Position numbers and translations under genes: made by a program | Notes under the pieces: model-generated | Databases searched by the model: none | Told to the model about the DNA's origin: nothing | The model's input: the letters and a program-made list of their open reading frames with translations, nothing else | Assembly: GCF_900116425.1 (NCBI RefSeq) | Contig: NZ_FPAS01000002.1 | Coordinates: 142,537-206,536, forward strand | Length of the DNA stretch: 64,000 bases | Direction: 5' to 3' | DNA from: Lishizhenia tianjinensis | GTDB lineage: Bacteria > Bacteroidota > Bacteroidia > Flavobacteriales_D > Crocinitomicaceae | Part shown: positions 1 to 64,000 of the stretch, one piece after another | Layout: every line of letters starts with the position of its first letter | Numbering within the stretch: the stretch's first letter is position 1

Positions 1-1629
1 AATGAAGGTGACACCAGTTTACAGCTACATGTTTTATATGGAGAGCCATGCTTACAGGGTGATGTTATTTTCAACGAGCTGATGATAGATCCTTCACCGA
101 GTTTAGGTTTACCAGAGGTGGAATACATAGAGCTATACAATCGATCGGAGAAGTTGATTAATCTGCATCAGTTCTTATTGGTAAATGATGAGGATACACT
201 GTCCTTAGCTCAAGGTTGGTTAAGGCCTAATACTTATGTTCTGCTATGTTCTCCAGCGGATACCACTTATTTTACCAACTGCATAGGTGTTGTTTCTTTT
301 CCCAATTTGAGTAACAATGAAGATAAGTTTGTTTTGATAGATACTTTGGGAGAAGTATTGGATGAAATTGCCTACAATGCGGACTATTTTCAGGGAGAAG
401 TTGAAGCCGGAAATGGTCGAAGTTTGGCCCTTAAATTTCCCAACTATTTCTGTAAATCATCCCAAGCGTGGGAGGGGAGTTCAGCTCCCGTGGGTGGGAG
501 TCCTGGAAAGGCAAATTTTAATGTACACTGGGAGTATGACACACAAGTTCCTCGAGTAGAGTTTATAGAGATCCTTGACACTTCAAGCCTAGGTTTTCAT
601 TTTAATGAAAGCATGGAATACGCAGATTTTTCAGGTGATACGCTAATAATACCAGACGTTGAGGTTGTGGCTAGTGCGTGGCTAGATAATACTCTCAAGC
701 TCCGATGGGCGCAAGCCTTTCCTCTTAATGAATATATAACATTAAAATTCCATCCTATAGCTGATTGCAATGGCAATTTTATGGATACAACGGTAAGCGT
801 ACTTATACCTGATCGCGTCCAAACGGGTGATGTGATTATAAGTGAGGTGTTGTTTAACCCCGTAACGGGTGGTAGTGATTACGTTGAACTTTACAATCGA
901 AGCGAAAAATATATTTCACTCAAAGGTGTTGGACTTGGTAAGAGCGAGGAGGATATGATTTTTATTGATACCCCTTTGATTCTCGCTCCGTATGCCTATG
1001 TCTATTTTTCGGCAGATGTAAGTTTTCAAGAAAAGCATTATCCTTTTGTTGGGGTTCAAAATGGATGGGAAATGAATTTACCTAATTTTCCAAACGACAG
1101 TGGTCGCGTAATTTTAGCCGATTCTTTTACGATTTATGACGTGTTTGTTTATTCAGAAAAAATGCATTTTCAATATTTCGAGGATGTCAACGGTGTTTCC
1201 TTGGAGCGCGTAAATTTGATGGAAGATGAGGCGCAATGGTACAGTGCAGGTAGCGCAGTGAATTATGGTACTCCTGGGTATAAAAACTCTCAATTCTCAA
1301 CGGTGGAGGGTACGGCTTCTCTTACAGTTTCGCCTCAAATTATCACACCAAATGGCGATGGGGAAAAAGATTTTACATCAATTTATTATTCGTTTGAGGC
1401 CCTTAAATATATGTTAACCCTGAAAATATACAATGAAGAGGGTGTGTTGGTTAAGATATTGAAAAACAATGTTTTAAATGGCGATTCTGGTTTTTCTAAC
1501 TGGTCAGGGTTTGATGAAAATAATCACTTGTGTGGCATAGGAAATTACATAGTTGTTGCAGAATTTCTTGACCTGGAGACACAGCAATTGCAAGTATGTC
1601 GACAAATTCTTATCTTGAGTGGGAAATAA
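1..1629 (+). CDS. Lamin-tail-domain surface protein, 5' end outside window
   Basis: The reading frame is open from the first base, so the gene begins upstream of the window; the ATG at 82 lies inside a domain and is not the start. Two lamin-tail-domain (LTD) modules can be seen. One begins near base 61 (GDVIFNELM followed by a VEYIELYNRS segment) and the other near base 826 (GDVIISEVLFNP followed by DYVELYNRS). A C-terminal immunoglobulin-like domain of FlgD/gliding-motility type starts near base 1318 (ITPNGDGEKD) and runs to the stop. Such C-terminal domains are typical of proteins exported by type IX secretion in Bacteroidota, so a cell-surface or secreted location is inferred. No catalytic domain is visible in the part present, and the function is unknown. 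Confidence 0.8.
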   Translation, partial: NEGDTSLQLHVLYGEPCLQGDVIFNELMIDPSPSLGLPEVEYIELYNRSEKLINLHQFLLVNDEDTLSLAQGWLRPNTYVLLCSPADTTYFTNCIGVVSFPNLSNNEDKFVLIDTLGEVLDEIAYNADYFQGEVEAGNGRSLALKFPNYFCKSSQAWEGSSAPVGGSPGKANFNVHWEYDTQVPRVEFIEILDTSSLGFHFNESMEYADFSGDTLIIPDVEVVASAWLDNTLKLRWAQAFPLNEYITLKFHPIADCNGNFMDTTVSVLIPDRVQTGDVIISEVLFNPVTGGSDYVELYNRSEKYISLKGVGLGKSEEDMIFIDTPLILAPYAYVYFSADVSFQEKHYPFVGVQNGWEMNLPNFPNDSGRVILADSFTIYDVFVYSEKMHFQYFEDVNGVSLERVNLMEDEAQWYSAGSAVNYGTPGYKNSQFSTVEGTASLTVSPQIITPNGDGEKDFTSIYYSFEALKYMLTLKIYNEEGVLVKILKNNVLNGDSGFSNWSGFDENNHLCGIGNYIVVAEFLDLETQQLQVCRQILILSGK

Positions 1630-1638
1630 AATCTACTT

Positions 1639-2112
1639 ATGATGAAAGGAATGAAGAAAATGTTGGTTGCGCTTGCATTTATTGCAGGTGGAATTGGAGT
1701 TGCATCGGCGCAGAATTACAATAATGCGCTTGGTTTGCGATTTGGTTCATACGGAGATGGAGCTTTAAACTTAAAGCACATGTTAGGAGGTTCTAATGCG
1801 ATTGAAGCTACTTTAGGAGGTGGATCACATCACCTTTACTTAGAAGGACTTTACGAATGGAACTGGGATTTAAGCGGAGGTTTAAATTGGTATTTAGGTG
1901 CAGGTGCTGGAGCCTTTATGTGGGGTGATGGTCACAACAATGATAAATTCGAAGATGGATTTGCATTAAGTGCACGTGGAGTTATCGGTCTTGAATACAC
2001 TTTTGACTTCCCATTAAACTTAGCCTTACATACAGGGCCAAGAATTGGTATCATCAATGGACCTGGTTATGCAGGTTGGGGTGGTTCTTTGGCCATAAGA
2101 TATGCATGGTAA
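1639..2112 (+). CDS. Small outer-membrane beta-barrel-like protein
   Basis: A 157-aa protein with a clear signal peptide (hydrophobic stretch about residues 7-23, cut after ASAQ). The mature part is rich in Gly, Tyr, Trp and Phe with alternating hydrophobic residues. The pattern LNWYLGAGAGAF and a C-terminal stretch ending in AIRYAW, with a terminal aromatic residue, are usual for small outer-membrane barrels of the OmpW/porin-like type. It begins 9 bases after the upstream gene and is followed by a strong hairpin terminator, so it may be cotranscribed with that gene. The barrel assignment is inference from composition. Confidence 0.7.
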   Translation: MMKGMKKMLVALAFIAGGIGVASAQNYNNALGLRFGSYGDGALNLKHMLGGSNAIEATLGGGSHHLYLEGLYEWNWDLSGGLNWYLGAGAGAFMWGDGHNNDKFEDGFALSARGVIGLEYTFDFPLNLALHTGPRIGIINGPGYAGWGGSLAIRYAW

Positions 2113-2129
2113 TCTTTAGAAGAAAGATA

Positions 2130-2161
2130 AAAAAAGCGGACGTTAATGTGTCCGCTTTTTT
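2130..2161. terminator. Bidirectional rho-independent terminator
   Basis: A perfect 12-bp stem (AAAAAAGCGGAC / GTCCGCTTTTTT) with an 8-base loop sits between the convergent genes ending at 2112 (+) and 2161 (-). The A-run and T-run on either side make it usable in both directions. Confidence 0.9.
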
Positions 2162-3054
2162 TATGCATCTGTTTTACTGATAATATGTAGATCTCTTTGT
2201 GGGAAAGGAATAGAAATGTTGTGTTTAGCCAAGCTCTTGTAGATTTCAATGCGCAAATTGCTTTTTAAATTATCCACAGTAAAGGCTTGTCTTGTCCAGA
2301 AGATAAGTTCAAAGTCTAAGGACGAATCTCCGAAGTTTTTGAACCTAACAAAAGGTTGAGGACTTTGTTCAATTTCTTGCATGTTGGCCATACAACTTTG
2401 AAGTATTTCAATCACTTCTTCCACGTCAGAACCGTAAGCTACACCTATGTCAACCATAAATCGTACGCTTCCGTGATTGTGACTCCAGTTAATTACCTTT
2501 TCGGTTACAAATTTGGAGTTAGGTATAATGATGGTAACATTTTCTCGTGTAATGAGTTTAGAGTTTCTTAGGTTTATTTCTTCAACCTGACCAATGATGC
2601 CATCTACTTCTATGATCTCCTTCACTTTTATTGTTCCCTCGAATAGTAAGAAAACACCAGAGACAAAATCGGCAAATATGTTTTGAAGTCCCATACCCAC
2701 CCCAACTAAAAGTGCTGCTGAACCAGCAAGAAGTACAGAGACTTTAATGCCAACCGAGTCTAGCATAATGACTATACTGATTACCCAAACAAAGTACTTT
2801 ACCAATAGGTAAATGGAATGTCTACGTTTAAATTCTTCTTGTTCTAGTTGTTTTTTTGGCGGATTTTCTATGATCCTCTTAAGCAGTTTTAATACAACTA
2901 GCGTGATACCAAAAATGATAAGTAATACACCTATATCTATTATTTTTAGACTATAGTTTTCAACTGAGCTCAATAAATCATAGCCCAGGATATCATTAAA
3001 AGTTTCGAAAGATTTTGAACTTTCTATGTTGAGAATGTCCAAGAAGAATTGCAT
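2161..3054 (-). CDS. MscS-family mechanosensitive ion channel
   Basis: A 297-aa membrane protein. There are hydrophobic helices at about residues 35-60, 85-105 and 108-130. The MscS pore helix and beta domain follow (GSAALLVGVGMGLQN, then FADFVSGVFLLFEGTIKVKEI). The IPNSKFV segment and a C-terminal alpha/beta domain end the protein, which is close to the length of E. coli MscS (286 aa). It is expected to act in the inner membrane as a tension-gated channel that releases solutes on osmotic downshock. It starts 4 bases after the stop of a second MscS-type gene, in an operon headed by an ECF sigma factor. Confidence 0.9.
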   Translation of the reverse strand: MQFFLDILNIESSKSFETFNDILGYDLLSSVENYSLKIIDIGVLLIIFGITLVVLKLLKRIIENPPKKQLEQEEFKRRHSIYLLVKYFVWVISIVIMLDSVGIKVSVLLAGSAALLVGVGMGLQNIFADFVSGVFLLFEGTIKVKEIIEVDGIIGQVEEINLRNSKLITRENVTIIIPNSKFVTEKVINWSHNHGSVRFMVDIGVAYGSDVEEVIEILQSCMANMQEIEQSPQPFVRFKNFGDSSLDFELIFWTRQAFTVDNLKSNLRIEIYKSLAKHNISIPFPQRDLHIISKTDA

Positions 3055-3058
3055 AGTG

Positions 3059-3874
3059 CTATTTAATTATTTTATAATAATTCGAGTAAAATGTATCGGA
3101 TGGGAAAATGTGTTTTTCTTTCTCCGTTTCTAAGATAACAGAAGTTCTTGAGATGGAAACAACTGTGCCTGTAATATTATTGATTTCAACCTTATCCCCA
3201 AGCTCAAGGTTTGATCTATTATAGTGGGTTTTGATAATGTCTGTAACAACGTTTTTACTTCCTAAACCTATGGCCAATGAAAGTATTAAGGCAAAGGCTC
3301 CCAAGATGATATAAATATGCGATGAAATTAGAGTGATATCTAATCCTGCTTGAGAAAGGGAAGTTAAGATAATGATGACCAGCAAGAAGTAAAACAAAAT
3401 GTCACTTACAAATGCGCCCAAACCGAGTCCCATAGATTGTGTAATGGATTTCACTGATTTTTTTAGGAATTTGGCCAAGGTATAACCCAGAATAAAAATG
3501 AGAAGCGCACTCATTATTTTAGGTAGGTATTGTATCAAAGCGGTTAGTTCTTGCGACACATTAGTCCAACCTATGCTTTCAGCAGCTCCAACTATGGCCA
3601 ACAAAAAAACTAACCAATAAACGATTTTAGACACGATTACAGGTAAGCTAAATTCGAAATTGAGTTTATCACTTAAATCATCCACGTTTAAAGCACTGGC
3701 AACTTTAGAGTTTTTAGTACGGTTGAGAACGCGTAAAACAACATAGGCTAATAGTTTGGCCATTAACCAACCAACAAGTAGTATGAGTAAACCAAATAAG
3801 AGTGTAGGCAGTATTTCTAGGGTTTCTTGCCAAAGGATGTCAAAGGTTTCTTTAAGTCTATTTACGTTCGTCAT
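3059..3874 (-). CDS. MscS-like channel with N-terminal TM-helix repeats
   Basis: About 271 aa from the ATG at 3874 (MTNVNRLKET); the frame stays open upstream to 3919, but that would overlap the preceding gene by more. Several hydrophobic helices come first, including the conserved TM-helix type (LLFGLLILLVGWLMAKLL and KIMSALLIFILGYTLAKFL). A pore-like helix (AIGLGSKNVVTDIIKTHYNR) and a short beta domain (LELGDKVEINNITGTV) follow. The protein stops soon after this beta domain, so it lacks the long C-terminal cage seen in the neighbouring channel. It probably acts as a small mechanosensitive channel or as a partner subunit of that neighbour, 4 bases downstream. Confidence 0.82.
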   Translation of the reverse strand: MTNVNRLKETFDILWQETLEILPTLLFGLLILLVGWLMAKLLAYVVLRVLNRTKNSKVASALNVDDLSDKLNFEFSLPVIVSKIVYWLVFLLAIVGAAESIGWTNVSQELTALIQYLPKIMSALLIFILGYTLAKFLKKSVKSITQSMGLGLGAFVSDILFYFLLVIIILTSLSQAGLDITLISSHIYIILGAFALILSLAIGLGSKNVVTDIIKTHYNRSNLELGDKVEINNITGTVVSISRTSVILETEKEKHIFPSDTFYSNYYKIIK

Positions 3875-4052
3875 TTTTGCGGTTTTTTTGAAGTGTATTA
3901 AATAAAGTATAGCTAGCATCCGGGAGGTTTTTAAAGAATAACTCTCCCATTTCCTTCATGAATATATATCTGCGGGCAGATTTGATTACCCGCGATTTTA
4001 TTTCCTCAGGAGCAATATTTTGATGCATGTATTGGTTTAAAAGTTCTTTCAA
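3858..4052 (-). CDS. Small hypothetical protein between sigma factor and channels
   Basis: A 64-aa charged, mostly helical protein without signal peptide or membrane segment. It begins 20 bases after the sigma-factor stop and overlaps the start of the downstream channel gene by 17 bases, which fits translational coupling. The first codon is TTG; an ATG eight codons later (4028) is an alternative start. The position directly after an ECF sigma factor suggests a regulatory partner, but no anti-sigma motif is recognisable. Coding status is inferred from the tight packing. Confidence 0.6.
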   Translation of the reverse strand: MKELLNQYMHQNIAPEEIKSRVIKSARRYIFMKEMGELFFKNLPDASYTLFNTLQKNRKNDERK

Positions 4053-4072
4053 AATAATGATAGTTATAGAGT

Positions 4073-4696
4073 TTAAAAATAAAAGGCATTGCCAATTAGA
4101 AGCAGCAAAGTGTTGAGGGAGTTCTTATTGGTTAAATTAAATTTTAGCTTATTTCTGGTGCGCATCAATTTCATTTTTGTAGAGCTCAAACCTAGTTGTA
4201 AATACTCTGCTATTTCAGAAACCGTTAAACCCTCCCAGTAGTGAAGCACGAGTATAAGTCTTTCTGTATCGTTCAATTTATCAATTTCTTCCTTTAACCT
4301 TTCTGCATCTTCTGATGATGCATCTACTTCTGGTAGATGATAGACGGCCTCATTTTCTAGTGCATAGATCAAATCTTCAGTTTCTTCAGTTAGTTTTTTT
4401 TCAACCCTGAAATAATCAACACAATGGTTGTAAACGATTCTACTGATCCATGCTTCTAGTCTTTTTGGGTCTTCTATGGTATCAATTTTTTGGAAAGCTT
4501 TGAGAAATACATCGTGGGTAGCATCTTTGGCGAGCTCCTCGTCTTTTAGTATGAAAAAACATCGGTTGTACACGGTATGGTTTAATCCATCATAGAGTTC
4601 CCCCAACGCTTTAAGTTCGTTTTGCTTTAATCGTGTAATGATGTCCGAATAATCAATTTCTTCCATGTTTGTAATAAATGTAGGAGTTGTATGCAT
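4073..4696 (-). CDS. ECF-type RNA polymerase sigma-70 factor
   Basis: A 207-aa protein with the two helical domains of ECF sigma factors. Region 2 covers about residues 30-100 (LAKDATHDVFLKAFQKID). Region 4 covers about residues 140-190 (LNDTERLILVLHYWEGLTVSEIAEYLQ, followed by MKLMRTRNKLK). An internal ATG at 4666 (MEEIDYSD) is an equally plausible start. The C-terminus ends in a short hydrophobic stretch (LNTLLLLIGNAFYF). It is the first gene of an apparent operon with a small protein and two mechanosensitive channels, which suggests that it responds to envelope or osmotic stress; this is inference from context. Confidence 0.88.
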   Translation of the reverse strand: MHTTPTFITNMEEIDYSDIITRLKQNELKALGELYDGLNHTVYNRCFFILKDEELAKDATHDVFLKAFQKIDTIEDPKRLEAWISRIVYNHCVDYFRVEKKLTEETEDLIYALENEAVYHLPEVDASSEDAERLKEEIDKLNDTERLILVLHYWEGLTVSEIAEYLQLGLSSTKMKLMRTRNKLKFNLTNKNSLNTLLLLIGNAFYF

Positions 4697-4703
4697 ACCA
4701 AAA

Positions 4704-4729
4704 CGAACCGCTATTAATATAACGGTTCG
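4704..4729. repeat. Inverted repeat upstream of the ECF sigma gene
   Basis: Two 7-bp arms, CGAACCG and CGGTTCG, flank a 12-base AT-rich spacer in the leader region of the sigma-factor gene, 8 bases before the longest possible start. It could be an operator for a dimeric regulator or a leader hairpin. The rest of 4697-4830 holds no recognisable gene. Confidence 0.5.
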
Positions 4730-4830
4730 CCATTCGGTTTTAGTTGTAAAGGGTATAGTTAAAATTGAAAGGGTTTATCTTTTTTTATCTCAACTACTAC
4801 TAAGTTGACGTATTCAAAAGAGTTTGGTCA

Positions 4831-4858
4831 CAAAAAAAGTCACAAAAATTTTGTGACT
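4831..4858 (-). terminator. Terminator of the acpP-fabF-rnc-pyk operon
   Basis: On the minus strand a stem AGTCACAAAA / TTTTGTGACT is followed by a run of seven T, 30 bases after the pyk stop codon. Confidence 0.85.
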
Positions 4859-4888
4859 CTATATTCGTTGTGTTTCAGTAAATATTCG

Positions 4889-6307
4889 TTACTCCACGTA
4901 GCTTAATTTCAACATGTTTGAACGTCCTTTTTCTTCAATTGGAATAGAAGTAATGTTGATCATTAATTCACCTTGTTGTAATCTGTTTTCTTTTTTCAAT
5001 AAGTATTTGATATCAGCAATGGTGTGATCTGTACTAACCATTTTATCATAGTAGAAGGCATGTACACCCCAAACCAAGTTTAACTGCGTTAAAATGGCCT
5101 TATTACTCGTAAATACGAAGATGTTGGCCTTTGGTCTTTGCGATGCAATTTTGTACGCTGTGTAGCCAGAGAATGACATAGTAACGATGGCATCTGCTTC
5201 TACACGTTGCGCTAAACGAACGGCATTAAAACAAATACTGTCTGAGATAAACCTTTCTTGGTTTTTTTCCGGTAATTCTTCTTTGTGATAAATACCATCG
5301 AAGCTTTCTACCTTCGTAACAATTTTACTCATGGCTTCTATGACTTCTAAAGGATATTTACCCACAGAAGTTTCTCCAGAAAGCATCACGGCATCAGCTC
5401 CGTCTAAAACTGCGTTAGCCACGTCATTAACCTCTGCTCTTGTAGGTGTGATGTTCTCTATCATAGATTCCATCATCTGCGTTGCTACAATAACGGGTTT
5501 TGCGTGTTGATATCCTTTTTGAATGATGAGTTTTTGAACCAATGGCACATCTTGCATAGGAATTTCAACTCCTAAATCTCCACGGGCTACCATCAAGGCA
5601 TCACTCTGCTTAACGATTTCGTCCAAATCTTCTACCGCTTCTGGTTTTTCTATTTTAGCGATAACCTTTGCAGAGTTGTGTTGTGCAGAAATAATGTGCT
5701 TTAATTCTATGATGTCTCTAGCTGATCTCACAAAAGAAAGACCTATCCAGTCTACCTTGTGGGCTAAAGCAAAATCCAAATCTTCTCTATCTTTTTTCGT
5801 TAAAGAAGGCATAGAAATCTTGGTTTGTGGTAAGTTCACACCTTTCTTCGAAGAAAGGGTTCCACCATGTACCACTTTCGCTTTGATAATTTCTCCGTCA
5901 GAGGAGATCACTTCAATTTGTAATTTACCATCGTCTAACAAAATCAATTCACCTTGTTTAACATCTTTAGGTAATTGCTCATAATTGATAGCAATGCGTT
6001 CTGCTGTTCCTAAGTGGTCTTTGTCTGTACAGATTTCTATCTCTTTACCATTGATGAGTTCAATGGCGTTGTTTTCGACCTCTCTTACACGTATTTTAGG
6101 ACCTTGTAGATCGGCTAAAAGTGCGACGTTAGATCCTAATTCAGCATTGATTTCACGAACAGTTTGTATGACTTTCAAATGGTCTTCGTGTGAACCATGA
6201 GAAAAATTTAATCGAGCAACATTAAGTCCTGCTTGTATCATTTTCTTCAACATTTTTTTTGGAGAAGAAGAAGGACCTATGGTTGCAACTATTTTCGTTT
6301 TTTTCAT
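4889..6307 (-). CDS. pyk: Pyruvate kinase
   Basis: A 472-aa enzyme that makes pyruvate and ATP from phosphoenolpyruvate and ADP in glycolysis. It begins with TKIVATIGPSS and carries the expected motifs in order: NFSHGSHEDH, LADLQGPKIRV, LSFVRSARD, the active-site lysine segment KVIAKIEKPEA, MVARGDLGVEIP, ATQMMESM and the ALD signature around DGADAVMLSGETSVGKYP. The length is usual for bacterial type II pyruvate kinases. It is the last gene of the acpP-fabF-rnc operon, one base after the IPExxxVDY gene, and is followed by a terminator. Confidence 0.98.
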   Translation of the reverse strand: MKKTKIVATIGPSSSPKKMLKKMIQAGLNVARLNFSHGSHEDHLKVIQTVREINAELGSNVALLADLQGPKIRVREVENNAIELINGKEIEICTDKDHLGTAERIAINYEQLPKDVKQGELILLDDGKLQIEVISSDGEIIKAKVVHGGTLSSKKGVNLPQTKISMPSLTKKDREDLDFALAHKVDWIGLSFVRSARDIIELKHIISAQHNSAKVIAKIEKPEAVEDLDEIVKQSDALMVARGDLGVEIPMQDVPLVQKLIIQKGYQHAKPVIVATQMMESMIENITPTRAEVNDVANAVLDGADAVMLSGETSVGKYPLEVIEAMSKIVTKVESFDGIYHKEELPEKNQERFISDSICFNAVRLAQRVEADAIVTMSFSGYTAYKIASQRPKANIFVFTSNKAILTQLNLVWGVHAFYYDKMVSTDHTIADIKYLLKKENRLQQGELMINITSIPIEEKGRSNMLKLSYVE

Positions 6308-6308
6308 C

Positions 6309-6728
6309 TTAAAAAATTAATTTATCGGCAGATTTTAGTTCCTCTGGATCAAAAATTACCGCGGTTAATATAGTTGATATTGTTTTCATTTGTGTTACCA
6401 AATCATCAATATCAACGCTGACGTTTTCTCGAATAACAAGAAAGTAGTCTATTTGTTGTTTCTCCGGCATTAAGTATTTGCCTTCGCTTTTGTTTTTAAT
6501 GAGATAGTACTCTGTGTTCTCCACAGGATCTATATAGTCGTAGAAGGAATGCGTGCTCACAACACTGCCTTTTTTGTTAGAAACGGCAAAGGCTTCCTCT
6601 GCTTTCTTTAAGCCCAATTGTAAGGCCTCATTTAAGCTCCAGCATAATCTATAATCACTGTGATGACAACATATGCCGATGAGGTCGTAATCGTAGTCAG
6701 ACTCTAAAGTAAGTAAATGTTTGGCCAT
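6309..6728 (-). CDS. IPExxxVDY family protein
   Basis: A 139-aa soluble protein of a Bacteroidota family named after a conserved motif, present here as MPEKQQIDY near residue 87. The N-terminal DYDLIGICCHHSDYRLCW segment is also typical. The family's function is not known. It usually lies beside pyruvate kinase and RNase III, as here: it is 67 bases after rnc and one base before pyk. There is no signal peptide or membrane segment, so it is probably cytoplasmic. Confidence 0.88.
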   Translation of the reverse strand: MAKHLLTLESDYDYDLIGICCHHSDYRLCWSLNEALQLGLKKAEEAFAVSNKKGSVVSTHSFYDYIDPVENTEYYLIKNKSEGKYLMPEKQQIDYFLVIRENVSVDIDDLVTQMKTISTILTAVIFDPEELKSADKLIF

Positions 6729-6795
6729 AATTATTCACTATAAAGTAAAGGTAACAATATTCGTAAATAAGATGGTGGTCGATAGACGCAAGGAG

Positions 6796-7521
6796 TTAGA
6801 TTTCTCCCATCAATAGTAAGGTCTCCTTAGAGGCGGCTTGTTCAGCTATCTTTTTTGAGCTTCCAGAACCCATTCCAAAGGATTTGTTTTGAATGATAAC
6901 TTCCACTTGATAGTTCCATTTGTGCCCTAAATTCTCTTCTTTCAAAACCTTGAAATCCAAAGGGAGTTTATTTTTTTGAGCCCAGATGTACAATTTAGAT
7001 TTAAAATCTATTTCTTCTTCCAGAAGGGTGTTTAAATCTGTGTACTTTCTAAAAATGTGGTATTTCACCGTTTTGTACACGGCTTGGTAACCACCGTCTA
7101 GGTAGATAGCACCAAAAATGGCTTCGAGCGCATTTCCTTCAAGTGTACTCACCTTAATGGTACGACCTTTTTGGTAAATAATGTGATCGATTAAACCTAT
7201 CTCTGCTGCTATAGCAGAAAGTGATTTACGGTTAACCACTTTAGATTTAATTTTGGTTAAATACCCTTCGTCTTCTTTTGGAAATTTTTCAAATAGATAG
7301 TCTGCAACGATGGCGTCAAAGATGGCATCACCGAGAAATTCTAGACGTTCATTCGACCTTAATTTCTTTGAAGTGTTGGCAATAGATTTATGCGTTAACG
7401 CTTCTTTGAAAAGACGTAGTTTTTTAGGCCTATATCCGAAACGCTCTATTATGAAGCGAATCAGTATAAGATCCTGTTTACTTTTAGTAGAAGATCGAAA
7501 TTGAAAAAATCGTCGTAACAA
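6796..7521 (-). CDS. rnc: Ribonuclease III
   Basis: A 241-aa double-strand-specific endoribonuclease that processes rRNA precursors and structured mRNAs. The catalytic domain shows the signature NERLEFLGDAI and the later acidic cluster EAIFGAIYLDGG. A double-stranded RNA-binding domain follows (DFKSKLYIWAQKNKLP through KKIAEQAASKETL). The start codon appears to be TTG at 7521, two bases after the fabF stop; no ATG lies near the expected N-terminus. It belongs to the acpP-fabF-rnc operon, an arrangement conserved in many bacteria. Confidence 0.95.
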   Translation of the reverse strand: MLRRFFQFRSSTKSKQDLILIRFIIERFGYRPKKLRLFKEALTHKSIANTSKKLRSNERLEFLGDAIFDAIVADYLFEKFPKEDEGYLTKIKSKVVNRKSLSAIAAEIGLIDHIIYQKGRTIKVSTLEGNALEAIFGAIYLDGGYQAVYKTVKYHIFRKYTDLNTLLEEEIDFKSKLYIWAQKNKLPLDFKVLKEENLGHKWNYQVEVIIQNKSFGMGSGSSKKIAEQAASKETLLLMGEI

Positions 7522-7523
7522 TC

Positions 7524-8777
7524 TTATCCTTTGAATTTTTTGAAGATCGCAGAAGTGTTGTGACCACCAAATCCAAATGTGTTAGATAAAGCAGCGTTTA
7601 CCGTTCTTTTTTGAGCTTCGTTAAAGGTGAAGTTTAACTTGTTGTCTATTTCTGGATCGTCCGTAACGTGATTAATTGTTGGAGGAACGATGTCATTTTT
7701 AACAGCCAAGATACACGCGATAGCTTCAATGGCACCAGCAGCACCTAAAAGGTGACCAGTCATTGATTTTGTAGAACTTATGTTCAAGTTGTACGCGTGC
7801 TCACCAAATACTGATTTGATAGCTTTAGTTTCAGCGATATCACCCAATGGAGTAGAAGTACCGTGTACGTTTACGTAATCGATTTCTGTAGCGTCCATGT
7901 TAGCATCTTCTAATGCAGATAACATTACATTTCTTGCTCCAATTCCTTCTGGGTGAGGAGCGGTCATGTGGTACGCATCTCCAGACATACCTCCACCTAC
8001 TAATTCAGCGTAGATTTTAGCACCTCTTTTCATGGCGTGATCGTAATCTTCAAGAATCAAAGCACCAGAACCTTCACCCAATACGAATCCGTCTCTGTCT
8101 TTATCGAACGGACGAGATGCCGTTTCAGGAGAGTCGTTACGTGTACTAAGTGCTTTCAATGCGTTGAATCCACCCATACCCATTTCGTTTACTGCAGCCT
8201 CAGAACCACCAGTAACTATAGCGTCTGCTTTTCCTAAACGGATCAAATTGAATGCATCAATGATAGCGTTAGTAGAAGAAGCACAAGCCGAAACTGTTAC
8301 GTAGTTTGGTCCGCGTAAACCATATTTAATTGAGATATGCCCTGCAGCGATATCAGCAATCATTTTTGGGATGAAGAAAGGGTTAAATCTAGGAGTGCCA
8401 TCTCCTGAGAAGAAGTTTTGCGCTTCGTCTTGGAAAGTTTTTAAACCTCCAATACCTGAACCCCAAATAACTCCGATTCTGTCTTTGTTACACTCTGCAG
8501 TGTCCAAACCAGAATCAGCCATGGCTTCTGTTGCAGAAACCATGGCATATTGTGAAAATTGATCTAATTTTCTGGCTTCTTTACGATCGATATGATCGGT
8601 AACGTTGAAATTTTTTACCTCACAAGCAAAATTCGTCTTGAATTTTGAAGCATCAAATTGTTGAATTTGAGCTGCACCGCTTTTTCCGCTAATTAATCCA
8701 GTCCAATATTCTTCAACTGTATTTCCTATTGGGGTAAGGGCACCCAATCCTGTAACAACAACTCTTTTAAGCTCCAT
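7524..8777 (-). CDS. fabF: Beta-ketoacyl-ACP synthase II
   Basis: A 417-aa condensing enzyme that elongates fatty acids by joining malonyl-ACP to acyl-ACP. It opens with RVVVTGLGALTPIG. The Cys-His-His triad is visible: cysteine in VSACASSTNAI, histidine in VNVHGTSTPLGD and histidine in KSMTGHLLGAAGA. The glycine-rich SNTFGFGGHN end is also typical. It lies 33 bases downstream of acpP, whose product carries its substrate. Confidence 0.98.
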   Translation of the reverse strand: MELKRVVVTGLGALTPIGNTVEEYWTGLISGKSGAAQIQQFDASKFKTNFACEVKNFNVTDHIDRKEARKLDQFSQYAMVSATEAMADSGLDTAECNKDRIGVIWGSGIGGLKTFQDEAQNFFSGDGTPRFNPFFIPKMIADIAAGHISIKYGLRGPNYVTVSACASSTNAIIDAFNLIRLGKADAIVTGGSEAAVNEMGMGGFNALKALSTRNDSPETASRPFDKDRDGFVLGEGSGALILEDYDHAMKRGAKIYAELVGGGMSGDAYHMTAPHPEGIGARNVMLSALEDANMDATEIDYVNVHGTSTPLGDIAETKAIKSVFGEHAYNLNISSTKSMTGHLLGAAGAIEAIACILAVKNDIVPPTINHVTDDPEIDNKLNFTFNEAQKRTVNAALSNTFGFGGHNTSAIFKKFKG

Positions 8778-8810
8778 AAAACAAATTTTACGTCAGTGAT
8801 AGTTTAAAAA

Positions 8811-9047
8811 TTACTTTGCGTTCTCTGTGATGTATGTAACAGCGTCTCCAACAGTTTGGATGTTCTCTGCTTGATCATCTGGAATAGCAATGTTAAATTC
8901 CTTTTCGAATTCCATAATTAATTCTACAGTATCCAAAGAATCTGCTCCTAAATCGTTTGTGAAAGATGCTTCAGCGTTTACTTCGCTTTCTTCAACACCT
9001 AATTTATCTACGATAATTGCTACTACTTTTGAATTGATATCAGACAT
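8811..9047 (-). CDS. acpP: Acyl carrier protein
   Basis: A 78-aa acidic protein. The phosphopantetheine attachment serine is in [12 protein letters not shown] (about residue 36). It carries growing acyl chains for the fatty-acid synthase, including the FabF product encoded next. It is the first gene of the operon running to pyk and has a good Bacteroidota-type promoter upstream. Confidence 0.98.
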
Positions 9048-9079
9048 TTCTTTAACTTTTTAAAGGGTTAATTCGACCG

Positions 9080-9111
9080 CAAAGAAAAAAGTAAAACTTT
9101 ATAAAACAAAA
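9080..9111 (-). promoter_or_regulatory. Probable promoter of the acpP operon
   Basis: On the minus strand TTTTG (9107-9111) is followed after 19 bases by TTTCTTTG (9080-9087). This fits the Bacteroidota pattern TTTG-N19-TAnnTTTG except that the A at the second position of the -7 box is T. It lies 33 bases before the acpP start. Confidence 0.6.
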
Positions 9112-9114
9112 TTT

Positions 9115-9795
9115 TTATTCATAATATTGAATTATTTCACGCTTCGCTTTCCTTTTCAAGTCTGGAACTCGCGCCCCTTTTTTAGGGTATCCTACTGGGA
9201 TGAGTAGAAAGGGTCTTTCATTTTCTGGCCTATTCAGGGCTTTGATTAGAAAATTCATTGGACTCGGAGTATGGGTCAACGAAACTAATCCTGCATTATG
9301 AATTGCTGCTAATAAAAAACCTGCGGCCAAACCTACAGACTCATTAACATAGTAATTGTTCTTTTTTTTCCCGTCTACAATATCGTAAGGTTTTTTCATA
9401 ACTACAATAATCCATGGAACAATTTCTATGAATTCTTTGTGCCAATCTGTGCCAAGTGGAGCGAGGTCTTTTAACCATTCGTCTTTCATGCGGCCATTGT
9501 AAGATTTGTACTCTTCCTCTTCGGCTAGTTTGCGGATTTCTTTTTTAAGCTCTTGGTTAGATATTAAACAAAAGGTCCAAGGCTGTTTATGTGCTCCAGA
9601 AGGCGCCGTACTTGCGGTCATGATAATGTTCTCAACCACCTCCTTGGGTACTGGTGTATCGGCAAAGTCGCGCACTGACCTGCGCTTATCCATAAATGTG
9701 AAAAATTCCTGAGATCTGTTGAGCATTTCACACTCATCATAGCTTTGATTTTCATAAGGAACAGTAGGGTACTCTTCTTTCTCGTTGTCTATCAT
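9115..9795 (-). CDS. Nitroreductase-fold flavoprotein, iodotyrosine deiodinase-like
   Basis: A 226-aa FMN-dependent enzyme of the nitroreductase superfamily, closest in pattern to iodotyrosine deiodinase. Visible matches to that subfamily are RRSVRDFADTPVP, TAPSGAHKQPWTF, LAAIHNAGLVSLTHTPSP and LIPVGYPKKGARVPDLKRK. The three lid residues that hold the substrate zwitterion in human and bacterial deiodinases (Glu, Tyr, Lys with spacings +4 and +21) are present as E95, Y99 and K120. A role in reductive dehalogenation of halotyrosines or halophenols is therefore plausible. It has no membrane anchor, unlike the mammalian enzyme. General nitroreductase activity is the alternative. Confidence 0.82.
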   Translation of the reverse strand: MIDNEKEEYPTVPYENQSYDECEMLNRSQEFFTFMDKRRSVRDFADTPVPKEVVENIIMTASTAPSGAHKQPWTFCLISNQELKKEIRKLAEEEEYKSYNGRMKDEWLKDLAPLGTDWHKEFIEIVPWIIVVMKKPYDIVDGKKKNNYYVNESVGLAAGFLLAAIHNAGLVSLTHTPSPMNFLIKALNRPENERPFLLIPVGYPKKGARVPDLKRKAKREIIQYYE

Positions 9796-9858
9796 ATATT
9801 AAAGTAAGGACGAATAAATCTGTGGGGAAAAAATAAGAATAAATACGTTGAATGTTCA

Positions 9859-9866
9859 TAACTTTG
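9859..9866 (+). promoter_or_regulatory. -7 promoter box before purN
   Basis: TAACTTTG matches TAnnTTTG exactly. Only four bases separate it from the ATG at 9871, so the transcript would start at or next to the start codon. No -33 element is clear at the expected spacing. Confidence 0.5.
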
Positions 9867-9870
9867 CCCC

Positions 9871-10446
9871 ATGAAAAAAATTAAAGTCTTCGTTTTTGCA
9901 TCGGGTGGAGGAACCAATGCTGAGAAATTATTTAACTATTTTAAAGATTCAGATCGTGTAGAAATGAGTCGTATGGTTTGTAATAAGGAAGGGGCTAAGG
10001 TATTTGACAGAGCTGCAAAGTTTGGGGTAGAATCTACCTTAATCACTAATGAACAAGCCGCGGATAGTGCTTTTTTAATTGACCTATGTAAGGAGGCTGA
10101 CTTTATAGTTCTAGCAGGGTATTTGAGAAAAATACCAGCAGGTTTCATTCAACAATTTCCGGAGCGCATCGTAAATATCCATCCAAGTTTATTACCCAAA
10201 TATGGTGGTAAGAATTTTTACGGTGAAAAAGTGCATTTGGCAGTTTTGGAGAACAAAGAGAAGGAAACAGGAATTACTATACACTATGTGAATGAGAATT
10301 TTGATGAAGGGAGAATTATTGCTCAGCTTCATACAAAATTGGAGGAGAAGGATGATTTAGCTGCTGTGCAACGCAAGGTACAAATTTTAGAACATGCATA
10401 TTTCCCATTCGTAGTAGAACAGGAGGTGCTTAAAATAGAGCAATGA
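9871..10446 (+). CDS. purN: Phosphoribosylglycinamide formyltransferase
   Basis: A 191-aa enzyme of purine synthesis that transfers a formyl group from 10-formyl-tetrahydrofolate to GAR. It opens with VFVFASGGGTNAEKLF, the phosphate-binding loop. The catalytic block is INIHPSLLPKYGG, followed by GITIHYVNENFDEGRIIAQ, giving the Asn-His-Asp catalytic set. The length is usual for PurN. The marC gene follows after one base. Confidence 0.93.
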   Translation: MKKIKVFVFASGGGTNAEKLFNYFKDSDRVEMSRMVCNKEGAKVFDRAAKFGVESTLITNEQAADSAFLIDLCKEADFIVLAGYLRKIPAGFIQQFPERIVNIHPSLLPKYGGKNFYGEKVHLAVLENKEKETGITIHYVNENFDEGRIIAQLHTKLEEKDDLAAVQRKVQILEHAYFPFVVEQEVLKIEQ

Positions 10447-10447
10447 A

Positions 10448-11059
10448 ATGATAGATTTCTTTTTAGAGTTTAGTTTAGAAGGTTTTTTTAAGGCATTCAT
10501 GGTATTGTTTGCCGTTATTGACATCGTAGGATCTATTCCCTTGATCATAAAGATTAAGGAAAAGAACGAAGTAAACCCAGCAAAAGCTTCTTTGGTTTCG
10601 TTAGGAATAATGTTGGCCTTCTTGATTGTTGGGGAGGGGATATTAGGATTGTTCGGTGTTGGAGTGCGTTCTTTCGCCGTTGCAGGTTCCCTTATTTTAT
10701 TTGCTATGGCGGTAGAAATGATAATGGGAGTGGAGTTATTTAAGGACGATGGTTCTGGAGGTAAAATGGCCAGTATCGTTCCTTTAGCGTTCCCAATTAT
10801 TGCTGGAGCTGGGTCTATGACGACCATAATTTCACTTCAGGCAGAATATTCTTTCATCAATATTTGTTTGGCGATTATTGCCAATATATTGGTGGTGTAT
10901 GTGGTGTTAAAATTAACAAAGAGGATAGAACGTTTACTAGGTCCGGGAGGGATAGCCATCTTAAAAAAGGTGTTTGGAATTATTCTATTAGCCATAGCTA
11001 TTAAGCTGTTTGCTACAAATATTCCGGCCTTGTTTGAGAATTTACACGGAACAAAATAA
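10448..11059 (+). CDS. MarC family integral membrane protein
   Basis: A 203-aa protein with six hydrophobic helices. It carries the MarC/UPF0056 pattern AVIDIVGSIPL near the N-terminus and PLAFPIIAGAGSMTTIISL in the middle. The function of the family is unresolved; it was once linked to multiple antibiotic resistance. It starts one base after the purN stop and is followed by a hairpin terminator. Confidence 0.9.
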   Translation: MIDFFLEFSLEGFFKAFMVLFAVIDIVGSIPLIIKIKEKNEVNPAKASLVSLGIMLAFLIVGEGILGLFGVGVRSFAVAGSLILFAMAVEMIMGVELFKDDGSGGKMASIVPLAFPIIAGAGSMTTIISLQAEYSFINICLAIIANILVVYVVLKLTKRIERLLGPGGIAILKKVFGIILLAIAIKLFATNIPALFENLHGTK

Positions 11060-11082
11060 CAAAGTAGAATATGATATTGAAG

Positions 11083-11114
11083 AAAAGGACTTCCATTGGG
11101 GAGTCCTTTTTTTT
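11083..11114 (+). terminator. Terminator after purN-marC
   Basis: The stem AAAAGGACT / AGTCCTTTT is followed by further T residues, 23 bases after the marC stop. Because it would lie inside the longest possible reading frame of the next gene, it also argues that the next gene starts later, at 11188. Confidence 0.85.
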
Positions 11115-11187
11115 GTTGTTAAATAGCGAGATGAAAAATGCTGATGTAAGAAACAAATATTACTTTAGTTTCAGATGTTTAATTGAA

Positions 11188-12756
11188 ATGAAGGGAATCT
11201 TTGCAAAACAGATAGTTTATCCTGTCTTAGCCTTGGTGATAGGACTCGTACTCGTTCAAATGCGTGTTTTGGGTTGGGATTTATCTCGTATCCCAGGAGA
11301 TTTGGGGGATGCTCGATTTAACATGTATTTATTGGAACATGCCTATCAGTTTAGTACGGGGCAATGGGCTGAGTATTGGAATGCGGGTTTCTTTTACCCA
11401 GCGGCCAATGCTATTTCATTTTCTGATAACCTTTTAGGCTCTTCTCCTATTTATATAATAGGACGATGGTTAGGATTGAGTAGAGAAGGAGCTTTTCAGT
11501 TTTGGATTGTAATCCTTGCGATTTTAAATTTTGTTTGTGCTTATCTGTTTTTGAAGAAGGTAAGTAAACGAGCAGATTTAAGTGCGCTAGGAGCCTATAT
11601 ATTTGCTTTTTCTATCGTGTTGTTTTCGCAAATGTACCACGTGCAAACCATGCCGCGTTTTCCTTTTCCATTAATGTTGATGTTTGCCTACATGTTTCAT
11701 CAGAAAGGGGAGCGTAAGTATTTTGTACTGACGGTTTGGATGTTGGTTTGGCAATTCTATTGTGGCGTTTATTTAGGGTTTTTCGCCTTGTTTATCTTGG
11801 GAGTATACATTTTGGTAAATGTATTTCTTCACCCCGCTTATTACAAAGCGTTTTATAAGGAAAAAGCGAATCTACTGTACATACTTCTTCATGCAGCCTT
11901 GCAAGGAGTAGCTATGGCTGTTTTGATGTATCCATATTTTTTAAGGTCTAGAGGGACAGAACCTTATACTTTAGAACGAATTTTGGCCACGGTACCCAGG
12001 CCGGCTTCTTATTTCTACAGCATAGAAGGTACTTTGTTATGGAAGTTTTTATCCGATGTGGGTAATGGTTGGGAATGGTCGTACACCCAAACATTATTTA
12101 CAGGTGGTGTTGCAAGTTTAAGTATAGTTGCCCTGCTGGTATTATGGCTTATCAAGAAAGAAGTGCGTAAAGAATTTTGGAGTAAAAGAAATAGAGCTTT
12201 CCTTATTACGGCAATACTCACCTTTATCTTTTTTATTAAAATAGGTGATCATAGTTTGTATGCTCTAATTAAGGGAATTCCTGGCTTTGGAGCTTTACGT
12301 AGTTTGGATAGAATGATAAACCTTGAATTGCTTTTTATTGCTTTGGCCTTTGTATACATCGCTAAGAAATATCTTTTTAGGAAGGAAAGATTTTGGATGT
12401 TTGCCCTTGCAATGACCATATTGGGAGTGGATAATTACAAGGAAGATGTTGGTGGAATGACCATAGGTAAGTTTGAATCGCAGGAAAGGGTAAATATTGT
12501 ATTGGCCAAGATGTCCGATTTTTCTAAGGAAGATATATTGTGTTACCAACCCGATACATTGACCGATAACTGTATATATTATCAATTGGATGCCATGCAG
12601 GCAGCTCAAGAGAAAGGTGTGAAAAGTGTAAATGGTTACAGTGCCACCTCGCCTTATGGATTTGATATGTTTTGGCGAGAGTTGAATGATGCTGGGAGAA
12701 GAAAATGGATGGAAATGAGTGGTGCAGATACAACGCATGTGGTTGTAGTGCATTAA
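11188..12756 (+). CDS. Multi-pass membrane protein, GT-C glycosyltransferase-like
   Basis: About 522 aa from the ATG at 11188 (MKGIFAKQIVYPVLALVIG); the frame is open from 11071 but that stretch contains the marC terminator. Roughly ten to eleven hydrophobic helices are visible. The first outside loop carries an acidic stretch with GDLGDARFN, like the Asp-containing loop of GT-C transferases that use lipid-linked sugars. The C-terminal 110 residues are soluble. The real acceptor and donor cannot be told, and the gene stands alone. Confidence 0.7.
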   Translation: MKGIFAKQIVYPVLALVIGLVLVQMRVLGWDLSRIPGDLGDARFNMYLLEHAYQFSTGQWAEYWNAGFFYPAANAISFSDNLLGSSPIYIIGRWLGLSREGAFQFWIVILAILNFVCAYLFLKKVSKRADLSALGAYIFAFSIVLFSQMYHVQTMPRFPFPLMLMFAYMFHQKGERKYFVLTVWMLVWQFYCGVYLGFFALFILGVYILVNVFLHPAYYKAFYKEKANLLYILLHAALQGVAMAVLMYPYFLRSRGTEPYTLERILATVPRPASYFYSIEGTLLWKFLSDVGNGWEWSYTQTLFTGGVASLSIVALLVLWLIKKEVRKEFWSKRNRAFLITAILTFIFFIKIGDHSLYALIKGIPGFGALRSLDRMINLELLFIALAFVYIAKKYLFRKERFWMFALAMTILGVDNYKEDVGGMTIGKFESQERVNIVLAKMSDFSKEDILCYQPDTLTDNCIYYQLDAMQAAQEKGVKSVNGYSATSPYGFDMFWRELNDAGRRKWMEMSGADTTHVVVVH

Positions 12757-12775
12757 TAGAATTAGAATTCTGCTA

Positions 12776-12905
12776 GGGATAGAAATGGATACCCCACAAG
12801 CCGAATGAAGATTGAAAGTTGAAAAGGGTAGAGCGACAGGATGAAGCTTTGCCCTTTTTATTTACTTGAAACTTTATGAGGGTGAGGAGTAGAAATGGAT
12901 AGCCC
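12776..12905. repeat. Pair of GATAGAAATGGATA-type intergenic repeats
   Basis: Two related blocks, GGGATAGAAATGGATACCCC (12776-12795) and GAGTAGAAATGGATAGCCCG (12886-12905), flank the terminator of the membrane-protein gene. Similar blocks lie in other gaps of the window, near 21758 (minus strand) and 38478. The gap 12757-12988 otherwise holds two terminator hairpins and no gene. Confidence 0.5.
12822..12859 (+). terminator. Terminator after the GT-C-like gene
   Basis: The outer stem AAAAGGG / CCCTTTT can be extended by an inner AGAGC / GCTTT pairing and is followed by a T-rich stretch. Confidence 0.6.
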
Positions 12906-12941
12906 GTGAAGGCAGCCAAATAAAAAAATGTCATCAAAAAG

Positions 12942-12968
12942 AAAGGGACCTCGAAATGAGATCCCTTT
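12942..12968 (-). terminator. Terminator of the acyl-CoA dehydrogenase gene
   Basis: On the minus strand the stem AAAGGGA / TCCCTTT is followed by CTTTTTG, 20 bases after the stop codon at 12989. Confidence 0.75.
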
Positions 12969-12988
12969 GCAATATTATATGTGTTGAC

Positions 12989-14191
12989 TTATTTGTTTAA
13001 GTCTGGCATTTCTCTTGTGAACGCTGGAATTCCAGTAACATCCATACCTGTAATTAACAAGTGGATATCGTGCGTACCCTCGTAGGTAACTACAGACTCT
13101 AAGTTAGCCATGTGACGCATCATAGAGTACTCAGAAGTAATACCCATACCACCGTGGATTTGACGAGCCTCACGTGCAATGTTTAATGCGATTTCAACGT
13201 TGTTACGTTTCGCCATAGAGATTTGTGCAGAAGTTGCTTTTCCTTCATTTCTCAATTGACCCAAGCGGAAGGTTAACAATTGCGCTTTCGTGATCTCTGT
13301 AATCATCTCAGCCAATTTCTTTTGAATCAACTGGAAAGATCCGATAGGAACATTAAACTGAGTTCTTTCTTTAGAGTATCTTAACGCTTGATCGTAACAG
13401 TCCATAGCAGCACCTAAAGCACCCCATGCGATACCGAAACGAGCAGAATCTAAACAAGATAATGGCGCACCTAAACCGCTTCTACCTGGTAATAAGTTTT
13501 CTTTAGGAACTTTTACGTTTTCGAAGATTAATTCTCCAGTTGCAGAAGCTCTTAATGAAAGTTTACCGTGCATTTCTGGTGTAGAGAAACCTTCCATACC
13601 TCTTTCAACTACCAATCCGTGAATTCTTCCTTCTTCGTTTTTCGCCCAAACTACAGCGATGTCAGCAAAAGGAGCATTAGAAATCCACATTTTAGCTCCA
13701 TTTAACAAGTAGTGATCACCCATGTCTTTAAAGTTGGTAATCATACCTGCAGGGTTAGATCCGTGATCTGGTTCAGTTAAACCGAAACATCCGATCATTT
13801 CTCCTGTAGCTAATTTTGGCAAGTATTTCATTTTTTGCTCTTCAGATCCGTACTTCCAAATAGGGTACATCACCAATGAACTTTGAACGGATGCAGTAGA
13901 ACGAAGACCTGAGTCACAACGCTCTAATTCTTGCATAATTAAACCGTAAGAAATTTGGTCTAATTCTGGTCCTCCATACTTGGTAGGAATGTAAGGTCCG
14001 AAAGCACCAATTTCACCCAAACCACTTAAGATGTGCATAGGGAAAGTAGCGTTTTCGTAGTGCTCATCTATGATAGGAGAAACTTCTTTCTTAACCCATG
14101 CACGTGCAGTATCACGGATTAATTTGTGTTCATCTGTAAGCAAGTCATCCATGTTAAAGTAATCTGGATGTGTATATAGATCTGTTGCCAT
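12989..14191 (-). CDS. Acyl-CoA dehydrogenase, glutaryl-CoA dehydrogenase type
   Basis: A 400-aa FAD enzyme. The pattern is that of glutaryl-CoA dehydrogenases: GLRSTASVQSSLVMYPI, with the arginine that binds the distal carboxylate, then GCFGLTEPDHGSNP. The catalytic glutamate is in the YEGTHDIH block near the C-terminus, where this subfamily has it. The family oxidises and decarboxylates glutaryl-CoA to crotonyl-CoA in lysine and tryptophan breakdown. Other short-chain acyl-CoA substrates cannot be excluded. It is a single-gene unit with its own terminator. Confidence 0.88.
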   Translation of the reverse strand: MATDLYTHPDYFNMDDLLTDEHKLIRDTARAWVKKEVSPIIDEHYENATFPMHILSGLGEIGAFGPYIPTKYGGPELDQISYGLIMQELERCDSGLRSTASVQSSLVMYPIWKYGSEEQKMKYLPKLATGEMIGCFGLTEPDHGSNPAGMITNFKDMGDHYLLNGAKMWISNAPFADIAVVWAKNEEGRIHGLVVERGMEGFSTPEMHGKLSLRASATGELIFENVKVPKENLLPGRSGLGAPLSCLDSARFGIAWGALGAAMDCYDQALRYSKERTQFNVPIGSFQLIQKKLAEMITEITKAQLLTFRLGQLRNEGKATSAQISMAKRNNVEIALNIAREARQIHGGMGITSEYSMMRHMANLESVVTYEGTHDIHLLITGMDVTGIPAFTREMPDLNK

Positions 14192-14219
14192 GTGATTTTA
14201 TTTTATTTTAGAATCGCCA

Positions 14220-14227
14220 CAAAATTA
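14220..14227 (-). promoter_or_regulatory. -7 box of the acyl-CoA dehydrogenase gene
   Basis: TAATTTTG on the minus strand matches TAnnTTTG and lies 28 bases before the start codon at 14191. No clear -33 box is seen. Confidence 0.45.
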
Positions 14228-14281
14228 GCGAAATATCTAGATTTTTTAAGTTCTTTAGCCAAGTGATTTAAAGATTGCTTC

Positions 14282-14289
14282 TATTTTTG
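14282..14289 (+). promoter_or_regulatory. -7 box of the DUF4271-hemD unit
   Basis: TATTTTTG matches TAnnTTTG. Transcription from it would begin near 14295, so the GTG at 14289 cannot be the start and the ATG at 14307 is preferred. Confidence 0.5.
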
Positions 14290-14306
14290 TGAAAGCACAA
14301 TACTCT

Positions 14307-15023
14307 ATGTTACGAAAAAGTCTTCTTTTTTTATTCTTAACAATATTTGCCCAAATTTCATGGGCCAGCGATCAGGTATATAGCCTTACGGAGCGTTCGA
14401 GTAGTGTTCCTACCTTTGTTTATTATGTCTTGTGCGGTAGTTTATTGATTTTGTCGGTGGCTAAAATAATGAACACTGAAATCTTCGGGAATTTCTCTTT
14501 TGCATTTGTTTCTATAAAGAGCATGTTTATGTTAGAGAAGGAAGGTTGGAACACCTTGAAAGATGGCGGATGGTTATTGCTCTTGAATTATTTCGTTGTG
14601 GTGAGTTTAGGGATGTATATGTTTCTCCAGCATTTCCATGTTAATAGGGTATTAAGTTTTGGGCTGGCGGCTTATTATCTCTTACAGATTTTAGCCTTGT
14701 TTTTAACGGGAGTTGTTACTGGTAATTTTAAGCGCTTTTTTCATTCCTTTAGAAGTTACACCCTTGTGCATCAAATGCTGGGTATAGCCTTAATACCTTT
14801 TCTTTTGATTTGGGTATTAAATGAAGGGACAAATTCTATTTATCATTGGATATTTATAGGCTTGTGTGTTGTGTTTCAGTTGTATAAAATATTTCGTGGT
14901 TTTGTGATTGCAATTCGTCAGAATTTTGAATGGTATTATATTATTTTATACCTTTGCACGCTGGAAATTTTGCCCATCCTCGCTTTAATGAGAGGGTTAG
15001 CGGGTGGAATTGAGGGAGTGTAA
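14307..15023 (+). CDS. DUF4271 domain membrane protein
   Basis: About 238 aa with a signal-like first segment (MLRKSLLFLFLTIFAQISWAS). Around six further hydrophobic helices follow, with the pattern GGWLLLLNYF and FHSFRSYTLVHQMLGIALIP in between. The DUF4271 family is restricted to Bacteroidota and commonly precedes the uroporphyrinogen-III synthase gene, as here with a 30-base gap. Its role is unknown; an envelope function connected with heme or tetrapyrrole supply would be speculation. Confidence 0.85.
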   Translation: MLRKSLLFLFLTIFAQISWASDQVYSLTERSSSVPTFVYYVLCGSLLILSVAKIMNTEIFGNFSFAFVSIKSMFMLEKEGWNTLKDGGWLLLLNYFVVVSLGMYMFLQHFHVNRVLSFGLAAYYLLQILALFLTGVVTGNFKRFFHSFRSYTLVHQMLGIALIPFLLIWVLNEGTNSIYHWIFIGLCVVFQLYKIFRGFVIAIRQNFEWYYIILYLCTLEILPILALMRGLAGGIEGV

Positions 15024-15053
15024 AAAAGTATAAAACTATAATAACTACAGATT

Positions 15054-15806
15054 TTGAGCGTAAAAACCATACTAGTATCGCAGCCAAAGCCTGAGAACGA
15101 CAAGTCGCCTTATTTCGACTTGGCGGAGAAGTATAAACTGAAGATAGATTTTCGTCCGTTTATACATGTCGAGGGTGTTGAGAAGAACGAGTTCAGAAAC
15201 CAAAGGGTAAACTTACAAGATTTTACAGCAGTAATTTTAACATCAAAAACAGCGGTAGACCATTACTTTAGGATAGCAGAAGAGATGAGATATGAAGTGC
15301 CAGATAGCATGAAGTATTTCTGTATTTCTGAAGCTGTTGCTTACTACTTACAGAAGTATGTTACCTACAGAAAAAGAAAAATTTTCCATGGTAAGACTAC
15401 GATTCACGACTTAATGGATGCTATCAAAAAGCACAAGAAAGAAAAATTCTTGTTGCCCTGTTCTGATATTTTGAGAGACGTAATTCCTGAAGTTCTGAAT
15501 GAGAATAAAATAGATTTTCAAAAAGCAGTTTTGTACCGCACAGTTTGTTCTGACTTGTCAGACTTGGAGTCGGTAACCTATGACATGTTGGTGTTCTTTT
15601 CACCATCTGGAATTGAGTCGCTATTGAAAAACTTCCCAGACTTTAAACAAAACAACACTATGATTGCCGCTTTTGGTCCGACAACGGCCAAAGCTATTGT
15701 AGACAATAATTTGAGGTTGGATTTACATGCACCCCAACCCAATGCACCGTCTATGACGATGGCAATTGAGAATTACGTGAAAGACTTTTTGAAGAAGAAG
15801 AAGTAA
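15054..15806 (+). CDS. hemD: Uroporphyrinogen-III synthase
   Basis: A 250-aa enzyme that closes and inverts ring D of hydroxymethylbilane in heme and siroheme synthesis. It begins VKTILVSQPKPENDKSPY, a form common in Bacteroidota HemD. Later blocks are TAVILTSKTAVDHYF, FLLPCSDILRDVIPE and FFSPSGIESLL, followed by FGPTTAKAI. The start codon is TTG at 15054; no ATG lies close enough to give this N-terminus. A strong terminator follows. Confidence 0.9.
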   Translation: MSVKTILVSQPKPENDKSPYFDLAEKYKLKIDFRPFIHVEGVEKNEFRNQRVNLQDFTAVILTSKTAVDHYFRIAEEMRYEVPDSMKYFCISEAVAYYLQKYVTYRKRKIFHGKTTIHDLMDAIKKHKKEKFLLPCSDILRDVIPEVLNENKIDFQKAVLYRTVCSDLSDLESVTYDMLVFFSPSGIESLLKNFPDFKQNNTMIAAFGPTTAKAIVDNNLRLDLHAPQPNAPSMTMAIENYVKDFLKKKK

Positions 15807-15829
15807 TTTTCGGTAAGAATATTGAGAGG

Positions 15830-15857
15830 AACCACGGCGAGAGTCGTGGTTTTTTTG
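15830..15857 (+). terminator. Terminator after hemD
   Basis: The stem AACCACG / CGTGGTT has an 8-base loop and is followed by a run of T, 24 bases after the hemD stop. Confidence 0.9.
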
Positions 15858-15893
15858 TGGGGTTTAATTGGTTTGAGGAGATAGGGTGTTAAC

Positions 15894-16815
15894 CTTGATT
15901 AGTCGCATAATTTCCATGACTTTTATTTGTTAAGGAAATTAAATTGACGTAACTTAAGATTCAACCTAATCTAAAATATCATGGACCTAACAACATTTAT
16001 CCAACAATTTGGAACCGAAAGAAAGTGCGAGAAGTTTGTTCAATCTCAAAGAGAAAAACACGGTGTTATCTGCACGTGTTGTTCTAAGAAAGTTAGCAAT
16101 TGGCGGTCGGTACAGAAGTATTGGCGATGTTCTTGCGGCAACAAAATTTCATTAAAAGCAGGGACCCTTATGGAGTCATCAAAATTGTCTTTGGCTGTTT
16201 GGTTTAAGGCTATGTTTTTAATGACTCATGTTAAAAAATCATATTCAATTTTAGAGCTATCTAGAATTCTAGGAATCAATCGCTATCGAACCGTTTGGTA
16301 TTTATCTATGAAGTTAAGGGTGGGGATGGGACAAGATTTGTTGGGCAAGGAATATTTTCAATTCTTGTATTTAATCTCTAAGGCTAAGGCTCAAACTTCT
16401 CAGTTGAAAGCAATTCAGAATTATTCTATCAGTGCAATTTTAAAGTCGAAAATCTATAAAAGGGATGAGATTAATTTAATTGCGCCGGTAGATGTTCTCA
16501 AGAAAGTAGAGGTAGAAGAATTTAACCTGAAACGCAAAGGGTATAGGTGTTTGAAGGTTTTCGGTGTGCAAAGAAAGATAGAACTTAAAGAAGTTCACTA
16601 TGCAGTAAAACCAGACGTTCAGTTATGGTTGAGTACTTTGGTTGCAAATTCCAATAGAATGCTCAATGGAATTCATCATGGTGTTAGTTTTTTACACCTT
16701 CAAAAGTATATGTTTGAGTATTCCTTTAACTATAATTTGAGGAGCCAGGATAAGTTTGAAAAATTGAAAAATTGTGTTCTGTTTTAAAGGATTGGAAAGC
16801 ATGCGACTAATCAAG
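15894..16815 (+). mobile_element. IS1595-like insertion element with intact terminal inverted repeats
   Basis: The ends are inverted repeats. CTTGATTAGTCGCAT (15894-15908) is matched perfectly by its reverse complement at 16801-16815. After two mismatches, six more bases match (TTTCCA inward), giving 21 of 23 identical. The 922-bp unit contains one gene, an IS1595-type transposase relative. The 8-bp flanks (15886-15893 and 16816-16823) differ, so no target-site duplication is seen. The element sits between the hemD terminator and pbp1A and does not break a gene. See the transposase entry for the degraded core. Confidence 0.85.
15981..16787 (+). CDS. IS1595/ISXO2-family transposase-like protein, probably inactive
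   Basis: A 268-aa protein. The N-terminal part matches the IS1595 zinc-ribbon region: cysteines 31, 34, 50 and 52, then KAGTLMESSKLSLAVWF and LELSRILGINRYRTVWYL. The extreme C-terminal part also matches the family (NRMLNGIHHGVSFLHLQKY). Between them, the usual VDE block, the second catalytic Asp and the Asn/Lys pair of the family cannot be found. The region 119-210 reads as unrelated or eroded sequence, yet the frame has no stop. The usual length is about 300 aa. It may be a defective copy moved by a relative in trans. Confidence 0.75.
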   Translation: MDLTTFIQQFGTERKCEKFVQSQREKHGVICTCCSKKVSNWRSVQKYWRCSCGNKISLKAGTLMESSKLSLAVWFKAMFLMTHVKKSYSILELSRILGINRYRTVWYLSMKLRVGMGQDLLGKEYFQFLYLISKAKAQTSQLKAIQNYSISAILKSKIYKRDEINLIAPVDVLKKVEVEEFNLKRKGYRCLKVFGVQRKIELKEVHYAVKPDVQLWLSTLVANSNRMLNGIHHGVSFLHLQKYMFEYSFNYNLRSQDKFEKLKNCVLF

Positions 16816-16910
16816 ATGTGATTCTATTCTCAGCAAATAATAAATCCCCCTCCATCCCCTTCCCATCTTTCCCCACAAATAACTATTTTTATCCTGTAAT
16901 TACATCATCC

Positions 16911-19436
16911 ATGGCAAAAGCAAAAAAAGAAAAACAAAGCTTTACTTTTAAAACAAAATTTTTCATCTACCTAATCATCTGGTTAGGTGCTATGTTACCG
17001 CTGTTGGGTATCCTTTATTTGCGTTACATTGTAACGGATGAAGAGGACTTACCGTCGGTGGCTATGTTAGAAAATCCACCGGAGTTACTGGCAACAGATA
17101 TTTTAGCTGATGACGGCGAAACATCTTTGGGTAAATTCTGGAAAATCAATAGAACTTCGGTTACCTATAACGAGATATCACCTTATGTAATTTCAGCATT
17201 GATCTCTACAGAGGATGAACGCTACCAAGATCACTCGGGTATTGATGCAAAGGCCGTGGGTAGAGCTTTGGCCAATATGGGACAAGCAGGAGGTGCTTCA
17301 ACCATCTCGCAGCAGCTGGCGAAATTGATTTTTACCTTGGCACAAAGGGATAAAGAAAGAGCTGCAGCATTGTTGGATGATCCTGAAAAAGAAAGTAAAA
17401 GAGAGGTTAGTGGCTTGGAAGGGCGACTATATGAAAAAGTACAAGAGAACATTATTGCTTTAAGATTAGAAGAAAAATACACCAAAGAAGAAATCATTAC
17501 CATGTACTTAAATCAATTTGATTTCTTGTACAATGCTGTGGGAATTGCTTCGGCCTCAAGGGTATATTTCAATTGTAAACCAAAAGATTTAACCAAAGAA
17601 CAAGCAGCAATGTTGGTGGGGATGTGTAAGAATCCATCCTTCTATAACCCTCATTCTTTTAATGTAAGAAACTATGTGAAGCGCTATGCGAATTACAATA
17701 ATATTGCAGAGGAAGATGTGACCGAAGACCAAGCAAGGTCTTTGTTTGTGAAGGATTCTTTGCGCGCAGTTAATAGACGAAATACGGTTTTAGACCTTTG
17801 GAGAAAAAATAGTGAAAAAGGAAATGAAGCCTTGACTGCGACTATAGATTCAGACGAAGAAAGAGATAGTTTACAAAACTTAAACATAGTTACCGACTAC
17901 CAACGTGTGGATCACAAAGAAGGTATAGCTACCTACTTTAGAGAAACCTTGCGAAAAGAAGTGCAGGATGTTTTAAGTGCGAAAGATCAAGAAGGGAATT
18001 ATGTGTATGCTAAGCCTGATGGAACACCTTTCAATATTTATGAAGATGGTCTGAAAATTTACACAACCATCAATGCTGATTTACAAAAGCACGCAGAATA
18101 TGCTGTTCATAAGCATTTGTCTGAGACGCTGCAAAATGAGTTCACAAAAAATAACAAAAGAACAAAACATTTTCCCTTTTCAAACCGATTAACAAAAGAC
18201 CAAATAGATAATATAGTTAATTCAGCAATGAAGCGTTCTGAGCGTTATAAATTGTTGAAATCAAAAGGCTTGTCACATGGCCAAATAGTCAAGGAATTTA
18301 ATGAGCCAACGGAAATGACAGTTTTCTCGTGGAAGGGAGATATAGACACCATCATGTCACCTTTGGATAGTATACTCTACTATAAAAATTTCTTGCAAGC
18401 GGGTATGATTTCTATTCAACCGCAAACCGGTTTTGTGAAAGCATGGGTAGGTGGTACAGATTTAAATCACTTTGCTTATGATCACGTGAAACAAGGGAAG
18501 CGTCAGGTAGGTTCTACCATCAAACCTTTTGTGTATTCAGCGGCTATGAGATTTGGTGTGGTGACAAAATGTTCTACTTTCCCAGATATTGCATATTGTG
18601 TGGATGTGAATGATCAGAACAATCCGGATAAACTAAAATCATGGTGTCCGGGTAACTCGGGTGCGGATTTAACAGGTAAACCTATAACCGTTGGTCATGG
18701 TATCGCAAATTCTATGAACAACATTACTGTAGCGGTAATGTCTAAAATGGGGGGTACTGCCGGACCACAAGCTGTTGCAAAATTGATGGAAGATCTTAAC
18801 ATTACTTTGCGTAAAGAAGATGTCGTACCAGCCATGTGTTTGGGGGTAATGGATTTGTCTTTGTTCGAACTTGTTGCAGCTCAAGCCACTTTTGTGAACA
18901 AAGGAATTTATAATGCACCCACTATTTTATTGAGAATAGAAGATAGAAACGGAAATACGATTTACGAAGCTCAACCGAATTCTAAAGAGGCAATGTCAGA
19001 AGAATTGGCCTATGCAACTCTTTCTTTAATGAAGGGGGTTGTAGATCGAGGAACGGGTGCAAGCTTAAGAGGAACTTACAGACCTTGGGGAGGAATTACC
19101 TATCCAACCGCTGGTAAAACCGGAACAACGCAAAATAACTCAGACGGTTGGTTTATGGGCTTAACACCAGACCTTGCTACAGGAGTTTGGGTTGGAGCAG
19201 AAGATAGAGGTGTACACTTTAGAAGTATGCAGTGGGGACAAGGAGCCCGTATGGCTTTACCGATTTATGGGTACTATATGCAGAAGGTCTACAAAGACCC
19301 AAAAATTAAGATCTCCAAAGAGGATTTTGAGATGCCTATCAATTACCAAAATTCTGTGTATAATTGTAGCGGCGAGAATAACAATGATGGGTCAGGTGGT
19401 ACTACCAATGAGGATCCAGACCTAGATTTATTTTAA
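16911..19436 (+). CDS. Penicillin-binding protein 1A (class A)
   Basis: About 841 aa from the ATG at 16911 (MAKAKKEKQSFTFK); the frame extends to 16818 but gives a non-natural N-terminus. One membrane anchor (about residues 20-42) precedes a GT51 transglycosylase domain with the catalytic Glu101 in TEDERYQDHSGID and STISQQLAK near 130. The transpeptidase domain has the three penicillin-binding motifs: S535 in STIKPF, S601 in SMN, and KTG at 736. The enzyme polymerises and crosslinks peptidoglycan in the periplasm. The CoA-transferase gene follows after only 3 bases. Confidence 0.95.
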   Translation: MAKAKKEKQSFTFKTKFFIYLIIWLGAMLPLLGILYLRYIVTDEEDLPSVAMLENPPELLATDILADDGETSLGKFWKINRTSVTYNEISPYVISALISTEDERYQDHSGIDAKAVGRALANMGQAGGASTISQQLAKLIFTLAQRDKERAAALLDDPEKESKREVSGLEGRLYEKVQENIIALRLEEKYTKEEIITMYLNQFDFLYNAVGIASASRVYFNCKPKDLTKEQAAMLVGMCKNPSFYNPHSFNVRNYVKRYANYNNIAEEDVTEDQARSLFVKDSLRAVNRRNTVLDLWRKNSEKGNEALTATIDSDEERDSLQNLNIVTDYQRVDHKEGIATYFRETLRKEVQDVLSAKDQEGNYVYAKPDGTPFNIYEDGLKIYTTINADLQKHAEYAVHKHLSETLQNEFTKNNKRTKHFPFSNRLTKDQIDNIVNSAMKRSERYKLLKSKGLSHGQIVKEFNEPTEMTVFSWKGDIDTIMSPLDSILYYKNFLQAGMISIQPQTGFVKAWVGGTDLNHFAYDHVKQGKRQVGSTIKPFVYSAAMRFGVVTKCSTFPDIAYCVDVNDQNNPDKLKSWCPGNSGADLTGKPITVGHGIANSMNNITVAVMSKMGGTAGPQAVAKLMEDLNITLRKEDVVPAMCLGVMDLSLFELVAAQATFVNKGIYNAPTILLRIEDRNGNTIYEAQPNSKEAMSEELAYATLSLMKGVVDRGTGASLRGTYRPWGGITYPTAGKTGTTQNNSDGWFMGLTPDLATGVWVGAEDRGVHFRSMQWGQGARMALPIYGYYMQKVYKDPKIKISKEDFEMPINYQNSVYNCSGENNNDGSGGTTNEDPDLDLF

Positions 19437-19439
19437 GAT

Positions 19440-20135
19440 ATGAACAAAGTTGTAAATAACGTAGAAGATGCTTGTAAAGGCATAGAGAGTGGAATGACCC
19501 TTATGTTGGGTGGTTTCGGTTTGTGTGGAATTCCAGAAAATTCAATTGCGCAATTGGTTAAAATGGGCGTGAAGGATTTAACGTGTATTTCAAACAATGC
19601 CGGAGTAGATGATTTTGGATTAGGCCTACTTTTACAAGGGAAGCAAATCAAGAAAATGGTTTCTTCTTACGTGGGAGAAAACGATGAGTTCGAACGTCAA
19701 ATGTTATCGGGAGAATTAGAAGTAGATTTAATTCCTCAAGGTTCTTTGGCAGAACGTTGTAGAGCAGGAGGAGCAGGAATCCCAGCTTTCTTTACGCCTG
19801 CAGGTTACGGAACAGAAGTGGCTGAAGGAAAAGAAGTAAGAGAATTCAACGGAAAACCGCATATTTTAGAAACGGCATTAACGGCAGATTTCGCTATCGT
19901 CAAAGCTTGGAAAGGAGATACAGAAGGTAACTTGGTGTTCAAGGCTACCGCACGTAACTTCAACCCTATGATGGCTATGGCAGGAAAAATTACCATTGCG
20001 GAGGTGGAAGAGTTAGTACCAGCTGGTGAGTTAGATCCAAACGAGATCCATACACCAGGAATTTTTGTTCAGCGCATCTTTAAAGGTGAAACTTTCGAAA
20101 AGAGAATCGAACAAAGAACGGTACGTCAAAAATAA
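19440..20135 (+). CDS. scoA: 3-oxoacid CoA-transferase subunit A
   Basis: A 231-aa alpha subunit that transfers CoA between succinate or acetate and a 3-oxoacid such as acetoacetate. Typical features are [17 protein letters not shown] near the N-terminus, the glycine-rich [21 protein letters not shown] stretch (about residues 102-122) and the [21 protein letters not shown] block. The partner subunit follows 27 bases downstream. It works in ketone-body or butanoate metabolism in the cytoplasm. Confidence 0.95.
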
Positions 20136-20162
20136 TTTCCAACCTTCAAAAATTAGATACAA

Positions 20163-20819
20163 ATGGCTTTAGATAAAACAGGTATAGCAAAAAGAATTGC
20201 ACAAGAATTACAAGATGGTTGGTACGTTAACCTAGGTATTGGTATCCCAACGCTTGTGGCAAACTACATCCCAGAAGATATAGAAGTTGAATTTCAATCT
20301 GAAAATGGAATCTTGGGTATGGGACCTTTCCCTTTTGAAGGGGAAGAAGATGCAGATTTAATCAATGCAGGTAAACAAACTATTACGGCTCGACCAGGAG
20401 CGGTGTTCTTTGATTCTGCAACTTCTTTTGCAATGATACGCGGACAACACGTTCAATTAACCGTATTGGGTGCGATGGAAGTAGCGCAAAATGGTGATAT
20501 CGCAAACTGGAAAATTCCAGGGAAAATGGTAAAAGGTATGGGGGGAGCTATGGATTTAGTAGCCTCAGCAGAAAATATCATTGTGGCCATGATGCACACC
20601 AACAAAGCAGGTGAGTCTAAAATTTTAAAAGAATGTTCATTACCCTTAACAGGTGTTGGATGTGTAAAGAAAGTGGTAACGAATTTGGCGGTTTTAGAAA
20701 TTAAAGACGGACAATTCCACTTGGTAGAAAGAGCTCCAGGCGTTAGCGTTGAAGAAATTATTGCAGCAACTGAGGGCGACCTTGTTGTACCAGACAACGT
20801 ACCTGAAATGAACATTTAA
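20163..20819 (+). CDS. scoB: 3-oxoacid CoA-transferase subunit B
   Basis: A 218-aa beta subunit. The catalytic glutamate that forms the CoA thioester lies in the QSENGILGMGPFP motif (about residue 51). The glycine-rich LGIGIPTLVANYIP stretch and VLGAMEVAQNGDIANW block are also typical. It forms a heteromer with the product of the gene before it. Confidence 0.95.
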   Translation: MALDKTGIAKRIAQELQDGWYVNLGIGIPTLVANYIPEDIEVEFQSENGILGMGPFPFEGEEDADLINAGKQTITARPGAVFFDSATSFAMIRGQHVQLTVLGAMEVAQNGDIANWKIPGKMVKGMGGAMDLVASAENIIVAMMHTNKAGESKILKECSLPLTGVGCVKKVVTNLAVLEIKDGQFHLVERAPGVSVEEIIAATEGDLVVPDNVPEMNI

Positions 20820-20828
20820 TTCTAATCA

Positions 20829-21542
20829 ATGAAAAAATTATCCATACTTATACCTGCTTACAACGAGGAAAACACAATTCAAGTTATTCTAGACAAAGTT
20901 CAAGAAGTTGAATTGATCAATGATATTAAAAAGGAAATCGTAATTGTAAACGATTGTTCTAAAGATAAAACGGTAGAGCGAATAGAAGAGTACATGGAGC
21001 GCAACCCGCACATGGATATTCGTTTCTTTAGTCAAGACAGAAACCAAGGAAAGGGAGCGGCAATTAACCGCGCTATTCAAGAGGCAACGGGTGACTATAT
21101 TATCGTTCAAGACGCCGATTTAGAATACGATCCGCACGAATATAACTTGTTGTTGAAGCCTGTTTTTATGGATAACGCAGATGTGGTTTATGGTTCTCGT
21201 TTCGTAGGAGCACAACCGCACAGAATCTTGTTTTTCTGGCATTCTATAGGTAATAAATTCTTAACCATGTTGTCTAACATGATGACGAATTTGAATTTAA
21301 CCGATATGGAAACGTGCTACAAGTTGATCAGAACCTCTATTGCTCAAGATATCAAAATCAAAGAAAATCGATTTGGTATAGAGCCAGAGATTACAGCAAA
21401 ATTGGCAAGAGTTAAGAAAATTAGAATTTATGAAGTAGGTATTTCTTACTACGGTAGAACCTACGAAGAAGGTAAAAAAATAGGCTGGAAAGATGGTTTC
21501 AGAGCCATCTACTGTATCTTCAAATACAAGTTCTCAAAATAA
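20829..21542 (+). CDS. Glycosyltransferase family 2 (dolichyl-phosphate-mannose synthase-like)
   Basis: A 237-aa GT-A fold transferase. It begins [16 protein letters not shown]. The nucleotide-sugar site is the DXD-like [12 protein letters not shown] near residue 96, and [17 protein letters not shown] precedes it. The [20 protein letters not shown] ending resembles polyprenyl-phosphate glycosyltransferases. There is no transmembrane segment, so it probably acts at the inner face of the membrane. A terminator follows directly. Confidence 0.9.
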
Positions 21543-21545
21543 TCT

Positions 21546-21573
21546 AAAGGAAGGCGAAAGTCTTCCTTTTTTT
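21546..21573 (+). terminator. Terminator after the GT2 gene
   Basis: The stem AAAGGAAG / CTTCCTTT with an 8-base loop is followed by a run of T immediately after the GT2 stop. Confidence 0.9.
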
Positions 21574-21926
21574 ATGCTCCCTCCTCCCTCTGTTGCTCCC
21601 CACTCTTGCTCAATACTCTTGCTCAATACTGTTCCTGCATCCTTATCGTGCTTTCCGCTAAAGTTCACCTTGCTCAACTAAGTTTAGCTAAGTTTATTTT
21701 TAGCTTCTTTTAGTCGCTAAAAAGCACTAAGCTACACTAGGTCTGCTCAAGGCAAAGCTGCCGCTCCTATCACGGGCTGAAATACAGTTGGGAGAGTGAG
21801 AAAATCAGTTGGGAGAGTGAGTATGGAGTATGATAGATGAATCCTTGAATCGTTGAATCGTTGAATCTTCGAATCGTTGAATCATTGAATCATTGAATCT
21901 TCGAATCTTTGAATTGTTGAATCCCA
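21574..21926. repeat. Gene-free gap with several intergenic repeats
   Basis: No gene is seen here. Bases 21839-21926 are an array of about eleven 8-bp units (GAATCGTT, GAATCATT, GAATCTTC and close variants) that ends at the stop codon of the EnvC-like gene. A 16-bp direct repeat, CAGTTGGGAGAGTGAG, occurs at 21785-21800 and 21806-21821. The block at 21758-21778, read on the minus strand, resembles the GATAGAAATGG-type element found in other gaps. Near 21600 the phrase TTGCTCAATACT is repeated. Confidence 0.8.
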
Positions 21927-23222
21927 CTAAGATCGCGCTATCCACAAATTCGGGTTCAAACGCTCTACACCATTTTCCGTAATGACGTGTATCTCGAAGT
22001 GCACTACAGATAATTCTCCGTCTTTAGAAGGCAATAGAGAGCCGATTACTTGCTTGCTGTCTAATTGCATGCCCTTGGTTACATAAACCTCCTGTAAGTT
22101 GGCGTAAACGGTTCTATAGTTACCGTGCTTTACAATCACAACCTTTCCTCCTCCAGAAATACTAAATACACTGGTTACTTCTCCTTTAAACACTACACGT
22201 ACTTGTGCATTTTTCGGAGAGCTGATATCTACTCCATTGTTGTTGGTAAACACGTTGTTTAAGGTTGGGTGAGGGTTTCTTCCGTAATTCTCTGTGATGG
22301 TACCGCGTTCTACAGGCCAAGGTAATCTACCTTTGTTTTGATCAAAACCATTGCTCTCATCCAATTTGTCGGCTGTTTCTGGCAAGGGTTCCGGACTTTT
22401 ACCTCCTTCAGCTTTTTGACGTGCTAATTCTTCTCTACGCAAACGTTCTTTTTCTTTTCGTATGCGTTCAAGTCGGGCTTGTTCTGCTGCTATTTCCTTT
22501 CGTATAGCCTCCTGAATCTTTGCCTGTAATTGTGCCTTCTTTACTTCCTGGTCATGGAGGTTTTTACGTAAACTCTCTTCTTCTGCCTTTAATTCTTGGT
22601 ATAGATTTTCTTGTTGTTGTTTGGCCTGTACCAAGGCTTCTCGTTCTTCCTTCTTTTTAGCCAGTAACTCAAGTTTTTTAACCTTCTCTTTTTCTAAGTC
22701 TTCTATGTCAGATTGCAGGGCATTCATCTTCTGATGTATCACCGTCAATTGCTTTTTCTGAACCTCTGTAAGTTTTTCCAAATAAAGTTTTCTCTTCTTG
22801 GCCTCCTCTATAGTTTCAGAACTAAAAATATACATCAATTGCCCGTACTTACTTCTGCGTTTGTAAGCAAATAAAAGAAGTTCCTTGTATTGATTTTTAA
22901 GTTTGTCTATGCTTTCGTTTAAGCCATCTATGGAAAGTGTTTTTTCCTTAATTGTGGCCTCTGTAGAGCGTATCTGGTTATCGAAGTTACGAAGTAATCG
23001 CTCCCTGTTTTTTACTTGATTGTTGAGTAATTTAAGTTCCTCTAATGAAAGTTTAGTGTCCTTACTAGAATTTTCTAATAAAGCTTTGGTAGCAGCAATT
23101 TGCTGCTCTAATTTAGCTTGTTCTTGCTTGAGTCTGTCAGATGTCTTTTGTGCCCAATAACTTCCAACAAGAAGTAGGGGTAGCACAAGGATTAATATTT
23201 TACTGACATTCTTCATAATCAT
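21927..23222 (-). CDS. EnvC-like murein hydrolase activator (coiled coil plus LytM domain)
   Basis: Up to 431 aa; ATG codons at 23222 and 23216 both fit. A signal or anchor segment (ILILVLPLLLVGSYWAQ) is followed by a long coiled coil (about residues 22-270) rich in Glu, Lys, Gln and Arg. A C-terminal M23/LytM domain covers about 305-431. Its metal site looks degraded: the HxxxD position reads NNGVDIS and the HxH position reads VVHFEIH. This is the state of EnvC, which activates amidases rather than cutting peptidoglycan itself. It is the last gene of the dut operon and overlaps the DUF4292 gene. Confidence 0.88.
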   Translation of the reverse strand: MIMKNVSKILILVLPLLLVGSYWAQKTSDRLKQEQAKLEQQIAATKALLENSSKDTKLSLEELKLLNNQVKNRERLLRNFDNQIRSTEATIKEKTLSIDGLNESIDKLKNQYKELLLFAYKRRSKYGQLMYIFSSETIEEAKKRKLYLEKLTEVQKKQLTVIHQKMNALQSDIEDLEKEKVKKLELLAKKKEEREALVQAKQQQENLYQELKAEEESLRKNLHDQEVKKAQLQAKIQEAIRKEIAAEQARLERIRKEKERLRREELARQKAEGGKSPEPLPETADKLDESNGFDQNKGRLPWPVERGTITENYGRNPHPTLNNVFTNNNGVDISSPKNAQVRVVFKGEVTSVFSISGGGKVVIVKHGNYRTVYANLQEVYVTKGMQLDSKQVIGSLLPSKDGELSVVHFEIHVITENGVERLNPNLWIARS

Positions 23223-24015
23223 CAGGTATAGCTAAATATAACTTTTTGCGTTGATTGACCTTCGTTTTGTTGTATTCCAATCCTATAGTAATAGTGTCTC
23301 TAGGGGTTGTAATTAATACATCTACAAACTCAGGTACACTTAAACTATCCACCATCTCTCGTTTTTTGTAATTAACCTCTATATGCGTTGTGTCTATAGG
23401 GTTCTCAATTACAATTTTGTCAAGGTTCTTAGCTTCCTTGTCTAGGTAATATAACAAGATAATATCGTCGTAATCTTCCTTTTTGTCGGCCTTTTTTATT
23501 TGGCGTTTCTTGTGACTAGAAATAATGTAATTGTACGGACTATTGATTTGGAAATACTTCTCATCCTTGTTCCAGTCTATAGGTTGCCCCAAGAATATTT
23601 CCTCTAAATTTCTTTGCTTAAACTCAACACCTAAAATACTCTTGAGGTAATCCATATTTTCTTGGATGTAGCACTTTTCTCTGCGATTAACCACCGTTAA
23701 AGTATCAGGGGTAATCATAGCCGTGAAAATCGGAATGTTGGCGTAGGTGATAAAAGCATTGATGGCACTATCTCTTCTAACACGTAAGGATGTCTTGAAA
23801 CTGTAAGAGACATGTCCATCCGAAAAATCAGTTGAAATTTTCGAGTAGAAATGTTCGGGTTTCAAAAGGGAGATACTATCGAGTATGTCAACCAAATCAT
23901 TGGTTTTCATACGCGGTAATTTGTCCAATTTATCATTCGCTTGTTGCACCCCACAAGATGTGAGTACGAGGGCAATTAGAGTTAAAGACAGTATTTTAGT
24001 AATACTTCTGTTCAT
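23200..24015 (-). CDS. DUF4292 lipoprotein
   Basis: A 271-aa protein with a lipobox (LVLTSC, cysteine 21). The DUF4292 pattern follows, with KTNDLVDILDSISLLKPEHFYSKIS near the N-terminus of the mature protein. The family resembles LolA/LolB-type envelope proteins in some analyses, but its function is not settled. It overlaps the TPR gene by 20 bases and the EnvC-like gene by 23, so the three are probably coupled and act in the same envelope process. Confidence 0.88.
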   Translation of the reverse strand: MNRSITKILSLTLIALVLTSCGVQQANDKLDKLPRMKTNDLVDILDSISLLKPEHFYSKISTDFSDGHVSYSFKTSLRVRRDSAINAFITYANIPIFTAMITPDTLTVVNRREKCYIQENMDYLKSILGVEFKQRNLEEIFLGQPIDWNKDEKYFQINSPYNYIISSHKKRQIKKADKKEDYDDIILLYYLDKEAKNLDKIVIENPIDTTHIEVNYKKREMVDSLSVPEFVDVLITTPRDTITIGLEYNKTKVNQRKKLYLAIPDDYEECQ

Positions 24016-25717
24016 AGAAGGTTTTTGTTTCTAATTTTTTATTAATGTTTAGGTTATTGGTTAAGAATTGTTGTGCTTTTCTCCATGCTGCCTCCGCTTC
24101 TGCTGGTTGTTGAAGTTGAAAATATACATCTCCTAATAAATCCCAAGCATTAGCATGTTCTGGGTAGGAAGAAAGAAAAGTCTCGAGCTTGTTTTGGGCA
24201 TCTGTATAGTTGCCATCAGCACTTGCTTTTAAAGCTTGAAAATACAATAAAATGTCAAGCTGAGAATTAACTTCTTGAAGATCTACCAATTTTGGTGCGC
24301 GGTAAAAATGTTGAAAGTGCAGTGCCGCAATTTGGTAATCTTGTTGCATAACACCTAGGTCTTTGGCTTCGGCCATAGAACTTTTGTATGATTTAATATC
24401 TCCCTCCAGTATTGCAAGGTGTGCTTGACTGATATGGTGTAAAAATTCTATGGTGTCTGAGGCTACTAATAAATAACTTTCCCCCATCTCTAAACTCTCC
24501 TTTGCAAGGTCTATTTCTTTATAATAGGCAAGTACTTGTGCATTCAAGAAGTAAAATTGTGGAAGCACGGGGTAGTTCTCCATGGCTTGATGAACACTTG
24601 CGTTTAAATTCCCAAACAAACCGAGTTGAGATTGTAAAAGGCTTAAGGATAACCACGATTGAAAATCATTAGGATTCTCCTCTAAGCGCTGTTGAGCCAA
24701 GTGTAAAACATTGTTGGCTTTCCCCACAGCCTTATAATATTTGTCAAGCGCATCCATTACAGGTGGATGATCAGAAAAGTTATTTTGGATGTTGTCTGCC
24801 AATTCCTTTATACTGTCTGCACTAAATACTTTTTGCTCTTGTAAAAACAATAAGTTTTCGGCGATGCTAAGTGCCGGAAGTGTTTTGCTTCTGATTCCCT
24901 TTTGTAAAACTTCTTGCTTTAGTTCATCTTCAATTGGAGGTTGTATTTTGAGTAAATACAAGTAGGTTGAAACATCTGTATACTCCTGTTTTAATTCTGA
25001 AAATAATCGTTTTTTAAACGTTTCTAAACTACTGGTTTTTATGTAGTGCCTTAATATATAAGTTTGTGTTTCAGGGTTGTAAGGGTCAGCTAGTCTTAGT
25101 TTTGTAATTTCTTCTTCTAAAAGGTCTTCTTGCCCAATTAAAGGCAACATTTCAATTTTTAATTTAGAGATTTGTGGGTTAACGCCCACCAATCCTTCAA
25201 CATTATTGAGCGCTTTAACGGCTTCTTTATACTTGCCTAACTGCACATTACATTGTGCATAGTAATATTGAAAATTGTAATCTCTGGGTTCGTTGTTCAC
25301 CACCATTTCCCAGTAGGGGAGCGCACGTTCAAATTCACCCAATTCCAAAAGTGTCATTGCCAAAACCTCGGCGTAATACATGTTTTTGGGATCTAAATCA
25401 TAGGCTTGTTGAAAATAGCTTTGCGCAATTAGTGGGTTGTTTTCGGCTAAGGCTAAATTTCCCAACGCAAAAAAGAGTGCGTCGTTTTCTGGTGTTTTTT
25501 CTACCAGAGAAAGGTAGATTTCTTTGGCTTCATTGTTATTTCCTGCCAATTGCAAGCGAAGTGCTTTGTGGAAATCTTCTATGTTAGGGTAGGCTTTTGC
25601 ACTTAAACTATGGGCATCATCTAGCGCTTGCTTCTTCAAGTCTTCAGGTTGAGCAACACCCCAAAAACTGGCCAAAACAAACGCTAAACAAATCCCTATG
25701 TAGTTTAATTTTATCAT
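23996..25717 (-). CDS. Exported TPR-repeat protein
   Basis: A 573-aa protein with a signal peptide (YIGICLAFVLASFWGVAQ). Tetratricopeptide repeats are visible through the length, for example ALFFALGNLALAENNPLIAQ, YYAEVLAMTLLELGEFERA and NAWDLLGDVYFQLQQPAEA. It probably acts as a periplasmic or outer-membrane scaffold. Its start overlaps the stop of the nucleotidyltransferase gene (ATGA type) and its end overlaps the DUF4292 gene. Confidence 0.85.
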   Translation of the reverse strand: MIKLNYIGICLAFVLASFWGVAQPEDLKKQALDDAHSLSAKAYPNIEDFHKALRLQLAGNNNEAKEIYLSLVEKTPENDALFFALGNLALAENNPLIAQSYFQQAYDLDPKNMYYAEVLAMTLLELGEFERALPYWEMVVNNEPRDYNFQYYYAQCNVQLGKYKEAVKALNNVEGLVGVNPQISKLKIEMLPLIGQEDLLEEEITKLRLADPYNPETQTYILRHYIKTSSLETFKKRLFSELKQEYTDVSTYLYLLKIQPPIEDELKQEVLQKGIRSKTLPALSIAENLLFLQEQKVFSADSIKELADNIQNNFSDHPPVMDALDKYYKAVGKANNVLHLAQQRLEENPNDFQSWLSLSLLQSQLGLFGNLNASVHQAMENYPVLPQFYFLNAQVLAYYKEIDLAKESLEMGESYLLVASDTIEFLHHISQAHLAILEGDIKSYKSSMAEAKDLGVMQQDYQIAALHFQHFYRAPKLVDLQEVNSQLDILLYFQALKASADGNYTDAQNKLETFLSSYPEHANAWDLLGDVYFQLQQPAEAEAAWRKAQQFLTNNLNINKKLETKTFYEQKYY

Positions 25718-26724
25718 TCAGTAATTTCACAGAAATCACCAATGCTAAGGTCTTTTGCTCTTCCTTCAAAAAGAACTTTGTTCCCTATCATGGCATTCTC
25801 TAATATAGCTTTATTGATGCGAGTATCTGCCTGAATATTTGTGTTTTTTAATATACTGTCTTCTACAGTTGTGTTTTTACCTACACTTACGTGCGGACCA
25901 ACAACTGAATTCTTAATCACAGCACCTTCGCCAATAAAACAAGGTTGGTTAATGATAGAATTTTCTATCACTGCAGAGGCATGAACGTTATTTATTCCTT
26001 TTTCTGCATCGTGTATCAATACGCGTTGGTTGGTTTCTACCGTAACTTTCTTGTTACCACAATCCATCCATTCGCTAACTTCTCCAGGGAAACATTTGTT
26101 CCCTTTCTCTGTCATACGTTTTAAAGCATCAGGCAATTGGTATTCACCACCTTTAATAACGTCGTTGTCTATTAAGTATTCTAATTCTGTTCTTAAGTCT
26201 TTTCCTTCCTTGAAGTAGTAAATTCCTATCATAGCAAGGTCAGAAACGAAAGTCTGAGGCTTCTCAACAAAATCGATGATCTCACCAGCTTCATTCATTT
26301 TAATTACCCCAAATGCAGAAGGGTTATCGATTTGCTTTACCCAGAATATAGCATCTGCGTCTTTGTTTAATTCAAAGTCCGCTTTAAACAAAGTGTCGGC
26401 AAAAGCAACGGTAACCGGACCATCCAACAATTCTTTGGCACACATTACTGCATGTGCAGTTCCCAAAGGTTCTTCTTGGTGGTGTATAGATCCTTGCGCA
26501 CCCAAACTTGCCGCAACGGCTAACAATTCTTCTTCTACTGCTTTTCCAAAATCACCGATTACAAAGGCAATATCGGTTACTTTTTCTGGCGACATAGCCG
26601 CGATATCTTCCACCAAACGGTGAACGATAGGTTTTCCAGCAACAGGTACTAGAGGTTTAGGTACAGTTAGTGTGTGAGGTCTTAGGCGAGATCCTCTTCC
26701 CGCCATAGGAACGATAATTTTCAT
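25714..26724 (-). CDS. Sugar-phosphate nucleotidyltransferase with left-handed beta-helix
   Basis: A 336-aa protein. The N-terminal transferase domain begins with IIVPMAGRGSRLRPHTLTVPKPLVPVAGKPI, which is the nucleotide-binding pattern of NTP:sugar-1-phosphate transferases. The C-terminal part (about 245-330) has hexapeptide-type repeats such as IINQPCFIGEGAVIKNSVVGPHVSVG. The exact sugar cannot be told; glucose-1-phosphate is a common substrate. It sits 5 bases after dut and is coupled to the TPR gene. Confidence 0.9.
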   Translation of the reverse strand: MKIIVPMAGRGSRLRPHTLTVPKPLVPVAGKPIVHRLVEDIAAMSPEKVTDIAFVIGDFGKAVEEELLAVAASLGAQGSIHHQEEPLGTAHAVMCAKELLDGPVTVAFADTLFKADFELNKDADAIFWVKQIDNPSAFGVIKMNEAGEIIDFVEKPQTFVSDLAMIGIYYFKEGKDLRTELEYLIDNDVIKGGEYQLPDALKRMTEKGNKCFPGEVSEWMDCGNKKVTVETNQRVLIHDAEKGINNVHASAVIENSIINQPCFIGEGAVIKNSVVGPHVSVGKNTTVEDSILKNTNIQADTRINKAILENAMIGNKVLFEGRAKDLSIGDFCEITE

Positions 26725-26729
26725 AGTAA

Positions 26730-27164
26730 TTATTTAACGCCAGTGCTGCCAAATCCGCCAGCACCTCTTTCGGTTTCAGATAAATTTTCAGCTTCTTCCC
26801 ATTGGGCTTGTTCGAATTTTGCAAAAACAATCTGCGCAATTCTTTCGCCTTTTTCTATGGTAAAAGCTTCATTCGATAAGTTAATGAGTATCACACCTAC
26901 TTCTCCGCGGTAGTCCGCATCTATCGTACCTGGAGAGTTTAATACAGTAATTCCCTTTTTCAATGCCAATCCACTACGCGGACGAACTTGCGCTTCATAA
27001 CCTTCTGGAATCTCCAAAAACAAACCTGTTTTTACCAAGGCCCTTTCTAAGGGTTGAAGGGTTATACTTTCCTCTACGTTTGCTCTAACGTCTACTCCTG
27101 CAGATGCTGAGGTTTCGTATTGAGGTAAAGAAAATTCTGATGTGTTGATTACCTTAACTTTCAT
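26730..27164 (-). CDS. dut: dUTP diphosphatase
   Basis: A 144-aa trimeric dUTPase. The start is the ATG at 27164 (MKVKVINTS); an upstream in-frame ATG adds eight unlikely residues. The family motifs appear in order: [46 protein letters not shown] and, at the C-terminus, [10 protein letters not shown]. It removes dUTP and provides dUMP for thymidylate. It is the first gene of an operon with envelope genes and has a promoter box almost on its start codon. Confidence 0.96.
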
Positions 27165-27170
27165 AGTTTG

Positions 27171-27178
27171 CAAATGTA
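27171..27178 (-). promoter_or_regulatory. -7 promoter box before dut
   Basis: TACATTTG on the minus strand matches TAnnTTTG. It is six bases from the dut ATG, so the transcript would have almost no leader. Confidence 0.5.
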
Positions 27179-27250
27179 ATGAAAACAAACGAAAATTTGG
27201 AGGGCCTTTGATGGTCGGTAAAGGATAGTTTTACAGCTTTTATTAAACGC

Positions 27251-27280
27251 AAAAGTCCTGCATTGCTGCAGGACTTTTTT
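27251..27280 (-). terminator. Terminator after the YbjQ/44-aa gene pair
   Basis: An 11-bp stem AAAAGTCCTGC / GCAGGACTTTT with a 6-base loop lies just past the stop of the 44-aa gene. The T side is present on both strands, but only the minus strand has upstream genes. Confidence 0.8.
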
Positions 27281-27414
27281 CAATTATCTCTATCCTCAAA
27301 TTCTTCCTTTTCTTTTTCTTTTCCTCGTTGGATTACAAGGTAGACAAGAATAGCAATAACTACTATTCCAACCGCAAAAGGGAATAAAGAAGCGAGGCCA
27401 AATATGAGTTCCAT
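27280..27414 (-). CDS. 44-aa single-pass membrane protein
   Basis: A short gene translated MELIFGLASLFPFAVG then IVVIAILVYLVIQRGKEK and a charged tail EKEEFEDRDN. One membrane helix (about residues 10-28) is followed by a strongly charged cytoplasmic-type end. Its ATG overlaps the stop of the YbjQ gene as TAATG, which is typical of translational coupling, and a good terminator follows. Known small proteins of this form often modulate a membrane partner; here the partner is unknown. Confidence 0.75.
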   Translation of the reverse strand: MELIFGLASLFPFAVGIVVIAILVYLVIQRGKEKEKEEFEDRDN

Positions 27415-27728
27415 TATTTCAGTTTTACAGCCGTTCCGTAGGCCATGATTTCAGAAGCTCCTTGCATAACCATGGATGTGGTGATGCGAATATTTACAAT
27501 GGCATCAGCATTTAATTTTTCGGCATCTAACATCATACGGTGCATGGCTTCCTCTCTACTTTGAGCTTGAAGCTTGGTGTATTCAGAAATTTCTCCACCA
27601 ACTATGTTTTTTAGACTGGCAAATATATCTCTACCCACATTTCTAGCTCTAACCGTGCTACCACGAGCTATTCCAAGTATTTCTTCAATCTCTCTGTTCG
27701 GAATTGTTTCTGTTGTTGTCAAGATCAT
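27414..27728 (-). CDS. YbjQ/UPF0145 family protein (heavy-metal-binding domain)
   Basis: A 104-aa protein of the YbjQ family (PF01906). The pattern matches through its length: TTTETIPNREIEEILGIARG, then NVGRDIFASLKNIVGGEI and NADAIVNIRI followed by GASEIMAYGTAVKL. The family forms oligomeric rings; metal binding has been suggested but the physiological role is unclear. It overlaps both neighbours: its start overlaps the end of the 497-aa gene by 4 bases, and its stop overlaps the 44-aa gene by one base. Confidence 0.92.
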   Translation of the reverse strand: MILTTTETIPNREIEEILGIARGSTVRARNVGRDIFASLKNIVGGEISEYTKLQAQSREEAMHRMMLDAEKLNADAIVNIRITTSMVMQGASEIMAYGTAVKLK

Positions 27729-29218
27729 ATTTCGTAGTTTACTTTACTGATGAAAAAGATAGTTCTATTTCTGTTACCAATAGGTGCATCTTTGTCTTTA
27801 ATACGTTGAATACCGTAAAGTAAGAAGTTATCTTCGAACCAGTAGCTTAAGTCAGTTCTTGAGTATTTTACTTTTTCACTTTCTTTTAACTCTATTCTTT
27901 CACTCTCTACCTCACGGGTAATATCTCCTTCTTTTAAGTCAATAGATTTACTCACAATTCGCGTACCTGATGTAAACATCATAGAGAAGTTATCTGGATC
28001 TTCTGTATTCACTTCTAAGAATAATTTAACGTAGTAAGGCTTATAACCAGGGTACATTCTAAAGCAGTTATCCCAAACTAGTTTTCCTTCTATGTCAAAC
28101 TTGGCTACCACGGCGTGTGTGTACTGGTACCCATCAAATTCTTGACGAGTTTGAGGTTGACCGTTTACGTAAGTAGTTACTGTACGGTAAGTAGCATAGT
28201 ACGCTTCTCCAATGAAAATGAAACTTCCATCTTCTTTTTTAATTACATCGTGCGCAGCAATGTTGTAGTTCAAAGAAAGTTCTTTACCTCTTTTCTTTTT
28301 ACGTGATTGTTTTTTCTCAATTTTATCTTGCTTCTTCTCTGGAAGGTAGCTTAAGAAGTCATCCAATTCTAAGAAGTTGTAAAAGTTGATGCTTTCTACT
28401 TTACCGTTGTCAATAATACCAAAGAAAAGTCCCTCTGAAGTAACGGTGCTTTTTTTAGAGTAAGTTCCAGAAATTGAATACGCATCTTCTCCAATTTTAG
28501 AAAAGCTGTAATCCATTAATTTCTCCTTGTCATCTGTTGCCGTATAAATTTTAAATTGATCAGTATCTCCTTCTTCATCGATTACCACAAGGTAGGTGTG
28601 ACGCTCAGTTCTGGTTACATTTACATCTATAGATACAACTATTTCATTGGCATCTTCCAACATCTGCATGTTGTTTACATGTAACCTTTTCGATTTTACA
28701 TTCTTAACACGTAATGGAATAGATTTGATTTTATGCGTATCTAAATCTAATTTTAGAATGTAGTCTTGCTTCTTACTAATTCCGCGTAGGTAACAAATTC
28801 CATTCATTACCTTCATCTCTTTGATGCTCATATTATCTGGCAAAATTCCAGAAAATTGATCCAGCTTTTGCTTTTCAACATTTAGTGTAAAGAATTCGTA
28901 ATTTCCTTTACTGTTAAAGTGAATTTGATAAATACATTTTTCATCAGTAAACTGACGCTCGTAGCTGTATTTTTTGTCAATTACTTTGTGAAATGATTCG
29001 GTGATTTCTAGGTCTTTAGAATAGATGTCGAAGTTTAAAGTTCTTTCCTTACGCTCTATTTTTTCATTAGAGAAAACAAAACCTGCGTCTCCAAAGGAAG
29101 AGATGGTTTCATCAGAAGTTTCTTTGGTTTCAATTTCTATTCTTTCTTCTATTACCGCTTGGGCTTGAAGGTAGAAGGTGCTTAAAGTGACTAGACTTAA
29201 AGTGAGTAGTTTATTCAT
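27725..29218 (-). CDS. Exported hypothetical protein
   Basis: A 497-aa protein with a signal peptide (LLTLSLVTLSTFYLQAQA). The rest is rich in beta-type, charged sequence, and a basic stretch KKQDKIEKKQSRKKKRGKE lies near residue 295. I do not recognise a family. It is followed in an overlapping way by YbjQ and the 44-aa protein, so the three probably form one function of unknown nature. Confidence 0.75.
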   Translation of the reverse strand: MNKLLTLSLVTLSTFYLQAQAVIEERIEIETKETSDETISSFGDAGFVFSNEKIERKERTLNFDIYSKDLEITESFHKVIDKKYSYERQFTDEKCIYQIHFNSKGNYEFFTLNVEKQKLDQFSGILPDNMSIKEMKVMNGICYLRGISKKQDYILKLDLDTHKIKSIPLRVKNVKSKRLHVNNMQMLEDANEIVVSIDVNVTRTERHTYLVVIDEEGDTDQFKIYTATDDKEKLMDYSFSKIGEDAYSISGTYSKKSTVTSEGLFFGIIDNGKVESINFYNFLELDDFLSYLPEKKQDKIEKKQSRKKKRGKELSLNYNIAAHDVIKKEDGSFIFIGEAYYATYRTVTTYVNGQPQTRQEFDGYQYTHAVVAKFDIEGKLVWDNCFRMYPGYKPYYVKLFLEVNTEDPDNFSMMFTSGTRIVSKSIDLKEGDITREVESERIELKESEKVKYSRTDLSYWFEDNFLLYGIQRIKDKDAPIGNRNRTIFFISKVNYEI

Positions 29219-29272
29219 GATTCTTAATTAGTAAATAATTTTAGAGCCTGAATATACTAATTTCTTCCTTTC

Positions 29273-30715
29273 TTATCTGAATTTGGGACGTTCTATAAAC
29301 CAGAAGATTCCTAAAAATAAAAGGAGAAAGCTGTTGTGGATTACGAATTGTAAAGTTCCGACTTCCAGACTCATCCATTTACAAAGCATGAAAAATAAGA
29401 CGGCGCTTCCAAGATAAAGACTAAACTTCCTTAGGTTGTAGGGAATAGGGTAGTGTTTTTGACCGAGTAAGTAGCTTGCCATCATTTGTCCGCCATACAC
29501 CAAAAAAGTAGTCCATGCACAAGCCATATAACCATAGGTGGGTATAAACAAGAAGTTTAAACTTAAGGTAATCACTGCTCCTCCAATGGCAATATAAGCT
29601 CCAAATTTTGTTTGATTACTGAGCTTGTACCAAATACTTTGGTTGATGTATATTCCAGAAAAAATGTTGGCCATCAGTAATATGGGAACAACATTCAACC
29701 CCACGTGGTAAGCAGGGTTAGTAATGAAATGCTTGAAAATATTGATGTTTAAAGCTACCGCTAAGAAACAGAGACACAAGGCCGCTACAAAGTAGTTCAT
29801 CACCTTTACATAGGTTTTGTTTTTGTCCTTCTCCTTTTCTTGGGCGAAAAAGAAAGGTTCGGCTGCATACCTGTAGGCTTGCAAGAAAATGGTGACTAAC
29901 ATGGCCAATTTGTAACAGGCACTGTATATCCCCACTTGGGCCTCAGCGTATACCAAGTCGCCCGTATTAGCATAGAGCAATTGCTTTAATAAAATTCTAT
30001 CTATTGTTTCATTAATGATGAAGGCAAAACCAGCCAATGCTATAGGGAAAGCATATTTTAACATGCGTTTGGTGAGTGCTCCATCTAAACGGAATTTGAT
30101 GCGGAAAAAGGACTTGCGCAACAAGACCAATTTGGCAAAAGAGGCAAATAAATTGGCCATTAAAATCATTTGTATTCCTCCTTCAGGATATTCGGGATCG
30201 TAGAAACCGAGTAAGAAAATAAGGTTGAAAATGATGTTAATACCTATGGAGCTAAACTGTATACCTGCAAATTTTAAGGCTTTGTTTTCTGCTCTAAGTT
30301 TGGCCAATGGCAAAGCAGTTATCGCATCCAAGGATACAATGAGTAAAAGTAAAATGATGTATTCTACGTGCTCGGGATAGAGCATGGCGTTGGCCAAGGG
30401 CTGACTAAATATCAGAAAAGGAAGGATGATCAGTGCATTGATGAGTAAGACACTCACAAAAGAGTTATTGAAAACTTTGTCCTTGTCTTTTTCCGAATTT
30501 AAAAATCTAAAATAGGTGGTTTCCATCCCAAAGGTGAGGAAAACCATAAGAAAAGCTACCCAAGCATAGAGTTCTGAAACAACTCCATAATGCTGGGTAG
30601 CAGATCCGAAAATGTATGTGTAAAGCGGAACTAAAAGGTAGTTGAGCAATCTCCCTACGATGCTTGAAAGTCCGTAAATGGCAGTTTGTCCAACCAGTTT
30701 TTTAATTGCGCTCAT
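29273..30715 (-). CDS. Polysaccharide flippase (MOP/Wzx-like)
   Basis: A 480-aa membrane protein with about twelve to fourteen hydrophobic helices. It starts LVGQTAIYGLSSIVGRLLNYLLVPLYT, the usual form of lipopolysaccharide/O-antigen flippases of the polysaccharide transporter group. The GVVSELYAWVAFLMVFLTFGMETTYFRF segment is also typical of Bacteroidota members. It moves lipid-linked oligosaccharides across the inner membrane. In many Bacteroidota such a gene directly precedes dut; here a three-gene block lies between them. Confidence 0.88.
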   Translation of the reverse strand: MSAIKKLVGQTAIYGLSSIVGRLLNYLLVPLYTYIFGSATQHYGVVSELYAWVAFLMVFLTFGMETTYFRFLNSEKDKDKVFNNSFVSVLLINALIILPFLIFSQPLANAMLYPEHVEYIILLLLIVSLDAITALPLAKLRAENKALKFAGIQFSSIGINIIFNLIFLLGFYDPEYPEGGIQMILMANLFASFAKLVLLRKSFFRIKFRLDGALTKRMLKYAFPIALAGFAFIINETIDRILLKQLLYANTGDLVYAEAQVGIYSACYKLAMLVTIFLQAYRYAAEPFFFAQEKEKDKNKTYVKVMNYFVAALCLCFLAVALNINIFKHFITNPAYHVGLNVVPILLMANIFSGIYINQSIWYKLSNQTKFGAYIAIGGAVITLSLNFLFIPTYGYMACAWTTFLVYGGQMMASYLLGQKHYPIPYNLRKFSLYLGSAVLFFMLCKWMSLEVGTLQFVIHNSFLLLFLGIFWFIERPKFR

Positions 30716-30721
30716 CTATGT

Positions 30722-31501
30722 TTATGATCTAAAGTTTGCTTTTCTTTTTTCAATAAAAGCTCCAGTTCCTTCTTTGAAATCTGGTGTTCCAAAACAGTTG
30801 CCGAATTCTTCAACTTCTTTGGCGTAACCATCAACACCGTCTTCGTAGTTGGCGTTAATAGCGCGTATAGCAGCAGCAATTGCATTACCTGAATTGTTCA
30901 AGATTTTACCTGCAATTTTTTCGGCCAATGCCATTAATTCTTCTTGAGTAGTAACGTGGTTAACCAATCCCCAAGATTGTGCTTCTTCAGCTCCTATCAT
31001 ACCAGCTGTCATAACCATTTCCATGGCTTTACCACGTCCCACCAATTGTGCTAAGCGTTGCGTTCCACCGTATCCTGGAATTACACCCAAAGAAACTTCT
31101 GGTAAGCCCATTCTTGCATTGTCTGATGCTACTCTAATGTGCGCAGCCATTGCCAATTCTAAACCTCCTCCTAAAGCAAAACCGTTAACGGCTGCAATAA
31201 CTGGCGTGCTTAAGTTTTGTAAGAAAGTAAATAGCTTTTCCTGACCTTGCGCAGCCAAATCTTTTCCTTGAGCTGGGTCAAAATCTGCGAACTCTTTGAT
31301 GTCTGCACCAGCAACAAAAGACTTCTCTCCAGATCCTGTCAAGATGATTACTCCTGTTTGCGCATCTTTATCTGCAGCGTCTAAAGCTTCGTGTAATTCT
31401 TGAATCGTAGCTTTGTTTAAAGCGTTTAATTGTTTGGGTCTGTTAATGGTAATGACTTGCGTCATTCCTTTTTGTTCAACGATAAGATTTTCGTAACTCA
31501 T
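30722..31501 (-). CDS. Enoyl-CoA hydratase
   Basis: About 259 aa from the ATG at 31501 (MSYENLIVEQKG); the frame extends further up but would overlap the DUF4956 gene. The crotonase pattern is clear: INRPKQLNALNKATI, FVAGADIKEFAD, the oxyanion-hole block VNGFALGGGLELAMAAHIRVAS, and PEVSLGVIPGYGGTQRLAQLVG with the catalytic glutamate. It hydrates 2-enoyl-CoA in beta-oxidation. It lies in a row with the flippase, six bases apart. Confidence 0.93.
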   Translation of the reverse strand: MSYENLIVEQKGMTQVITINRPKQLNALNKATIQELHEALDAADKDAQTGVIILTGSGEKSFVAGADIKEFADFDPAQGKDLAAQGQEKLFTFLQNLSTPVIAAVNGFALGGGLELAMAAHIRVASDNARMGLPEVSLGVIPGYGGTQRLAQLVGRGKAMEMVMTAGMIGAEEAQSWGLVNHVTTQEELMALAEKIAGKILNNSGNAIAAAIRAINANYEDGVDGYAKEVEEFGNCFGTPDFKEGTGAFIEKRKANFRS

Positions 31502-31523
31502 AAAATTATTGTTTCGTGTTCGT

Positions 31524-32201
31524 TTATGCGAGATCGTTTTCAGAAGTAGATGAATTGTAATCACTAATGTGTTGTTCATCATCGTAATAGAAGATTCTCA
31601 CTTCTGCTACATCCTTCAGAAAATCTATTTTTCCTATTTCAAATCTATTAATTTTCAAACCTGTTCTTTCTTCCAAATCTGCCAGCATTAAGGCTTCCTT
31701 TTCAGGCTTAATCAAATCAATTTTTTCGTAAATAACAGTTTTGCGCGTCTCGTGTTTAAGGAGCCATAAGTACTCCAAACCATAGGTTAATAAAATGAGG
31801 GTTGCATTTACAATGCTCATTTCAACCACACTGATTTGTTTGCTAGATAGTGAATTGATTACAGATACACCTATCACGATAAAGAGATAGGTCATTTCCT
31901 TGATTTCTATAGGGTTGGTTCTGTACCTGATGATACCAAAAATGGCAAACAACCCCAGTCCCATACCTGTATCTATGTCTAGCTTTTTCAACCCAAAACA
32001 AAGGAAGAAAGTCACTAAACCTATGAGGTAATAGGTAAATAAGTAATCCTTGCGCTTCGTTTTTGGATAGTACAAAAATCGAATAATAATGGTCAAGAAA
32101 ATCAGCGTGATGATGAGTCTAAACATCAAGGTGTACACATCCTTGTTGGTGATCTGAAGATCCATTAAATCAGAGATGTTGGAAAATATGTTAAGCAACA
32201 T
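31524..32201 (-). CDS. DUF4956 membrane protein
   Basis: A 225-aa protein with four hydrophobic helices (about residues 25-150) and a soluble C-terminal part. The middle stretch GMGLGLFAIFGIIRYRTNPIEIKEMTYLF is the DUF4956 hallmark. In known genomes this family is paired with VTC-type polyphosphate polymerases, as here with an 11-base overlap. It probably supplies the membrane part of that system. Confidence 0.9.
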   Translation of the reverse strand: MLLNIFSNISDLMDLQITNKDVYTLMFRLIITLIFLTIIIRFLYYPKTKRKDYLFTYYLIGLVTFFLCFGLKKLDIDTGMGLGLFAIFGIIRYRTNPIEIKEMTYLFIVIGVSVINSLSSKQISVVEMSIVNATLILLTYGLEYLWLLKHETRKTVIYEKIDLIKPEKEALMLADLEERTGLKINRFEIGKIDFLKDVAEVRIFYYDDEQHISDYNSSTSENDLA

Positions 32202-32949
32202 TATTATTGATTTTTTTCAATTTTAGTAATTTCTCTTTAAAGCGATTGTACTTTATTTTCTTCTGCGAATATAACTCAATTGTTCCTATGCAGTATTTGC
32301 TCAATCGGTACGGACGTATGCCCATGTTTTTCATGACGCTAAAAAAGGGCGAATTTCGATTTACTTTTTCTTGTTTGATTTCAGCTATCACCAAATCATC
32401 AAACTTTTTAACCTCTTCTTTCCAATTAAATTGTAAGTTGATGTCTAGGGTTAAACGCTCTTCTAACTCCAAATTCACCAAAGTTATTCTGCGGTAAACA
32501 TTCCACATTTTGGCTTCTACCGCACCCAAATCTTCTACATGCTTGTGCACGAAATTTAAAGATTGTTTCGAAAGTTGGGCCTCAAAGTCATCCACCTTAA
32601 TGCGCTTCTTTTTCACCCTTCCTTTGAATTTGTGTTTCACTTCTAAAAACATCAAATCGCTTTCCACATACTTTCTAAACCTTACTTTGTATCGACTGTT
32701 TTTCCCGTTATGATGATCCTTGTAAAAGCTAAAGTTATCGTCGTCGAAATACAGACTTTTGTAGGTAGGAATACGTATGCCATCTACCTCTAAAATTTGG
32801 TAGTGTTCCTGTAGTTTGGGAAGAAGTGCATTCAGCTCTTCTCGGGTAAAAGCAAATTTAGTATCCACACGGTTCATCAACTTCACCGTATCCATTTCTG
32901 CCAATGATATTGGACGGAAATTTTGTACTAATTCTTCTACCTCTTTCAT
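32191..32949 (-). CDS. VTC-domain polyphosphate polymerase
   Basis: A 252-aa protein of the VTC/CYTH-like tunnel fold. It shows MNRVDTKFAFTREEL near the N-terminus, YKSLYFDDDNFSFYKDHHN, and the basic tunnel strand SRYKVRFRKY followed by FLEVKHKFKGRVKKKR. The family makes polyphosphate from nucleoside triphosphates in eukaryotes, and bacterial members are thought to do the same. The membrane partner DUF4956 follows with an 11-base overlap. It has a -7 box close to its start codon. Confidence 0.88.
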   Translation of the reverse strand: MKEVEELVQNFRPISLAEMDTVKLMNRVDTKFAFTREELNALLPKLQEHYQILEVDGIRIPTYKSLYFDDDNFSFYKDHHNGKNSRYKVRFRKYVESDLMFLEVKHKFKGRVKKKRIKVDDFEAQLSKQSLNFVHKHVEDLGAVEAKMWNVYRRITLVNLELEERLTLDINLQFNWKEEVKKFDDLVIAEIKQEKVNRNSPFFSVMKNMGIRPYRLSKYCIGTIELYSQKKIKYNRFKEKLLKLKKINNNVA

Positions 32950-32956
32950 GAACCCT

Positions 32957-32964
32957 CAAAGTTA
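32957..32964 (-). promoter_or_regulatory. -7 promoter box before the VTC gene
   Basis: TAACTTTG on the minus strand lies seven bases before the ATG at 32949, again allowing a leaderless transcript. No -33 box is evident. Confidence 0.5.
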
Positions 32965-33004
32965 ATTTTTTAGATGGAATTTCAGGTCTTAATTTAACTC
33001 GTCT

Positions 33005-33144
33005 AGGGCCCAAATATTGTGACTTTCCTCAAAAAACGAAAGGTCATAACCCGAGGGCTACAACCTTTCTAGTAAACATTTCTGAATTTTGGGAAATATT
33101 TACCTCACCGCGATTTGCATATTTTTAGGGTGATATAGGGTATA
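33005..33144. repeat. Direct repeat copy A: orphan copy of muiA tail and terminator
   Basis: This 140-bp stretch repeats 34259-34397 with three substitutions and one single-base indel. It includes the last codons of the muiA-like gene (read on the minus strand) and the hairpin at 33038-33069, but no gene body follows it. It lies in the divergent gap between the VTC gene and proC. The rest of the 32950-33355 gap holds promoter boxes only. Confidence 0.95.
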
Positions 33145-33314
33145 GTGACTTTGTACTTCCATTCATTTATTCTTTTAAGCCAGGGTCATTAATAAATAAA
33201 TTAATGGATGCGTATTGTTTAGCTTTTTTCAGAGTTAAATGTTAAAAGTTATTTTGAGCATATGACCAAAGAATAGGGTTATGCCAACGAAAGCTGGTTT
33301 TGAGTTATTTGGTT

Positions 33315-33322
33315 TATTTTTG
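33315..33322 (+). promoter_or_regulatory. -7 promoter box of proC
   Basis: TATTTTTG matches TAnnTTTG and lies 33 bases before the ATG. A TTTTG upstream is at a 12-base spacing, shorter than usual. Confidence 0.45.
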
Positions 33323-33355
33323 CAGTCACAAAAATTCATTTATAATTATCATTTA

Positions 33356-34153
33356 ATGAAAAATTTAAAGATTGCCATTATTGGATGTGGAAACTTGGGG
33401 CTTTCCATCGTTAATGGTTTGTTAGGAACAGAGGGTTTTGAAGCCAGTAACCTTTTTGTTACCAAAAGAAATCCCGATAGTCTCGCGTATTTGCGAGAAG
33501 AAGGGGTAACTGTTTTGTCTGATAACCTTATTGCTTCTCAAGAAGCAGATATGATAATATTGGGGGTGAAACCATACAATGTCCCCCATATTTTAAATGA
33601 AATTGCCCCCGTAATCAACCCTGAAAATCAAACCATAATTTCTTTAGCGACTGGAGTTACTTTAGAGGAAATGTATCAGCATCTTCCTAAGGAAACCACG
33701 GTCTATAGAGCTATGCCGAATATCGCAGCTGACATCCAAGAATCTATTACTTGTATTTGCGGGAAAAATGGTTCCGATGTAACAGAGCAGGATGTCAAAG
33801 AACTTTTCAATAGTATAGGAATTTCTATCATGATTGAAGAGAATTTGATGGAAGCTGCAACAGTATTGGGTGCATGTGGTGTGGCGTATGTGTTGAGATT
33901 TATGCGTGCTATGATTCAAGGTGGAATTCAAATTGGATTTGATGCTAATACGGCCAACACTATCGTGAACCAAACGGTTAAAGGAGCTGCAGAATTAATT
34001 ATTAAAAAGGATATTCACCCTGAAGCAGCTATAGACAAGGTGACAACGCCTAAAGGCTGTACTATAGTCGGACTTAATGAAATGGAGCACCATGGATTCA
34101 GTGCCGCAATGGTAAAGGGGATTTTAGCTTCTTATGAAAAGATTGAAAAGTAA
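33356..34153 (+). CDS. proC: Pyrroline-5-carboxylate reductase
   Basis: About 265 aa from the ATG at 33356 (MKNLKIAIIGCGNLGLSIVNGLL); the frame is open further up, but the promoter box falls in that stretch. The dinucleotide-binding GxGxxG loop is in GCGNLG, followed by ADMIILGVKPYNVPHIL and TVYRAMPNIAA. The C-terminal TVKGAAELI and TTPKGCTIVGLNEMEHHG blocks are typical of ProC. It makes proline from pyrroline-5-carboxylate with NAD(P)H. It is flanked by two copies of a 140-bp repeat. Confidence 0.95.
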   Translation: MKNLKIAIIGCGNLGLSIVNGLLGTEGFEASNLFVTKRNPDSLAYLREEGVTVLSDNLIASQEADMIILGVKPYNVPHILNEIAPVINPENQTIISLATGVTLEEMYQHLPKETTVYRAMPNIAADIQESITCICGKNGSDVTEQDVKELFNSIGISIMIEENLMEAATVLGACGVAYVLRFMRAMIQGGIQIGFDANTANTIVNQTVKGAAELIIKKDIHPEAAIDKVTTPKGCTIVGLNEMEHHGFSAAMVKGILASYEKIEK

Positions 34154-34193
34154 ATTGGTTTAGAAATTTCAGATATCAAATTAATAATTGAAT

Positions 34194-34235
34194 ATAAGCC
34201 CGATTCTACGTAAAGGATCGGGTTTATTGTTTTTT
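34194..34235 (+). terminator. Terminator after proC
   Basis: An 11-bp stem ATAAGCCCGAT / ATCGGGTTTAT, with one G-T pair, is followed by TGTTTTTT. Confidence 0.85.
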
Positions 34236-34258
34236 AAGCGGGGTAAATTATTTCGTGC

Positions 34259-34397
34259 AGGGCCTAAATATTGTGACTTTCCTTAAAAACGAAAGGTCAT
34301 AACCCGAGGGCTACAACCTTTCTAGTAAACATTTCTGAATTTTGGGAAATATTTACCTCACCGCGATTTGCATATTTTTAGGGTGATATACGGTATA
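34259..34397. repeat. Direct repeat copy B: tail and terminator of the muiA-like gene
   Basis: This is the resident copy of the repeat. It covers the last 14 codons plus stop of the muiA-like gene and about 94 bases beyond. The hairpin at 34291-34322 (minus-strand stem GAAAGGT / ACCTTTC with an inner AGCC / GGTT stem, then CGTTTTT) is that gene's terminator. Confidence 0.95.
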
Positions 34398-36044
34398 ACT
34401 TAGTGGTACTTCTACTAGTTCGCCAGATTTAATTTTGATTTCCCATTCCACCAAACCTGTTCTTTCGTTCAGTTTTCCTTTTCCTATATCATTCACCTCT
34501 ATGGCAATATTTTCATTGCGGGTAATCGGAACTTGATCTTGAATGATTAATTTGATGTTTTCTGCTTTGTTGTTTTTCACACGCAACACGTATTCGCTGG
34601 CTTTAGACACTTCGTTTCCAATGATTTTTTCCTTGTATTTCTTCTTTAAGAACTTTCTTTCTACGATGAGATTAGGATCTTTACCTAAACTTAAGGAAAG
34701 GGTGTCATCCATCACTCCAGGGTTAATAAAGGTTTCTCCTACATAAGAACCATCAAAGAAAATATTGGCTTGTGCAGGTACCAATTTTAAATTATCCAAA
34801 TTCGTGATGTTGGCTACCAAGTAAACCGACTCATCCAATTTTGGAACCGTGTAATAGGCGAAATCGGCCTCTATATCCTCATTCTTGATGAGCACCATGT
34901 GTTTTTCATTGTTCGATTTAATGGTGTACTTCAAGTCAATTTGGAATTCTACATTAATTTTTTGTTCTACAACTGTGGTGTAATTTGCACTTGTACTGGC
35001 ATACTCAAAGTTCTTTAATTCTACTGCGTCTGCTGTGGTCTTGCTGTAGGCTGCAATTTCTACTTCTTCTAATTCTTGAACTGGTTGAGGAGCTTTTTGT
35101 CTCACTTCATCTTTTCTCAAATTCGGAATGTAGCTGGTCAAATACCACTCTCTCAACTCAGGCTTTGTTTTGTTTTGGTAAGGATTATTGGTTGAAATAT
35201 TCAACTTCACATCCTCCCAATCTACACCTGTATTTTGGTAAACATGTGCTTTGTAATTCAAGTTGATTTTATCCTGATTGGCACTACTTCTTAGATCATA
35301 CATCGCTTGCCAACCTGCGTTGCTTACCAAGTAAGAGATGTCTAAAGTTCCTTGTGTATAAGCCTTGGCTTGCAAGGTTATTATTACTCTGTGTATAGGA
35401 GCCTTGGGTTTTGGATCACCTTGACCGGTATTTCTTTTGTACTGCTGTAAATCTCTTAAGCGGGCTTGCATGGCATTGAGTACTTCTTGTTCCTCCATTT
35501 TTTGTTGTTCCAATTCTAAACGTAGGGAACTCAATTCCATCAATTTCTTTTGGTAATATTCTAACGATTTTTGGAGGAGTTCTAAACTATCACCCACCTT
35601 ACCTTTACCCTGCATAATAGGGTTAGATTTTATCATGTTTTCAGAGCTTTGAACCACCGTCATTTGATTGGTAAGACCAGCTACTACATAGCGTTGGTTA
35701 AAAATAGAGTCTTCTAAAGCAGATATCTTCTTGCGTATGGCATAGGGGAGAGCATTGGCGTCTTCAATTTCATCTGGTTTTGGGTAGTGGACATCATATT
35801 TAGAATCTAAAATGATAACATTTCCCGTTCCTGAAATTTGCAAACTTCTGGCGTCTATGCGCGGACTTACACCTTCGATAATGACTTCGTGTACACCTGT
35901 AGCTATTTTATACGTTGCACTTCTATGAATTTGTGCTCCTTGTGTATAAACTGTTACCGATTTCAACTTTGATTCTACAGGATATTCGTTCGCCTTAGTT
36001 TGCCAACCAGCAATAAGGAGAAGGGTGAGGAATAAATATTTCAT
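34353..36044 (-). CDS. MuiA family protein (DUF4140/DUF4139)
   Basis: About 563 aa from the ATG at 36044 (MKYLFLTLLLIAGWQTKA, a signal peptide). The N-terminal DUF4140 region shows VTVYTQGAQIHRSATYKI and VIIEGVSPRIDARSLQISG. A coiled-coil part (about 85-205) follows, and then the DUF4139 region with QGTLDISYLVSNAGWQAMYDLR and GVDWEDVKLNISTNNP. The family is named for mucoidy inhibition in Salmonella but its action is unknown. Its 3' end and terminator are duplicated on the far side of proC. Confidence 0.88.
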   Translation of the reverse strand: MKYLFLTLLLIAGWQTKANEYPVESKLKSVTVYTQGAQIHRSATYKIATGVHEVIIEGVSPRIDARSLQISGTGNVIILDSKYDVHYPKPDEIEDANALPYAIRKKISALEDSIFNQRYVVAGLTNQMTVVQSSENMIKSNPIMQGKGKVGDSLELLQKSLEYYQKKLMELSSLRLELEQQKMEEQEVLNAMQARLRDLQQYKRNTGQGDPKPKAPIHRVIITLQAKAYTQGTLDISYLVSNAGWQAMYDLRSSANQDKINLNYKAHVYQNTGVDWEDVKLNISTNNPYQNKTKPELREWYLTSYIPNLRKDEVRQKAPQPVQELEEVEIAAYSKTTADAVELKNFEYASTSANYTTVVEQKINVEFQIDLKYTIKSNNEKHMVLIKNEDIEADFAYYTVPKLDESVYLVANITNLDNLKLVPAQANIFFDGSYVGETFINPGVMDDTLSLSLGKDPNLIVERKFLKKKYKEKIIGNEVSKASEYVLRVKNNKAENIKLIIQDQVPITRNENIAIEVNDIGKGKLNERTGLVEWEIKIKSGELVEVPLSYTVYHPKNMQIAVR

Positions 36045-36113
36045 GGTTTTGATTTTAAAATTCAAGCTACTGTACACCTGAATTTTTCAAACGTTCAAAA
36101 CCAAATGAATTTT

Positions 36114-37280
36114 TTATTGAATAACTAATTTTTGACTGTGGATGAGTCCCTCATTTTCGAGGAGGTGACAGAAGTAAACCCCTGCTTTTAGCGGAGGAAG
36201 GGTGATGTAACTATCGATGGTGTTTTTTTCTAAAACAAGTTCTCCTTGTGTATTGTATAGGCGCACAAGAAGTGATGTCGCAGTATTCGTTGTACTTAAA
36301 AACACCCTGTCTTGCGCTGGATTGGGGTAAAGAGTAATTTGTGCTTCGCTAAAACTTAAACGATGGAATATTTTAGATCTAGTGAATGTTCCGGTCAACC
36401 CCGTACAGAGGTAGAACTCACGGTTAATTACAAAGTGAGATGAACCGCGCATGGGATCTGCGAGGAGGGTGTCGAGTGCGGACCAAGAATTTGTAAGTAG
36501 CTCGTATTGGTACACTTTGCTTTGAAAATCTTGATCTCCTTTCATGCCACCACCTATGATGAGTTTGGTGTCAATTTTATCGGCAAAAGCATAACTCAAT
36601 TTACCGCCCGGAAAGTTATCCATAGCTGTCCATTCTTCAGAAAAAACATCAAAGCTGTACAAGTCTTCAAAATGATTGGCGGCATCAAATCCTTTTAAAC
36701 CCAATCCAACAATGGCTTTTCCTTGTAGGGCTACACCAATGGCGTCTCTGCGGGCTTCACCGGGGAAATCTTTTAGTTTTGTCCAAGTATCCGTTTTAGG
36801 ATGGTATTTCCAAAAATCTTTTTTTAAACCACTAAAGGAGGCACCTAATCCGAAATAACCGTATTCACCTGAGCTGAAGGCAACGGTACTCCATCTGGCT
36901 GAGTCGGGAAAATCTTGTTTTTGTGTCCATGTATCCAATTCTCCATCATATTGCCAAACATCTTTTAGCGCATCACCATCTAAACTATAACCACCGATGA
37001 GGTAGGCCTTGTTTGCAATGGTAAAAACAGCGGTATATTGACGATCAACACCTGGAAAACTACTTTTTTGTTCCCATTTTTCTGTTGTCGGATCATAACT
37101 GTAAAGCGTATTGGTTGAGCCACCGTTGTCGCTTTTGCCAGTAACACAATATCCCTTTCCTTGTAGTGCAAAAGCAACGGCATCATCTCGTGCATCTCCG
37201 GGGAAATTAGGCAAAGCTTCCCATTGTTGTGCACAAACTACAAGAGGTAATATAAGGATGAAGTAGCAGAGTAGTTTCAT
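36114..37280 (-). CDS. Kelch-repeat protein with T9SS C-terminal sorting domain
   Basis: A 388-aa secreted protein. A signal peptide (LLCYFILILPLVVCAQ) is followed by about five to six kelch repeats of the form W..L.DFPG.AR..A..F and KGYCVTGKSD or GYFGLGASF, each close to 50 aa, which should fold as a beta-propeller. The last 75 residues are a type A sorting domain (ITLYPNPAQDRVFLS to GVYFCHLLENEGLIHSQKLVIQ). It is expected at the cell surface or outside; the ligand is unknown. Confidence 0.88.
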   Translation of the reverse strand: MKLLCYFILILPLVVCAQQWEALPNFPGDARDDAVAFALQGKGYCVTGKSDNGGSTNTLYSYDPTTEKWEQKSSFPGVDRQYTAVFTIANKAYLIGGYSLDGDALKDVWQYDGELDTWTQKQDFPDSARWSTVAFSSGEYGYFGLGASFSGLKKDFWKYHPKTDTWTKLKDFPGEARRDAIGVALQGKAIVGLGLKGFDAANHFEDLYSFDVFSEEWTAMDNFPGGKLSYAFADKIDTKLIIGGGMKGDQDFQSKVYQYELLTNSWSALDTLLADPMRGSSHFVINREFYLCTGLTGTFTRSKIFHRLSFSEAQITLYPNPAQDRVFLSTTNTATSLLVRLYNTQGELVLEKNTIDSYITLPPLKAGVYFCHLLENEGLIHSQKLVIQ

Positions 37281-37475
37281 ATAAGGAGTAACGATGAAAA
37301 TTAGTATTGCGTATGAAAGTGCTTAAATTATTAATTCAAAATGGAATATAGTCATGCGTCATTTACACAACGGATGATTACAATTTATTATTCGTTGTTT
37401 GGGCGCGAAACTACTGTAAATGAAGGAGTCGAAAAAGGCTATTAACAATGAACTTAAAATTGTGTAAAACCTAAT

Positions 37476-37506
37476 TTTGACACTTTTTTTCTTTGTCCTA
37501 AATTTG
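37476..37506 (+). promoter_or_regulatory. Promoter of the 61-aa protein gene
   Basis: TTTG (37476-37479, within TTTTG) is followed by exactly 19 bases and TAAATTTG (37499-37506). This is a complete match to the Bacteroidota consensus TTTG-N19-TAnnTTTG, 25 bases before the ATG. Confidence 0.8.
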
Positions 37507-37531
37507 GGTATACCGAAAAACAATTGGAGTT

Positions 37532-37717
37532 ATGAGCGAGCAAGAAATCACACAACAGATAGAAGAATTAAAGAGCAAGTTAACAGGTAATTTGTTCGAA
37601 GATGGTGAAACACAACAAGCCATTTACGAATTGAAAAAGCAGTTAAATCCTCAAATCGAAACAAATCCTGAGATGGATAATTACGATGATGAAGATTGTT
37701 TATACTGTGGAAGTTAA
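37532..37717 (+). CDS. Small acidic protein with C-terminal CxxC
   Basis: A 61-aa protein without signal peptide. It is mostly helical (about residues 3-38), then acidic (NPEMDNYDDEDC), and ends CLYCGS, a CxxC pair that could bind zinc or act in redox. It has a consensus promoter, a Shine-Dalgarno-like GGAG six bases before its ATG, and its own hairpin terminator, so it is a stand-alone gene rather than a chance frame. The function is unknown. Confidence 0.8.
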   Translation: MSEQEITQQIEELKSKLTGNLFEDGETQQAIYELKKQLNPQIETNPEMDNYDDEDCLYCGS

Positions 37718-37736
37718 TGACCAAAAGATATTTTGT

Positions 37737-37768
37737 AAAAAGCCTCGATCTTTGTCGGGGCTTTTTTA
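37737..37768 (+). terminator. Terminator after the 61-aa gene
   Basis: The stem AAAAAGCCTCGA / TCGGGGCTTTTT contains one G-T pair, with a 6-base loop and a T-run. Confidence 0.88.
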
Positions 37769-37795
37769 ATTTTAAGCAATCATTAATTCTTGGCC

Positions 37796-38446
37796 ATGTA
37801 TAAAAGGTTTTCTCTTGTCCTTCTTTTTTCCACACTCTTTGTTTTAACATCTTGTTTTGAAATCATAGAAGATCTTACACTAAATAAAGATGGTAGTGGT
37901 AGTTTGAAAGTGAAACTCAACATGAGCGCTTCGGCGACCAAATTGAAAGGCATCATGGCTTTGGATAGTTTGGATGGAAAACCAGTGCCAAGCAAGGCGG
38001 ATATCTTGGATTCACTGAATAAATATGTGGCTTTGGTAGAAAAAGAACCGGGTATTTCTGACGTGAAAGCAACCATGGATTTCGATTATTTTGTGTTTAA
38101 CCTCTCCCTGAATTTTGATTCTATTGCTGCTTTGGAACAGGCGGTGAATAAATATACCAAAGAGGAAGGGGAATACTCCTGGATGAGTTGGAAGGAAGGC
38201 AATTTTGAACGCAAATCTTTAGCGATACTCAATCCTATAGTGAAGAAAATTAAAGCCAAAGACAAAGCAAAGCTCCATGAGGCGACCTATGTTTCTATTA
38301 CGCGTTTTAAGGATGGAGAAGTTAAGGACATGACCAATCCTGGCGCCGTGTTGGCTGCCAACAAAAAGGCTGTAATGCAACGTTTTAATGTAGGAGAAGT
38401 GATAGACGACCCCGATCAAGTAAAGAATACGGTAACCGTAAAATAA
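37796..38446 (+). CDS. Lipoprotein of unknown function
   Basis: About 216 aa from the ATG at 37796 (MYKRFSLVLLF); a TTG two codons earlier is possible. The lipobox FVLTSC places cysteine near residue 20. The mature part begins FEIIEDLTLNKDGSGSLKVKLNMS and then has a mixed alpha/beta pattern. The TLNKDGSG phrase occurs in other Bacteroidota lipoproteins. I do not recognise a function. Confidence 0.75.
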   Translation: MYKRFSLVLLFSTLFVLTSCFEIIEDLTLNKDGSGSLKVKLNMSASATKLKGIMALDSLDGKPVPSKADILDSLNKYVALVEKEPGISDVKATMDFDYFVFNLSLNFDSIAALEQAVNKYTKEEGEYSWMSWKEGNFERKSLAILNPIVKKIKAKDKAKLHEATYVSITRFKDGEVKDMTNPGAVLAANKKAVMQRFNVGEVIDDPDQVKNTVTVK

Positions 38447-38477
38447 ATTCTTTGTTGCATAGTAGTAAACTGTGTTA

Positions 38478-38610
38478 GCGATTGAAATGGCAGCTCCTCA
38501 AGTTAGAGCTGAACGTATTGTTGCTGAAAGTACACGACCAGCGGAAGTGTGCATGAAGCTTAAATTAGTTAAGCTATAGCTTGTGGACTACAATGGAAAG
38601 CGCGCCCGAA
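38478..38610. repeat. Structured intergenic element related to the 12776 repeats
   Basis: The block GCGATTGAAATGGCAGCTCC (38478-38497) and the later ACAATGGAAAGCGCGCCCG (38590-38608) resemble paired blocks seen between genes in flavobacteria. Two hairpins lie between them: CAGCTC / GAGCTG (38491-38511) and AGCTTAA / TTAAGCT (38557-38575). The gap 38447-38675 contains no gene. Confidence 0.45.
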
Positions 38611-38675
38611 CACCCAAAAAAAACAGTTTTGAGTGTGAGTATTGAGTGTGGCTTGAATGCTGGGAAGTTTTTCCT

Positions 38676-38969
38676 TTATTTTTTGCTGCGTTTTGCGGCT
38701 TTAGATCCTCCGCCTAAAAATACACCCGCGCCTAAAAGGAATCCGAAATCGTACCAACCACCTGTATTGTTTACGGCATAAATGGCTACATCATCTTTGA
38801 ATAAGCTAATCACAAAACTTATGGGGGCGATGATGCCGTGCCACAAGCCACCCAGGAAATTATAAGGGGTAGTGGATGTGATGCATTCGTTCACATCTTG
38901 TGAGGGTGCACAGGCACTTACGAGAAAAAGGAAAGCAAGTAGCGTGTAGCTTAATGTTTTGATTTTCAT
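38676..38969 (-). CDS. Small lipoprotein with membrane segments
   Basis: A 97-aa protein. A lipobox (LFLVSAC, cysteine 20) is followed by a short loop and hydrophobic stretches around GGLWHGIIAPISFVISLF and WYDFGFLLGAGVFLGGG. Proteins with this GLWHGIIAP and YAVNNTGGWYDFGFLLG pattern are frequent in flavobacteria, but no function is known. It stands alone in a repeat-rich region. Confidence 0.75.
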   Translation of the reverse strand: MKIKTLSYTLLAFLFLVSACAPSQDVNECITSTTPYNFLGGLWHGIIAPISFVISLFKDDVAIYAVNNTGGWYDFGFLLGAGVFLGGGSKAAKRSKK

Positions 38970-39122
38970 GATTGTGTGTTTGTAGGAAAGATAGGAACTA
39001 TAAGTTGATAATGAAAATTATCTGATAAAAGAATAAACTGTGCCTGCGATAGAAGGATAGTGAGGAGTTTGAGTATTGAGTTTGATATTATTTCTTACGC
39101 TTAATGAGTTCTTGTCTTGCTC

Positions 39123-39467
39123 TTAACTTAGTCTCTTTATCATGGTATAGAGCATTTTAGAAATTTCTTCAAGTTCTTTATAGAATAAATCGAATTGAAC
39201 TTTATCGAGTTGATTGATGTAGTGGAGATAATCGAAAATTGCAATACATTCAAAAATGGAACCTCTTGAAATTATGTAGAATTTTCGTCTATCGGGATTT
39301 GTAAATCTTCCTGAACCTTCTGCTATATTAAGAAGAATGCTAAGGGATGCTCTTCTCAATTGATCTTTTGTGGTTCTATTATAATTTGAAATAGAAATTA
39401 AATCGGTTACTTTTTTATTGTATTCTTTGGTTCTAGAATACACATGAAGTTTTTCAAAGTCGAACAT
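39123..39467 (-). CDS. Four-helix-bundle protein (23S rRNA intervening-sequence family)
   Basis: A 114-aa protein of the S23/IVS four-helix-bundle family. The typical start FEKLHVYSRTKEYNKKV and the middle QLRRASLSILLNIAEGSGR with SRGSIFECIAIFDYL are clear. The family was first found in rRNA intervening sequences and occurs free-standing in many Bacteroidota genomes. It is related in fold to the Avd proteins of diversity-generating retroelements, but no reverse transcriptase is nearby. The function is not known. Confidence 0.9.
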   Translation of the reverse strand: MFDFEKLHVYSRTKEYNKKVTDLISISNYNRTTKDQLRRASLSILLNIAEGSGRFTNPDRRKFYIISRGSIFECIAIFDYLHYINQLDKVQFDLFYKELEEISKMLYTMIKRLS

Positions 39468-39603
39468 AGAAATAGGGTTAGGTTATTTCTGTATAAGTTA
39501 CAACAATGAAGTTTGACAAACAAATGAATGTTTAATGAGCTTAGTTGAAGGTTAAAAGGAGTGTAAGTAGTTCTCTCCCTACTCACACTCACTCTCAATA
39601 CTG

Positions 39604-41145
39604 TTATAACGGAATATTTCCGTGTTTCTTCGTTGGCAACTCCTCTTTTTTGCCTTCTAACATTTTGAAGGCTGCGGCCAATTTAGATCGGGTTTCTGAC
39701 GGTAAAATCACATCATCCACAAATCCTCTTTCGGCTGCTTTGTATGGGTTGGCAAACATATCTGCGTATTCTTGTTCTTTTTCTTTCCATTTTGCTTCTG
39801 GGTTTTCTGCTGTGGCAATTTCTCTTTTAAAGATAATCTCAGCAGCTCCTTTAGCACCCATTACTGCAATCTCGGCTGTTGGCCATGCAAAGTTTAAGTC
39901 GGCACCGATGTTCTTAGAGTTCATTACGTCGAATGCACCACCGTAAGCCTTACGCGTAATTACTGTAATTCTAGGCACTGTAGCTTCAGAGAAGGCATAC
40001 AATAATTTTGCACCGTGAGAAATGATACCTCTCCATTCTTGGTCAGTTCCTGGTAGGAATCCTGGAACATCTTCTACACACAATAAAGGAATATTGAAGG
40101 CATCACAGAAACGCACGAAACGCGCTCCTTTACGCGATGCATCTATGTCTAATACTCCGGCCAATGAAGCTGGCTGGTTGGCAACAACTCCAATTGTTCT
40201 TCCTTCGATTCTTGCAAAACCAACCACAATGTTAGTTGCGAAATCTTTGTGTACTTCACGGAAAGAATTATCGTCTATCATACAGTCGATAACTTCTCGC
40301 ATGTCGTAAGGAAGCGTAGAGTTAGCCGGAAGTATACTTCCTATTTTATCTAATTTACTTGGGTTGAATTCGAATTTTGTAGGGTGAGGTGCAAAAGTCT
40401 CACAGTTTTGAGGTAGGTAAGACATCAAGTCTCTTACTTCGTGCAATACTGTAACATCATTTTGAGAAGTAAAGTGATTAACCCCTGATTTCTCAGCATG
40501 TGCTTTCGCTCCCCCTAAATCTTCTGAAGTAACTTCTTCGTGCGTTACGGTTTTTACCACGTTGGGTCCGGTAACGAACATGTAAGAAGTATCTTCTACC
40601 ATGAAAATGAAATCTGTTAATGCTGGCGAGTAAACAGCTCCACCGGCACATGGTCCCATTACCACACTTAACTGAGGAATAGATCCTGAAGCCAAAGTGT
40701 TTCTGTAGAAGATATCTGCATAACCTGCCAAAGAAACTACTCCTTCTTGGATACGTGCTCCTCCTGAATCATTCAAACCAATGATTGGCGCTCTATTTTT
40801 AATGGCCAAATCCATAACTTTACAGATTTTCTCTGCGTGTGTTTCAGAAAGCGAACCTCCTAAAACGGTAAAATCTTGAGAGAAAACATAAACTGTTCTT
40901 CCGTGAATAGTTCCGTAACCCGTTACTACTCCATCACCAGGAATCTTGTTTTTTTCCAATCCGAAAGAGTCAGATCTGTGCTCCACAAACATCCCCATTT
41001 CTTGGAAAGAATTTTCATCCAAAAGAAGGTTAATTCTTTCTCTGGCTGTTAGTTTACTTTTTTCGTGCTGCTTGGCAATTCTGTCTGCCCCACCACCTAA
41101 TTTCGACGCTTCTCTTTTATCTATGAGTTGTTTGTTCAAATCCAT
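39604..41145 (-). CDS. Acyl-CoA carboxylase beta subunit (carboxyltransferase)
   Basis: A 513-aa carboxyltransferase subunit of the propionyl-/methylmalonyl-CoA group. Matches include [57 protein letters not shown] and, in the second half, [25 protein letters not shown] with the acyl-CoA-binding [10 protein letters not shown]. It moves carboxyl from biotin to propionyl-CoA, or removes it in decarboxylase complexes. The biotin carboxylase and carrier subunits are not in this window. Confidence 0.93.
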
Positions 41146-41387
41146 TGTTAAGCTTTATGTTATATAATAGAATTGGCTTATGAAGTTGTAAATATCGTGA
41201 TTCTGATGAATAATAAAAGTTATTTGAAAAGTAAAATGGTCTAGTCTTCACCTCAAAGTCGTATTCATAAAAGAGCAGATTACTTTATTTGTAACTCAAC
41301 ACAACATATTCATAACACAAAATTTTAATGGTTTAGGCGATATAAAAAAATAATTCGGCTAATTTTAACTACCAACACCCAAGCGAT

Positions 41388-43037
41388 ATGCAGTTTTTCT
41401 CTCCCCATGATTTATCTGAAGTTTTAGGACTCACTACCCAAGAAGGAATCGCTCAATTGGTTCAAAATATACAGGAACATCTAAAGCAAAATGCTGTAAG
41501 GTCTATTAAGGTTTACGGACAAGATTTTGAAGCAGAAGAGGTACTCGATTTTTTGATGGGTTTACAGGGAGAATCACTGGTGTTTATCGATTGGGTACGC
41601 TTGCATCCGGGTATTAAGAAAGCGCTGACTTTAGGCGATTTTACTACCCTGCGTATAGATACCGTTATTCGAGAACACAGTTTATTTTCTGCCTTTAAAA
41701 AGTTCTTGACTCCTTTTTTAAAAGAGAATCTAAAGCGGGCATTAAGTGAGTCACTTACCACAGAAGATTGGCAGCGCGTGAGTGAACTGTTAGCTTACAC
41801 AGCCTTGCTGGTGGAGAAATCCATACTTGAGGTAGAATACGAGGTGGTTTGCACCATACAATCTCGAATAGAAAGTTTGAGCCTAAAAGTAGAAAGTGTA
41901 GACAGTGAAAGAAGGTTGATGAATACCTTAACGCTACTTTATAATCCTCAATTTTATGCTTGTTTAAATGCCCTAGAAAAGGAGAATTATGCTATAAAAT
42001 TATTGCCTCTAGAACTTTTTCAGAAGCTTTTAGAGCATGCTTACATGACTCCTCAATTGGCCAAGAACATTTTGAGTCATATTCAAATTTTAGAACTCAA
42101 CCCACACCACAAAAAGAAGGTGGATGAATTTAGTTTGGCCTTGAGAACGGGTAAAATTGAATTTAAAAAGGAGAGAAGAAGGGCGCGTATGAACAAGGTG
42201 CAACAATGGCAAAGGTTGGTAGTAGCCTTGTTGGTTTTGTGCGTGGTCTGCATCACTTTTGGATTTTACATACACGATGCAAAGGTCATTACCCCTGAGG
42301 TGACACATTTTCAAAGTGGTTTTGATAGTATTTCTAAAGATCAAATGGCCATGTTGGATAGTTTGTACCAACCCAAAGCCTTGGAGGAGGAAACAATAGA
42401 AAGTATTTCAGAAAGTGAACTCTACGGTACGCCCGTTTTTATAACGGGTGATAGCACAGCCTATGCTTCTATCAAAAATCTTAAAGCACGAAATTTAAAA
42501 CACGATTTAATGTTGGATTACAACCTACAAGATTTTTTAGAGACGCGCAATGTGTTTGTGGCCAATTGCGATGAGCTTGATGATTTGAATGCTTTTCAGC
42601 TCAACCATTTACCCCTTAATAGCGATTCAATGCACAAAGGGAGTCATAGTTTCCAAAACAGAACCTACAGCGATGTCTACATGGTTGTTTTTGAAGATAA
42701 AGAGGAAGGGGAAATCACAGGGATTTACGTGCCCGAAGACAAGGAGGTGGAATTGAATTTGAAGGAAGGAGATTTGGTTTTCTTTTACTCGGGTCAAAGT
42801 ATGTCGCCCTTTAACCCTACTGACACAAAGAATAGGGGGTATGGAAGTAGAACTTACCGACAAATGTTGAAAGGTAGTTTGGATCATCATTTCTGTAATT
42901 TTTCAGCCGTAAATAGAAATTTACTCATGCACACCTATCGCGTAGGTCCGACTCCAGAAACGGGTAAATCGGTTTTACATAGGATAAAGGGGGGTGAACT
43001 CAAATTAGTTTCTACGAGTTTGACGAAGCTAGATTAA
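41388..43037 (+). CDS. Single-pass membrane protein of unknown function
   Basis: A 549-aa protein. The N-terminal 260 residues are helical and charged, probably cytoplasmic. One membrane helix lies at about 277-295, preceded by a basic stretch KKERRRARMNK. The C-terminal part (about 300-549) would be outside the inner membrane and has a compact beta-rich segment (YSDVYMVVFEDKEEGEITGIYVPEDKEVEL). This layout resembles a transmembrane signalling or sensing protein, but no known domain is recognised. It precedes pth. Confidence 0.75.
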   Translation: MQFFSPHDLSEVLGLTTQEGIAQLVQNIQEHLKQNAVRSIKVYGQDFEAEEVLDFLMGLQGESLVFIDWVRLHPGIKKALTLGDFTTLRIDTVIREHSLFSAFKKFLTPFLKENLKRALSESLTTEDWQRVSELLAYTALLVEKSILEVEYEVVCTIQSRIESLSLKVESVDSERRLMNTLTLLYNPQFYACLNALEKENYAIKLLPLELFQKLLEHAYMTPQLAKNILSHIQILELNPHHKKKVDEFSLALRTGKIEFKKERRRARMNKVQQWQRLVVALLVLCVVCITFGFYIHDAKVITPEVTHFQSGFDSISKDQMAMLDSLYQPKALEEETIESISESELYGTPVFITGDSTAYASIKNLKARNLKHDLMLDYNLQDFLETRNVFVANCDELDDLNAFQLNHLPLNSDSMHKGSHSFQNRTYSDVYMVVFEDKEEGEITGIYVPEDKEVELNLKEGDLVFFYSGQSMSPFNPTDTKNRGYGSRTYRQMLKGSLDHHFCNFSAVNRNLLMHTYRVGPTPETGKSVLHRIKGGELKLVSTSLTKLD

Positions 43038-43047
43038 GGCAGACTAT

Positions 43048-43055
43048 TATTTTTG
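43048..43055 (+). promoter_or_regulatory. -7 promoter box before pth
   Basis: TATTTTTG matches TAnnTTTG, 15 bases before the ATG at 43071. A TTTG at 43019-43022 is at a longer spacing than usual. Confidence 0.4.
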
Positions 43056-43070
43056 CATAAAATTGTAGTG

Positions 43071-43634
43071 ATGAAATATCTAATTGTTGGATTAGGAAAC
43101 CCTGGTGCGAAATACGAGAACACGCGACATAACATTGGTTTTAAAGTAGTAGAAAAGTTCGCCGAAGAACGCGGAGCTGAATTCGAAACCTTGAAACACG
43201 CGCAAGTGGCACATGCCAAATGGAAAGGTCGTCAAGTGGTGTTGATTAAACCAACAACTTTCATGAACTTGAGCGGAAAAGCTGTGAATTACTGGATGCA
43301 ACAGGAGAAGATTCCTTTGGCTAACGTTTTGGTAATCATGGATGATATATCACTTCCTTTTGGGACTTTGCGTTTGAAAGGAAAAGGTTCTGATGCCGGA
43401 CACAACGGTTTAAAGGACATAGAAAAAATGGTAGGAACTTCTAAATATGCTCGTTTGAAATTTGGGGTAGGGAATGATTTTCACCCGGGGCAACAAGCAG
43501 ATTATGTGTTAGGAGAATGGAAGAAAAATGAAGCCTTGGATTTACCCGAGCGCATAGAGATGTCGACCAATTTTATCAAAGATTTTACTACGATTGGTTT
43601 GCAAATGACCATGACCAATTGGAACAATAAATAA
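43071..43634 (+). CDS. pth: Peptidyl-tRNA hydrolase
   Basis: A 187-aa enzyme from the ATG at 43071 (MKYLIVGLGNPGAKYENTRH); the frame extends a little further up but includes the promoter box. The catalytic histidine is H20 in NTRHNIGF. The tRNA-binding KPTTFMNLSGKAV and MDDISLPFGTLRLK with SDAGHNGLKDIEK blocks are present. It frees tRNA from stalled peptidyl-tRNA. The stop overlaps the next start as TAATG. Confidence 0.96.
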   Translation: MKYLIVGLGNPGAKYENTRHNIGFKVVEKFAEERGAEFETLKHAQVAHAKWKGRQVVLIKPTTFMNLSGKAVNYWMQQEKIPLANVLVIMDDISLPFGTLRLKGKGSDAGHNGLKDIEKMVGTSKYARLKFGVGNDFHPGQQADYVLGEWKKNEALDLPERIEMSTNFIKDFTTIGLQMTMTNWNNK

Positions 43635-44503
43635 TGCTGAATACACAACAGCAACAAACCATAACTGATTTCTGCGGCTTTAATCGCCCGATAGGGAAGA
43701 GTATAAGTTTACACGGTGGAGATATCAATTCTGTTTACCTCATTTCTTGGGAAGGCTTGGCCAGTTTTGTGGTGAAGATCAATGAGAAGGACAGGTATCC
43801 GGATATGTTCAAAAAGGAGATGCACGCTTTGGAGTTCATCAACGAACATGCACAAATTGGTTGTGTAGCGCCCATAAATTATTTCGAAGACGAAAACTAC
43901 CAGTATCTTTTATTAGATTGGATAGAGGAAGGAAAAAAAGACGAAACCTTCTACGTGCGCTTTGCCCATGAGTTGAGTGAAATGCACAAACTCACCCATC
44001 AACAATTCGGTTGGGGTGTAGATAATTATATCGGTTCTTTGGAGCAACACAACGACCAAAAAGACACCTGGCAAGAGTTTTATGCCACCCAACGCATACT
44101 TCCACTTACAAAAATGGCTTTTGACAATGGTTTACTAAACGAGCTTTGGGTGCGTGGAATTGAAAACTTCTGTAAGGAAATCGATAATGTCTTTCCTAAC
44201 GAACAACCTGCACTTTTGCACGGAGACCTATGGGGAGGAAACTACATGGTAGACGCCGGTGGTGATGCTATGTTAATAGATCCAGCTATTTATTTTGGTC
44301 ACCGAGAAATGGACTTGGGCATGACCCAATTGTTCGGTGGATTCAACGATAATTTCATAGAAGACTACAACGTTTATTCCCCTTTAGAAAAAGGATGGCA
44401 ACAACGCATCAAGTACACCCAGTTGTATCCGTATTTAGTTCACCTTAATCTCTTTGGAAGAAGCTATTTACCTGGAGTGCAGAAGGTGGCGATATTGTTT
44501 TAA
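43634..44503 (+). CDS. Fructosamine kinase family protein
   Basis: A 289-aa kinase-fold protein of the fructosamine/ketosamine-3-kinase family (PF03881). The family marks are HGGDINSVYLI near residue 28, the ATP-site FVVKINEKDR, the catalytic LLHGDLWGGNYMVD and MLIDPAIYFGHREMDLGMTQLFGGF. Members phosphorylate sugar-amine adducts so that they are released from proteins. Its ATG overlaps the pth stop, indicating coupled translation. Confidence 0.93.
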   Translation: MLNTQQQQTITDFCGFNRPIGKSISLHGGDINSVYLISWEGLASFVVKINEKDRYPDMFKKEMHALEFINEHAQIGCVAPINYFEDENYQYLLLDWIEEGKKDETFYVRFAHELSEMHKLTHQQFGWGVDNYIGSLEQHNDQKDTWQEFYATQRILPLTKMAFDNGLLNELWVRGIENFCKEIDNVFPNEQPALLHGDLWGGNYMVDAGGDAMLIDPAIYFGHREMDLGMTQLFGGFNDNFIEDYNVYSPLEKGWQQRIKYTQLYPYLVHLNLFGRSYLPGVQKVAILF

Positions 44504-44565
44504 GCGCGAATTGTGCGGTTTGGGTGATTAGTGATAAGAGATAAGTCAAAAGTGGAGTGAAAAAA

Positions 44566-44594
44566 GAGGTGTCTACTCTACAAATAAACACCTC
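44566..44594 (-). terminator. Terminator of the T9SS protein gene
   Basis: On the minus strand the stem GAGGTGT / ACACCTC is followed by CTTTTTT-type sequence, ten bases after the stop codon. Confidence 0.75.
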
Positions 44595-44603
44595 AATAAG
44601 TTC

Positions 44604-46205
44604 TTACTGTTTCACCACTCTAGCGGTATAAATCTTCCCGTTTACATCTGTCATTTTTACAATGTATAAACCTTCGGGTAGGTTAGTTGTTTCTATTGTT
44701 CCTAAGTCATTGGATTTAGTATTGAATACCAAGCTTCCAAGAGCATCATAGAATTCTACCTTGGTATTTGCAAATTCTTCCTTTAAATGAAGTGTGTTTT
44801 CAAAAGGGTTGGGGTAGATGTTTAAGTTTTGAGTAAGCTTTTCCTTGTCAATTCCTAGGTTGTAGGTGTAATCGAAGGTCCAGAATTCAAAATACATGGA
44901 CTGTCCAGTATGAGAAGTCAAAGGGATGGTTTTGTCTCCAGTGTTTTCTGACCAGCTTATGGTAACAACTTTTATATTGTTTGGGTTAGCTATTTCAACG
45001 AAGGCAGAAACTTCGCTTTTATTTCCCCCAATGGATGACTGATAATTAAATTGTTCAGTTAAAGTATCGAAGGAAATGAACCAGAGATCCCAGTCAAAAT
45101 TAGATGAAGTACCATCTGAATGAGGTTCAACTGTTTTATTGCCACTTATTTCTGAATTTGATGCGCCGATAATAAAAAGTTCATCTTGGAAGAAATTAAA
45201 ATCGATTAAAAAATCGCTTGCGTTTCCTCCGAAGGCCCACTGATTTTCTATGTTGAAATTAGTGTCTAAAATAATTAGTTGGCCGTCTACACTTCCATAA
45301 TTCGGAGTGGTTTTGGTTCCGCTTATTTCTGAATAACTTTCGTAAATAAGGAATAGCTTGTCATTCAATACTTTTAATGGCCCTCCGACGTCAAATAAGT
45401 CTCCCCCTATGGTTTTTTGATTTATAACATTTCCATTGGTGTCTAGCTTAATTAACCAGCAGTCGTCCTCAGCGTAGTTAACGGAAGTTTTGTTACCACT
45501 AGGTGGCGAAAATGAAGTTGAAGAAATGTATATTTTGTTGTTGTATATCGTTATATAGCCTATATATTCTGTCAGGTTTCCACCTAAGGTTTTTTGCCAA
45601 ATTACTTGACCGGTCATATCTAATTTTAACAACCATAGATCGTCTTGGCCATAGTTTGTAGAGGTTTTATTTCCAGTTGCACCAGAATTTGAAGTGCCAA
45701 GTAAATAGAAATGATTATTGTAGTAAACGATGTCGGTTGGATAATCAACGTTATCACCGCCATAACTTTCCTCCCAAACTTTATTTCCTTGACTGTCAAT
45801 AAGCATCAACCATATATCATCTTCACCGAAGTGGGGAGAGGATTTGGTACCGGAAATTGGAGACCTTGAAGATCCTGCCACTATAATATTTCCATTCGGT
45901 AATTCTTTAGATAATGTGAGAAATTCGTCATTACTTCCTCCGTAACAAACCTGCCAATCTATTTGATGGTTATAACTCATTTTAACTAACCATGCATCAG
46001 ATCCTCCATAACCCATTACTGTTTTATCCCCACTAGTGAGACTATCATCCGTACTTGATGCATAAAGTATGCTACCGTCGGATAAGAATGTTGCAGACGA
46101 AGGTTGGAAGAACTTTCCGGTTCCTAATTTGTCTTGGTTGGTAATAGATTGACCGTAACCCAATGTTATAATCAAAGAGAAAAAAAGTGTGGTTATTTTA
46201 CGCAT
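44604..46205 (-). CDS. Repeat-containing secreted protein with T9SS C-terminal domain
   Basis: A 533-aa protein with signal peptide (ITTLFFSLIITLGYGQ). The main part is six to seven repeats of about 55 aa with the shape SGNKT.. Y..DD.WL.KLD..GN..W....GG, probably a beta-propeller. The C-terminal 80 residues are a type A sorting domain (LNIYPNPFENTLHL to GLYIVKMTDVNGKIYTARVVKQ). It is expected on the cell surface or secreted. The repeats are too divergent at base level for simple slippage. Confidence 0.9.
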   Translation of the reverse strand: MRKITTLFFSLIITLGYGQSITNQDKLGTGKFFQPSSATFLSDGSILYASSTDDSLTSGDKTVMGYGGSDAWLVKMSYNHQIDWQVCYGGSNDEFLTLSKELPNGNIIVAGSSRSPISGTKSSPHFGEDDIWLMLIDSQGNKVWEESYGGDNVDYPTDIVYYNNHFYLLGTSNSGATGNKTSTNYGQDDLWLLKLDMTGQVIWQKTLGGNLTEYIGYITIYNNKIYISSTSFSPPSGNKTSVNYAEDDCWLIKLDTNGNVINQKTIGGDLFDVGGPLKVLNDKLFLIYESYSEISGTKTTPNYGSVDGQLIILDTNFNIENQWAFGGNASDFLIDFNFFQDELFIIGASNSEISGNKTVEPHSDGTSSNFDWDLWFISFDTLTEQFNYQSSIGGNKSEVSAFVEIANPNNIKVVTISWSENTGDKTIPLTSHTGQSMYFEFWTFDYTYNLGIDKEKLTQNLNIYPNPFENTLHLKEEFANTKVEFYDALGSLVFNTKSNDLGTIETTNLPEGLYIVKMTDVNGKIYTARVVKQ

Positions 46206-46373
46206 GTGATTTTGATGATTAGAGTTAAAATTAAAAATATTTTCAAGTATACATTCAATATTATCTATTCTCCCACCTCAAAACTAACCTTCCAAACTGC
46301 CCTTCTTTTTCCTTCCACAAGACATTTGTGAAATAAAATTTCCAGCGTCTTTACATTATGTTTAACACTATAT

Positions 46374-46381
46374 TAATTTTG
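46374..46381 (+). promoter_or_regulatory. -7 promoter box before the OmpA-type gene
   Basis: TAATTTTG matches TAnnTTTG and is followed after five bases by the GTG start at 46387, so the transcript would have little or no leader. Confidence 0.45.
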
Positions 46382-46386
46382 TAGAT

Positions 46387-48066
46387 GTGAGAAGGATAAG
46401 TATAACATTTGCATTCGTAATCAGTTTTTTAAACGTTTTTGGGCAAGACGCCATAAGCGATAGTTTGGCTTTAGCCCAGTATCAAGACAGCTTGGCGCAG
46501 CGTCAGGCTTACATAGACTCTTTATTGTCGGTAAAACCTTTGTTTGCCTTGAGTCCGGAATATTATAAAGAACGTTACAATGGTGGTGATTTAACCTACA
46601 AAATTACAGACAACAAGGGAGATGGTTTCGATTCTTTGTATGGAACTAGAAACTTACGTCCCATCCTTTACGGGGTAGCCTACAGAGGAGGTGCCAATAA
46701 TTATTACCACAAAGAGAACAAACGTAACAACCACAATCCATTGCCAGATGATGGTATTCGCAACTTGTGTGTGGAAGGTTTTTCCGCTTCTATTTATCTC
46801 TACCAAGAAAATTTTGATACCGCTCCACCAGTTGATAGCTGTGCGTGTGTACACGGTGGTTTAAATGATATGCAATATTACCAATACGATTATTTCGATA
46901 ATCAACACATATACGAAATGTTGAAATTGGTGAGGAATTCTGCCATAAATGATAGTGTTGGTCCCGTGTATTTACATTGTTGGAACGGATGGCATGCTTC
47001 AGGTTTATTGGCTGCATTAACCTTACGTCAGTTCTGTGGAATGTCGAAATGGGATGCAATTAATTACTGGGATATCAATACAGACGGAGCTAACAACTCT
47101 CCGCGTTACCAAAAGATTAGAGAGATTATCAAGGATTTTGAGCCTTACCCAGATTTGATGATATCGGATTCATTAGGAAACAGAATTTGTCCGCCTATGC
47201 CGGAGTTTATTGATAGTTCAGAAATTCATGTAGAGGTAGAACACTTGGTGTATGTACCTGAAAGTATTCCGGTTGGATTTTCTATTGTTTTGTACAATAC
47301 GAGTTTTGCTTCTGGACAAGCGAGTTTCTCTAACCCAGATGGAAATCAAGATTTACAAAATCTATTGACGGCTTTGAAGGAGCAGCCAGAATTGAAAGTA
47401 GAGATAGGTGGGTATACAGACAACTCGGGGTCTTACAGCAAGAATGTTCAAATCTCTGCACAACGTGCAAAGTTTGTGTACAATTGGTTGTTGCGAAAAG
47501 GCATAGATCAATCGAGAATTTCTTACAAAGGATATGGTCCTGCCAAACCTCTTTACAGCAATAGATACAAATCTACAAGAGCAGGGAATCGTAGAATAGA
47601 GGTTAAGGTGCTCGAGAAGAAAGTAGACAATATGGATGTGTTGGTGGATCAAGGAGAAACTCCCGTTGAAACAAAGAGAAAAGACAGTTTAGAGACGCTG
47701 AAAATTGGTCAAAGCATGGTCTTATCAGGCGTGAATTTCGAACCCAACCAAGTAGTTTTGACAGATAGTTCAAAGCTTTACTTAGACAGTTTGATCGTAA
47801 AAATCAAAGCCTTGCAAGGAAATGGGTTTAAAGTTGAAATTGGTGGACACACAGATAAGAGTGGTTTAGAGGAACTCAACATATTATTGTCGCAACAACG
47901 CGCCGAAGCAGTTTACAATTACCTCATCGAAAAGGGAGTGAAAGCCAAATACATTTCATGGAAAGGATACGGTTCTGAACATCCTATAGAATCGAACAAA
48001 TACCAATGGGGTAGAGAAATTAACCGACGTGTAGAGATCACCCTTCTTTCTAAAGCAAATTCTTAA
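46387..48066 (+). CDS. Pseudophosphatase-like domain fused to two OmpA domains
   Basis: A 559-aa protein starting at a GTG (46387) with a signal peptide (ISITFAFVISFLNVFGQ). Residues about 60-255 resemble a dual-specificity-phosphatase fold: the P-loop reads VYLHCWNGWHASG, with H197, C198 and G201 in the HCxxGxxR pattern but alanine 204 where the essential arginine should be. Two OmpA C-terminal peptidoglycan-binding domains follow (about 298-410 and 440-556), each with the GG.TD..G and NRR.E pattern. It is probably an outer-membrane- or cell-wall-attached protein in which the phosphatase part is inactive and may bind a ligand. The SCO1-type gene follows after 3 bases. Confidence 0.85.
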   Translation: MRRISITFAFVISFLNVFGQDAISDSLALAQYQDSLAQRQAYIDSLLSVKPLFALSPEYYKERYNGGDLTYKITDNKGDGFDSLYGTRNLRPILYGVAYRGGANNYYHKENKRNNHNPLPDDGIRNLCVEGFSASIYLYQENFDTAPPVDSCACVHGGLNDMQYYQYDYFDNQHIYEMLKLVRNSAINDSVGPVYLHCWNGWHASGLLAALTLRQFCGMSKWDAINYWDINTDGANNSPRYQKIREIIKDFEPYPDLMISDSLGNRICPPMPEFIDSSEIHVEVEHLVYVPESIPVGFSIVLYNTSFASGQASFSNPDGNQDLQNLLTALKEQPELKVEIGGYTDNSGSYSKNVQISAQRAKFVYNWLLRKGIDQSRISYKGYGPAKPLYSNRYKSTRAGNRRIEVKVLEKKVDNMDVLVDQGETPVETKRKDSLETLKIGQSMVLSGVNFEPNQVVLTDSSKLYLDSLIVKIKALQGNGFKVEIGGHTDKSGLEELNILLSQQRAEAVYNYLIEKGVKAKYISWKGYGSEHPIESNKYQWGREINRRVEITLLSKANS

Positions 48067-48069
48067 AAG

Positions 48070-48738
48070 ATGAGAGTAGTACTTTTTGGAGCCATAGTCG
48101 TAGCAAGTATATTGGTGGCGTATTTCATGACTACTGAGTCGCAAAACAAAAAACACTTGCGCGTTATTCAGCCCAATCAAATTATAGAGCCGGGTGTGGT
48201 TCCCAATGATTTGAAACACGTTTCTATGGGCCATAGAATAGGTGACTTTTCCTTCCAAAATCAATACAACGAGACAGTAACTTTAGAAGATGTTAAAGGG
48301 AAAGTTTTTGTAGTTGAATACTTCTTTACGACCTGTGGTACTATCTGTCCGCGTATGACCCAACAAATGATGCGTGTGCAGGAGCGTTTTAAAGGAAACG
48401 ATGAGGTGAAGATTTTGAGTTTTACCGTAAACCCAGAGATTGATACCGTAGAGGTGATGAAGGAATATGCAGATGGGCATGGTGCTGTTAAAGATCAATG
48501 GCATTTCTTAACAGGAGAAAAGGAAATGTTATATGATTTAGCCCGTAGATCTTTCTTTGTTCTAAAACCGGCCGAGGCTCAAAATTTGGGAGATGCAGGT
48601 TCTGATTTTATTCACACCAACAACTTTGTATTGGTCGATCAAAAATTGCGCATCAGAAATTATTACGATGGAACATCTATGACTTCTGTAGATGAATTGA
48701 TGGAAGATATCCAAGTTTTATTGGACGAAGAAAAGTAG
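48070..48738 (+). CDS. SCO1/SenC-type thioredoxin-fold protein
   Basis: A 222-aa protein with an N-terminal membrane anchor (about residues 3-20). The thioredoxin-fold part shows FFTTCGTICPRMTQQM, with the CxxxC copper-binding pair of SCO proteins, and the later histidine in FIHTNNFVLVD. Such proteins deliver copper to the CuA centre of cytochrome c oxidase or act as thiol reductants in the periplasm. It is encoded directly after the OmpA fusion, but a functional link is not established. Confidence 0.9.
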   Translation: MRVVLFGAIVVASILVAYFMTTESQNKKHLRVIQPNQIIEPGVVPNDLKHVSMGHRIGDFSFQNQYNETVTLEDVKGKVFVVEYFFTTCGTICPRMTQQMMRVQERFKGNDEVKILSFTVNPEIDTVEVMKEYADGHGAVKDQWHFLTGEKEMLYDLARRSFFVLKPAEAQNLGDAGSDFIHTNNFVLVDQKLRIRNYYDGTSMTSVDELMEDIQVLLDEEK

Positions 48739-48749
48739 GGACACAAAAA

Positions 48750-48771
48750 AAGGTTACCCTTGGATAACCTT
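48750..48771 (-). terminator. Terminator of the 47-aa lipoprotein gene
   Basis: On the minus strand the stem AAGGTTA / TAACCTT is followed by TTTTTTT, about 30 bases after the stop codon. Confidence 0.75.
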
Positions 48772-48798
48772 CGTAATAATGTTACTTTTGATAATCGC

Positions 48799-48942
48799 TT
48801 AGTTTGCGGCTAAGTCGTTGTTCTCAACAGGAGCTTTAGCTTGTGTATACGCGTCACAGTGACCACCTCTAGAAGATGCACAAGATGCTACTACACTTGC
48901 AAGAAATAATCCAATTATCGCGAAGGCTACTTTTTTGTTCAT
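48799..48942 (-). CDS. 47-aa lipoprotein
   Basis: A short gene translated MNKKVAFAIIGLFLASVV then ASCASSRGGHCDAYTQAK and APVENNDLAAN. The lipobox VVASC gives a mature protein of only 27 aa beginning with cysteine 21. The mature part has SSRGGHCDAY with a second cysteine. It has a matching -7 box upstream (TATCTTTG on the minus strand, 48975-48982) and a good terminator, which supports a real gene. Its function is unknown. Confidence 0.78.
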   Translation of the reverse strand: MNKKVAFAIIGLFLASVVASCASSRGGHCDAYTQAKAPVENNDLAAN

Positions 48943-48974
48943 AATGTTTTAATAGTTTTAACGTTGAAGTCTTA

Positions 48975-48982
48975 CAAAGATA
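48975..48982 (-). promoter_or_regulatory. -7 promoter box of the 47-aa lipoprotein gene
   Basis: TATCTTTG on the minus strand matches TAnnTTTG, 32 bases before the start codon. No -33 box is clear. Confidence 0.5.
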
Positions 48983-49060
48983 GAAATAAAACGCTGAAAT
49001 TATTGATATATTGTAAATACTTATACATGAAGTGTTTAGTTCTAAACAAAATCACAGAAT

Positions 49061-50752
49061 TTGAAAAGTAACATCATCCTCTTTTTGCTTTTGAGCGTAT
49101 CTACCTTTTGGGCCTCTGCTCAGAAGGAGTATAAGCTTACTTTTCAGGGGGATGTGCCACTCAAAGCCAAGCATGTAGAACGCAAAACTTTTAAGGATAG
49201 TCTACAAGTTTTGGATTACCTTCAAAAGATGTGGTTAACCGATATATCCAAGGGTTATCCTCTGGCGAATATGGATAGCTTGGTTTGGAAGGAAAAGGAG
49301 TTAACCGTTCATTATTATCGTGGGACTTCCTTTCAAAAAATTAGACTCTTTGTGAATGAAGAAGATGCATCTTTCATCAATACTATCCCAACCTTAAGTG
49401 AAACGATATTACTCAACCTCAACTTTGACAGCAAAGCCTTGAGTGAAACCTTGCAACGTATTTTAAAATACTGCGAGAACCATGGATTTCCTTTTGCCGA
49501 AGTAAGCCTAGAAGATGCTAAAATCTTGGGCGATGAAGTACATGCAAACTTAGAGATAAACAAAGGTCCGTACGTGAGCATTTTTTCTATTGAAGTTAAA
49601 GGAGAGGCTGCAGTTAGCAAGAAATATGTTTGTAATTACATCAATATACAAGAGGGAGAACCTTACTCAGAAGCTTTACTTAGAGATATTTCTTCGCGTA
49701 TGCAGCAGGTGGCTTTTCTTTCAGAAATAAGACCCCATGAAGTGCTTTTTACGCCGGAGGGATGCATTCTCTATTTGTATCTAAAGAGTAATCCTGTGAG
49801 TTTAATTAACGGGATAGCTGGTTTGCAACAAGATCCCATTAATGAGCGAACTATTGTTACGGGAGATATACGGTTGAAATTGCAGAATACCTTAAAAAGG
49901 GGAGAGTTGTTGGAGATGAATTGGCGAAGTTTACAACCTACGACCCAAGAACTGAACGCTGCTTTTAATTATCCTTTTTTACTCAATACTCCCTTTGGTA
50001 TTAAATCTTCTTTTGCCTTGTACAAACAAGACAGCAGTTTTTTAACCACCAATGCAAATGTGGGGATACAGTATTTTCTAAAAGGAGGAAATTACATCAA
50101 TGCCTTTTATGAAAGAGAAAACTCAGCGGTGTTAAGAACGCAATCTACCTTAAGTGATTTATCCAATGTGAGTACCAACCGCTATGGTTTAGGTTTTTAC
50201 AGAAGACGCTTAGATTATATTCCTAATCCGTCTAAAGGATTGATACTGGAGTCAACCGCGTCTTTAGGAAGAAGATCATCGCGGGAAACGGATAGTAGTT
50301 TGGTGGAAATTGCAACCACCTTTAAAATGGATTTTTCTGTAGATGCCTATCTGCCCTTAACACCGAGAAATGTGGTTCGACTGTATGGTCGTATGCAAAG
50401 TTATTATGCCCCTGAAATCTATACCAATGAGGTGTTTCGCTTTGGGGGACTCAACTCGCAGCGTGGATTTAACGAACAAAGTTTGTGGGCAACCACCTAT
50501 GCAATGGCGCGAGTAGAATACAGGTTTTTACTCGATAAAAATTCCCACCTCTTTGCTTTTTTCGATCAGAGTATTTACGAATCTACGGTGGGTAATTACC
50601 TGCAAGATCAACCCTATGGTTTTGGTGCAGGTTTTAGTTTTGGATCTAACCTGGGTATTTTTTCTATCTCTTATGCTTTGGGGAAACAAATGGATAACCC
50701 CATACAATTGAGTGATGGAAAAGTCCACTTTGGATACATTGCTTACTTCTAA
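49061..50752 (+). CDS. BamA/TamA-like outer-membrane protein
   Basis: A 563-aa protein starting at TTG (49061) with a signal peptide (NIILFLLLSVSTFWASAQ). The N-terminal part has POTRA-type segments (FASVSLED- and VSIFSIEVKGEAAVSKKYV-like stretches, about residues 120-250). The C-terminal half is a 16-strand-type barrel with RFGGLNSQRGFNEQSL near residue 465, the loop motif of Omp85 proteins. It probably inserts or moves proteins or lipids at the outer membrane. It meets the next gene tail to tail, with the two stop codons overlapping. Confidence 0.82.
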   Translation: MKSNIILFLLLSVSTFWASAQKEYKLTFQGDVPLKAKHVERKTFKDSLQVLDYLQKMWLTDISKGYPLANMDSLVWKEKELTVHYYRGTSFQKIRLFVNEEDASFINTIPTLSETILLNLNFDSKALSETLQRILKYCENHGFPFAEVSLEDAKILGDEVHANLEINKGPYVSIFSIEVKGEAAVSKKYVCNYINIQEGEPYSEALLRDISSRMQQVAFLSEIRPHEVLFTPEGCILYLYLKSNPVSLINGIAGLQQDPINERTIVTGDIRLKLQNTLKRGELLEMNWRSLQPTTQELNAAFNYPFLLNTPFGIKSSFALYKQDSSFLTTNANVGIQYFLKGGNYINAFYERENSAVLRTQSTLSDLSNVSTNRYGLGFYRRRLDYIPNPSKGLILESTASLGRRSSRETDSSLVEIATTFKMDFSVDAYLPLTPRNVVRLYGRMQSYYAPEIYTNEVFRFGGLNSQRGFNEQSLWATTYAMARVEYRFLLDKNSHLFAFFDQSIYESTVGNYLQDQPYGFGAGFSFGSNLGIFSISYALGKQMDNPIQLSDGKVHFGYIAYF

Positions 50753-52002
50753 AAGATGGCGATAGAAGGAGGTGTTAATTCGCCTTTGCCATCAATAAAC
50801 AGTGTAAATGCTACTTGATTGGATGTATAATCTATAAATGGAATTGTAAAGTTTAATAAAGGGGTATGGAACCACATAAAGGGTGGTGTATTAGAATAGT
50901 CAGCCCTTTCTTTTGTCGAGCTAATGCAGAACAGTCCCTCTTGTGAATTAAGGTGAAGATTGCTCTCATACATGAGCTGGTAGCTTTGTGCTTGCTTGCT
51001 TAAAACACCCGTTTCTTCCAAGTAAGTTTGAATGGCTTTTTCATTACCAGAAAGCTCTAATATAAATCCTTTTACTTTTTCGGTAATAACTTGCTTTACT
51101 TCAACGGTGTTAAAGTTTTCGTCCATTTCAGTGGTGATGATTTCCTTTTTAATTTCAGTTTCACCACCCTTTAGAAAACGATAGTCCCCAGTTGTGATGT
51201 TTTGCATTTTTTCAGCATGTAACCCAACCTTTTCCATGGCTTTGTAGAGGTAGTGATCCACACGGTTGGCTTGTTTTGCTTCGTAGTGGAAATTCACGCC
51301 TATATCACCCTTTTTATAACCTTGTTCTAAATTCTTTAATAGGAAAGGAAGTTCTTTAGAACTGTTGGCGGTAAAGTGTAGGGCCAATTCATCGTTAATT
51401 AGGGTGTCGTAGACAAAAATGCTCAACTCAGGGTTTAGTGTATCCCTTAAATAGACCAAGATGTTTTGCTCTGCTTTTTTTGAACGGAGTATGCGATTCC
51501 AGGCGTCTGCTCTAAGGGTTTGTTTTTGGAAATGACGCACCTTCTCGTTGATGTCATATTTATGGGTGAAAATGATACAAGAGTCATTAAACGCTATGCT
51601 CAGGTTCTCTCTTTCCCAATTGTAAATGGCAAAGTTAGCTATGCTGTCTTGCTGACTCACCACATTTTTAAACCACATATTCATCTGTTCCTGTACTCTG
51701 CTCGATGAATTGATTTCTACATAGGCGGCTACGCGTTTAAAATCAGAGACAACAAAAACACTGTCGTTCTTGAAATCTAGTAATTGAGATAGGTCTATGT
51801 TTAGCAAGAAAGGACGAAGACTCGGGAGACTGTTCAATAACTGACTCCCGAGTATTTCCTCCTGTAATTCGCTGGCATGTATTAAAGCACATACATCTCC
51901 TTCTTCAATTTTAGAGGAAAAAGGAAGTTCATTTTTCTTAGATCCACATGCACTTAAGAATAAAAGTGCAGTAAAAAGAAGGGGGTAGATGTACGTTTTC
52001 AT
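50749..52002 (-). CDS. Lipoprotein of unknown function
   Basis: A 417-aa lipoprotein (lipobox LFLSAC, cysteine 19). The mature part is mixed alpha/beta without a recognisable domain. It is encoded 5 bases after a second large exported protein, with which it probably forms a unit. The two proteins share the general shape of Bacteroidota proteins that begin with a short signal and a GDVCALIHA/DANFVYKI-type first strand. Confidence 0.75.
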   Translation of the reverse strand: MKTYIYPLLFTALLFLSACGSKKNELPFSSKIEEGDVCALIHASELQEEILGSQLLNSLPSLRPFLLNIDLSQLLDFKNDSVFVVSDFKRVAAYVEINSSSRVQEQMNMWFKNVVSQQDSIANFAIYNWERENLSIAFNDSCIIFTHKYDINEKVRHFQKQTLRADAWNRILRSKKAEQNILVYLRDTLNPELSIFVYDTLINDELALHFTANSSKELPFLLKNLEQGYKKGDIGVNFHYEAKQANRVDHYLYKAMEKVGLHAEKMQNITTGDYRFLKGGETEIKKEIITTEMDENFNTVEVKQVITEKVKGFILELSGNEKAIQTYLEETGVLSKQAQSYQLMYESNLHLNSQEGLFCISSTKERADYSNTPPFMWFHTPLLNFTIPFIDYTSNQVAFTLFIDGKGELTPPSIAIF

Positions 52003-52007
52003 TCTTT

Positions 52008-53915
52008 TTAATTGTTGTTATTGAAAAATAATTCAATGAGATTCAAGGCTCCGTACATTCCATTTGGAGCTTCAGATTTCATGTCGTAATTCAAGTTGAG
52101 TTGTGCTTCACCTTTCTCTATCATTTGAGTTAGGGTAACTACACCCATGTACGGCATGTATTGCATCATTTCTAAGTGCGCTCTGTCACCCATCATTTCT
52201 GCAGGAATACTTTGCATCACTGCTCCATAATCCATCTTCGCATAAATACCTTTCACTTTCTTTAAAGTTTTGATTTCGGCCTTTGCCAAACCATCTTCTT
52301 TTCCATAACCATTGGCGTGAGTAGTTACGTGAGCGATATCGTTAGAAGCTAAAATAAACTCACCTTGTAAACGCACGTAAACATTGGGCATACTCGGAGT
52401 GTGTATGATGTAATAGTCATCTGTTTTCTCAATGAATTCTCCAAAAGTACTGGTTAAATAGTTCAGTGTTTTTTCTAAGAAAGTAGCATCTTCAGTATAC
52501 ATGGCCAAAGAGAAACTTGGCAGTTTTTCCATGCGCTCTTCTTCTGTACGCGTATAGTTGAAATCTTCGTCGTAAGTGTACCTTACACGTTTCACTTTTT
52601 GATCTGTAAATCCGTTGTAAGAGAAAACTAATTCAGAAGGAAAAGCTTGGTAGAAAGCTTCCATATCCATAAAGTTATCTAATGCGTACCATACATAGGC
52701 TACACTGTTTTCTGCAGGGTTCTCAGAATTTTCTAGATCTGGAATTAGTTCTGCTTTTATGGCTTCATAGGTTTCGTAGCTGTTGTTGTTTAAAAGTACA
52801 TATCCTTTAGAATTTCCAGGTATGTAATTCAAAAGCTTCTTTTCTACTTTGTCGTATTCTACAAGGTTGGCAATGTTTTCAAATATACCGTTGTAGTGCA
52901 TCGTCGTTGTAAAAGCGTAGCCCTCATCTGTGAAATCAAAAGAAGAGAAAACTTCATTTCCTTCGCTCATCTCCAGTAATTTTTTGAGGAGGTCTTTCGG
53001 CATGTTGAGCTCACGCGCCATCATAGGAAGAAGGTGATCCATGTTGGGAAGCTTTTGCAAAAGGTAAAGATTTGCATCCTTTTCAGTATTTAAGAAATCT
53101 AGCGCTTCACCCTTAAATTGTACACCAGAAGTAATTTCATCTGCAGCCTTACTTAAAGCCACTTGTTTCCATGCTTTGCGCACACTGTCTTGGAAGTCGT
53201 AAAAATTCGGATGTTTGGGAGTATAATTTACTTCAGCAACTTCTTCTTCCTCTTCTATAGAGATTTCTGCTTCCATTTCTGCTTCTGGTTCCTCCATTGG
53301 GGGAACGGCAAGATCATAGTCCTCAGAAATACTCGGTTCTTCATAAACTTCGTATACTTCTTCAACAGCTTCTTCGTCGTAGTCGTAAGAGTAGCTATCG
53401 TAATAATATCCTTTGTCCCAACCATTAGCATCAAAAATACTGTCACTGTAATCTCTCACTTTGCTATGGTCTACCTGTACACTCATCATCGTAAGTATGT
53501 CATCCCTTAAAACATAAACCATAGAATGGTGGAAGGCAACACCGCTATCTTTTAAGTCTATCCATACACTTTTTGGTAAAGATGTATTGGTGAAAAAAGC
53601 CTCTAAGTCTTTTATGGCAAAGTTGAACCCCATTTTGGCGTTTTCTCCTTGCATTACTACAAACTGGTTAAAGCTTTGACTAAAGTCTAAACCTAAGGCA
53701 CTGATTTGAGTAGTTTTTCTGTTAGAGATCTCTTTGGCGATGTCTTGCATGAAAGCATAACTTTCTAAGGTTTCAAGACTCACCTTTTTCAATATATTGT
53801 TGGTGTTTATTTTGTAAACAAAGTTTGCGTCCTGGGGAATATAACCTGATGATTTCACTTGCGCTTGCACGCCTATAGCACTCAAAAGAGCAAGTGCTAG
53901 AATTTTAATTTTCAT
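52008..53915 (-). CDS. Large exported protein with acidic linker, DUF4836-like
   Basis: A 635-aa protein with signal peptide (KILALALLSAIGVQAQ). The first part begins VKSSGYIPQDANFVYKINTNNIL, a form seen in DUF4836-type proteins. A strongly acidic, Tyr-rich low-complexity stretch lies at about 163-235 (YYYDSYSYDYDEEAVEEVYE and a run of Glu near 220). A longer mixed domain follows. The family assignment is tentative and the function is unknown. It lies upstream of the 417-aa lipoprotein in one probable unit. Confidence 0.7.
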   Translation of the reverse strand: MKIKILALALLSAIGVQAQVKSSGYIPQDANFVYKINTNNILKKVSLETLESYAFMQDIAKEISNRKTTQISALGLDFSQSFNQFVVMQGENAKMGFNFAIKDLEAFFTNTSLPKSVWIDLKDSGVAFHHSMVYVLRDDILTMMSVQVDHSKVRDYSDSIFDANGWDKGYYYDSYSYDYDEEAVEEVYEVYEEPSISEDYDLAVPPMEEPEAEMEAEISIEEEEEVAEVNYTPKHPNFYDFQDSVRKAWKQVALSKAADEITSGVQFKGEALDFLNTEKDANLYLLQKLPNMDHLLPMMARELNMPKDLLKKLLEMSEGNEVFSSFDFTDEGYAFTTTMHYNGIFENIANLVEYDKVEKKLLNYIPGNSKGYVLLNNNSYETYEAIKAELIPDLENSENPAENSVAYVWYALDNFMDMEAFYQAFPSELVFSYNGFTDQKVKRVRYTYDEDFNYTRTEEERMEKLPSFSLAMYTEDATFLEKTLNYLTSTFGEFIEKTDDYYIIHTPSMPNVYVRLQGEFILASNDIAHVTTHANGYGKEDGLAKAEIKTLKKVKGIYAKMDYGAVMQSIPAEMMGDRAHLEMMQYMPYMGVVTLTQMIEKGEAQLNLNYDMKSEAPNGMYGALNLIELFFNNNN

Positions 53916-54000
53916 GGGTGTGTTTTTTAGTGGTTCTAAAAGTAAGGTTTCTCATTTAAATCTTCGGGCATTCTATGTAAAAGGTAGACGAAAGGCAGGA

Positions 54001-54008
54001 TAACTTTG
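54001..54008 (+). promoter_or_regulatory. -7 promoter box of the ybdL-yafV unit
   Basis: TAACTTTG matches TAnnTTTG, 43 bases before the ATG at 54052. No -33 box is clear. Confidence 0.45.
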
Positions 54009-54051
54009 CGGAGAACTTCCTTCTAAGAAAGAGAATACTTAAATTGGACCC

Positions 54052-55191
54052 ATGCACACAATAGAATCTAAATTACCCAATGTGGGTACAACCATATTTA
54101 CGCAAATGTCGCAATTGGCCAACGAGGTAAATGCGATTAATCTTTCACAAGGATTTCCCAATTTTAAGATAGATACAAAGTTGGAAGATATTATGGCCAA
54201 TTTGGTAAGAACCAATGCCCATCAATACTTGCCAATGATGGGGTATAATCCTTTACGCAGTGCAGTGGCGGATAAAATTCAATTGCACTATGGAAGAAAG
54301 GTAGATTTCGAAAAGGAGATATTGATAACCGCAGGTGCCACGCAGGGAATCTTTACTGCTATTCAAGCTTTGGTGCATAGGGGTGACGAGGTGGTTGTGA
54401 TAGATCCGTCTTACGATTGCTACGCGCCAGCTGTAGAGTTGGTTGGTGCAAAACCTGTACATATAAACATGGAAAAAGGTTTTCGCATCGATTGGAACAA
54501 GATAGAAGCAGCCATGAATGAAAAAACGCGTATGCTCATCATTAATAATCCACACAACCCAACGGGGATGATGTTTGATTTGAGTGATATAGAAGCATTA
54601 GAAGCCATTCTTGAAAAATACCCAGAGGTGTTGTTGCTTTCAGATGAGGTCTACGAATTCATTCATTTTGAAAAGGAGTTTATTTCTATAAATAGTCGTG
54701 AAAAAATAAGGGAAAGGGCCATCATCATTTCTTCTTTTGGCAAAACTTTCCACATCACAGGTTGGAAACTCGGTTATTTAGTAGCGCCTGATTATCTTTT
54801 GCAGGAAATCAAAAAAGTGCACCAGTATTTGGTGTTTTGTGTCAACAGTTTTGGTCAGCTAGCCCTAGCCGAATACTTACCACAAACCGATTTGAACGAA
54901 CTGAGTGCATTTTACCAGCAGAAGAAAGATTTCTTTACCGCGGCTATGAAGAACTCGAAATTTGAGTTGTTACCTTCGTATGGTTCTTACTTCGTAACAG
55001 CGAATTACAGTGCTATATCGGATTTAGACGACGTGAGCTTTTCCAAATGGTTGACCACAGAAAAAGGAGTAGCAGTAATACCCACATCAGTTTTTAATGC
55101 CAATAAAAGAGACGATAAAGTAGTGCGCTTTTGTTTTGCCAAAACAGAAGAAACTTTACAACAAGCAACAGACTTATTATGCAAAATTTAA
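54052..55191 (+). CDS. ybdL: Methionine/glutamine-type aminotransferase
   Basis: A 379-aa PLP-dependent class I/II aminotransferase close to E. coli YbdL. Matching blocks are SKLPNVGTTIFTQMSQLA, INLSQGFPNF, ITAGATQGIFTAIQALVHRGDEV, NNPHNPTG and the PLP lysine in SSFGKTFHITGWKLGY. Enzymes of this group use methionine or glutamine as amino donors for keto acids such as KMTB. The omega-amidase gene overlaps its end by 13 bases, as in a glutaminase II module. Confidence 0.93.
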   Translation: MHTIESKLPNVGTTIFTQMSQLANEVNAINLSQGFPNFKIDTKLEDIMANLVRTNAHQYLPMMGYNPLRSAVADKIQLHYGRKVDFEKEILITAGATQGIFTAIQALVHRGDEVVVIDPSYDCYAPAVELVGAKPVHINMEKGFRIDWNKIEAAMNEKTRMLIINNPHNPTGMMFDLSDIEALEAILEKYPEVLLLSDEVYEFIHFEKEFISINSREKIRERAIIISSFGKTFHITGWKLGYLVAPDYLLQEIKKVHQYLVFCVNSFGQLALAEYLPQTDLNELSAFYQQKKDFFTAAMKNSKFELLPSYGSYFVTANYSAISDLDDVSFSKWLTTEKGVAVIPTSVFNANKRDDKVVRFCFAKTEETLQQATDLLCKI

Positions 55192-55958
55192 AGATAGCAG
55201 CGCTGCAAGCCCATCAAGCTTGGGAAAACAAACGAGAGAATTTAAAACATTTTGAACTTCTGCTTTTGAATTTGGAGGAGGATGTAGATATTTTATTCTT
55301 GCCCGAAATGTTCCATACGGGGTTTACCATGAATGTAGAGGAATTGGGTGAAACCATGGAAGAATCGACGGGGATTAACTGGTTACGAAAGATTGCGGAG
55401 GAAAAGCAGTGTGCGGTGTGTACTTCTTTAATTGTAAGAGAACTCGATTATTTCTACAACCGTTTGGTGTTTATTACCCCAGATCATAAACTTTTTCACT
55501 ACGATAAAAACCAGCTGTTCACTTTGGCCAATGAGGATGATTATTTTACGCCAGGGAGTCACAATAAAATTGTAGAATACAAAGGCTGGAAAATCAATTT
55601 ACAGGTGTGTTATGATTTGCGTTTTCCTGAAAATGTGAGAAACAAAGTTGAAGAGGATGGTAGCTTTATGTACGATGCCTTGATTTATGTAGCCAATTGG
55701 CCCGAACGCCGATCACACCATTGGAAAACTTTGTTACAAGCGCGTGCTATAGAAAATCAAGTGTACGTTGCAGGTTGTAACCGTGTGGGAAAAGATGATA
55801 ATGAAATCACCTACAGCGGAGATTCTATGTTGGTAAATCCTTTGGGTGAAGTAGAAGCTACAAGTAATGAAGAGGAGATCTTATACAGCATTTGGAATTG
55901 GGAAAAACTCTCGGTAACCCGAGATCGTTTGGCTTTTTTGAAGGATAGAACACGTTAA
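55179..55958 (+). CDS. yafV: Omega-amidase (nitrilase family, YafV-like)
   Basis: A 259-aa protein from the ATG at 55179 (MQNLKIAALQAHQAW). The nitrilase triad is Glu in FLPEMFHTGF, Lys in HYDKNQLF and Cys in LQVCYDLRFPEN. It is expected to hydrolyse 2-oxoglutaramate and 2-oxosuccinamate, the products of glutamine and asparagine transamination. The coding frame begins within the last codons of the ybdL gene. No signal peptide is present. Confidence 0.93.
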   Translation: MQNLKIAALQAHQAWENKRENLKHFELLLLNLEEDVDILFLPEMFHTGFTMNVEELGETMEESTGINWLRKIAEEKQCAVCTSLIVRELDYFYNRLVFITPDHKLFHYDKNQLFTLANEDDYFTPGSHNKIVEYKGWKINLQVCYDLRFPENVRNKVEEDGSFMYDALIYVANWPERRSHHWKTLLQARAIENQVYVAGCNRVGKDDNEITYSGDSMLVNPLGEVEATSNEEEILYSIWNWEKLSVTRDRLAFLKDRTR

Positions 55959-56072
55959 TTCAAGATTTAAAAATCAAAATTCAAAAAGGGCAAAGCACTC
56001 CGAGTCAGCGGGGGGATGTTTTACTGCTCACTCAAACAATTCTTAATTCTTAACTCTTAATTCTTAATTGGC
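55959..56072. repeat. Gap with ATTCTTA repeats
   Basis: The second half (about 56032-56068) consists of four ATTCTTA-type 7-bp units and partial copies. The first part is A-rich (TTAAAAATCAAAATTCAAAA). No gene is visible. Confidence 0.6.
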
Positions 56073-56501
56073 ATGTGGTTATCTTTCGGTTGGTTGGGCT
56101 TGTTTGGCATCACGTTTTTGTCGGCTACTTTGCTGCCTTTTTCTTCGGAGGTGGTGCTCTTGCTGTTTTTAAGTGAAGGATTTGATCCACTGACGGCTTT
56201 GTTTGTAGCTACACTGGGTAACTCACTGGGAGGAGCTACGAATTACTACATAGGTGCATGGGGGAGTGCTAAACTACAGAAGCGATTTGGAAGTGAAAAC
56301 AAAAGAAAAGCACAATGGGAAAGTTACGTGCAACGCTACGGAACTTATACCGCTTGGCTGGCTTGGGCACCTTTTATTGGTGATTTTATTATGCTTTTAC
56401 TCGGTATCGTTCGCGCCAATAAATATTGGTCTTTTACTTACATGACCTTAGGTAAATTCTTGCGCTATTACGTAGTGATATTTGTGTATGAGAATTGGTA
56501 G
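56073..56501 (+). CDS. YqaA family membrane protein
   Basis: A 142-aa protein of the YqaA group within the DedA/SNARE-associated superfamily. Marks are FLSATLLPFSSEVVLLLFL near the N-terminus and ATLGNSLGGATNYYIG in the middle, with WLAWAPFIGDFIMLLLGIVRANKYWSF later. It has three to four hydrophobic helices. DedA-type proteins are thought to flip lipids or keep proton balance; the role of YqaA is not known. Confidence 0.9.
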   Translation: MWLSFGWLGLFGITFLSATLLPFSSEVVLLLFLSEGFDPLTALFVATLGNSLGGATNYYIGAWGSAKLQKRFGSENKRKAQWESYVQRYGTYTAWLAWAPFIGDFIMLLLGIVRANKYWSFTYMTLGKFLRYYVVIFVYENW

Positions 56502-56696
56502 TACAGTTTGGAGTGTGAGAAATGATAGTTTAGAGTTTAAGTAGGGAGTAGGGAGGATTTATATTTCGATACTTTGATTCCACTTACTTGGACGCTGCTC
56601 AGTACACCGCACCATAGCGCTCCGCTCAATAACCTTTTATTCAAAAGTTGGTTAAACTCTTCTAGCTGTCTAGAAATCTAGCGGTATATCTTCTCC

Positions 56697-59600
56697 TTAA
56701 AAAAAGGCTCTCACCTCAACACCGCCGGCGTGTATGGTTCTGTTGTCTTCCGATTTTCTACCGTTGTATTGTAAACTGATTTGAAGGTTTTTAGAAATAC
56801 TGCGTTGGTAGTTTACATTCCAAGTATAGTTTTTTCCTGGTTTTAAAGACTCTAACATTTCAAAAGCAATGGCGTTGTTTACCGTTCCCACGTAAGTAAT
56901 GCGCACATAATTGAACTTGGCTTGTAAACTTCCCTTTTCGGCTTGGTTGAGTTTGAAGTCTATCCCCAAATCCATAATGTTTGAAGTTTCTCCGCCGTAG
57001 ATGACCTTGTTGTATTTATTTTCAAAGCGCGTTTCAAAACTTAAACGGAAAGTTGTAGAAGGTTGAAAACTTAAAGAAGGGGCAATTTTATCGTAGACGA
57101 TGTCGTAGTTTCTACCGCTGGTGTAATCGGCCAAGGCTATTTTTTGACCAAACTCCGATTCCAGTTTCAACGTGAATTTACGTTGGATGTTCCAGCGGGC
57201 GTTTACTTGATGGAAAGTACTGTTTCTGGCATCAAATCCATTGGCCAAAAGGGTTTTGTTTTCCAAACGTTGAAAGGTGTAGTCGGCGCCAAAAATGGTG
57301 TTGGTTCTATTGAAGTAGAAGGTGTTTCTTACAGTAGATCCCAAACTAATTAAACTCGTATCTGCAATTTGCCTTTCCAAAGGATTGTAAAAGTTCTCGT
57401 CTAAATTACTGGTTTTCTGTAGCATTCTAAATCGGGTTTGGTTGGAGAAGCGAGAAAGGAAACGCAAAGCTCCTTTTTTGTTGGCCCACAAACGTTCTGG
57501 GCGCCAAAAGAAACTTTGGTTAAACTCGTTGCTGTAAGTTTTTACATATTGGTCACTCGGCGTGAAAACTCGAATGTATTCGGCCTGGTCTTGGTATTGG
57601 GCAATTTCAAATTCTCCCAAATCTTTAATACCATCGTTGTTGTAGTCTATCCAGGTGTATACTCCTTGACCAGCGTTTACTTGTATGTACAGGAATTCCT
57701 TTTTCAATTCTAAACCAGATCCTATCTCGTAAAAGGTGTTGGCACTCAAAGCTCTTTTCCAAAGGTTTAGTTTGTAATCTATTCTTCCTACCACGTTGTT
57801 TTCGGCTTGGGCATTGATGATGTCTGTATTTCTAATGTTTAGATTTCTATAGCTTCCCAAAACTTCCAGTTGAGAATGTTTATTGGTGCGCCAATTGTAA
57901 GAGGCTCCTGTACTTCTGGCAAAAGCAGCGGGCAATAGATTTGTACTGTCACTTCTCCTGTCGTAGCGTTCTCTGTAAAAGATTTGAAAACCATTTTTAG
58001 CGGTGTCGGCTTCCCCTAAATAAACTTGCCAGTCGTACCATTCATAACTGGTGGTAAGTACGCTGTCTTTGTTTTTGTAAAATTGGTTGAATTCATGGTC
58101 GTCTATGAAACCTATTTTAAAGTATTTGAAAGATTTACTGAGGTTGATTTTATGCCTGAAATAATCATTGGTATTGAGTGCGTTTGAATTCAAATAACTG
58201 GCATCCCAATTGGCATTGAATCCTTTTCCTCTCCACTTTCCTAAAGATTGTAATCGTTTCCCTGCATAGTCATTCCCTATGTTTAAAGATTGAAAAGCAG
58301 TTTTAAATTCTCCTTTACTTTGGTGCGCAAAATTAGCACTCAGATTACTCACCAATTGTTCGCCTAAATAGGGTTGATTTCTTACGTTCCAGTCTCTATC
58401 GAATTCTACATCTCTGTACCATTGTATGGGATTGTAATTGGCCGTTCTGTATTCTACCATGCCTTCATTTACCATGCGCCATAAACCCGAACTGTCTTTA
58501 CTTAAATCAAAATCACCTATCAGTTTGGCATAAGTACCAAAGGCATTGTCGTTGTCTTTGTCTAAACGCGAAAAGGTATTGATGTCGTTTTTTGTGGTAC
58601 TCAACTCTGTTTCTACACTAAAGGTTTTGTTGATGCGGTAACGCGCACCTGAGCTGATCATGTTTTGTTGTTTGGCCGGAATAAGTACACGTGAGGGACT
58701 GTAATCTCCCTGCGGAACTCCACCCACGGGTGCTACCCATCTGTAAACTTTACCGAGTGCGGTGTATTGGTCAAAGACATAATTTCCTTGGTTAGGCCCC
58801 ACATAGGCAAAACTTGCGGTGAAATGTGCTGTGTTCGGATTTACAGAGTAAACCAAAACCGAATCTATACCCAAACTGTCTTTTAGCGCATAAAGAATAC
58901 GTTGTTCACTAAAGGCAACACTATCTATGGAAGATGTTCGAGCACCTGTTAAGCTATCGCCAACACTGGCTAGAAGTTGACGGTCTGCAAAGGATAATTG
59001 CTGTTGCAAATTTTGGTTTTTGGCATCCTGCTCACTGTATGCGTTGAACCAATAATCCAATTTTTTGCTTTCATAATTCAAAGAGGTTTGAAACAAAGAA
59101 CGCGCGTAATTTTGATCTGAATATTGAAATTCTACGATGATACGCACGTCTTTAGTGATGAAGTTTCTTGAGGTAAAGGTTAATTCTGCCGTGTTATAGT
59201 TAATGGTGTAGTCGAATTCTTGACCTCGTTCTAATAATTTACCATCGAGGTAGACTTTTTCTGTACCGGAAAGAACAATGATATAAGGCTCGTTTTCATT
59301 TCCACGCAAGCGGTACGGACCTTGGTTTCCTTCTACTCCTTGAATGATGTTACGGGCAAATTTACCTTTAGATAGAGCACCAGAACCTTGTACAGTCCAA
59401 CGGGTGTTTTCTTGGTTAGACCAAGAGTATTGTCCGTACAAACCTTGCGCTCTTTTGTTGTAATTCATAAAATAACCTGTTGGTTTTTTAACCCAGAAAT
59501 CACCAGCGATGAGTTTTACTTTGTCGTTGTAAACCTGTATGAAAATTTGATCGAATTCCTGAAGCTTGTTTGTGTTTCCGTCGGGTTGGATGGGAATGTT

Positions 59601-60146
59601 GTCGTCTGAAACGGAAGCTAATATTTTTAAGTTGGGAGCTAAATCTCCAGAGAGTTGAAGGTTAAGGGTAGAGTTTACAGATAAATCTTGGTTGTTACCA
59701 AAGGCTATACCTCTGGAGATACTACCTGACTTTTGTATGCCTGATCCAAAAATATCTTGAGCTTTATTTTCGGCTGTATAAAGAAAGTCTTCTTGGTTTT
59801 GTGTTTTATTGGCTCTGTATATGAGCGAAGTGTCTTTGTTTTGAATGCGTTGGGTGAAATTGACATCAAAGGTTCTATACTTTACTTTTAAGCTGTCGTT
59901 GCAGGAAGTATAGAGAACAAATTTTGCAGCCATTGCATCGAGGTAATAGTCGCTACTTGGAAGTAAATCTTGACCGCAAAACACTTGAAAACTACAGCTG
60001 TAAATACTTAAGCTATCCAGTATTATGGTGTCGGATTTCGCGGGTATAAAATAGCTGTGTAAATTGGAAGTTTGTCCATAGAGCATGCCTCCCGAAAGGA
60101 GTAAACATAGGCTCAAGAGAAGTATAGACATCCAATTTTTCATCAA
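56697..60146 (-). CDS. Large outer-membrane protein with SprA-like N-terminal region
   Basis: An 1149-aa protein with a signal peptide (SILLLSLCLLLSGGMLYGQ). The stretch at about 135-220 reads GIQKSGSISRGIAFGNNQDL, then LNLQLSGDLAPNLKILASVSD and DDNIPIQPDGNTNKLQEFDQIFIQVYN, followed by KLIAGDFWV. This pattern is shared with SprA and related Bacteroidota barrels. The rest is dominated by amphipathic strands with many Tyr, Asn and Arg, as in large barrels. SprA itself is about twice as long. The protein is probably an outer-membrane channel or surface barrel; the exact role is unknown. Confidence 0.8.
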   Translation of the reverse strand: MMKNWMSILLLSLCLLLSGGMLYGQTSNLHSYFIPAKSDTIILDSLSIYSCSFQVFCGQDLLPSSDYYLDAMAAKFVLYTSCNDSLKVKYRTFDVNFTQRIQNKDTSLIYRANKTQNQEDFLYTAENKAQDIFGSGIQKSGSISRGIAFGNNQDLSVNSTLNLQLSGDLAPNLKILASVSDDNIPIQPDGNTNKLQEFDQIFIQVYNDKVKLIAGDFWVKKPTGYFMNYNKRAQGLYGQYSWSNQENTRWTVQGSGALSKGKFARNIIQGVEGNQGPYRLRGNENEPYIIVLSGTEKVYLDGKLLERGQEFDYTINYNTAELTFTSRNFITKDVRIIVEFQYSDQNYARSLFQTSLNYESKKLDYWFNAYSEQDAKNQNLQQQLSFADRQLLASVGDSLTGARTSSIDSVAFSEQRILYALKDSLGIDSVLVYSVNPNTAHFTASFAYVGPNQGNYVFDQYTALGKVYRWVAPVGGVPQGDYSPSRVLIPAKQQNMISSGARYRINKTFSVETELSTTKNDINTFSRLDKDNDNAFGTYAKLIGDFDLSKDSSGLWRMVNEGMVEYRTANYNPIQWYRDVEFDRDWNVRNQPYLGEQLVSNLSANFAHQSKGEFKTAFQSLNIGNDYAGKRLQSLGKWRGKGFNANWDASYLNSNALNTNDYFRHKINLSKSFKYFKIGFIDDHEFNQFYKNKDSVLTTSYEWYDWQVYLGEADTAKNGFQIFYRERYDRRSDSTNLLPAAFARSTGASYNWRTNKHSQLEVLGSYRNLNIRNTDIINAQAENNVVGRIDYKLNLWKRALSANTFYEIGSGLELKKEFLYIQVNAGQGVYTWIDYNNDGIKDLGEFEIAQYQDQAEYIRVFTPSDQYVKTYSNEFNQSFFWRPERLWANKKGALRFLSRFSNQTRFRMLQKTSNLDENFYNPLERQIADTSLISLGSTVRNTFYFNRTNTIFGADYTFQRLENKTLLANGFDARNSTFHQVNARWNIQRKFTLKLESEFGQKIALADYTSGRNYDIVYDKIAPSLSFQPSTTFRLSFETRFENKYNKVIYGGETSNIMDLGIDFKLNQAEKGSLQAKFNYVRITYVGTVNNAIAFEMLESLKPGKNYTWNVNYQRSISKNLQISLQYNGRKSEDNRTIHAGGVEVRAFF

Positions 60147-60357
60147 CGCTAAGTTATAACGAAAAGTTAATGATTTTGTTTTGGTGATTTTTAGCGGAAG
60201 GATTGAGCAATTGAAGGATTCAACAATTCAACAATTCAAATGTTCAAATGTTCAAATCCTTCAAATCATCAAATTTTCCAAATATGATTTAGCATTGTAC
60301 CTAGTTAACGAGCGGAGACTAGATGCTGAGGTCAGATGCATATTTTTAAGATAAAAA
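60147..60357. repeat. Gap with 8-bp TTCAA repeats
   Basis: Bases 60219-60275 contain about seven units of the form TTCAACAA, TTCAAATG and TTCAAATC with near 8-bp periodicity. On the minus strand these read TTGAA-type units, like the array at 21839. No gene is visible in 60147-60388; a terminator lies at the end. Confidence 0.7.
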
Positions 60358-60381
60358 AAGAGGAGCTTTTCAACTCCTCTT
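60358..60381 (-). terminator. Terminator of the redoxin-protease unit
   Basis: On the minus strand the stem AAGAGGAG / CTCCTCTT with an 8-base loop is followed by a run of T, just after the stop at 60389. Confidence 0.88.
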
Positions 60382-60388
60382 GTAATCT

Positions 60389-62035
60389 CTATTGTAAAAC
60401 CAGTCGTTGTACACCGCGTTGGTCGCCTTGTTGTACTTCAACCATGTACACGCCTTTGGCATATTGAGCCATATTGATGGAGATGATTACATCAGAACTT
60501 TTTAAGCTTTGGATGTGTTCTCCGAGTGCGTTGTAGATGTTGATAGTTTTCTCTTCATTGATTTCTCCTACTTCAATTTCAAATTGACCCGTACTTGGGT
60601 TAGGGTAGATTTCGAAATCTATTTGTGGTGCATTTTCTTCGAAAAGTCCAACGTTAGAAGCCATACCATCCAAGAACTGAATTCCTGTATTGTTCGGGTC
60701 TAACCAATATTTTAATTGGTCGGTTGAGTCGGCCAAATCATCGTAAGCTACATCGAAACGCCCATAAATATCCCAAAGGTTATTGTCGTTGGTTCCATTA
60801 CAAGCAGCTTGACCCGCTGATAATACTCCGATGATACGTTTCTCTTCATTGAAAAGTGGAGACCCAGATGAACCTGGTTCTGTAACACCTATATCCCAAT
60901 CATCAATTTTCCAGAAGTAAGCGTTTCCACCGTTGAAATATTGGGGTCCTACCTTGCTTATTGGATCATCTTCTTGACAGAATTTTTTAATATCCCCACT
61001 TGGGTGGTGGATACCGTTGGCGTGCATTACCGTATCCCCTGTCATGTCCCAACCTGAATAGTAAACATTCCAAGCTGGATCTGGCTCATTGTTGAGTTCT
61101 ACCAAACAGAAATCTGCAATAATATTACTGGCTCTTAATTGAGCGCCATTGATATTCATGGTTTGTCCGCCATTTTGAGAAAAGGAAGTGGTAGCACAAG
61201 AAGTTCCGTCATAAGGTGCCTCCCATCTAAACCTAAACACGGCGTTTACTACATTGTTAGTATTACAGTGGTTGGCTGTTAATAAATAAGGGGTAACGCT
61301 GTCCGTTGTATTTGTTGCACAGTTAATCAAAGAACCTGAACAGAAGCCACTACCAGAAACCAGCATGGCTACACCATCTCTTTGACGTTCAAAACCTCCA
61401 CCTTCTGGACAATTCACATCTACATTACAAGAACCTGAAGAGTTTAGGCCTTTCAAATGAAATTGGTAGGCTATTTCTGCCAAATTTTTGTAACCGTGAA
61501 TTATAGTTCCAAGGTGAAGCTTAGATAAACCTATAACGTCTTGAGGTTCTATAACTTCTATGATCATTTTAGAGTCATAAATTAAGTCAACACCTAAAGA
61601 ATTATTAGGATTGTTGTTTTGAGAAGTATGGGCTCCAATGAATTGTGTTTTATCGTCGTTATAAAGGTAAAGTAGTGTACCTTCTGCGAGATGAAACTGG
61701 TCAAATATTAAATTAATTGAGATGGCATCTGGACATTCGATAGCCAACTGCGTAACACGCTGATTGTTGGTATTGAAGTATTGTTGTCCTTGGTTAAATA
61801 CATCTACATCAACGTTATGTTCATACCCAAAACGAAATGTTTTATTGTAACCTGCAGCCTTGTTGATAGAGTCTATTGCTAATTCTTCGGCCACATCTAC
61901 AGTGGGCATGGTAAGGTAGTTAAGTTGATTTACGTCAGCCTCCAACCAAGAATCGGGCGCACCGAGATCTTGCGTTTGAGCCAGTGCACCAAAGGCACCT
62001 AGACATAGAGGTAGTATGTATTTAAATACGCGCAT
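60389..62035 (-). CDS. Trypsin-like serine protease with T9SS sorting domain
   Basis: A 548-aa secreted protease with signal peptide (KYILPLCLGAFGALAQ). The S1-type domain (about 205-450) has the catalytic triad H256 (LLTANHCN), D308 (ADFCLVEL) and S390 (PGSSGSPLF), and several cysteines for disulfides. The pattern resembles lysyl endopeptidases of the Achromobacter protease I group. The C-terminal 75 residues are a type A sorting domain (FEIYPNPSTGQFEIE to GVYMVEVQQGD). It probably degrades proteins outside the cell. The redoxin gene precedes it by 3 bases. Confidence 0.92.
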   Translation of the reverse strand: MRVFKYILPLCLGAFGALAQTQDLGAPDSWLEADVNQLNYLTMPTVDVAEELAIDSINKAAGYNKTFRFGYEHNVDVDVFNQGQQYFNTNNQRVTQLAIECPDAISINLIFDQFHLAEGTLLYLYNDDKTQFIGAHTSQNNNPNNSLGVDLIYDSKMIIEVIEPQDVIGLSKLHLGTIIHGYKNLAEIAYQFHLKGLNSSGSCNVDVNCPEGGGFERQRDGVAMLVSGSGFCSGSLINCATNTTDSVTPYLLTANHCNTNNVVNAVFRFRWEAPYDGTSCATTSFSQNGGQTMNINGAQLRASNIIADFCLVELNNEPDPAWNVYYSGWDMTGDTVMHANGIHHPSGDIKKFCQEDDPISKVGPQYFNGGNAYFWKIDDWDIGVTEPGSSGSPLFNEEKRIIGVLSAGQAACNGTNDNNLWDIYGRFDVAYDDLADSTDQLKYWLDPNNTGIQFLDGMASNVGLFEENAPQIDFEIYPNPSTGQFEIEVGEINEEKTINIYNALGEHIQSLKSSDVIISINMAQYAKGVYMVEVQQGDQRGVQRLVLQ

Positions 62036-62038
62036 AGT

Positions 62039-62668
62039 TTATTTTCTTTTAATCCCACATCCAACAGCATCAGTTTTACTGTCTTTAATTTTCTTACCCG
62101 CTCCAAGTGCATTTAATGCATCTTTTAGGTATTCCTTCACCTTCTTATTGTTCGGTTTGTAGGCGTCGTTGATTTGACCTTCGTAAACTAATTTGTCATC
62201 GGCATCAAACAAGAAAACGTGAGGCGTTGTTTTTGCTCCAAATTCATCCGCTAACCTGCTTCTTTTATCGAGTACATAATCCATTAAATACCCTTTGTCT
62301 TCTGCTCTTTTTTTCATATCTGCAAGGTTATCTCCTTTGTCGCGCTTGGCCGTATTTGAATTGACGAGCACAGAACCAACCTTGTTTAATTTTGCAACCG
62401 TTTGGATGTCATTGTAGGATTTTTCCCATCCTTCAAAGTTATCACTACCAATTACGAAAGGACAAGTGTTACAACTAAAGATAACAAGGGTACCCATTTC
62501 TTTTTTAAAATCGGCGAGGGTTGTTTTGTTTTCATCAGTTCGAGTAAGCTCTAAATCCTTACCGGGCATATCTGCACCTATGGCAAGCGTTGTAATTTCT
62601 TTCTGCTCAGCAGTTAAGCCGATGAAAAGTAGTGCTGCAACACTAAGCACTAAACTAAATTTTTTCAT
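62039..62668 (-). CDS. Exported thioredoxin-fold protein (redoxin)
   Basis: About 209 aa from the ATG at 62668 (MKKFSLVLSVAALLFIGLTA, a signal peptide). The AhpC/TSA-type domain has the pattern LVIFSCNTCPFVIGSDNF, giving a CxxC pair (SCNTC) preceding the cis-loop, and KTTPHVFLFDADDKLVYEG. It is probably a periplasmic thiol-disulfide enzyme. Its gene is 3 bases before that of a disulfide-rich secreted protease, so a role in folding that protease is a plausible inference. Confidence 0.85.
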   Translation of the reverse strand: MKKFSLVLSVAALLFIGLTAEQKEITTLAIGADMPGKDLELTRTDENKTTLADFKKEMGTLVIFSCNTCPFVIGSDNFEGWEKSYNDIQTVAKLNKVGSVLVNSNTAKRDKGDNLADMKKRAEDKGYLMDYVLDKRSRLADEFGAKTTPHVFLFDADDKLVYEGQINDAYKPNNKKVKEYLKDALNALGAGKKIKDSKTDAVGCGIKRK

Positions 62669-62789
62669 GGTATAATTCATTATATGGTTTATGAACGTAC
62701 AAGATACGTTAATGTTTTTATTTTAACAGTTGTAAAACCCAACGATACTTGTAATCTTACTATAAAAGACATTAGAAGCAGCAGAAAAG

Positions 62790-62818
62790 TTGCTATCTAT
62801 GGAAGAGTTTTATTTTTG
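62790..62818 (+). promoter_or_regulatory. Promoter of the uridine kinase gene
   Basis: TTG (62790-62792) is followed after 18 bases by TATTTTTG (62811-62818), close to the Bacteroidota consensus and 17 bases before the ATG. Confidence 0.55.
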
Positions 62819-62835
62819 GGTGATAGAAAATAAAG

Positions 62836-63453
62836 ATGGTGAAGATAATAGGCATATGTGGTGGTAGCGGATCGGGGAAAACAACTTTGTTGAATCGCTT
62901 GAAGCTGGCGTTGAAAGATCAAGAACCAACTGTGGTTTCTATGGACAATTATTATAAGCCTTATGAACAACAGCTCAGGGACGAAAATGGTGAGGTGAAT
63001 TTTGATTTGCCGACCTCGCTCTACGAAGAAAAGTTGGTGGCAGATGTAATGCGTTTGAAACAGGGAGAGAAGGTTTATTTGAAAGAATACCAGTACAATG
63101 CCTCAGATGAACCGCCACAAGAAATTTGTCTTGCTCCTTCTAAATGTATAGTTGTAGAAGGATTGTTTACCCTGCACTACAAGGCTTTGCGCGAGCAATT
63201 AAACTACAGTGTTTACGTTGAGTTAGACAAAGAGGAGCAATTGCGCAGGAGAATATTGAGGGATGTTGCCACGCGTGGTTATGATGAGGAAATGATTAAA
63301 TATCAATGGAAGCACCATGTTGAACCTTGTTATGCACAGTTTTTGCAACCTTACCGCAGTGGAGCAGATTTTGTGTTTCACAACGATCATAGAGCGGAGG
63401 AGGATTTTGAGAATTTACTCCGCAATCTTCAAAGAGAATTGAATTTTAAGTAA
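62836..63453 (+). CDS. udk: Uridine kinase
   Basis: A 205-aa kinase of the phosphoribulokinase/uridine-kinase family. The P-loop is GICGGSGSGKTTL. The pattern VVSMDNYYKPYEQQ, then NFDLPTSLYEEKL and IVVEGLFTLHYKALR, is typical, with RRRILRDVATRGYDEEMIKYQW after it. It phosphorylates uridine and cytidine in pyrimidine salvage. A membrane-protein gene follows after 12 bases. Confidence 0.9.
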   Translation: MVKIIGICGGSGSGKTTLLNRLKLALKDQEPTVVSMDNYYKPYEQQLRDENGEVNFDLPTSLYEEKLVADVMRLKQGEKVYLKEYQYNASDEPPQEICLAPSKCIVVEGLFTLHYKALREQLNYSVYVELDKEEQLRRRILRDVATRGYDEEMIKYQWKHHVEPCYAQFLQPYRSGADFVFHNDHRAEEDFENLLRNLQRELNFK

Positions 63454-63465
63454 TTTCCAGACGGA

Positions 63466-64000
63466 ATGGGAGAAGTAAAAAAGATTTTAAAATCCACCTT
63501 TTGGCTGATTTTGGCCATCGTGAGTTTTACCTTCACGTGGGTGTTGTATTCCCTTTTTTATGCACCCGATTTTCAAAAGGAGATTGCTGCCTTTCAAAAT
63601 GAAATCAATAAAATAGAAACCGAACTAGAAGCCTTTAACCAAAGAAGTTTTGATTTGGTGAAGAAATCTTCTGTACGCAAACTTTGGCTGAAAACAGATT
63701 TTACCAACGAAAGAAATTTTCAGAATTATCTGTTTTTGAACAAAGATAGTTTGGTGTATTGGTCGGATAATAAGATAGAAATTACCGCCTCTGATAAGCC
63801 AAGAGATGGACTTCAAGAACTCAACAACGGCTATTACTTGGTCAAAGAAATGGGGGTGGGAAATCTGAGTTTGGTAAGTGGAGTGCTTATACAATCTAAT
63901 TATCCCTATGAAAATGATGAACTTAGAAATAAATTAGCCGCAAGCTTGCAGCTTCCTCAAGAACTTCAAATAACACTCAACCCTAACATAGGTGCGCCTA
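63466..64000 (+). CDS. N-terminal part of a membrane protein, probably sensor histidine kinase
   Basis: The gene starts at the ATG at 63466 and is open to the end of the window (178 complete codons). One membrane helix (about residues 12-30) is followed by a short coiled-coil stretch (about 40-58) and an extracytoplasmic domain beginning RSFDLVKKSSVRKLW. The stretch DSLVYWSDNKIEI and LNNGYYLVKEMG are like N-terminal sensor parts of Bacteroidota two-component kinases. The kinase domain would lie beyond the window, so the assignment is an inference. Confidence 0.65.
   Translation, partial: MGEVKKILKSTFWLILAIVSFTFTWVLYSLFYAPDFQKEIAAFQNEINKIETELEAFNQRSFDLVKKSSVRKLWLKTDFTNERNFQNYLFLNKDSLVYWSDNKIEITASDKPRDGLQELNNGYYLVKEMGVGNLSLVSGVLIQSNYPYENDELRNKLAASLQLPQELQITLNPNIGAP

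Follow-up and report, generated by a model that had tools for sequence, protein, structure and literature searches.

To our knowledge, few domesticated transposases are known in bacteria, and the best-studied case that is linked to repeats, RAYT/REPIN, uses a DNA-processing HuH enzyme. The closest known insertion sequence family to the locus described herein is IS1595 (Pfam DDE_Tnp_IS1595, NCBIfam NF033547), in particular a subgroup with ends like TTGATTNNCCGCAANNNTACCA, and 8-bp target duplications are usual in this family (PMC8101967). Our analysis concerned one element within a 64,000-nucleotide stretch of the Lishizhenia tianjinensis genome (contig NZ_FPAS01000002.1, positions 142,537 to 206,536 of the forward strand), hereafter the window. 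As in IS1595, this element and its relatives comprise a single gene bounded by similar inverted ends in a unit of approximately 0.9–1.0 kb, and the gene product has a zinc ribbon, a helix-turn-helix region and a C-terminal motif. Unlike IS1595 members, the elements that we term core-less are devoid of the catalytic residues D1 and D2, of the third catalytic residue, and of 8-bp target duplications. No papers on catalysis-free IS1595 families were found among the open-access papers searched.

The arrangement also resembles RAYT (TnpA-REP) genes and their REPIN or BIME repeats, known together as REPtrons (PMC8266576), in that a transposase-derived gene under selection is accompanied by cognate intergenic inverted repeats, which are paired or single. 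It differs in the protein, which is of the IS1595/DDE rather than the HuH (Y1) type and is without catalytic residues, and in number: there are 17 paralogues here, each with its own repeat type, whereas RAYT/REPIN systems usually have one gene, and the repeats, which for some genes lie clustered close by, amount to tens as opposed to hundreds. MITEs and mobile insertion cassettes offer another parallel, as insertion-sequence ends in inverted orientation here also bound DNA that lacks a transposase gene, and in one case a DUF1801 gene. Copies of one MITE normally have a common interior; unlike these, the eight pairs with shared ends that we identified have mutually unrelated interiors. A final parallel is TldR, a nuclease-dead regulator of the TnpB type (named in PMC13418256), which is likewise a transposon protein without catalysis that is kept for DNA binding, a role that is predicted here. 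TldR is RNA-guided and belongs to another protein family, whereas the sites proposed here are the element's own ends, and the gene-less pairs gave no match to an Rfam RNA element.

Architecture of the window element

The element, whose features are collected in Table 1, is neighboured by hemD and a penicillin-binding protein. Its left and right 23-nt ends are identical at 21 of 23 positions, as the first-pass annotation had counted, and a longer stretch of the inverted repeat is 83% identical over 30 nt; its score of 19 exceeds those of all 200 shuffles, the best of which reached 14.8. The same annotation had reported an uninterrupted frame and no target-site duplication, and both hold, with 268 codons open and flanks that are free of direct repeats of 7 bp or more. 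A promoter scan of the element gave no excess over shuffles, and a search for anti-phage systems with PADLOC returned no match.

Table 1. Features of the window element (positions are counted from the first nucleotide of the window)
Feature	Position	Strand	Details
Whole TIR-bounded element	15894..16815	+	922 bp
Left terminal inverted repeat	15894..15916	+	23-nt core CTTGATTAGTCGCATAATTTCCA; weaker match reaching 15923
Right terminal inverted repeat	16793..16815	-	Reverse complement CTTGATTAGTCGCATGCTTTCCA
Core-less IS1595-type gene	15981..16787	+	268 aa, ATG start; 16 other homologues in the genome
Zinc-ribbon region, ~aa 11-60	16011..16160	+	Invariant Cys columns, Cys ligands kept; confident in model
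Helix-turn-helix-like region, ~aa 69-118	16185..16334	+	Best stretch of NCBIfam IS1595 match, aa 66-118; helices in model
Replaced core, ~aa 119-208	16335..16604	+	Without D1 and D2 (alignment with catalytic relatives); low model confidence
C-terminal IS1595-like region, ~aa 209-254	16605..16742	+	Third catalytic residue absent

Sequence profiles matched the window protein in part. Pfam DDE_Tnp_IS1595 aligned with the C-terminal part only (aa 188-252 to profile positions 88-153; E 9e-4, below the cut-off), NCBIfam transpos_IS1595 (NF033547) scored 63 bits relative to a cut-off of 75, and a zinc-ribbon model gave a weak match (E 0.36). These partial matches and the conserved Cys residues bear out the original description of a zinc-ribbon N-terminus and an IS1595-like C-terminus, the latter with conserved W216, N223, G230, H233, E246, YN and R254. 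Alignment with close catalytic relatives from the organism's own family placed no D1 (E-x-D-E), no D2 (S-D-K-S-T-S-Y) and no third residue, which is His in these relatives and Glu elsewhere, in agreement with the earlier statement that the catalytic residues are missing. The accompanying claim that an Asn/Lys pair is missing applies to the catalytic position, where none was found; an Asn (N223) with a basic residue after it is kept at a different position. Similarly, the approximately 90 central residues that had been thought unrelated do constitute a replaced core, but not a private one, as the same core type is present in all 17 paralogues. Core loss is used throughout as a statement on aligned residues, and activity is inferred from sequence alone.

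A structure model built from a 10-row alignment had pLDDT values below 50 in the core of the window protein and of a catalytic control alike. Given that the alignment is shallow, structure prediction is uninformative for the core, and the model was used for the N-terminus only. A fold search with this model, which is poor in the core, returned nothing significant, a sequence search of solved structures gave weak ribosomal zinc-ribbon matches only, and no recombinase domain was found in the core-less proteins.

The core-less family and its gene-less repeats in Lishizhenia tianjinensis

The window copy is core-less, and it is one of a family. Searching its genome (G000; 3.56 Mb, 13 contigs, 99.99% complete) and those of relatives for the ends and for full-length homologues identified 17 homologous core-less genes in L. 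tianjinensis, cognate gene-less pairs of ends, and catalytic relatives in other genomes. The other 16 proteins are 25–63% identical to the window protein, the frames of all 17 genes are intact, and no gene fragments of the family were found at the threshold used. D1 and D2, and likewise the third catalytic residue, are absent from every one of the 17 aligned proteins, which have in common a core type with an invariant K192 and nearly invariant D162 and L166, and the Cys columns of the N-terminal zinc ribbon are conserved across the family. NF033547 matches all 17 members, several with scores below its cut-off. No catalytic IS1595 gene was detected in this genome with two IS1595 models, as the matches of both were the 17 core-less loci only. 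The best matches listed in a plasmid search are IS1595-type proteins at 24–29% identity, most of them annotated as IS1595, and two matches on viral contigs carry D1 and D2.

Inverted ends bound 15 of the 17 genes, delimiting elements of 911–959 bp; recognisable ends are absent from L013, and the end pair of L009 lies beside the gene and not around it. Across the 15 end-bounded genes, the identity of the ends is 0.89 within an element versus 0.58 between elements, and end similarity tracks protein identity (Mantel r 0.59, with 0 of 5000 permutations as high). This trend is weaker once the five closest genes are removed (r 0.42, 303 of 5000 permutations), which counts against the domestication that we propose below.

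The end type of the window element is present at four other genes and at eight gene-less pairs. A genome-wide scan recovered it at genes L001-L005 and at these eight inverted pairs, which span 196–220 bp, with 0–1 matches in a reversed control. The ends of the eight pairs are 93% identical, their interiors are mutually unrelated, with similarity at shuffle level, and about half of the pairs sit between convergent gene ends. This pattern would be explained by old elements in which selection maintains the ends and the interiors drift; no orthologous gene-less pairs were found in which the conservation of ends and interiors could be compared.

A second genome-wide scan used the L010 and L016 ends and variants. 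The extra L016-type ends, 11 in number, are all on one contig, within ~23 kb of the L016 gene, and two L016-type pairs have mutually similar interiors. Genome-wide, close matches to the L009 and L014 ends are also near their own genes. Satellite ends occur near L006, L007 and L011 as well; the 20-kb locus around each of these genes was the main place searched, and the clustering is thus no independent evidence.

Several individual ends have noteworthy positions. An L006-type pair, 532 bp apart, encloses the complete DUF1801 gene in the manner of a mobile insertion cassette (L303:693-1223; G000:C2, ~1170.7-1171.2 kb). A single L016-type end with one mismatch lies inside the long open frame of a 1112-aa AAA-type protein (L290:12510; G000:C8:330511), and three L016-type ends in direct orientation fall within 240 bp (L289:5001-5238; G000:C8:303002-303237), followed by AT-rich repeats like AATTTGAAATT.

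Loss of the core and selection on core-less genes

In a tree built from N- and C-terminal columns only, the 17 L. tianjinensis genes form one clade (95/89), and five core-less genes from G006, a Crocinitomicaceae MAG and thus of the same family as the organism of the window, are nested among catalytic relatives. The starred branches of this tree require the core-less label to change at least three times, and the tree puts the loss of the core at three or more separate points in Flavobacteriales, with apparent multiplication after each. As the 17 L. tianjinensis genes have one core type, their multiplication most likely came after the core was lost. Most core-less relatives outside this genome likewise lack D1, D2 and the third residue. 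L022 (G019) has D1 only, having lost D2, and L352 (G335) has Asn at D1 and is without D2; both are possible intermediates of core loss.

Among the paralogues L001-L005, pN is 0.23–0.31 and pS is 0.69–0.86, which is near saturation; these values speak for purifying selection on the paralogues. For orthologues we turned to a congeneric pair elsewhere in Flavobacteriales, Cryomorphaceae bacterium RI_182 (G043) and Flavobacteriales MAG_179 (G263), in which seven core-less genes are syntenic. The first-pass annotation had proposed dN/dS as a check for purifying selection, and this check was run on these seven pairs, which represent another family of the order and not the genus of the window: overall dN/dS is 0.10–0.20, with regional values of 0.03–0.08 over the N-terminal 120 residues and 0.11–0.35 in the core, the ratios of two orthologue pairs being rough given that dS exceeds 0.9 there. 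These values suggest that natural selection maintains the core-less genes of related species.

In G043, the left end of each of L172, L173, L174 and L175 is a hairpin in which two copies of the end stand head to head, and comparison of the L175 hairpin with that of its orthologue L192 shows both arms changed in concert. Several end-like matches in G043 and G263, with 1–2 mismatches, were discarded as satellites because they fall within coding sequence that is conserved (C4/C75, C33/C160).

Proposed domestication and competing explanations

We consider it probable, though well short of certain, that these genes represent a dead IS1595 transposase domesticated as a predicted binder of its own end repeats. 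An IS1595-type transposase in a flavobacterial ancestor would have lost its catalytic core, and the core-less protein would have been retained as a sequence-specific DNA-binding protein whose zinc ribbon and helix-turn-helix may recognise the inverted ends (~22 nt) of the element that encodes it and the gene-less copies of those ends, with satellite ends as further candidate binding sites. The TIR-bounded unit would then have multiplied to 17 genes, the ends diverging together with the proteins, and any movement of copies would presumably have relied on another source of strand cutting and joining. The core-less proteins would be expected to benefit the host, and the outcome would be gene-plus-cognate-repeat systems in the manner of RAYT/REPIN (the REPtron) with a protein that has no recognisable catalytic residues. 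Such systems would be RAYT/REPIN-like in their working, yet not members of that group, as the enzyme class differs. If true, this would be an independent DDE-type case in which the core was lost several times and the remainder then multiplied and was selected along with the repeats that belong to it. One could then test what recognition is worth on its own, and the question is raised of what moves an element whose protein is without catalytic residues.

Evidence of recent movement comes, as does the evidence of selection on orthologues, from other genomes, several of which are MAGs. In G006, G043 and G263, near-identical ends of the core-less type are followed by unrelated flanking sequence where contigs terminate, which points to several recent copies. 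The C-terminal residues of these multi-copy elements are of the core-less type, and their core is unreadable because the middle parts are not assembled. In G263, an element of the core-less type, its core also unassembled, splits an NYN-domain gene whose G043 counterpart is uninterrupted; both junctions were found, and the split gene has since decayed and has no visible target duplication. For the multi-copy elements L321 and L325 (G043) and L322-L324 (G263), some insertion sites are common to both genomes, and the 5' ends seem to resemble each other more within either genome than across the two, as in gene conversion.

This continued movement also fits a selfish element. The first-pass annotation had offered two options: mobilisation of a non-autonomous element in trans, or repurposing of the protein for DNA binding. 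The dN/dS values and the ends that vary with their proteins favour repurposing, and the case for movement in trans by a relative is weaker in L. tianjinensis, where no catalytic IS1595 gene was found, but as history it may still apply, given that copies multiplied after catalysis was lost and that later insertions occurred in related genomes. The selfish alternative, which we regard as unlikely but worth serious consideration, would have non-autonomous elements moved in trans by a past or occasional catalytic IS1595 with similar end specificity, and the core-less protein kept since it helps to assemble the ends. Multiplication of one core type in one clade after core loss, the occurrence of catalytic relatives with similar ends in the bacterial family of the window, the near-identical ends with different flanks and the interrupted NYN-domain gene are all consistent with it. 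Against it, no catalytic IS1595 was found in G000, G006 or G043, seven genes at syntenic loci are under purifying selection, and ends follow each element's own protein. Furthermore, a direct repeat of at least 7 bp was found at the ends of none of the 41 core-less elements (24 with a gene, among them L022, which keeps D1, and 17 gene-less) compared to 12 of 19 catalytic relatives, a difference that either age or a different mechanism would explain.

We are similarly doubtful of split transposition, wherein the core-less protein would select and pair the ends, an unrelated host nuclease or recombinase would perform the chemistry, and the insertion sequence would multiply despite the loss of its DDE residues.

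It is very improbable that the replaced core has a different active site with which the proteins still transpose. Several lineages show movement after the core was lost, purifying selection reaches the core, and D162 and K192 are conserved among the 17 proteins, all of which would agree with such cryptic catalysis, but conservation is lowest in the core, the residues that the 17 proteins have in common there do not recur in the G006, G043 and G263 cores, and no nuclease match was obtained by sequence or by fold, the latter with a model that is poor in the core.

Equally little weight is given to the gene-less pairs being invertible segments whose inversion the core-less proteins regulate or assist. 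Promoter invertons are known from Bacteroidota, and the pairs resemble them in their identical inverted ends, unrelated interiors and similar lengths. However, a promoter switch would serve little purpose where gene ends converge, as they do around about half of the eight pairs; one larger pair encloses the DUF1801 gene, and the core-less proteins have no recombinase domain. Least credible are ordinary decaying insertion sequences with frames open by chance, which would account for the absence of catalytic residues and target duplications, but all 17 frames are intact though synonymous sites are near saturation, and the low dN/dS between syntenic orthologues contradicts decay.
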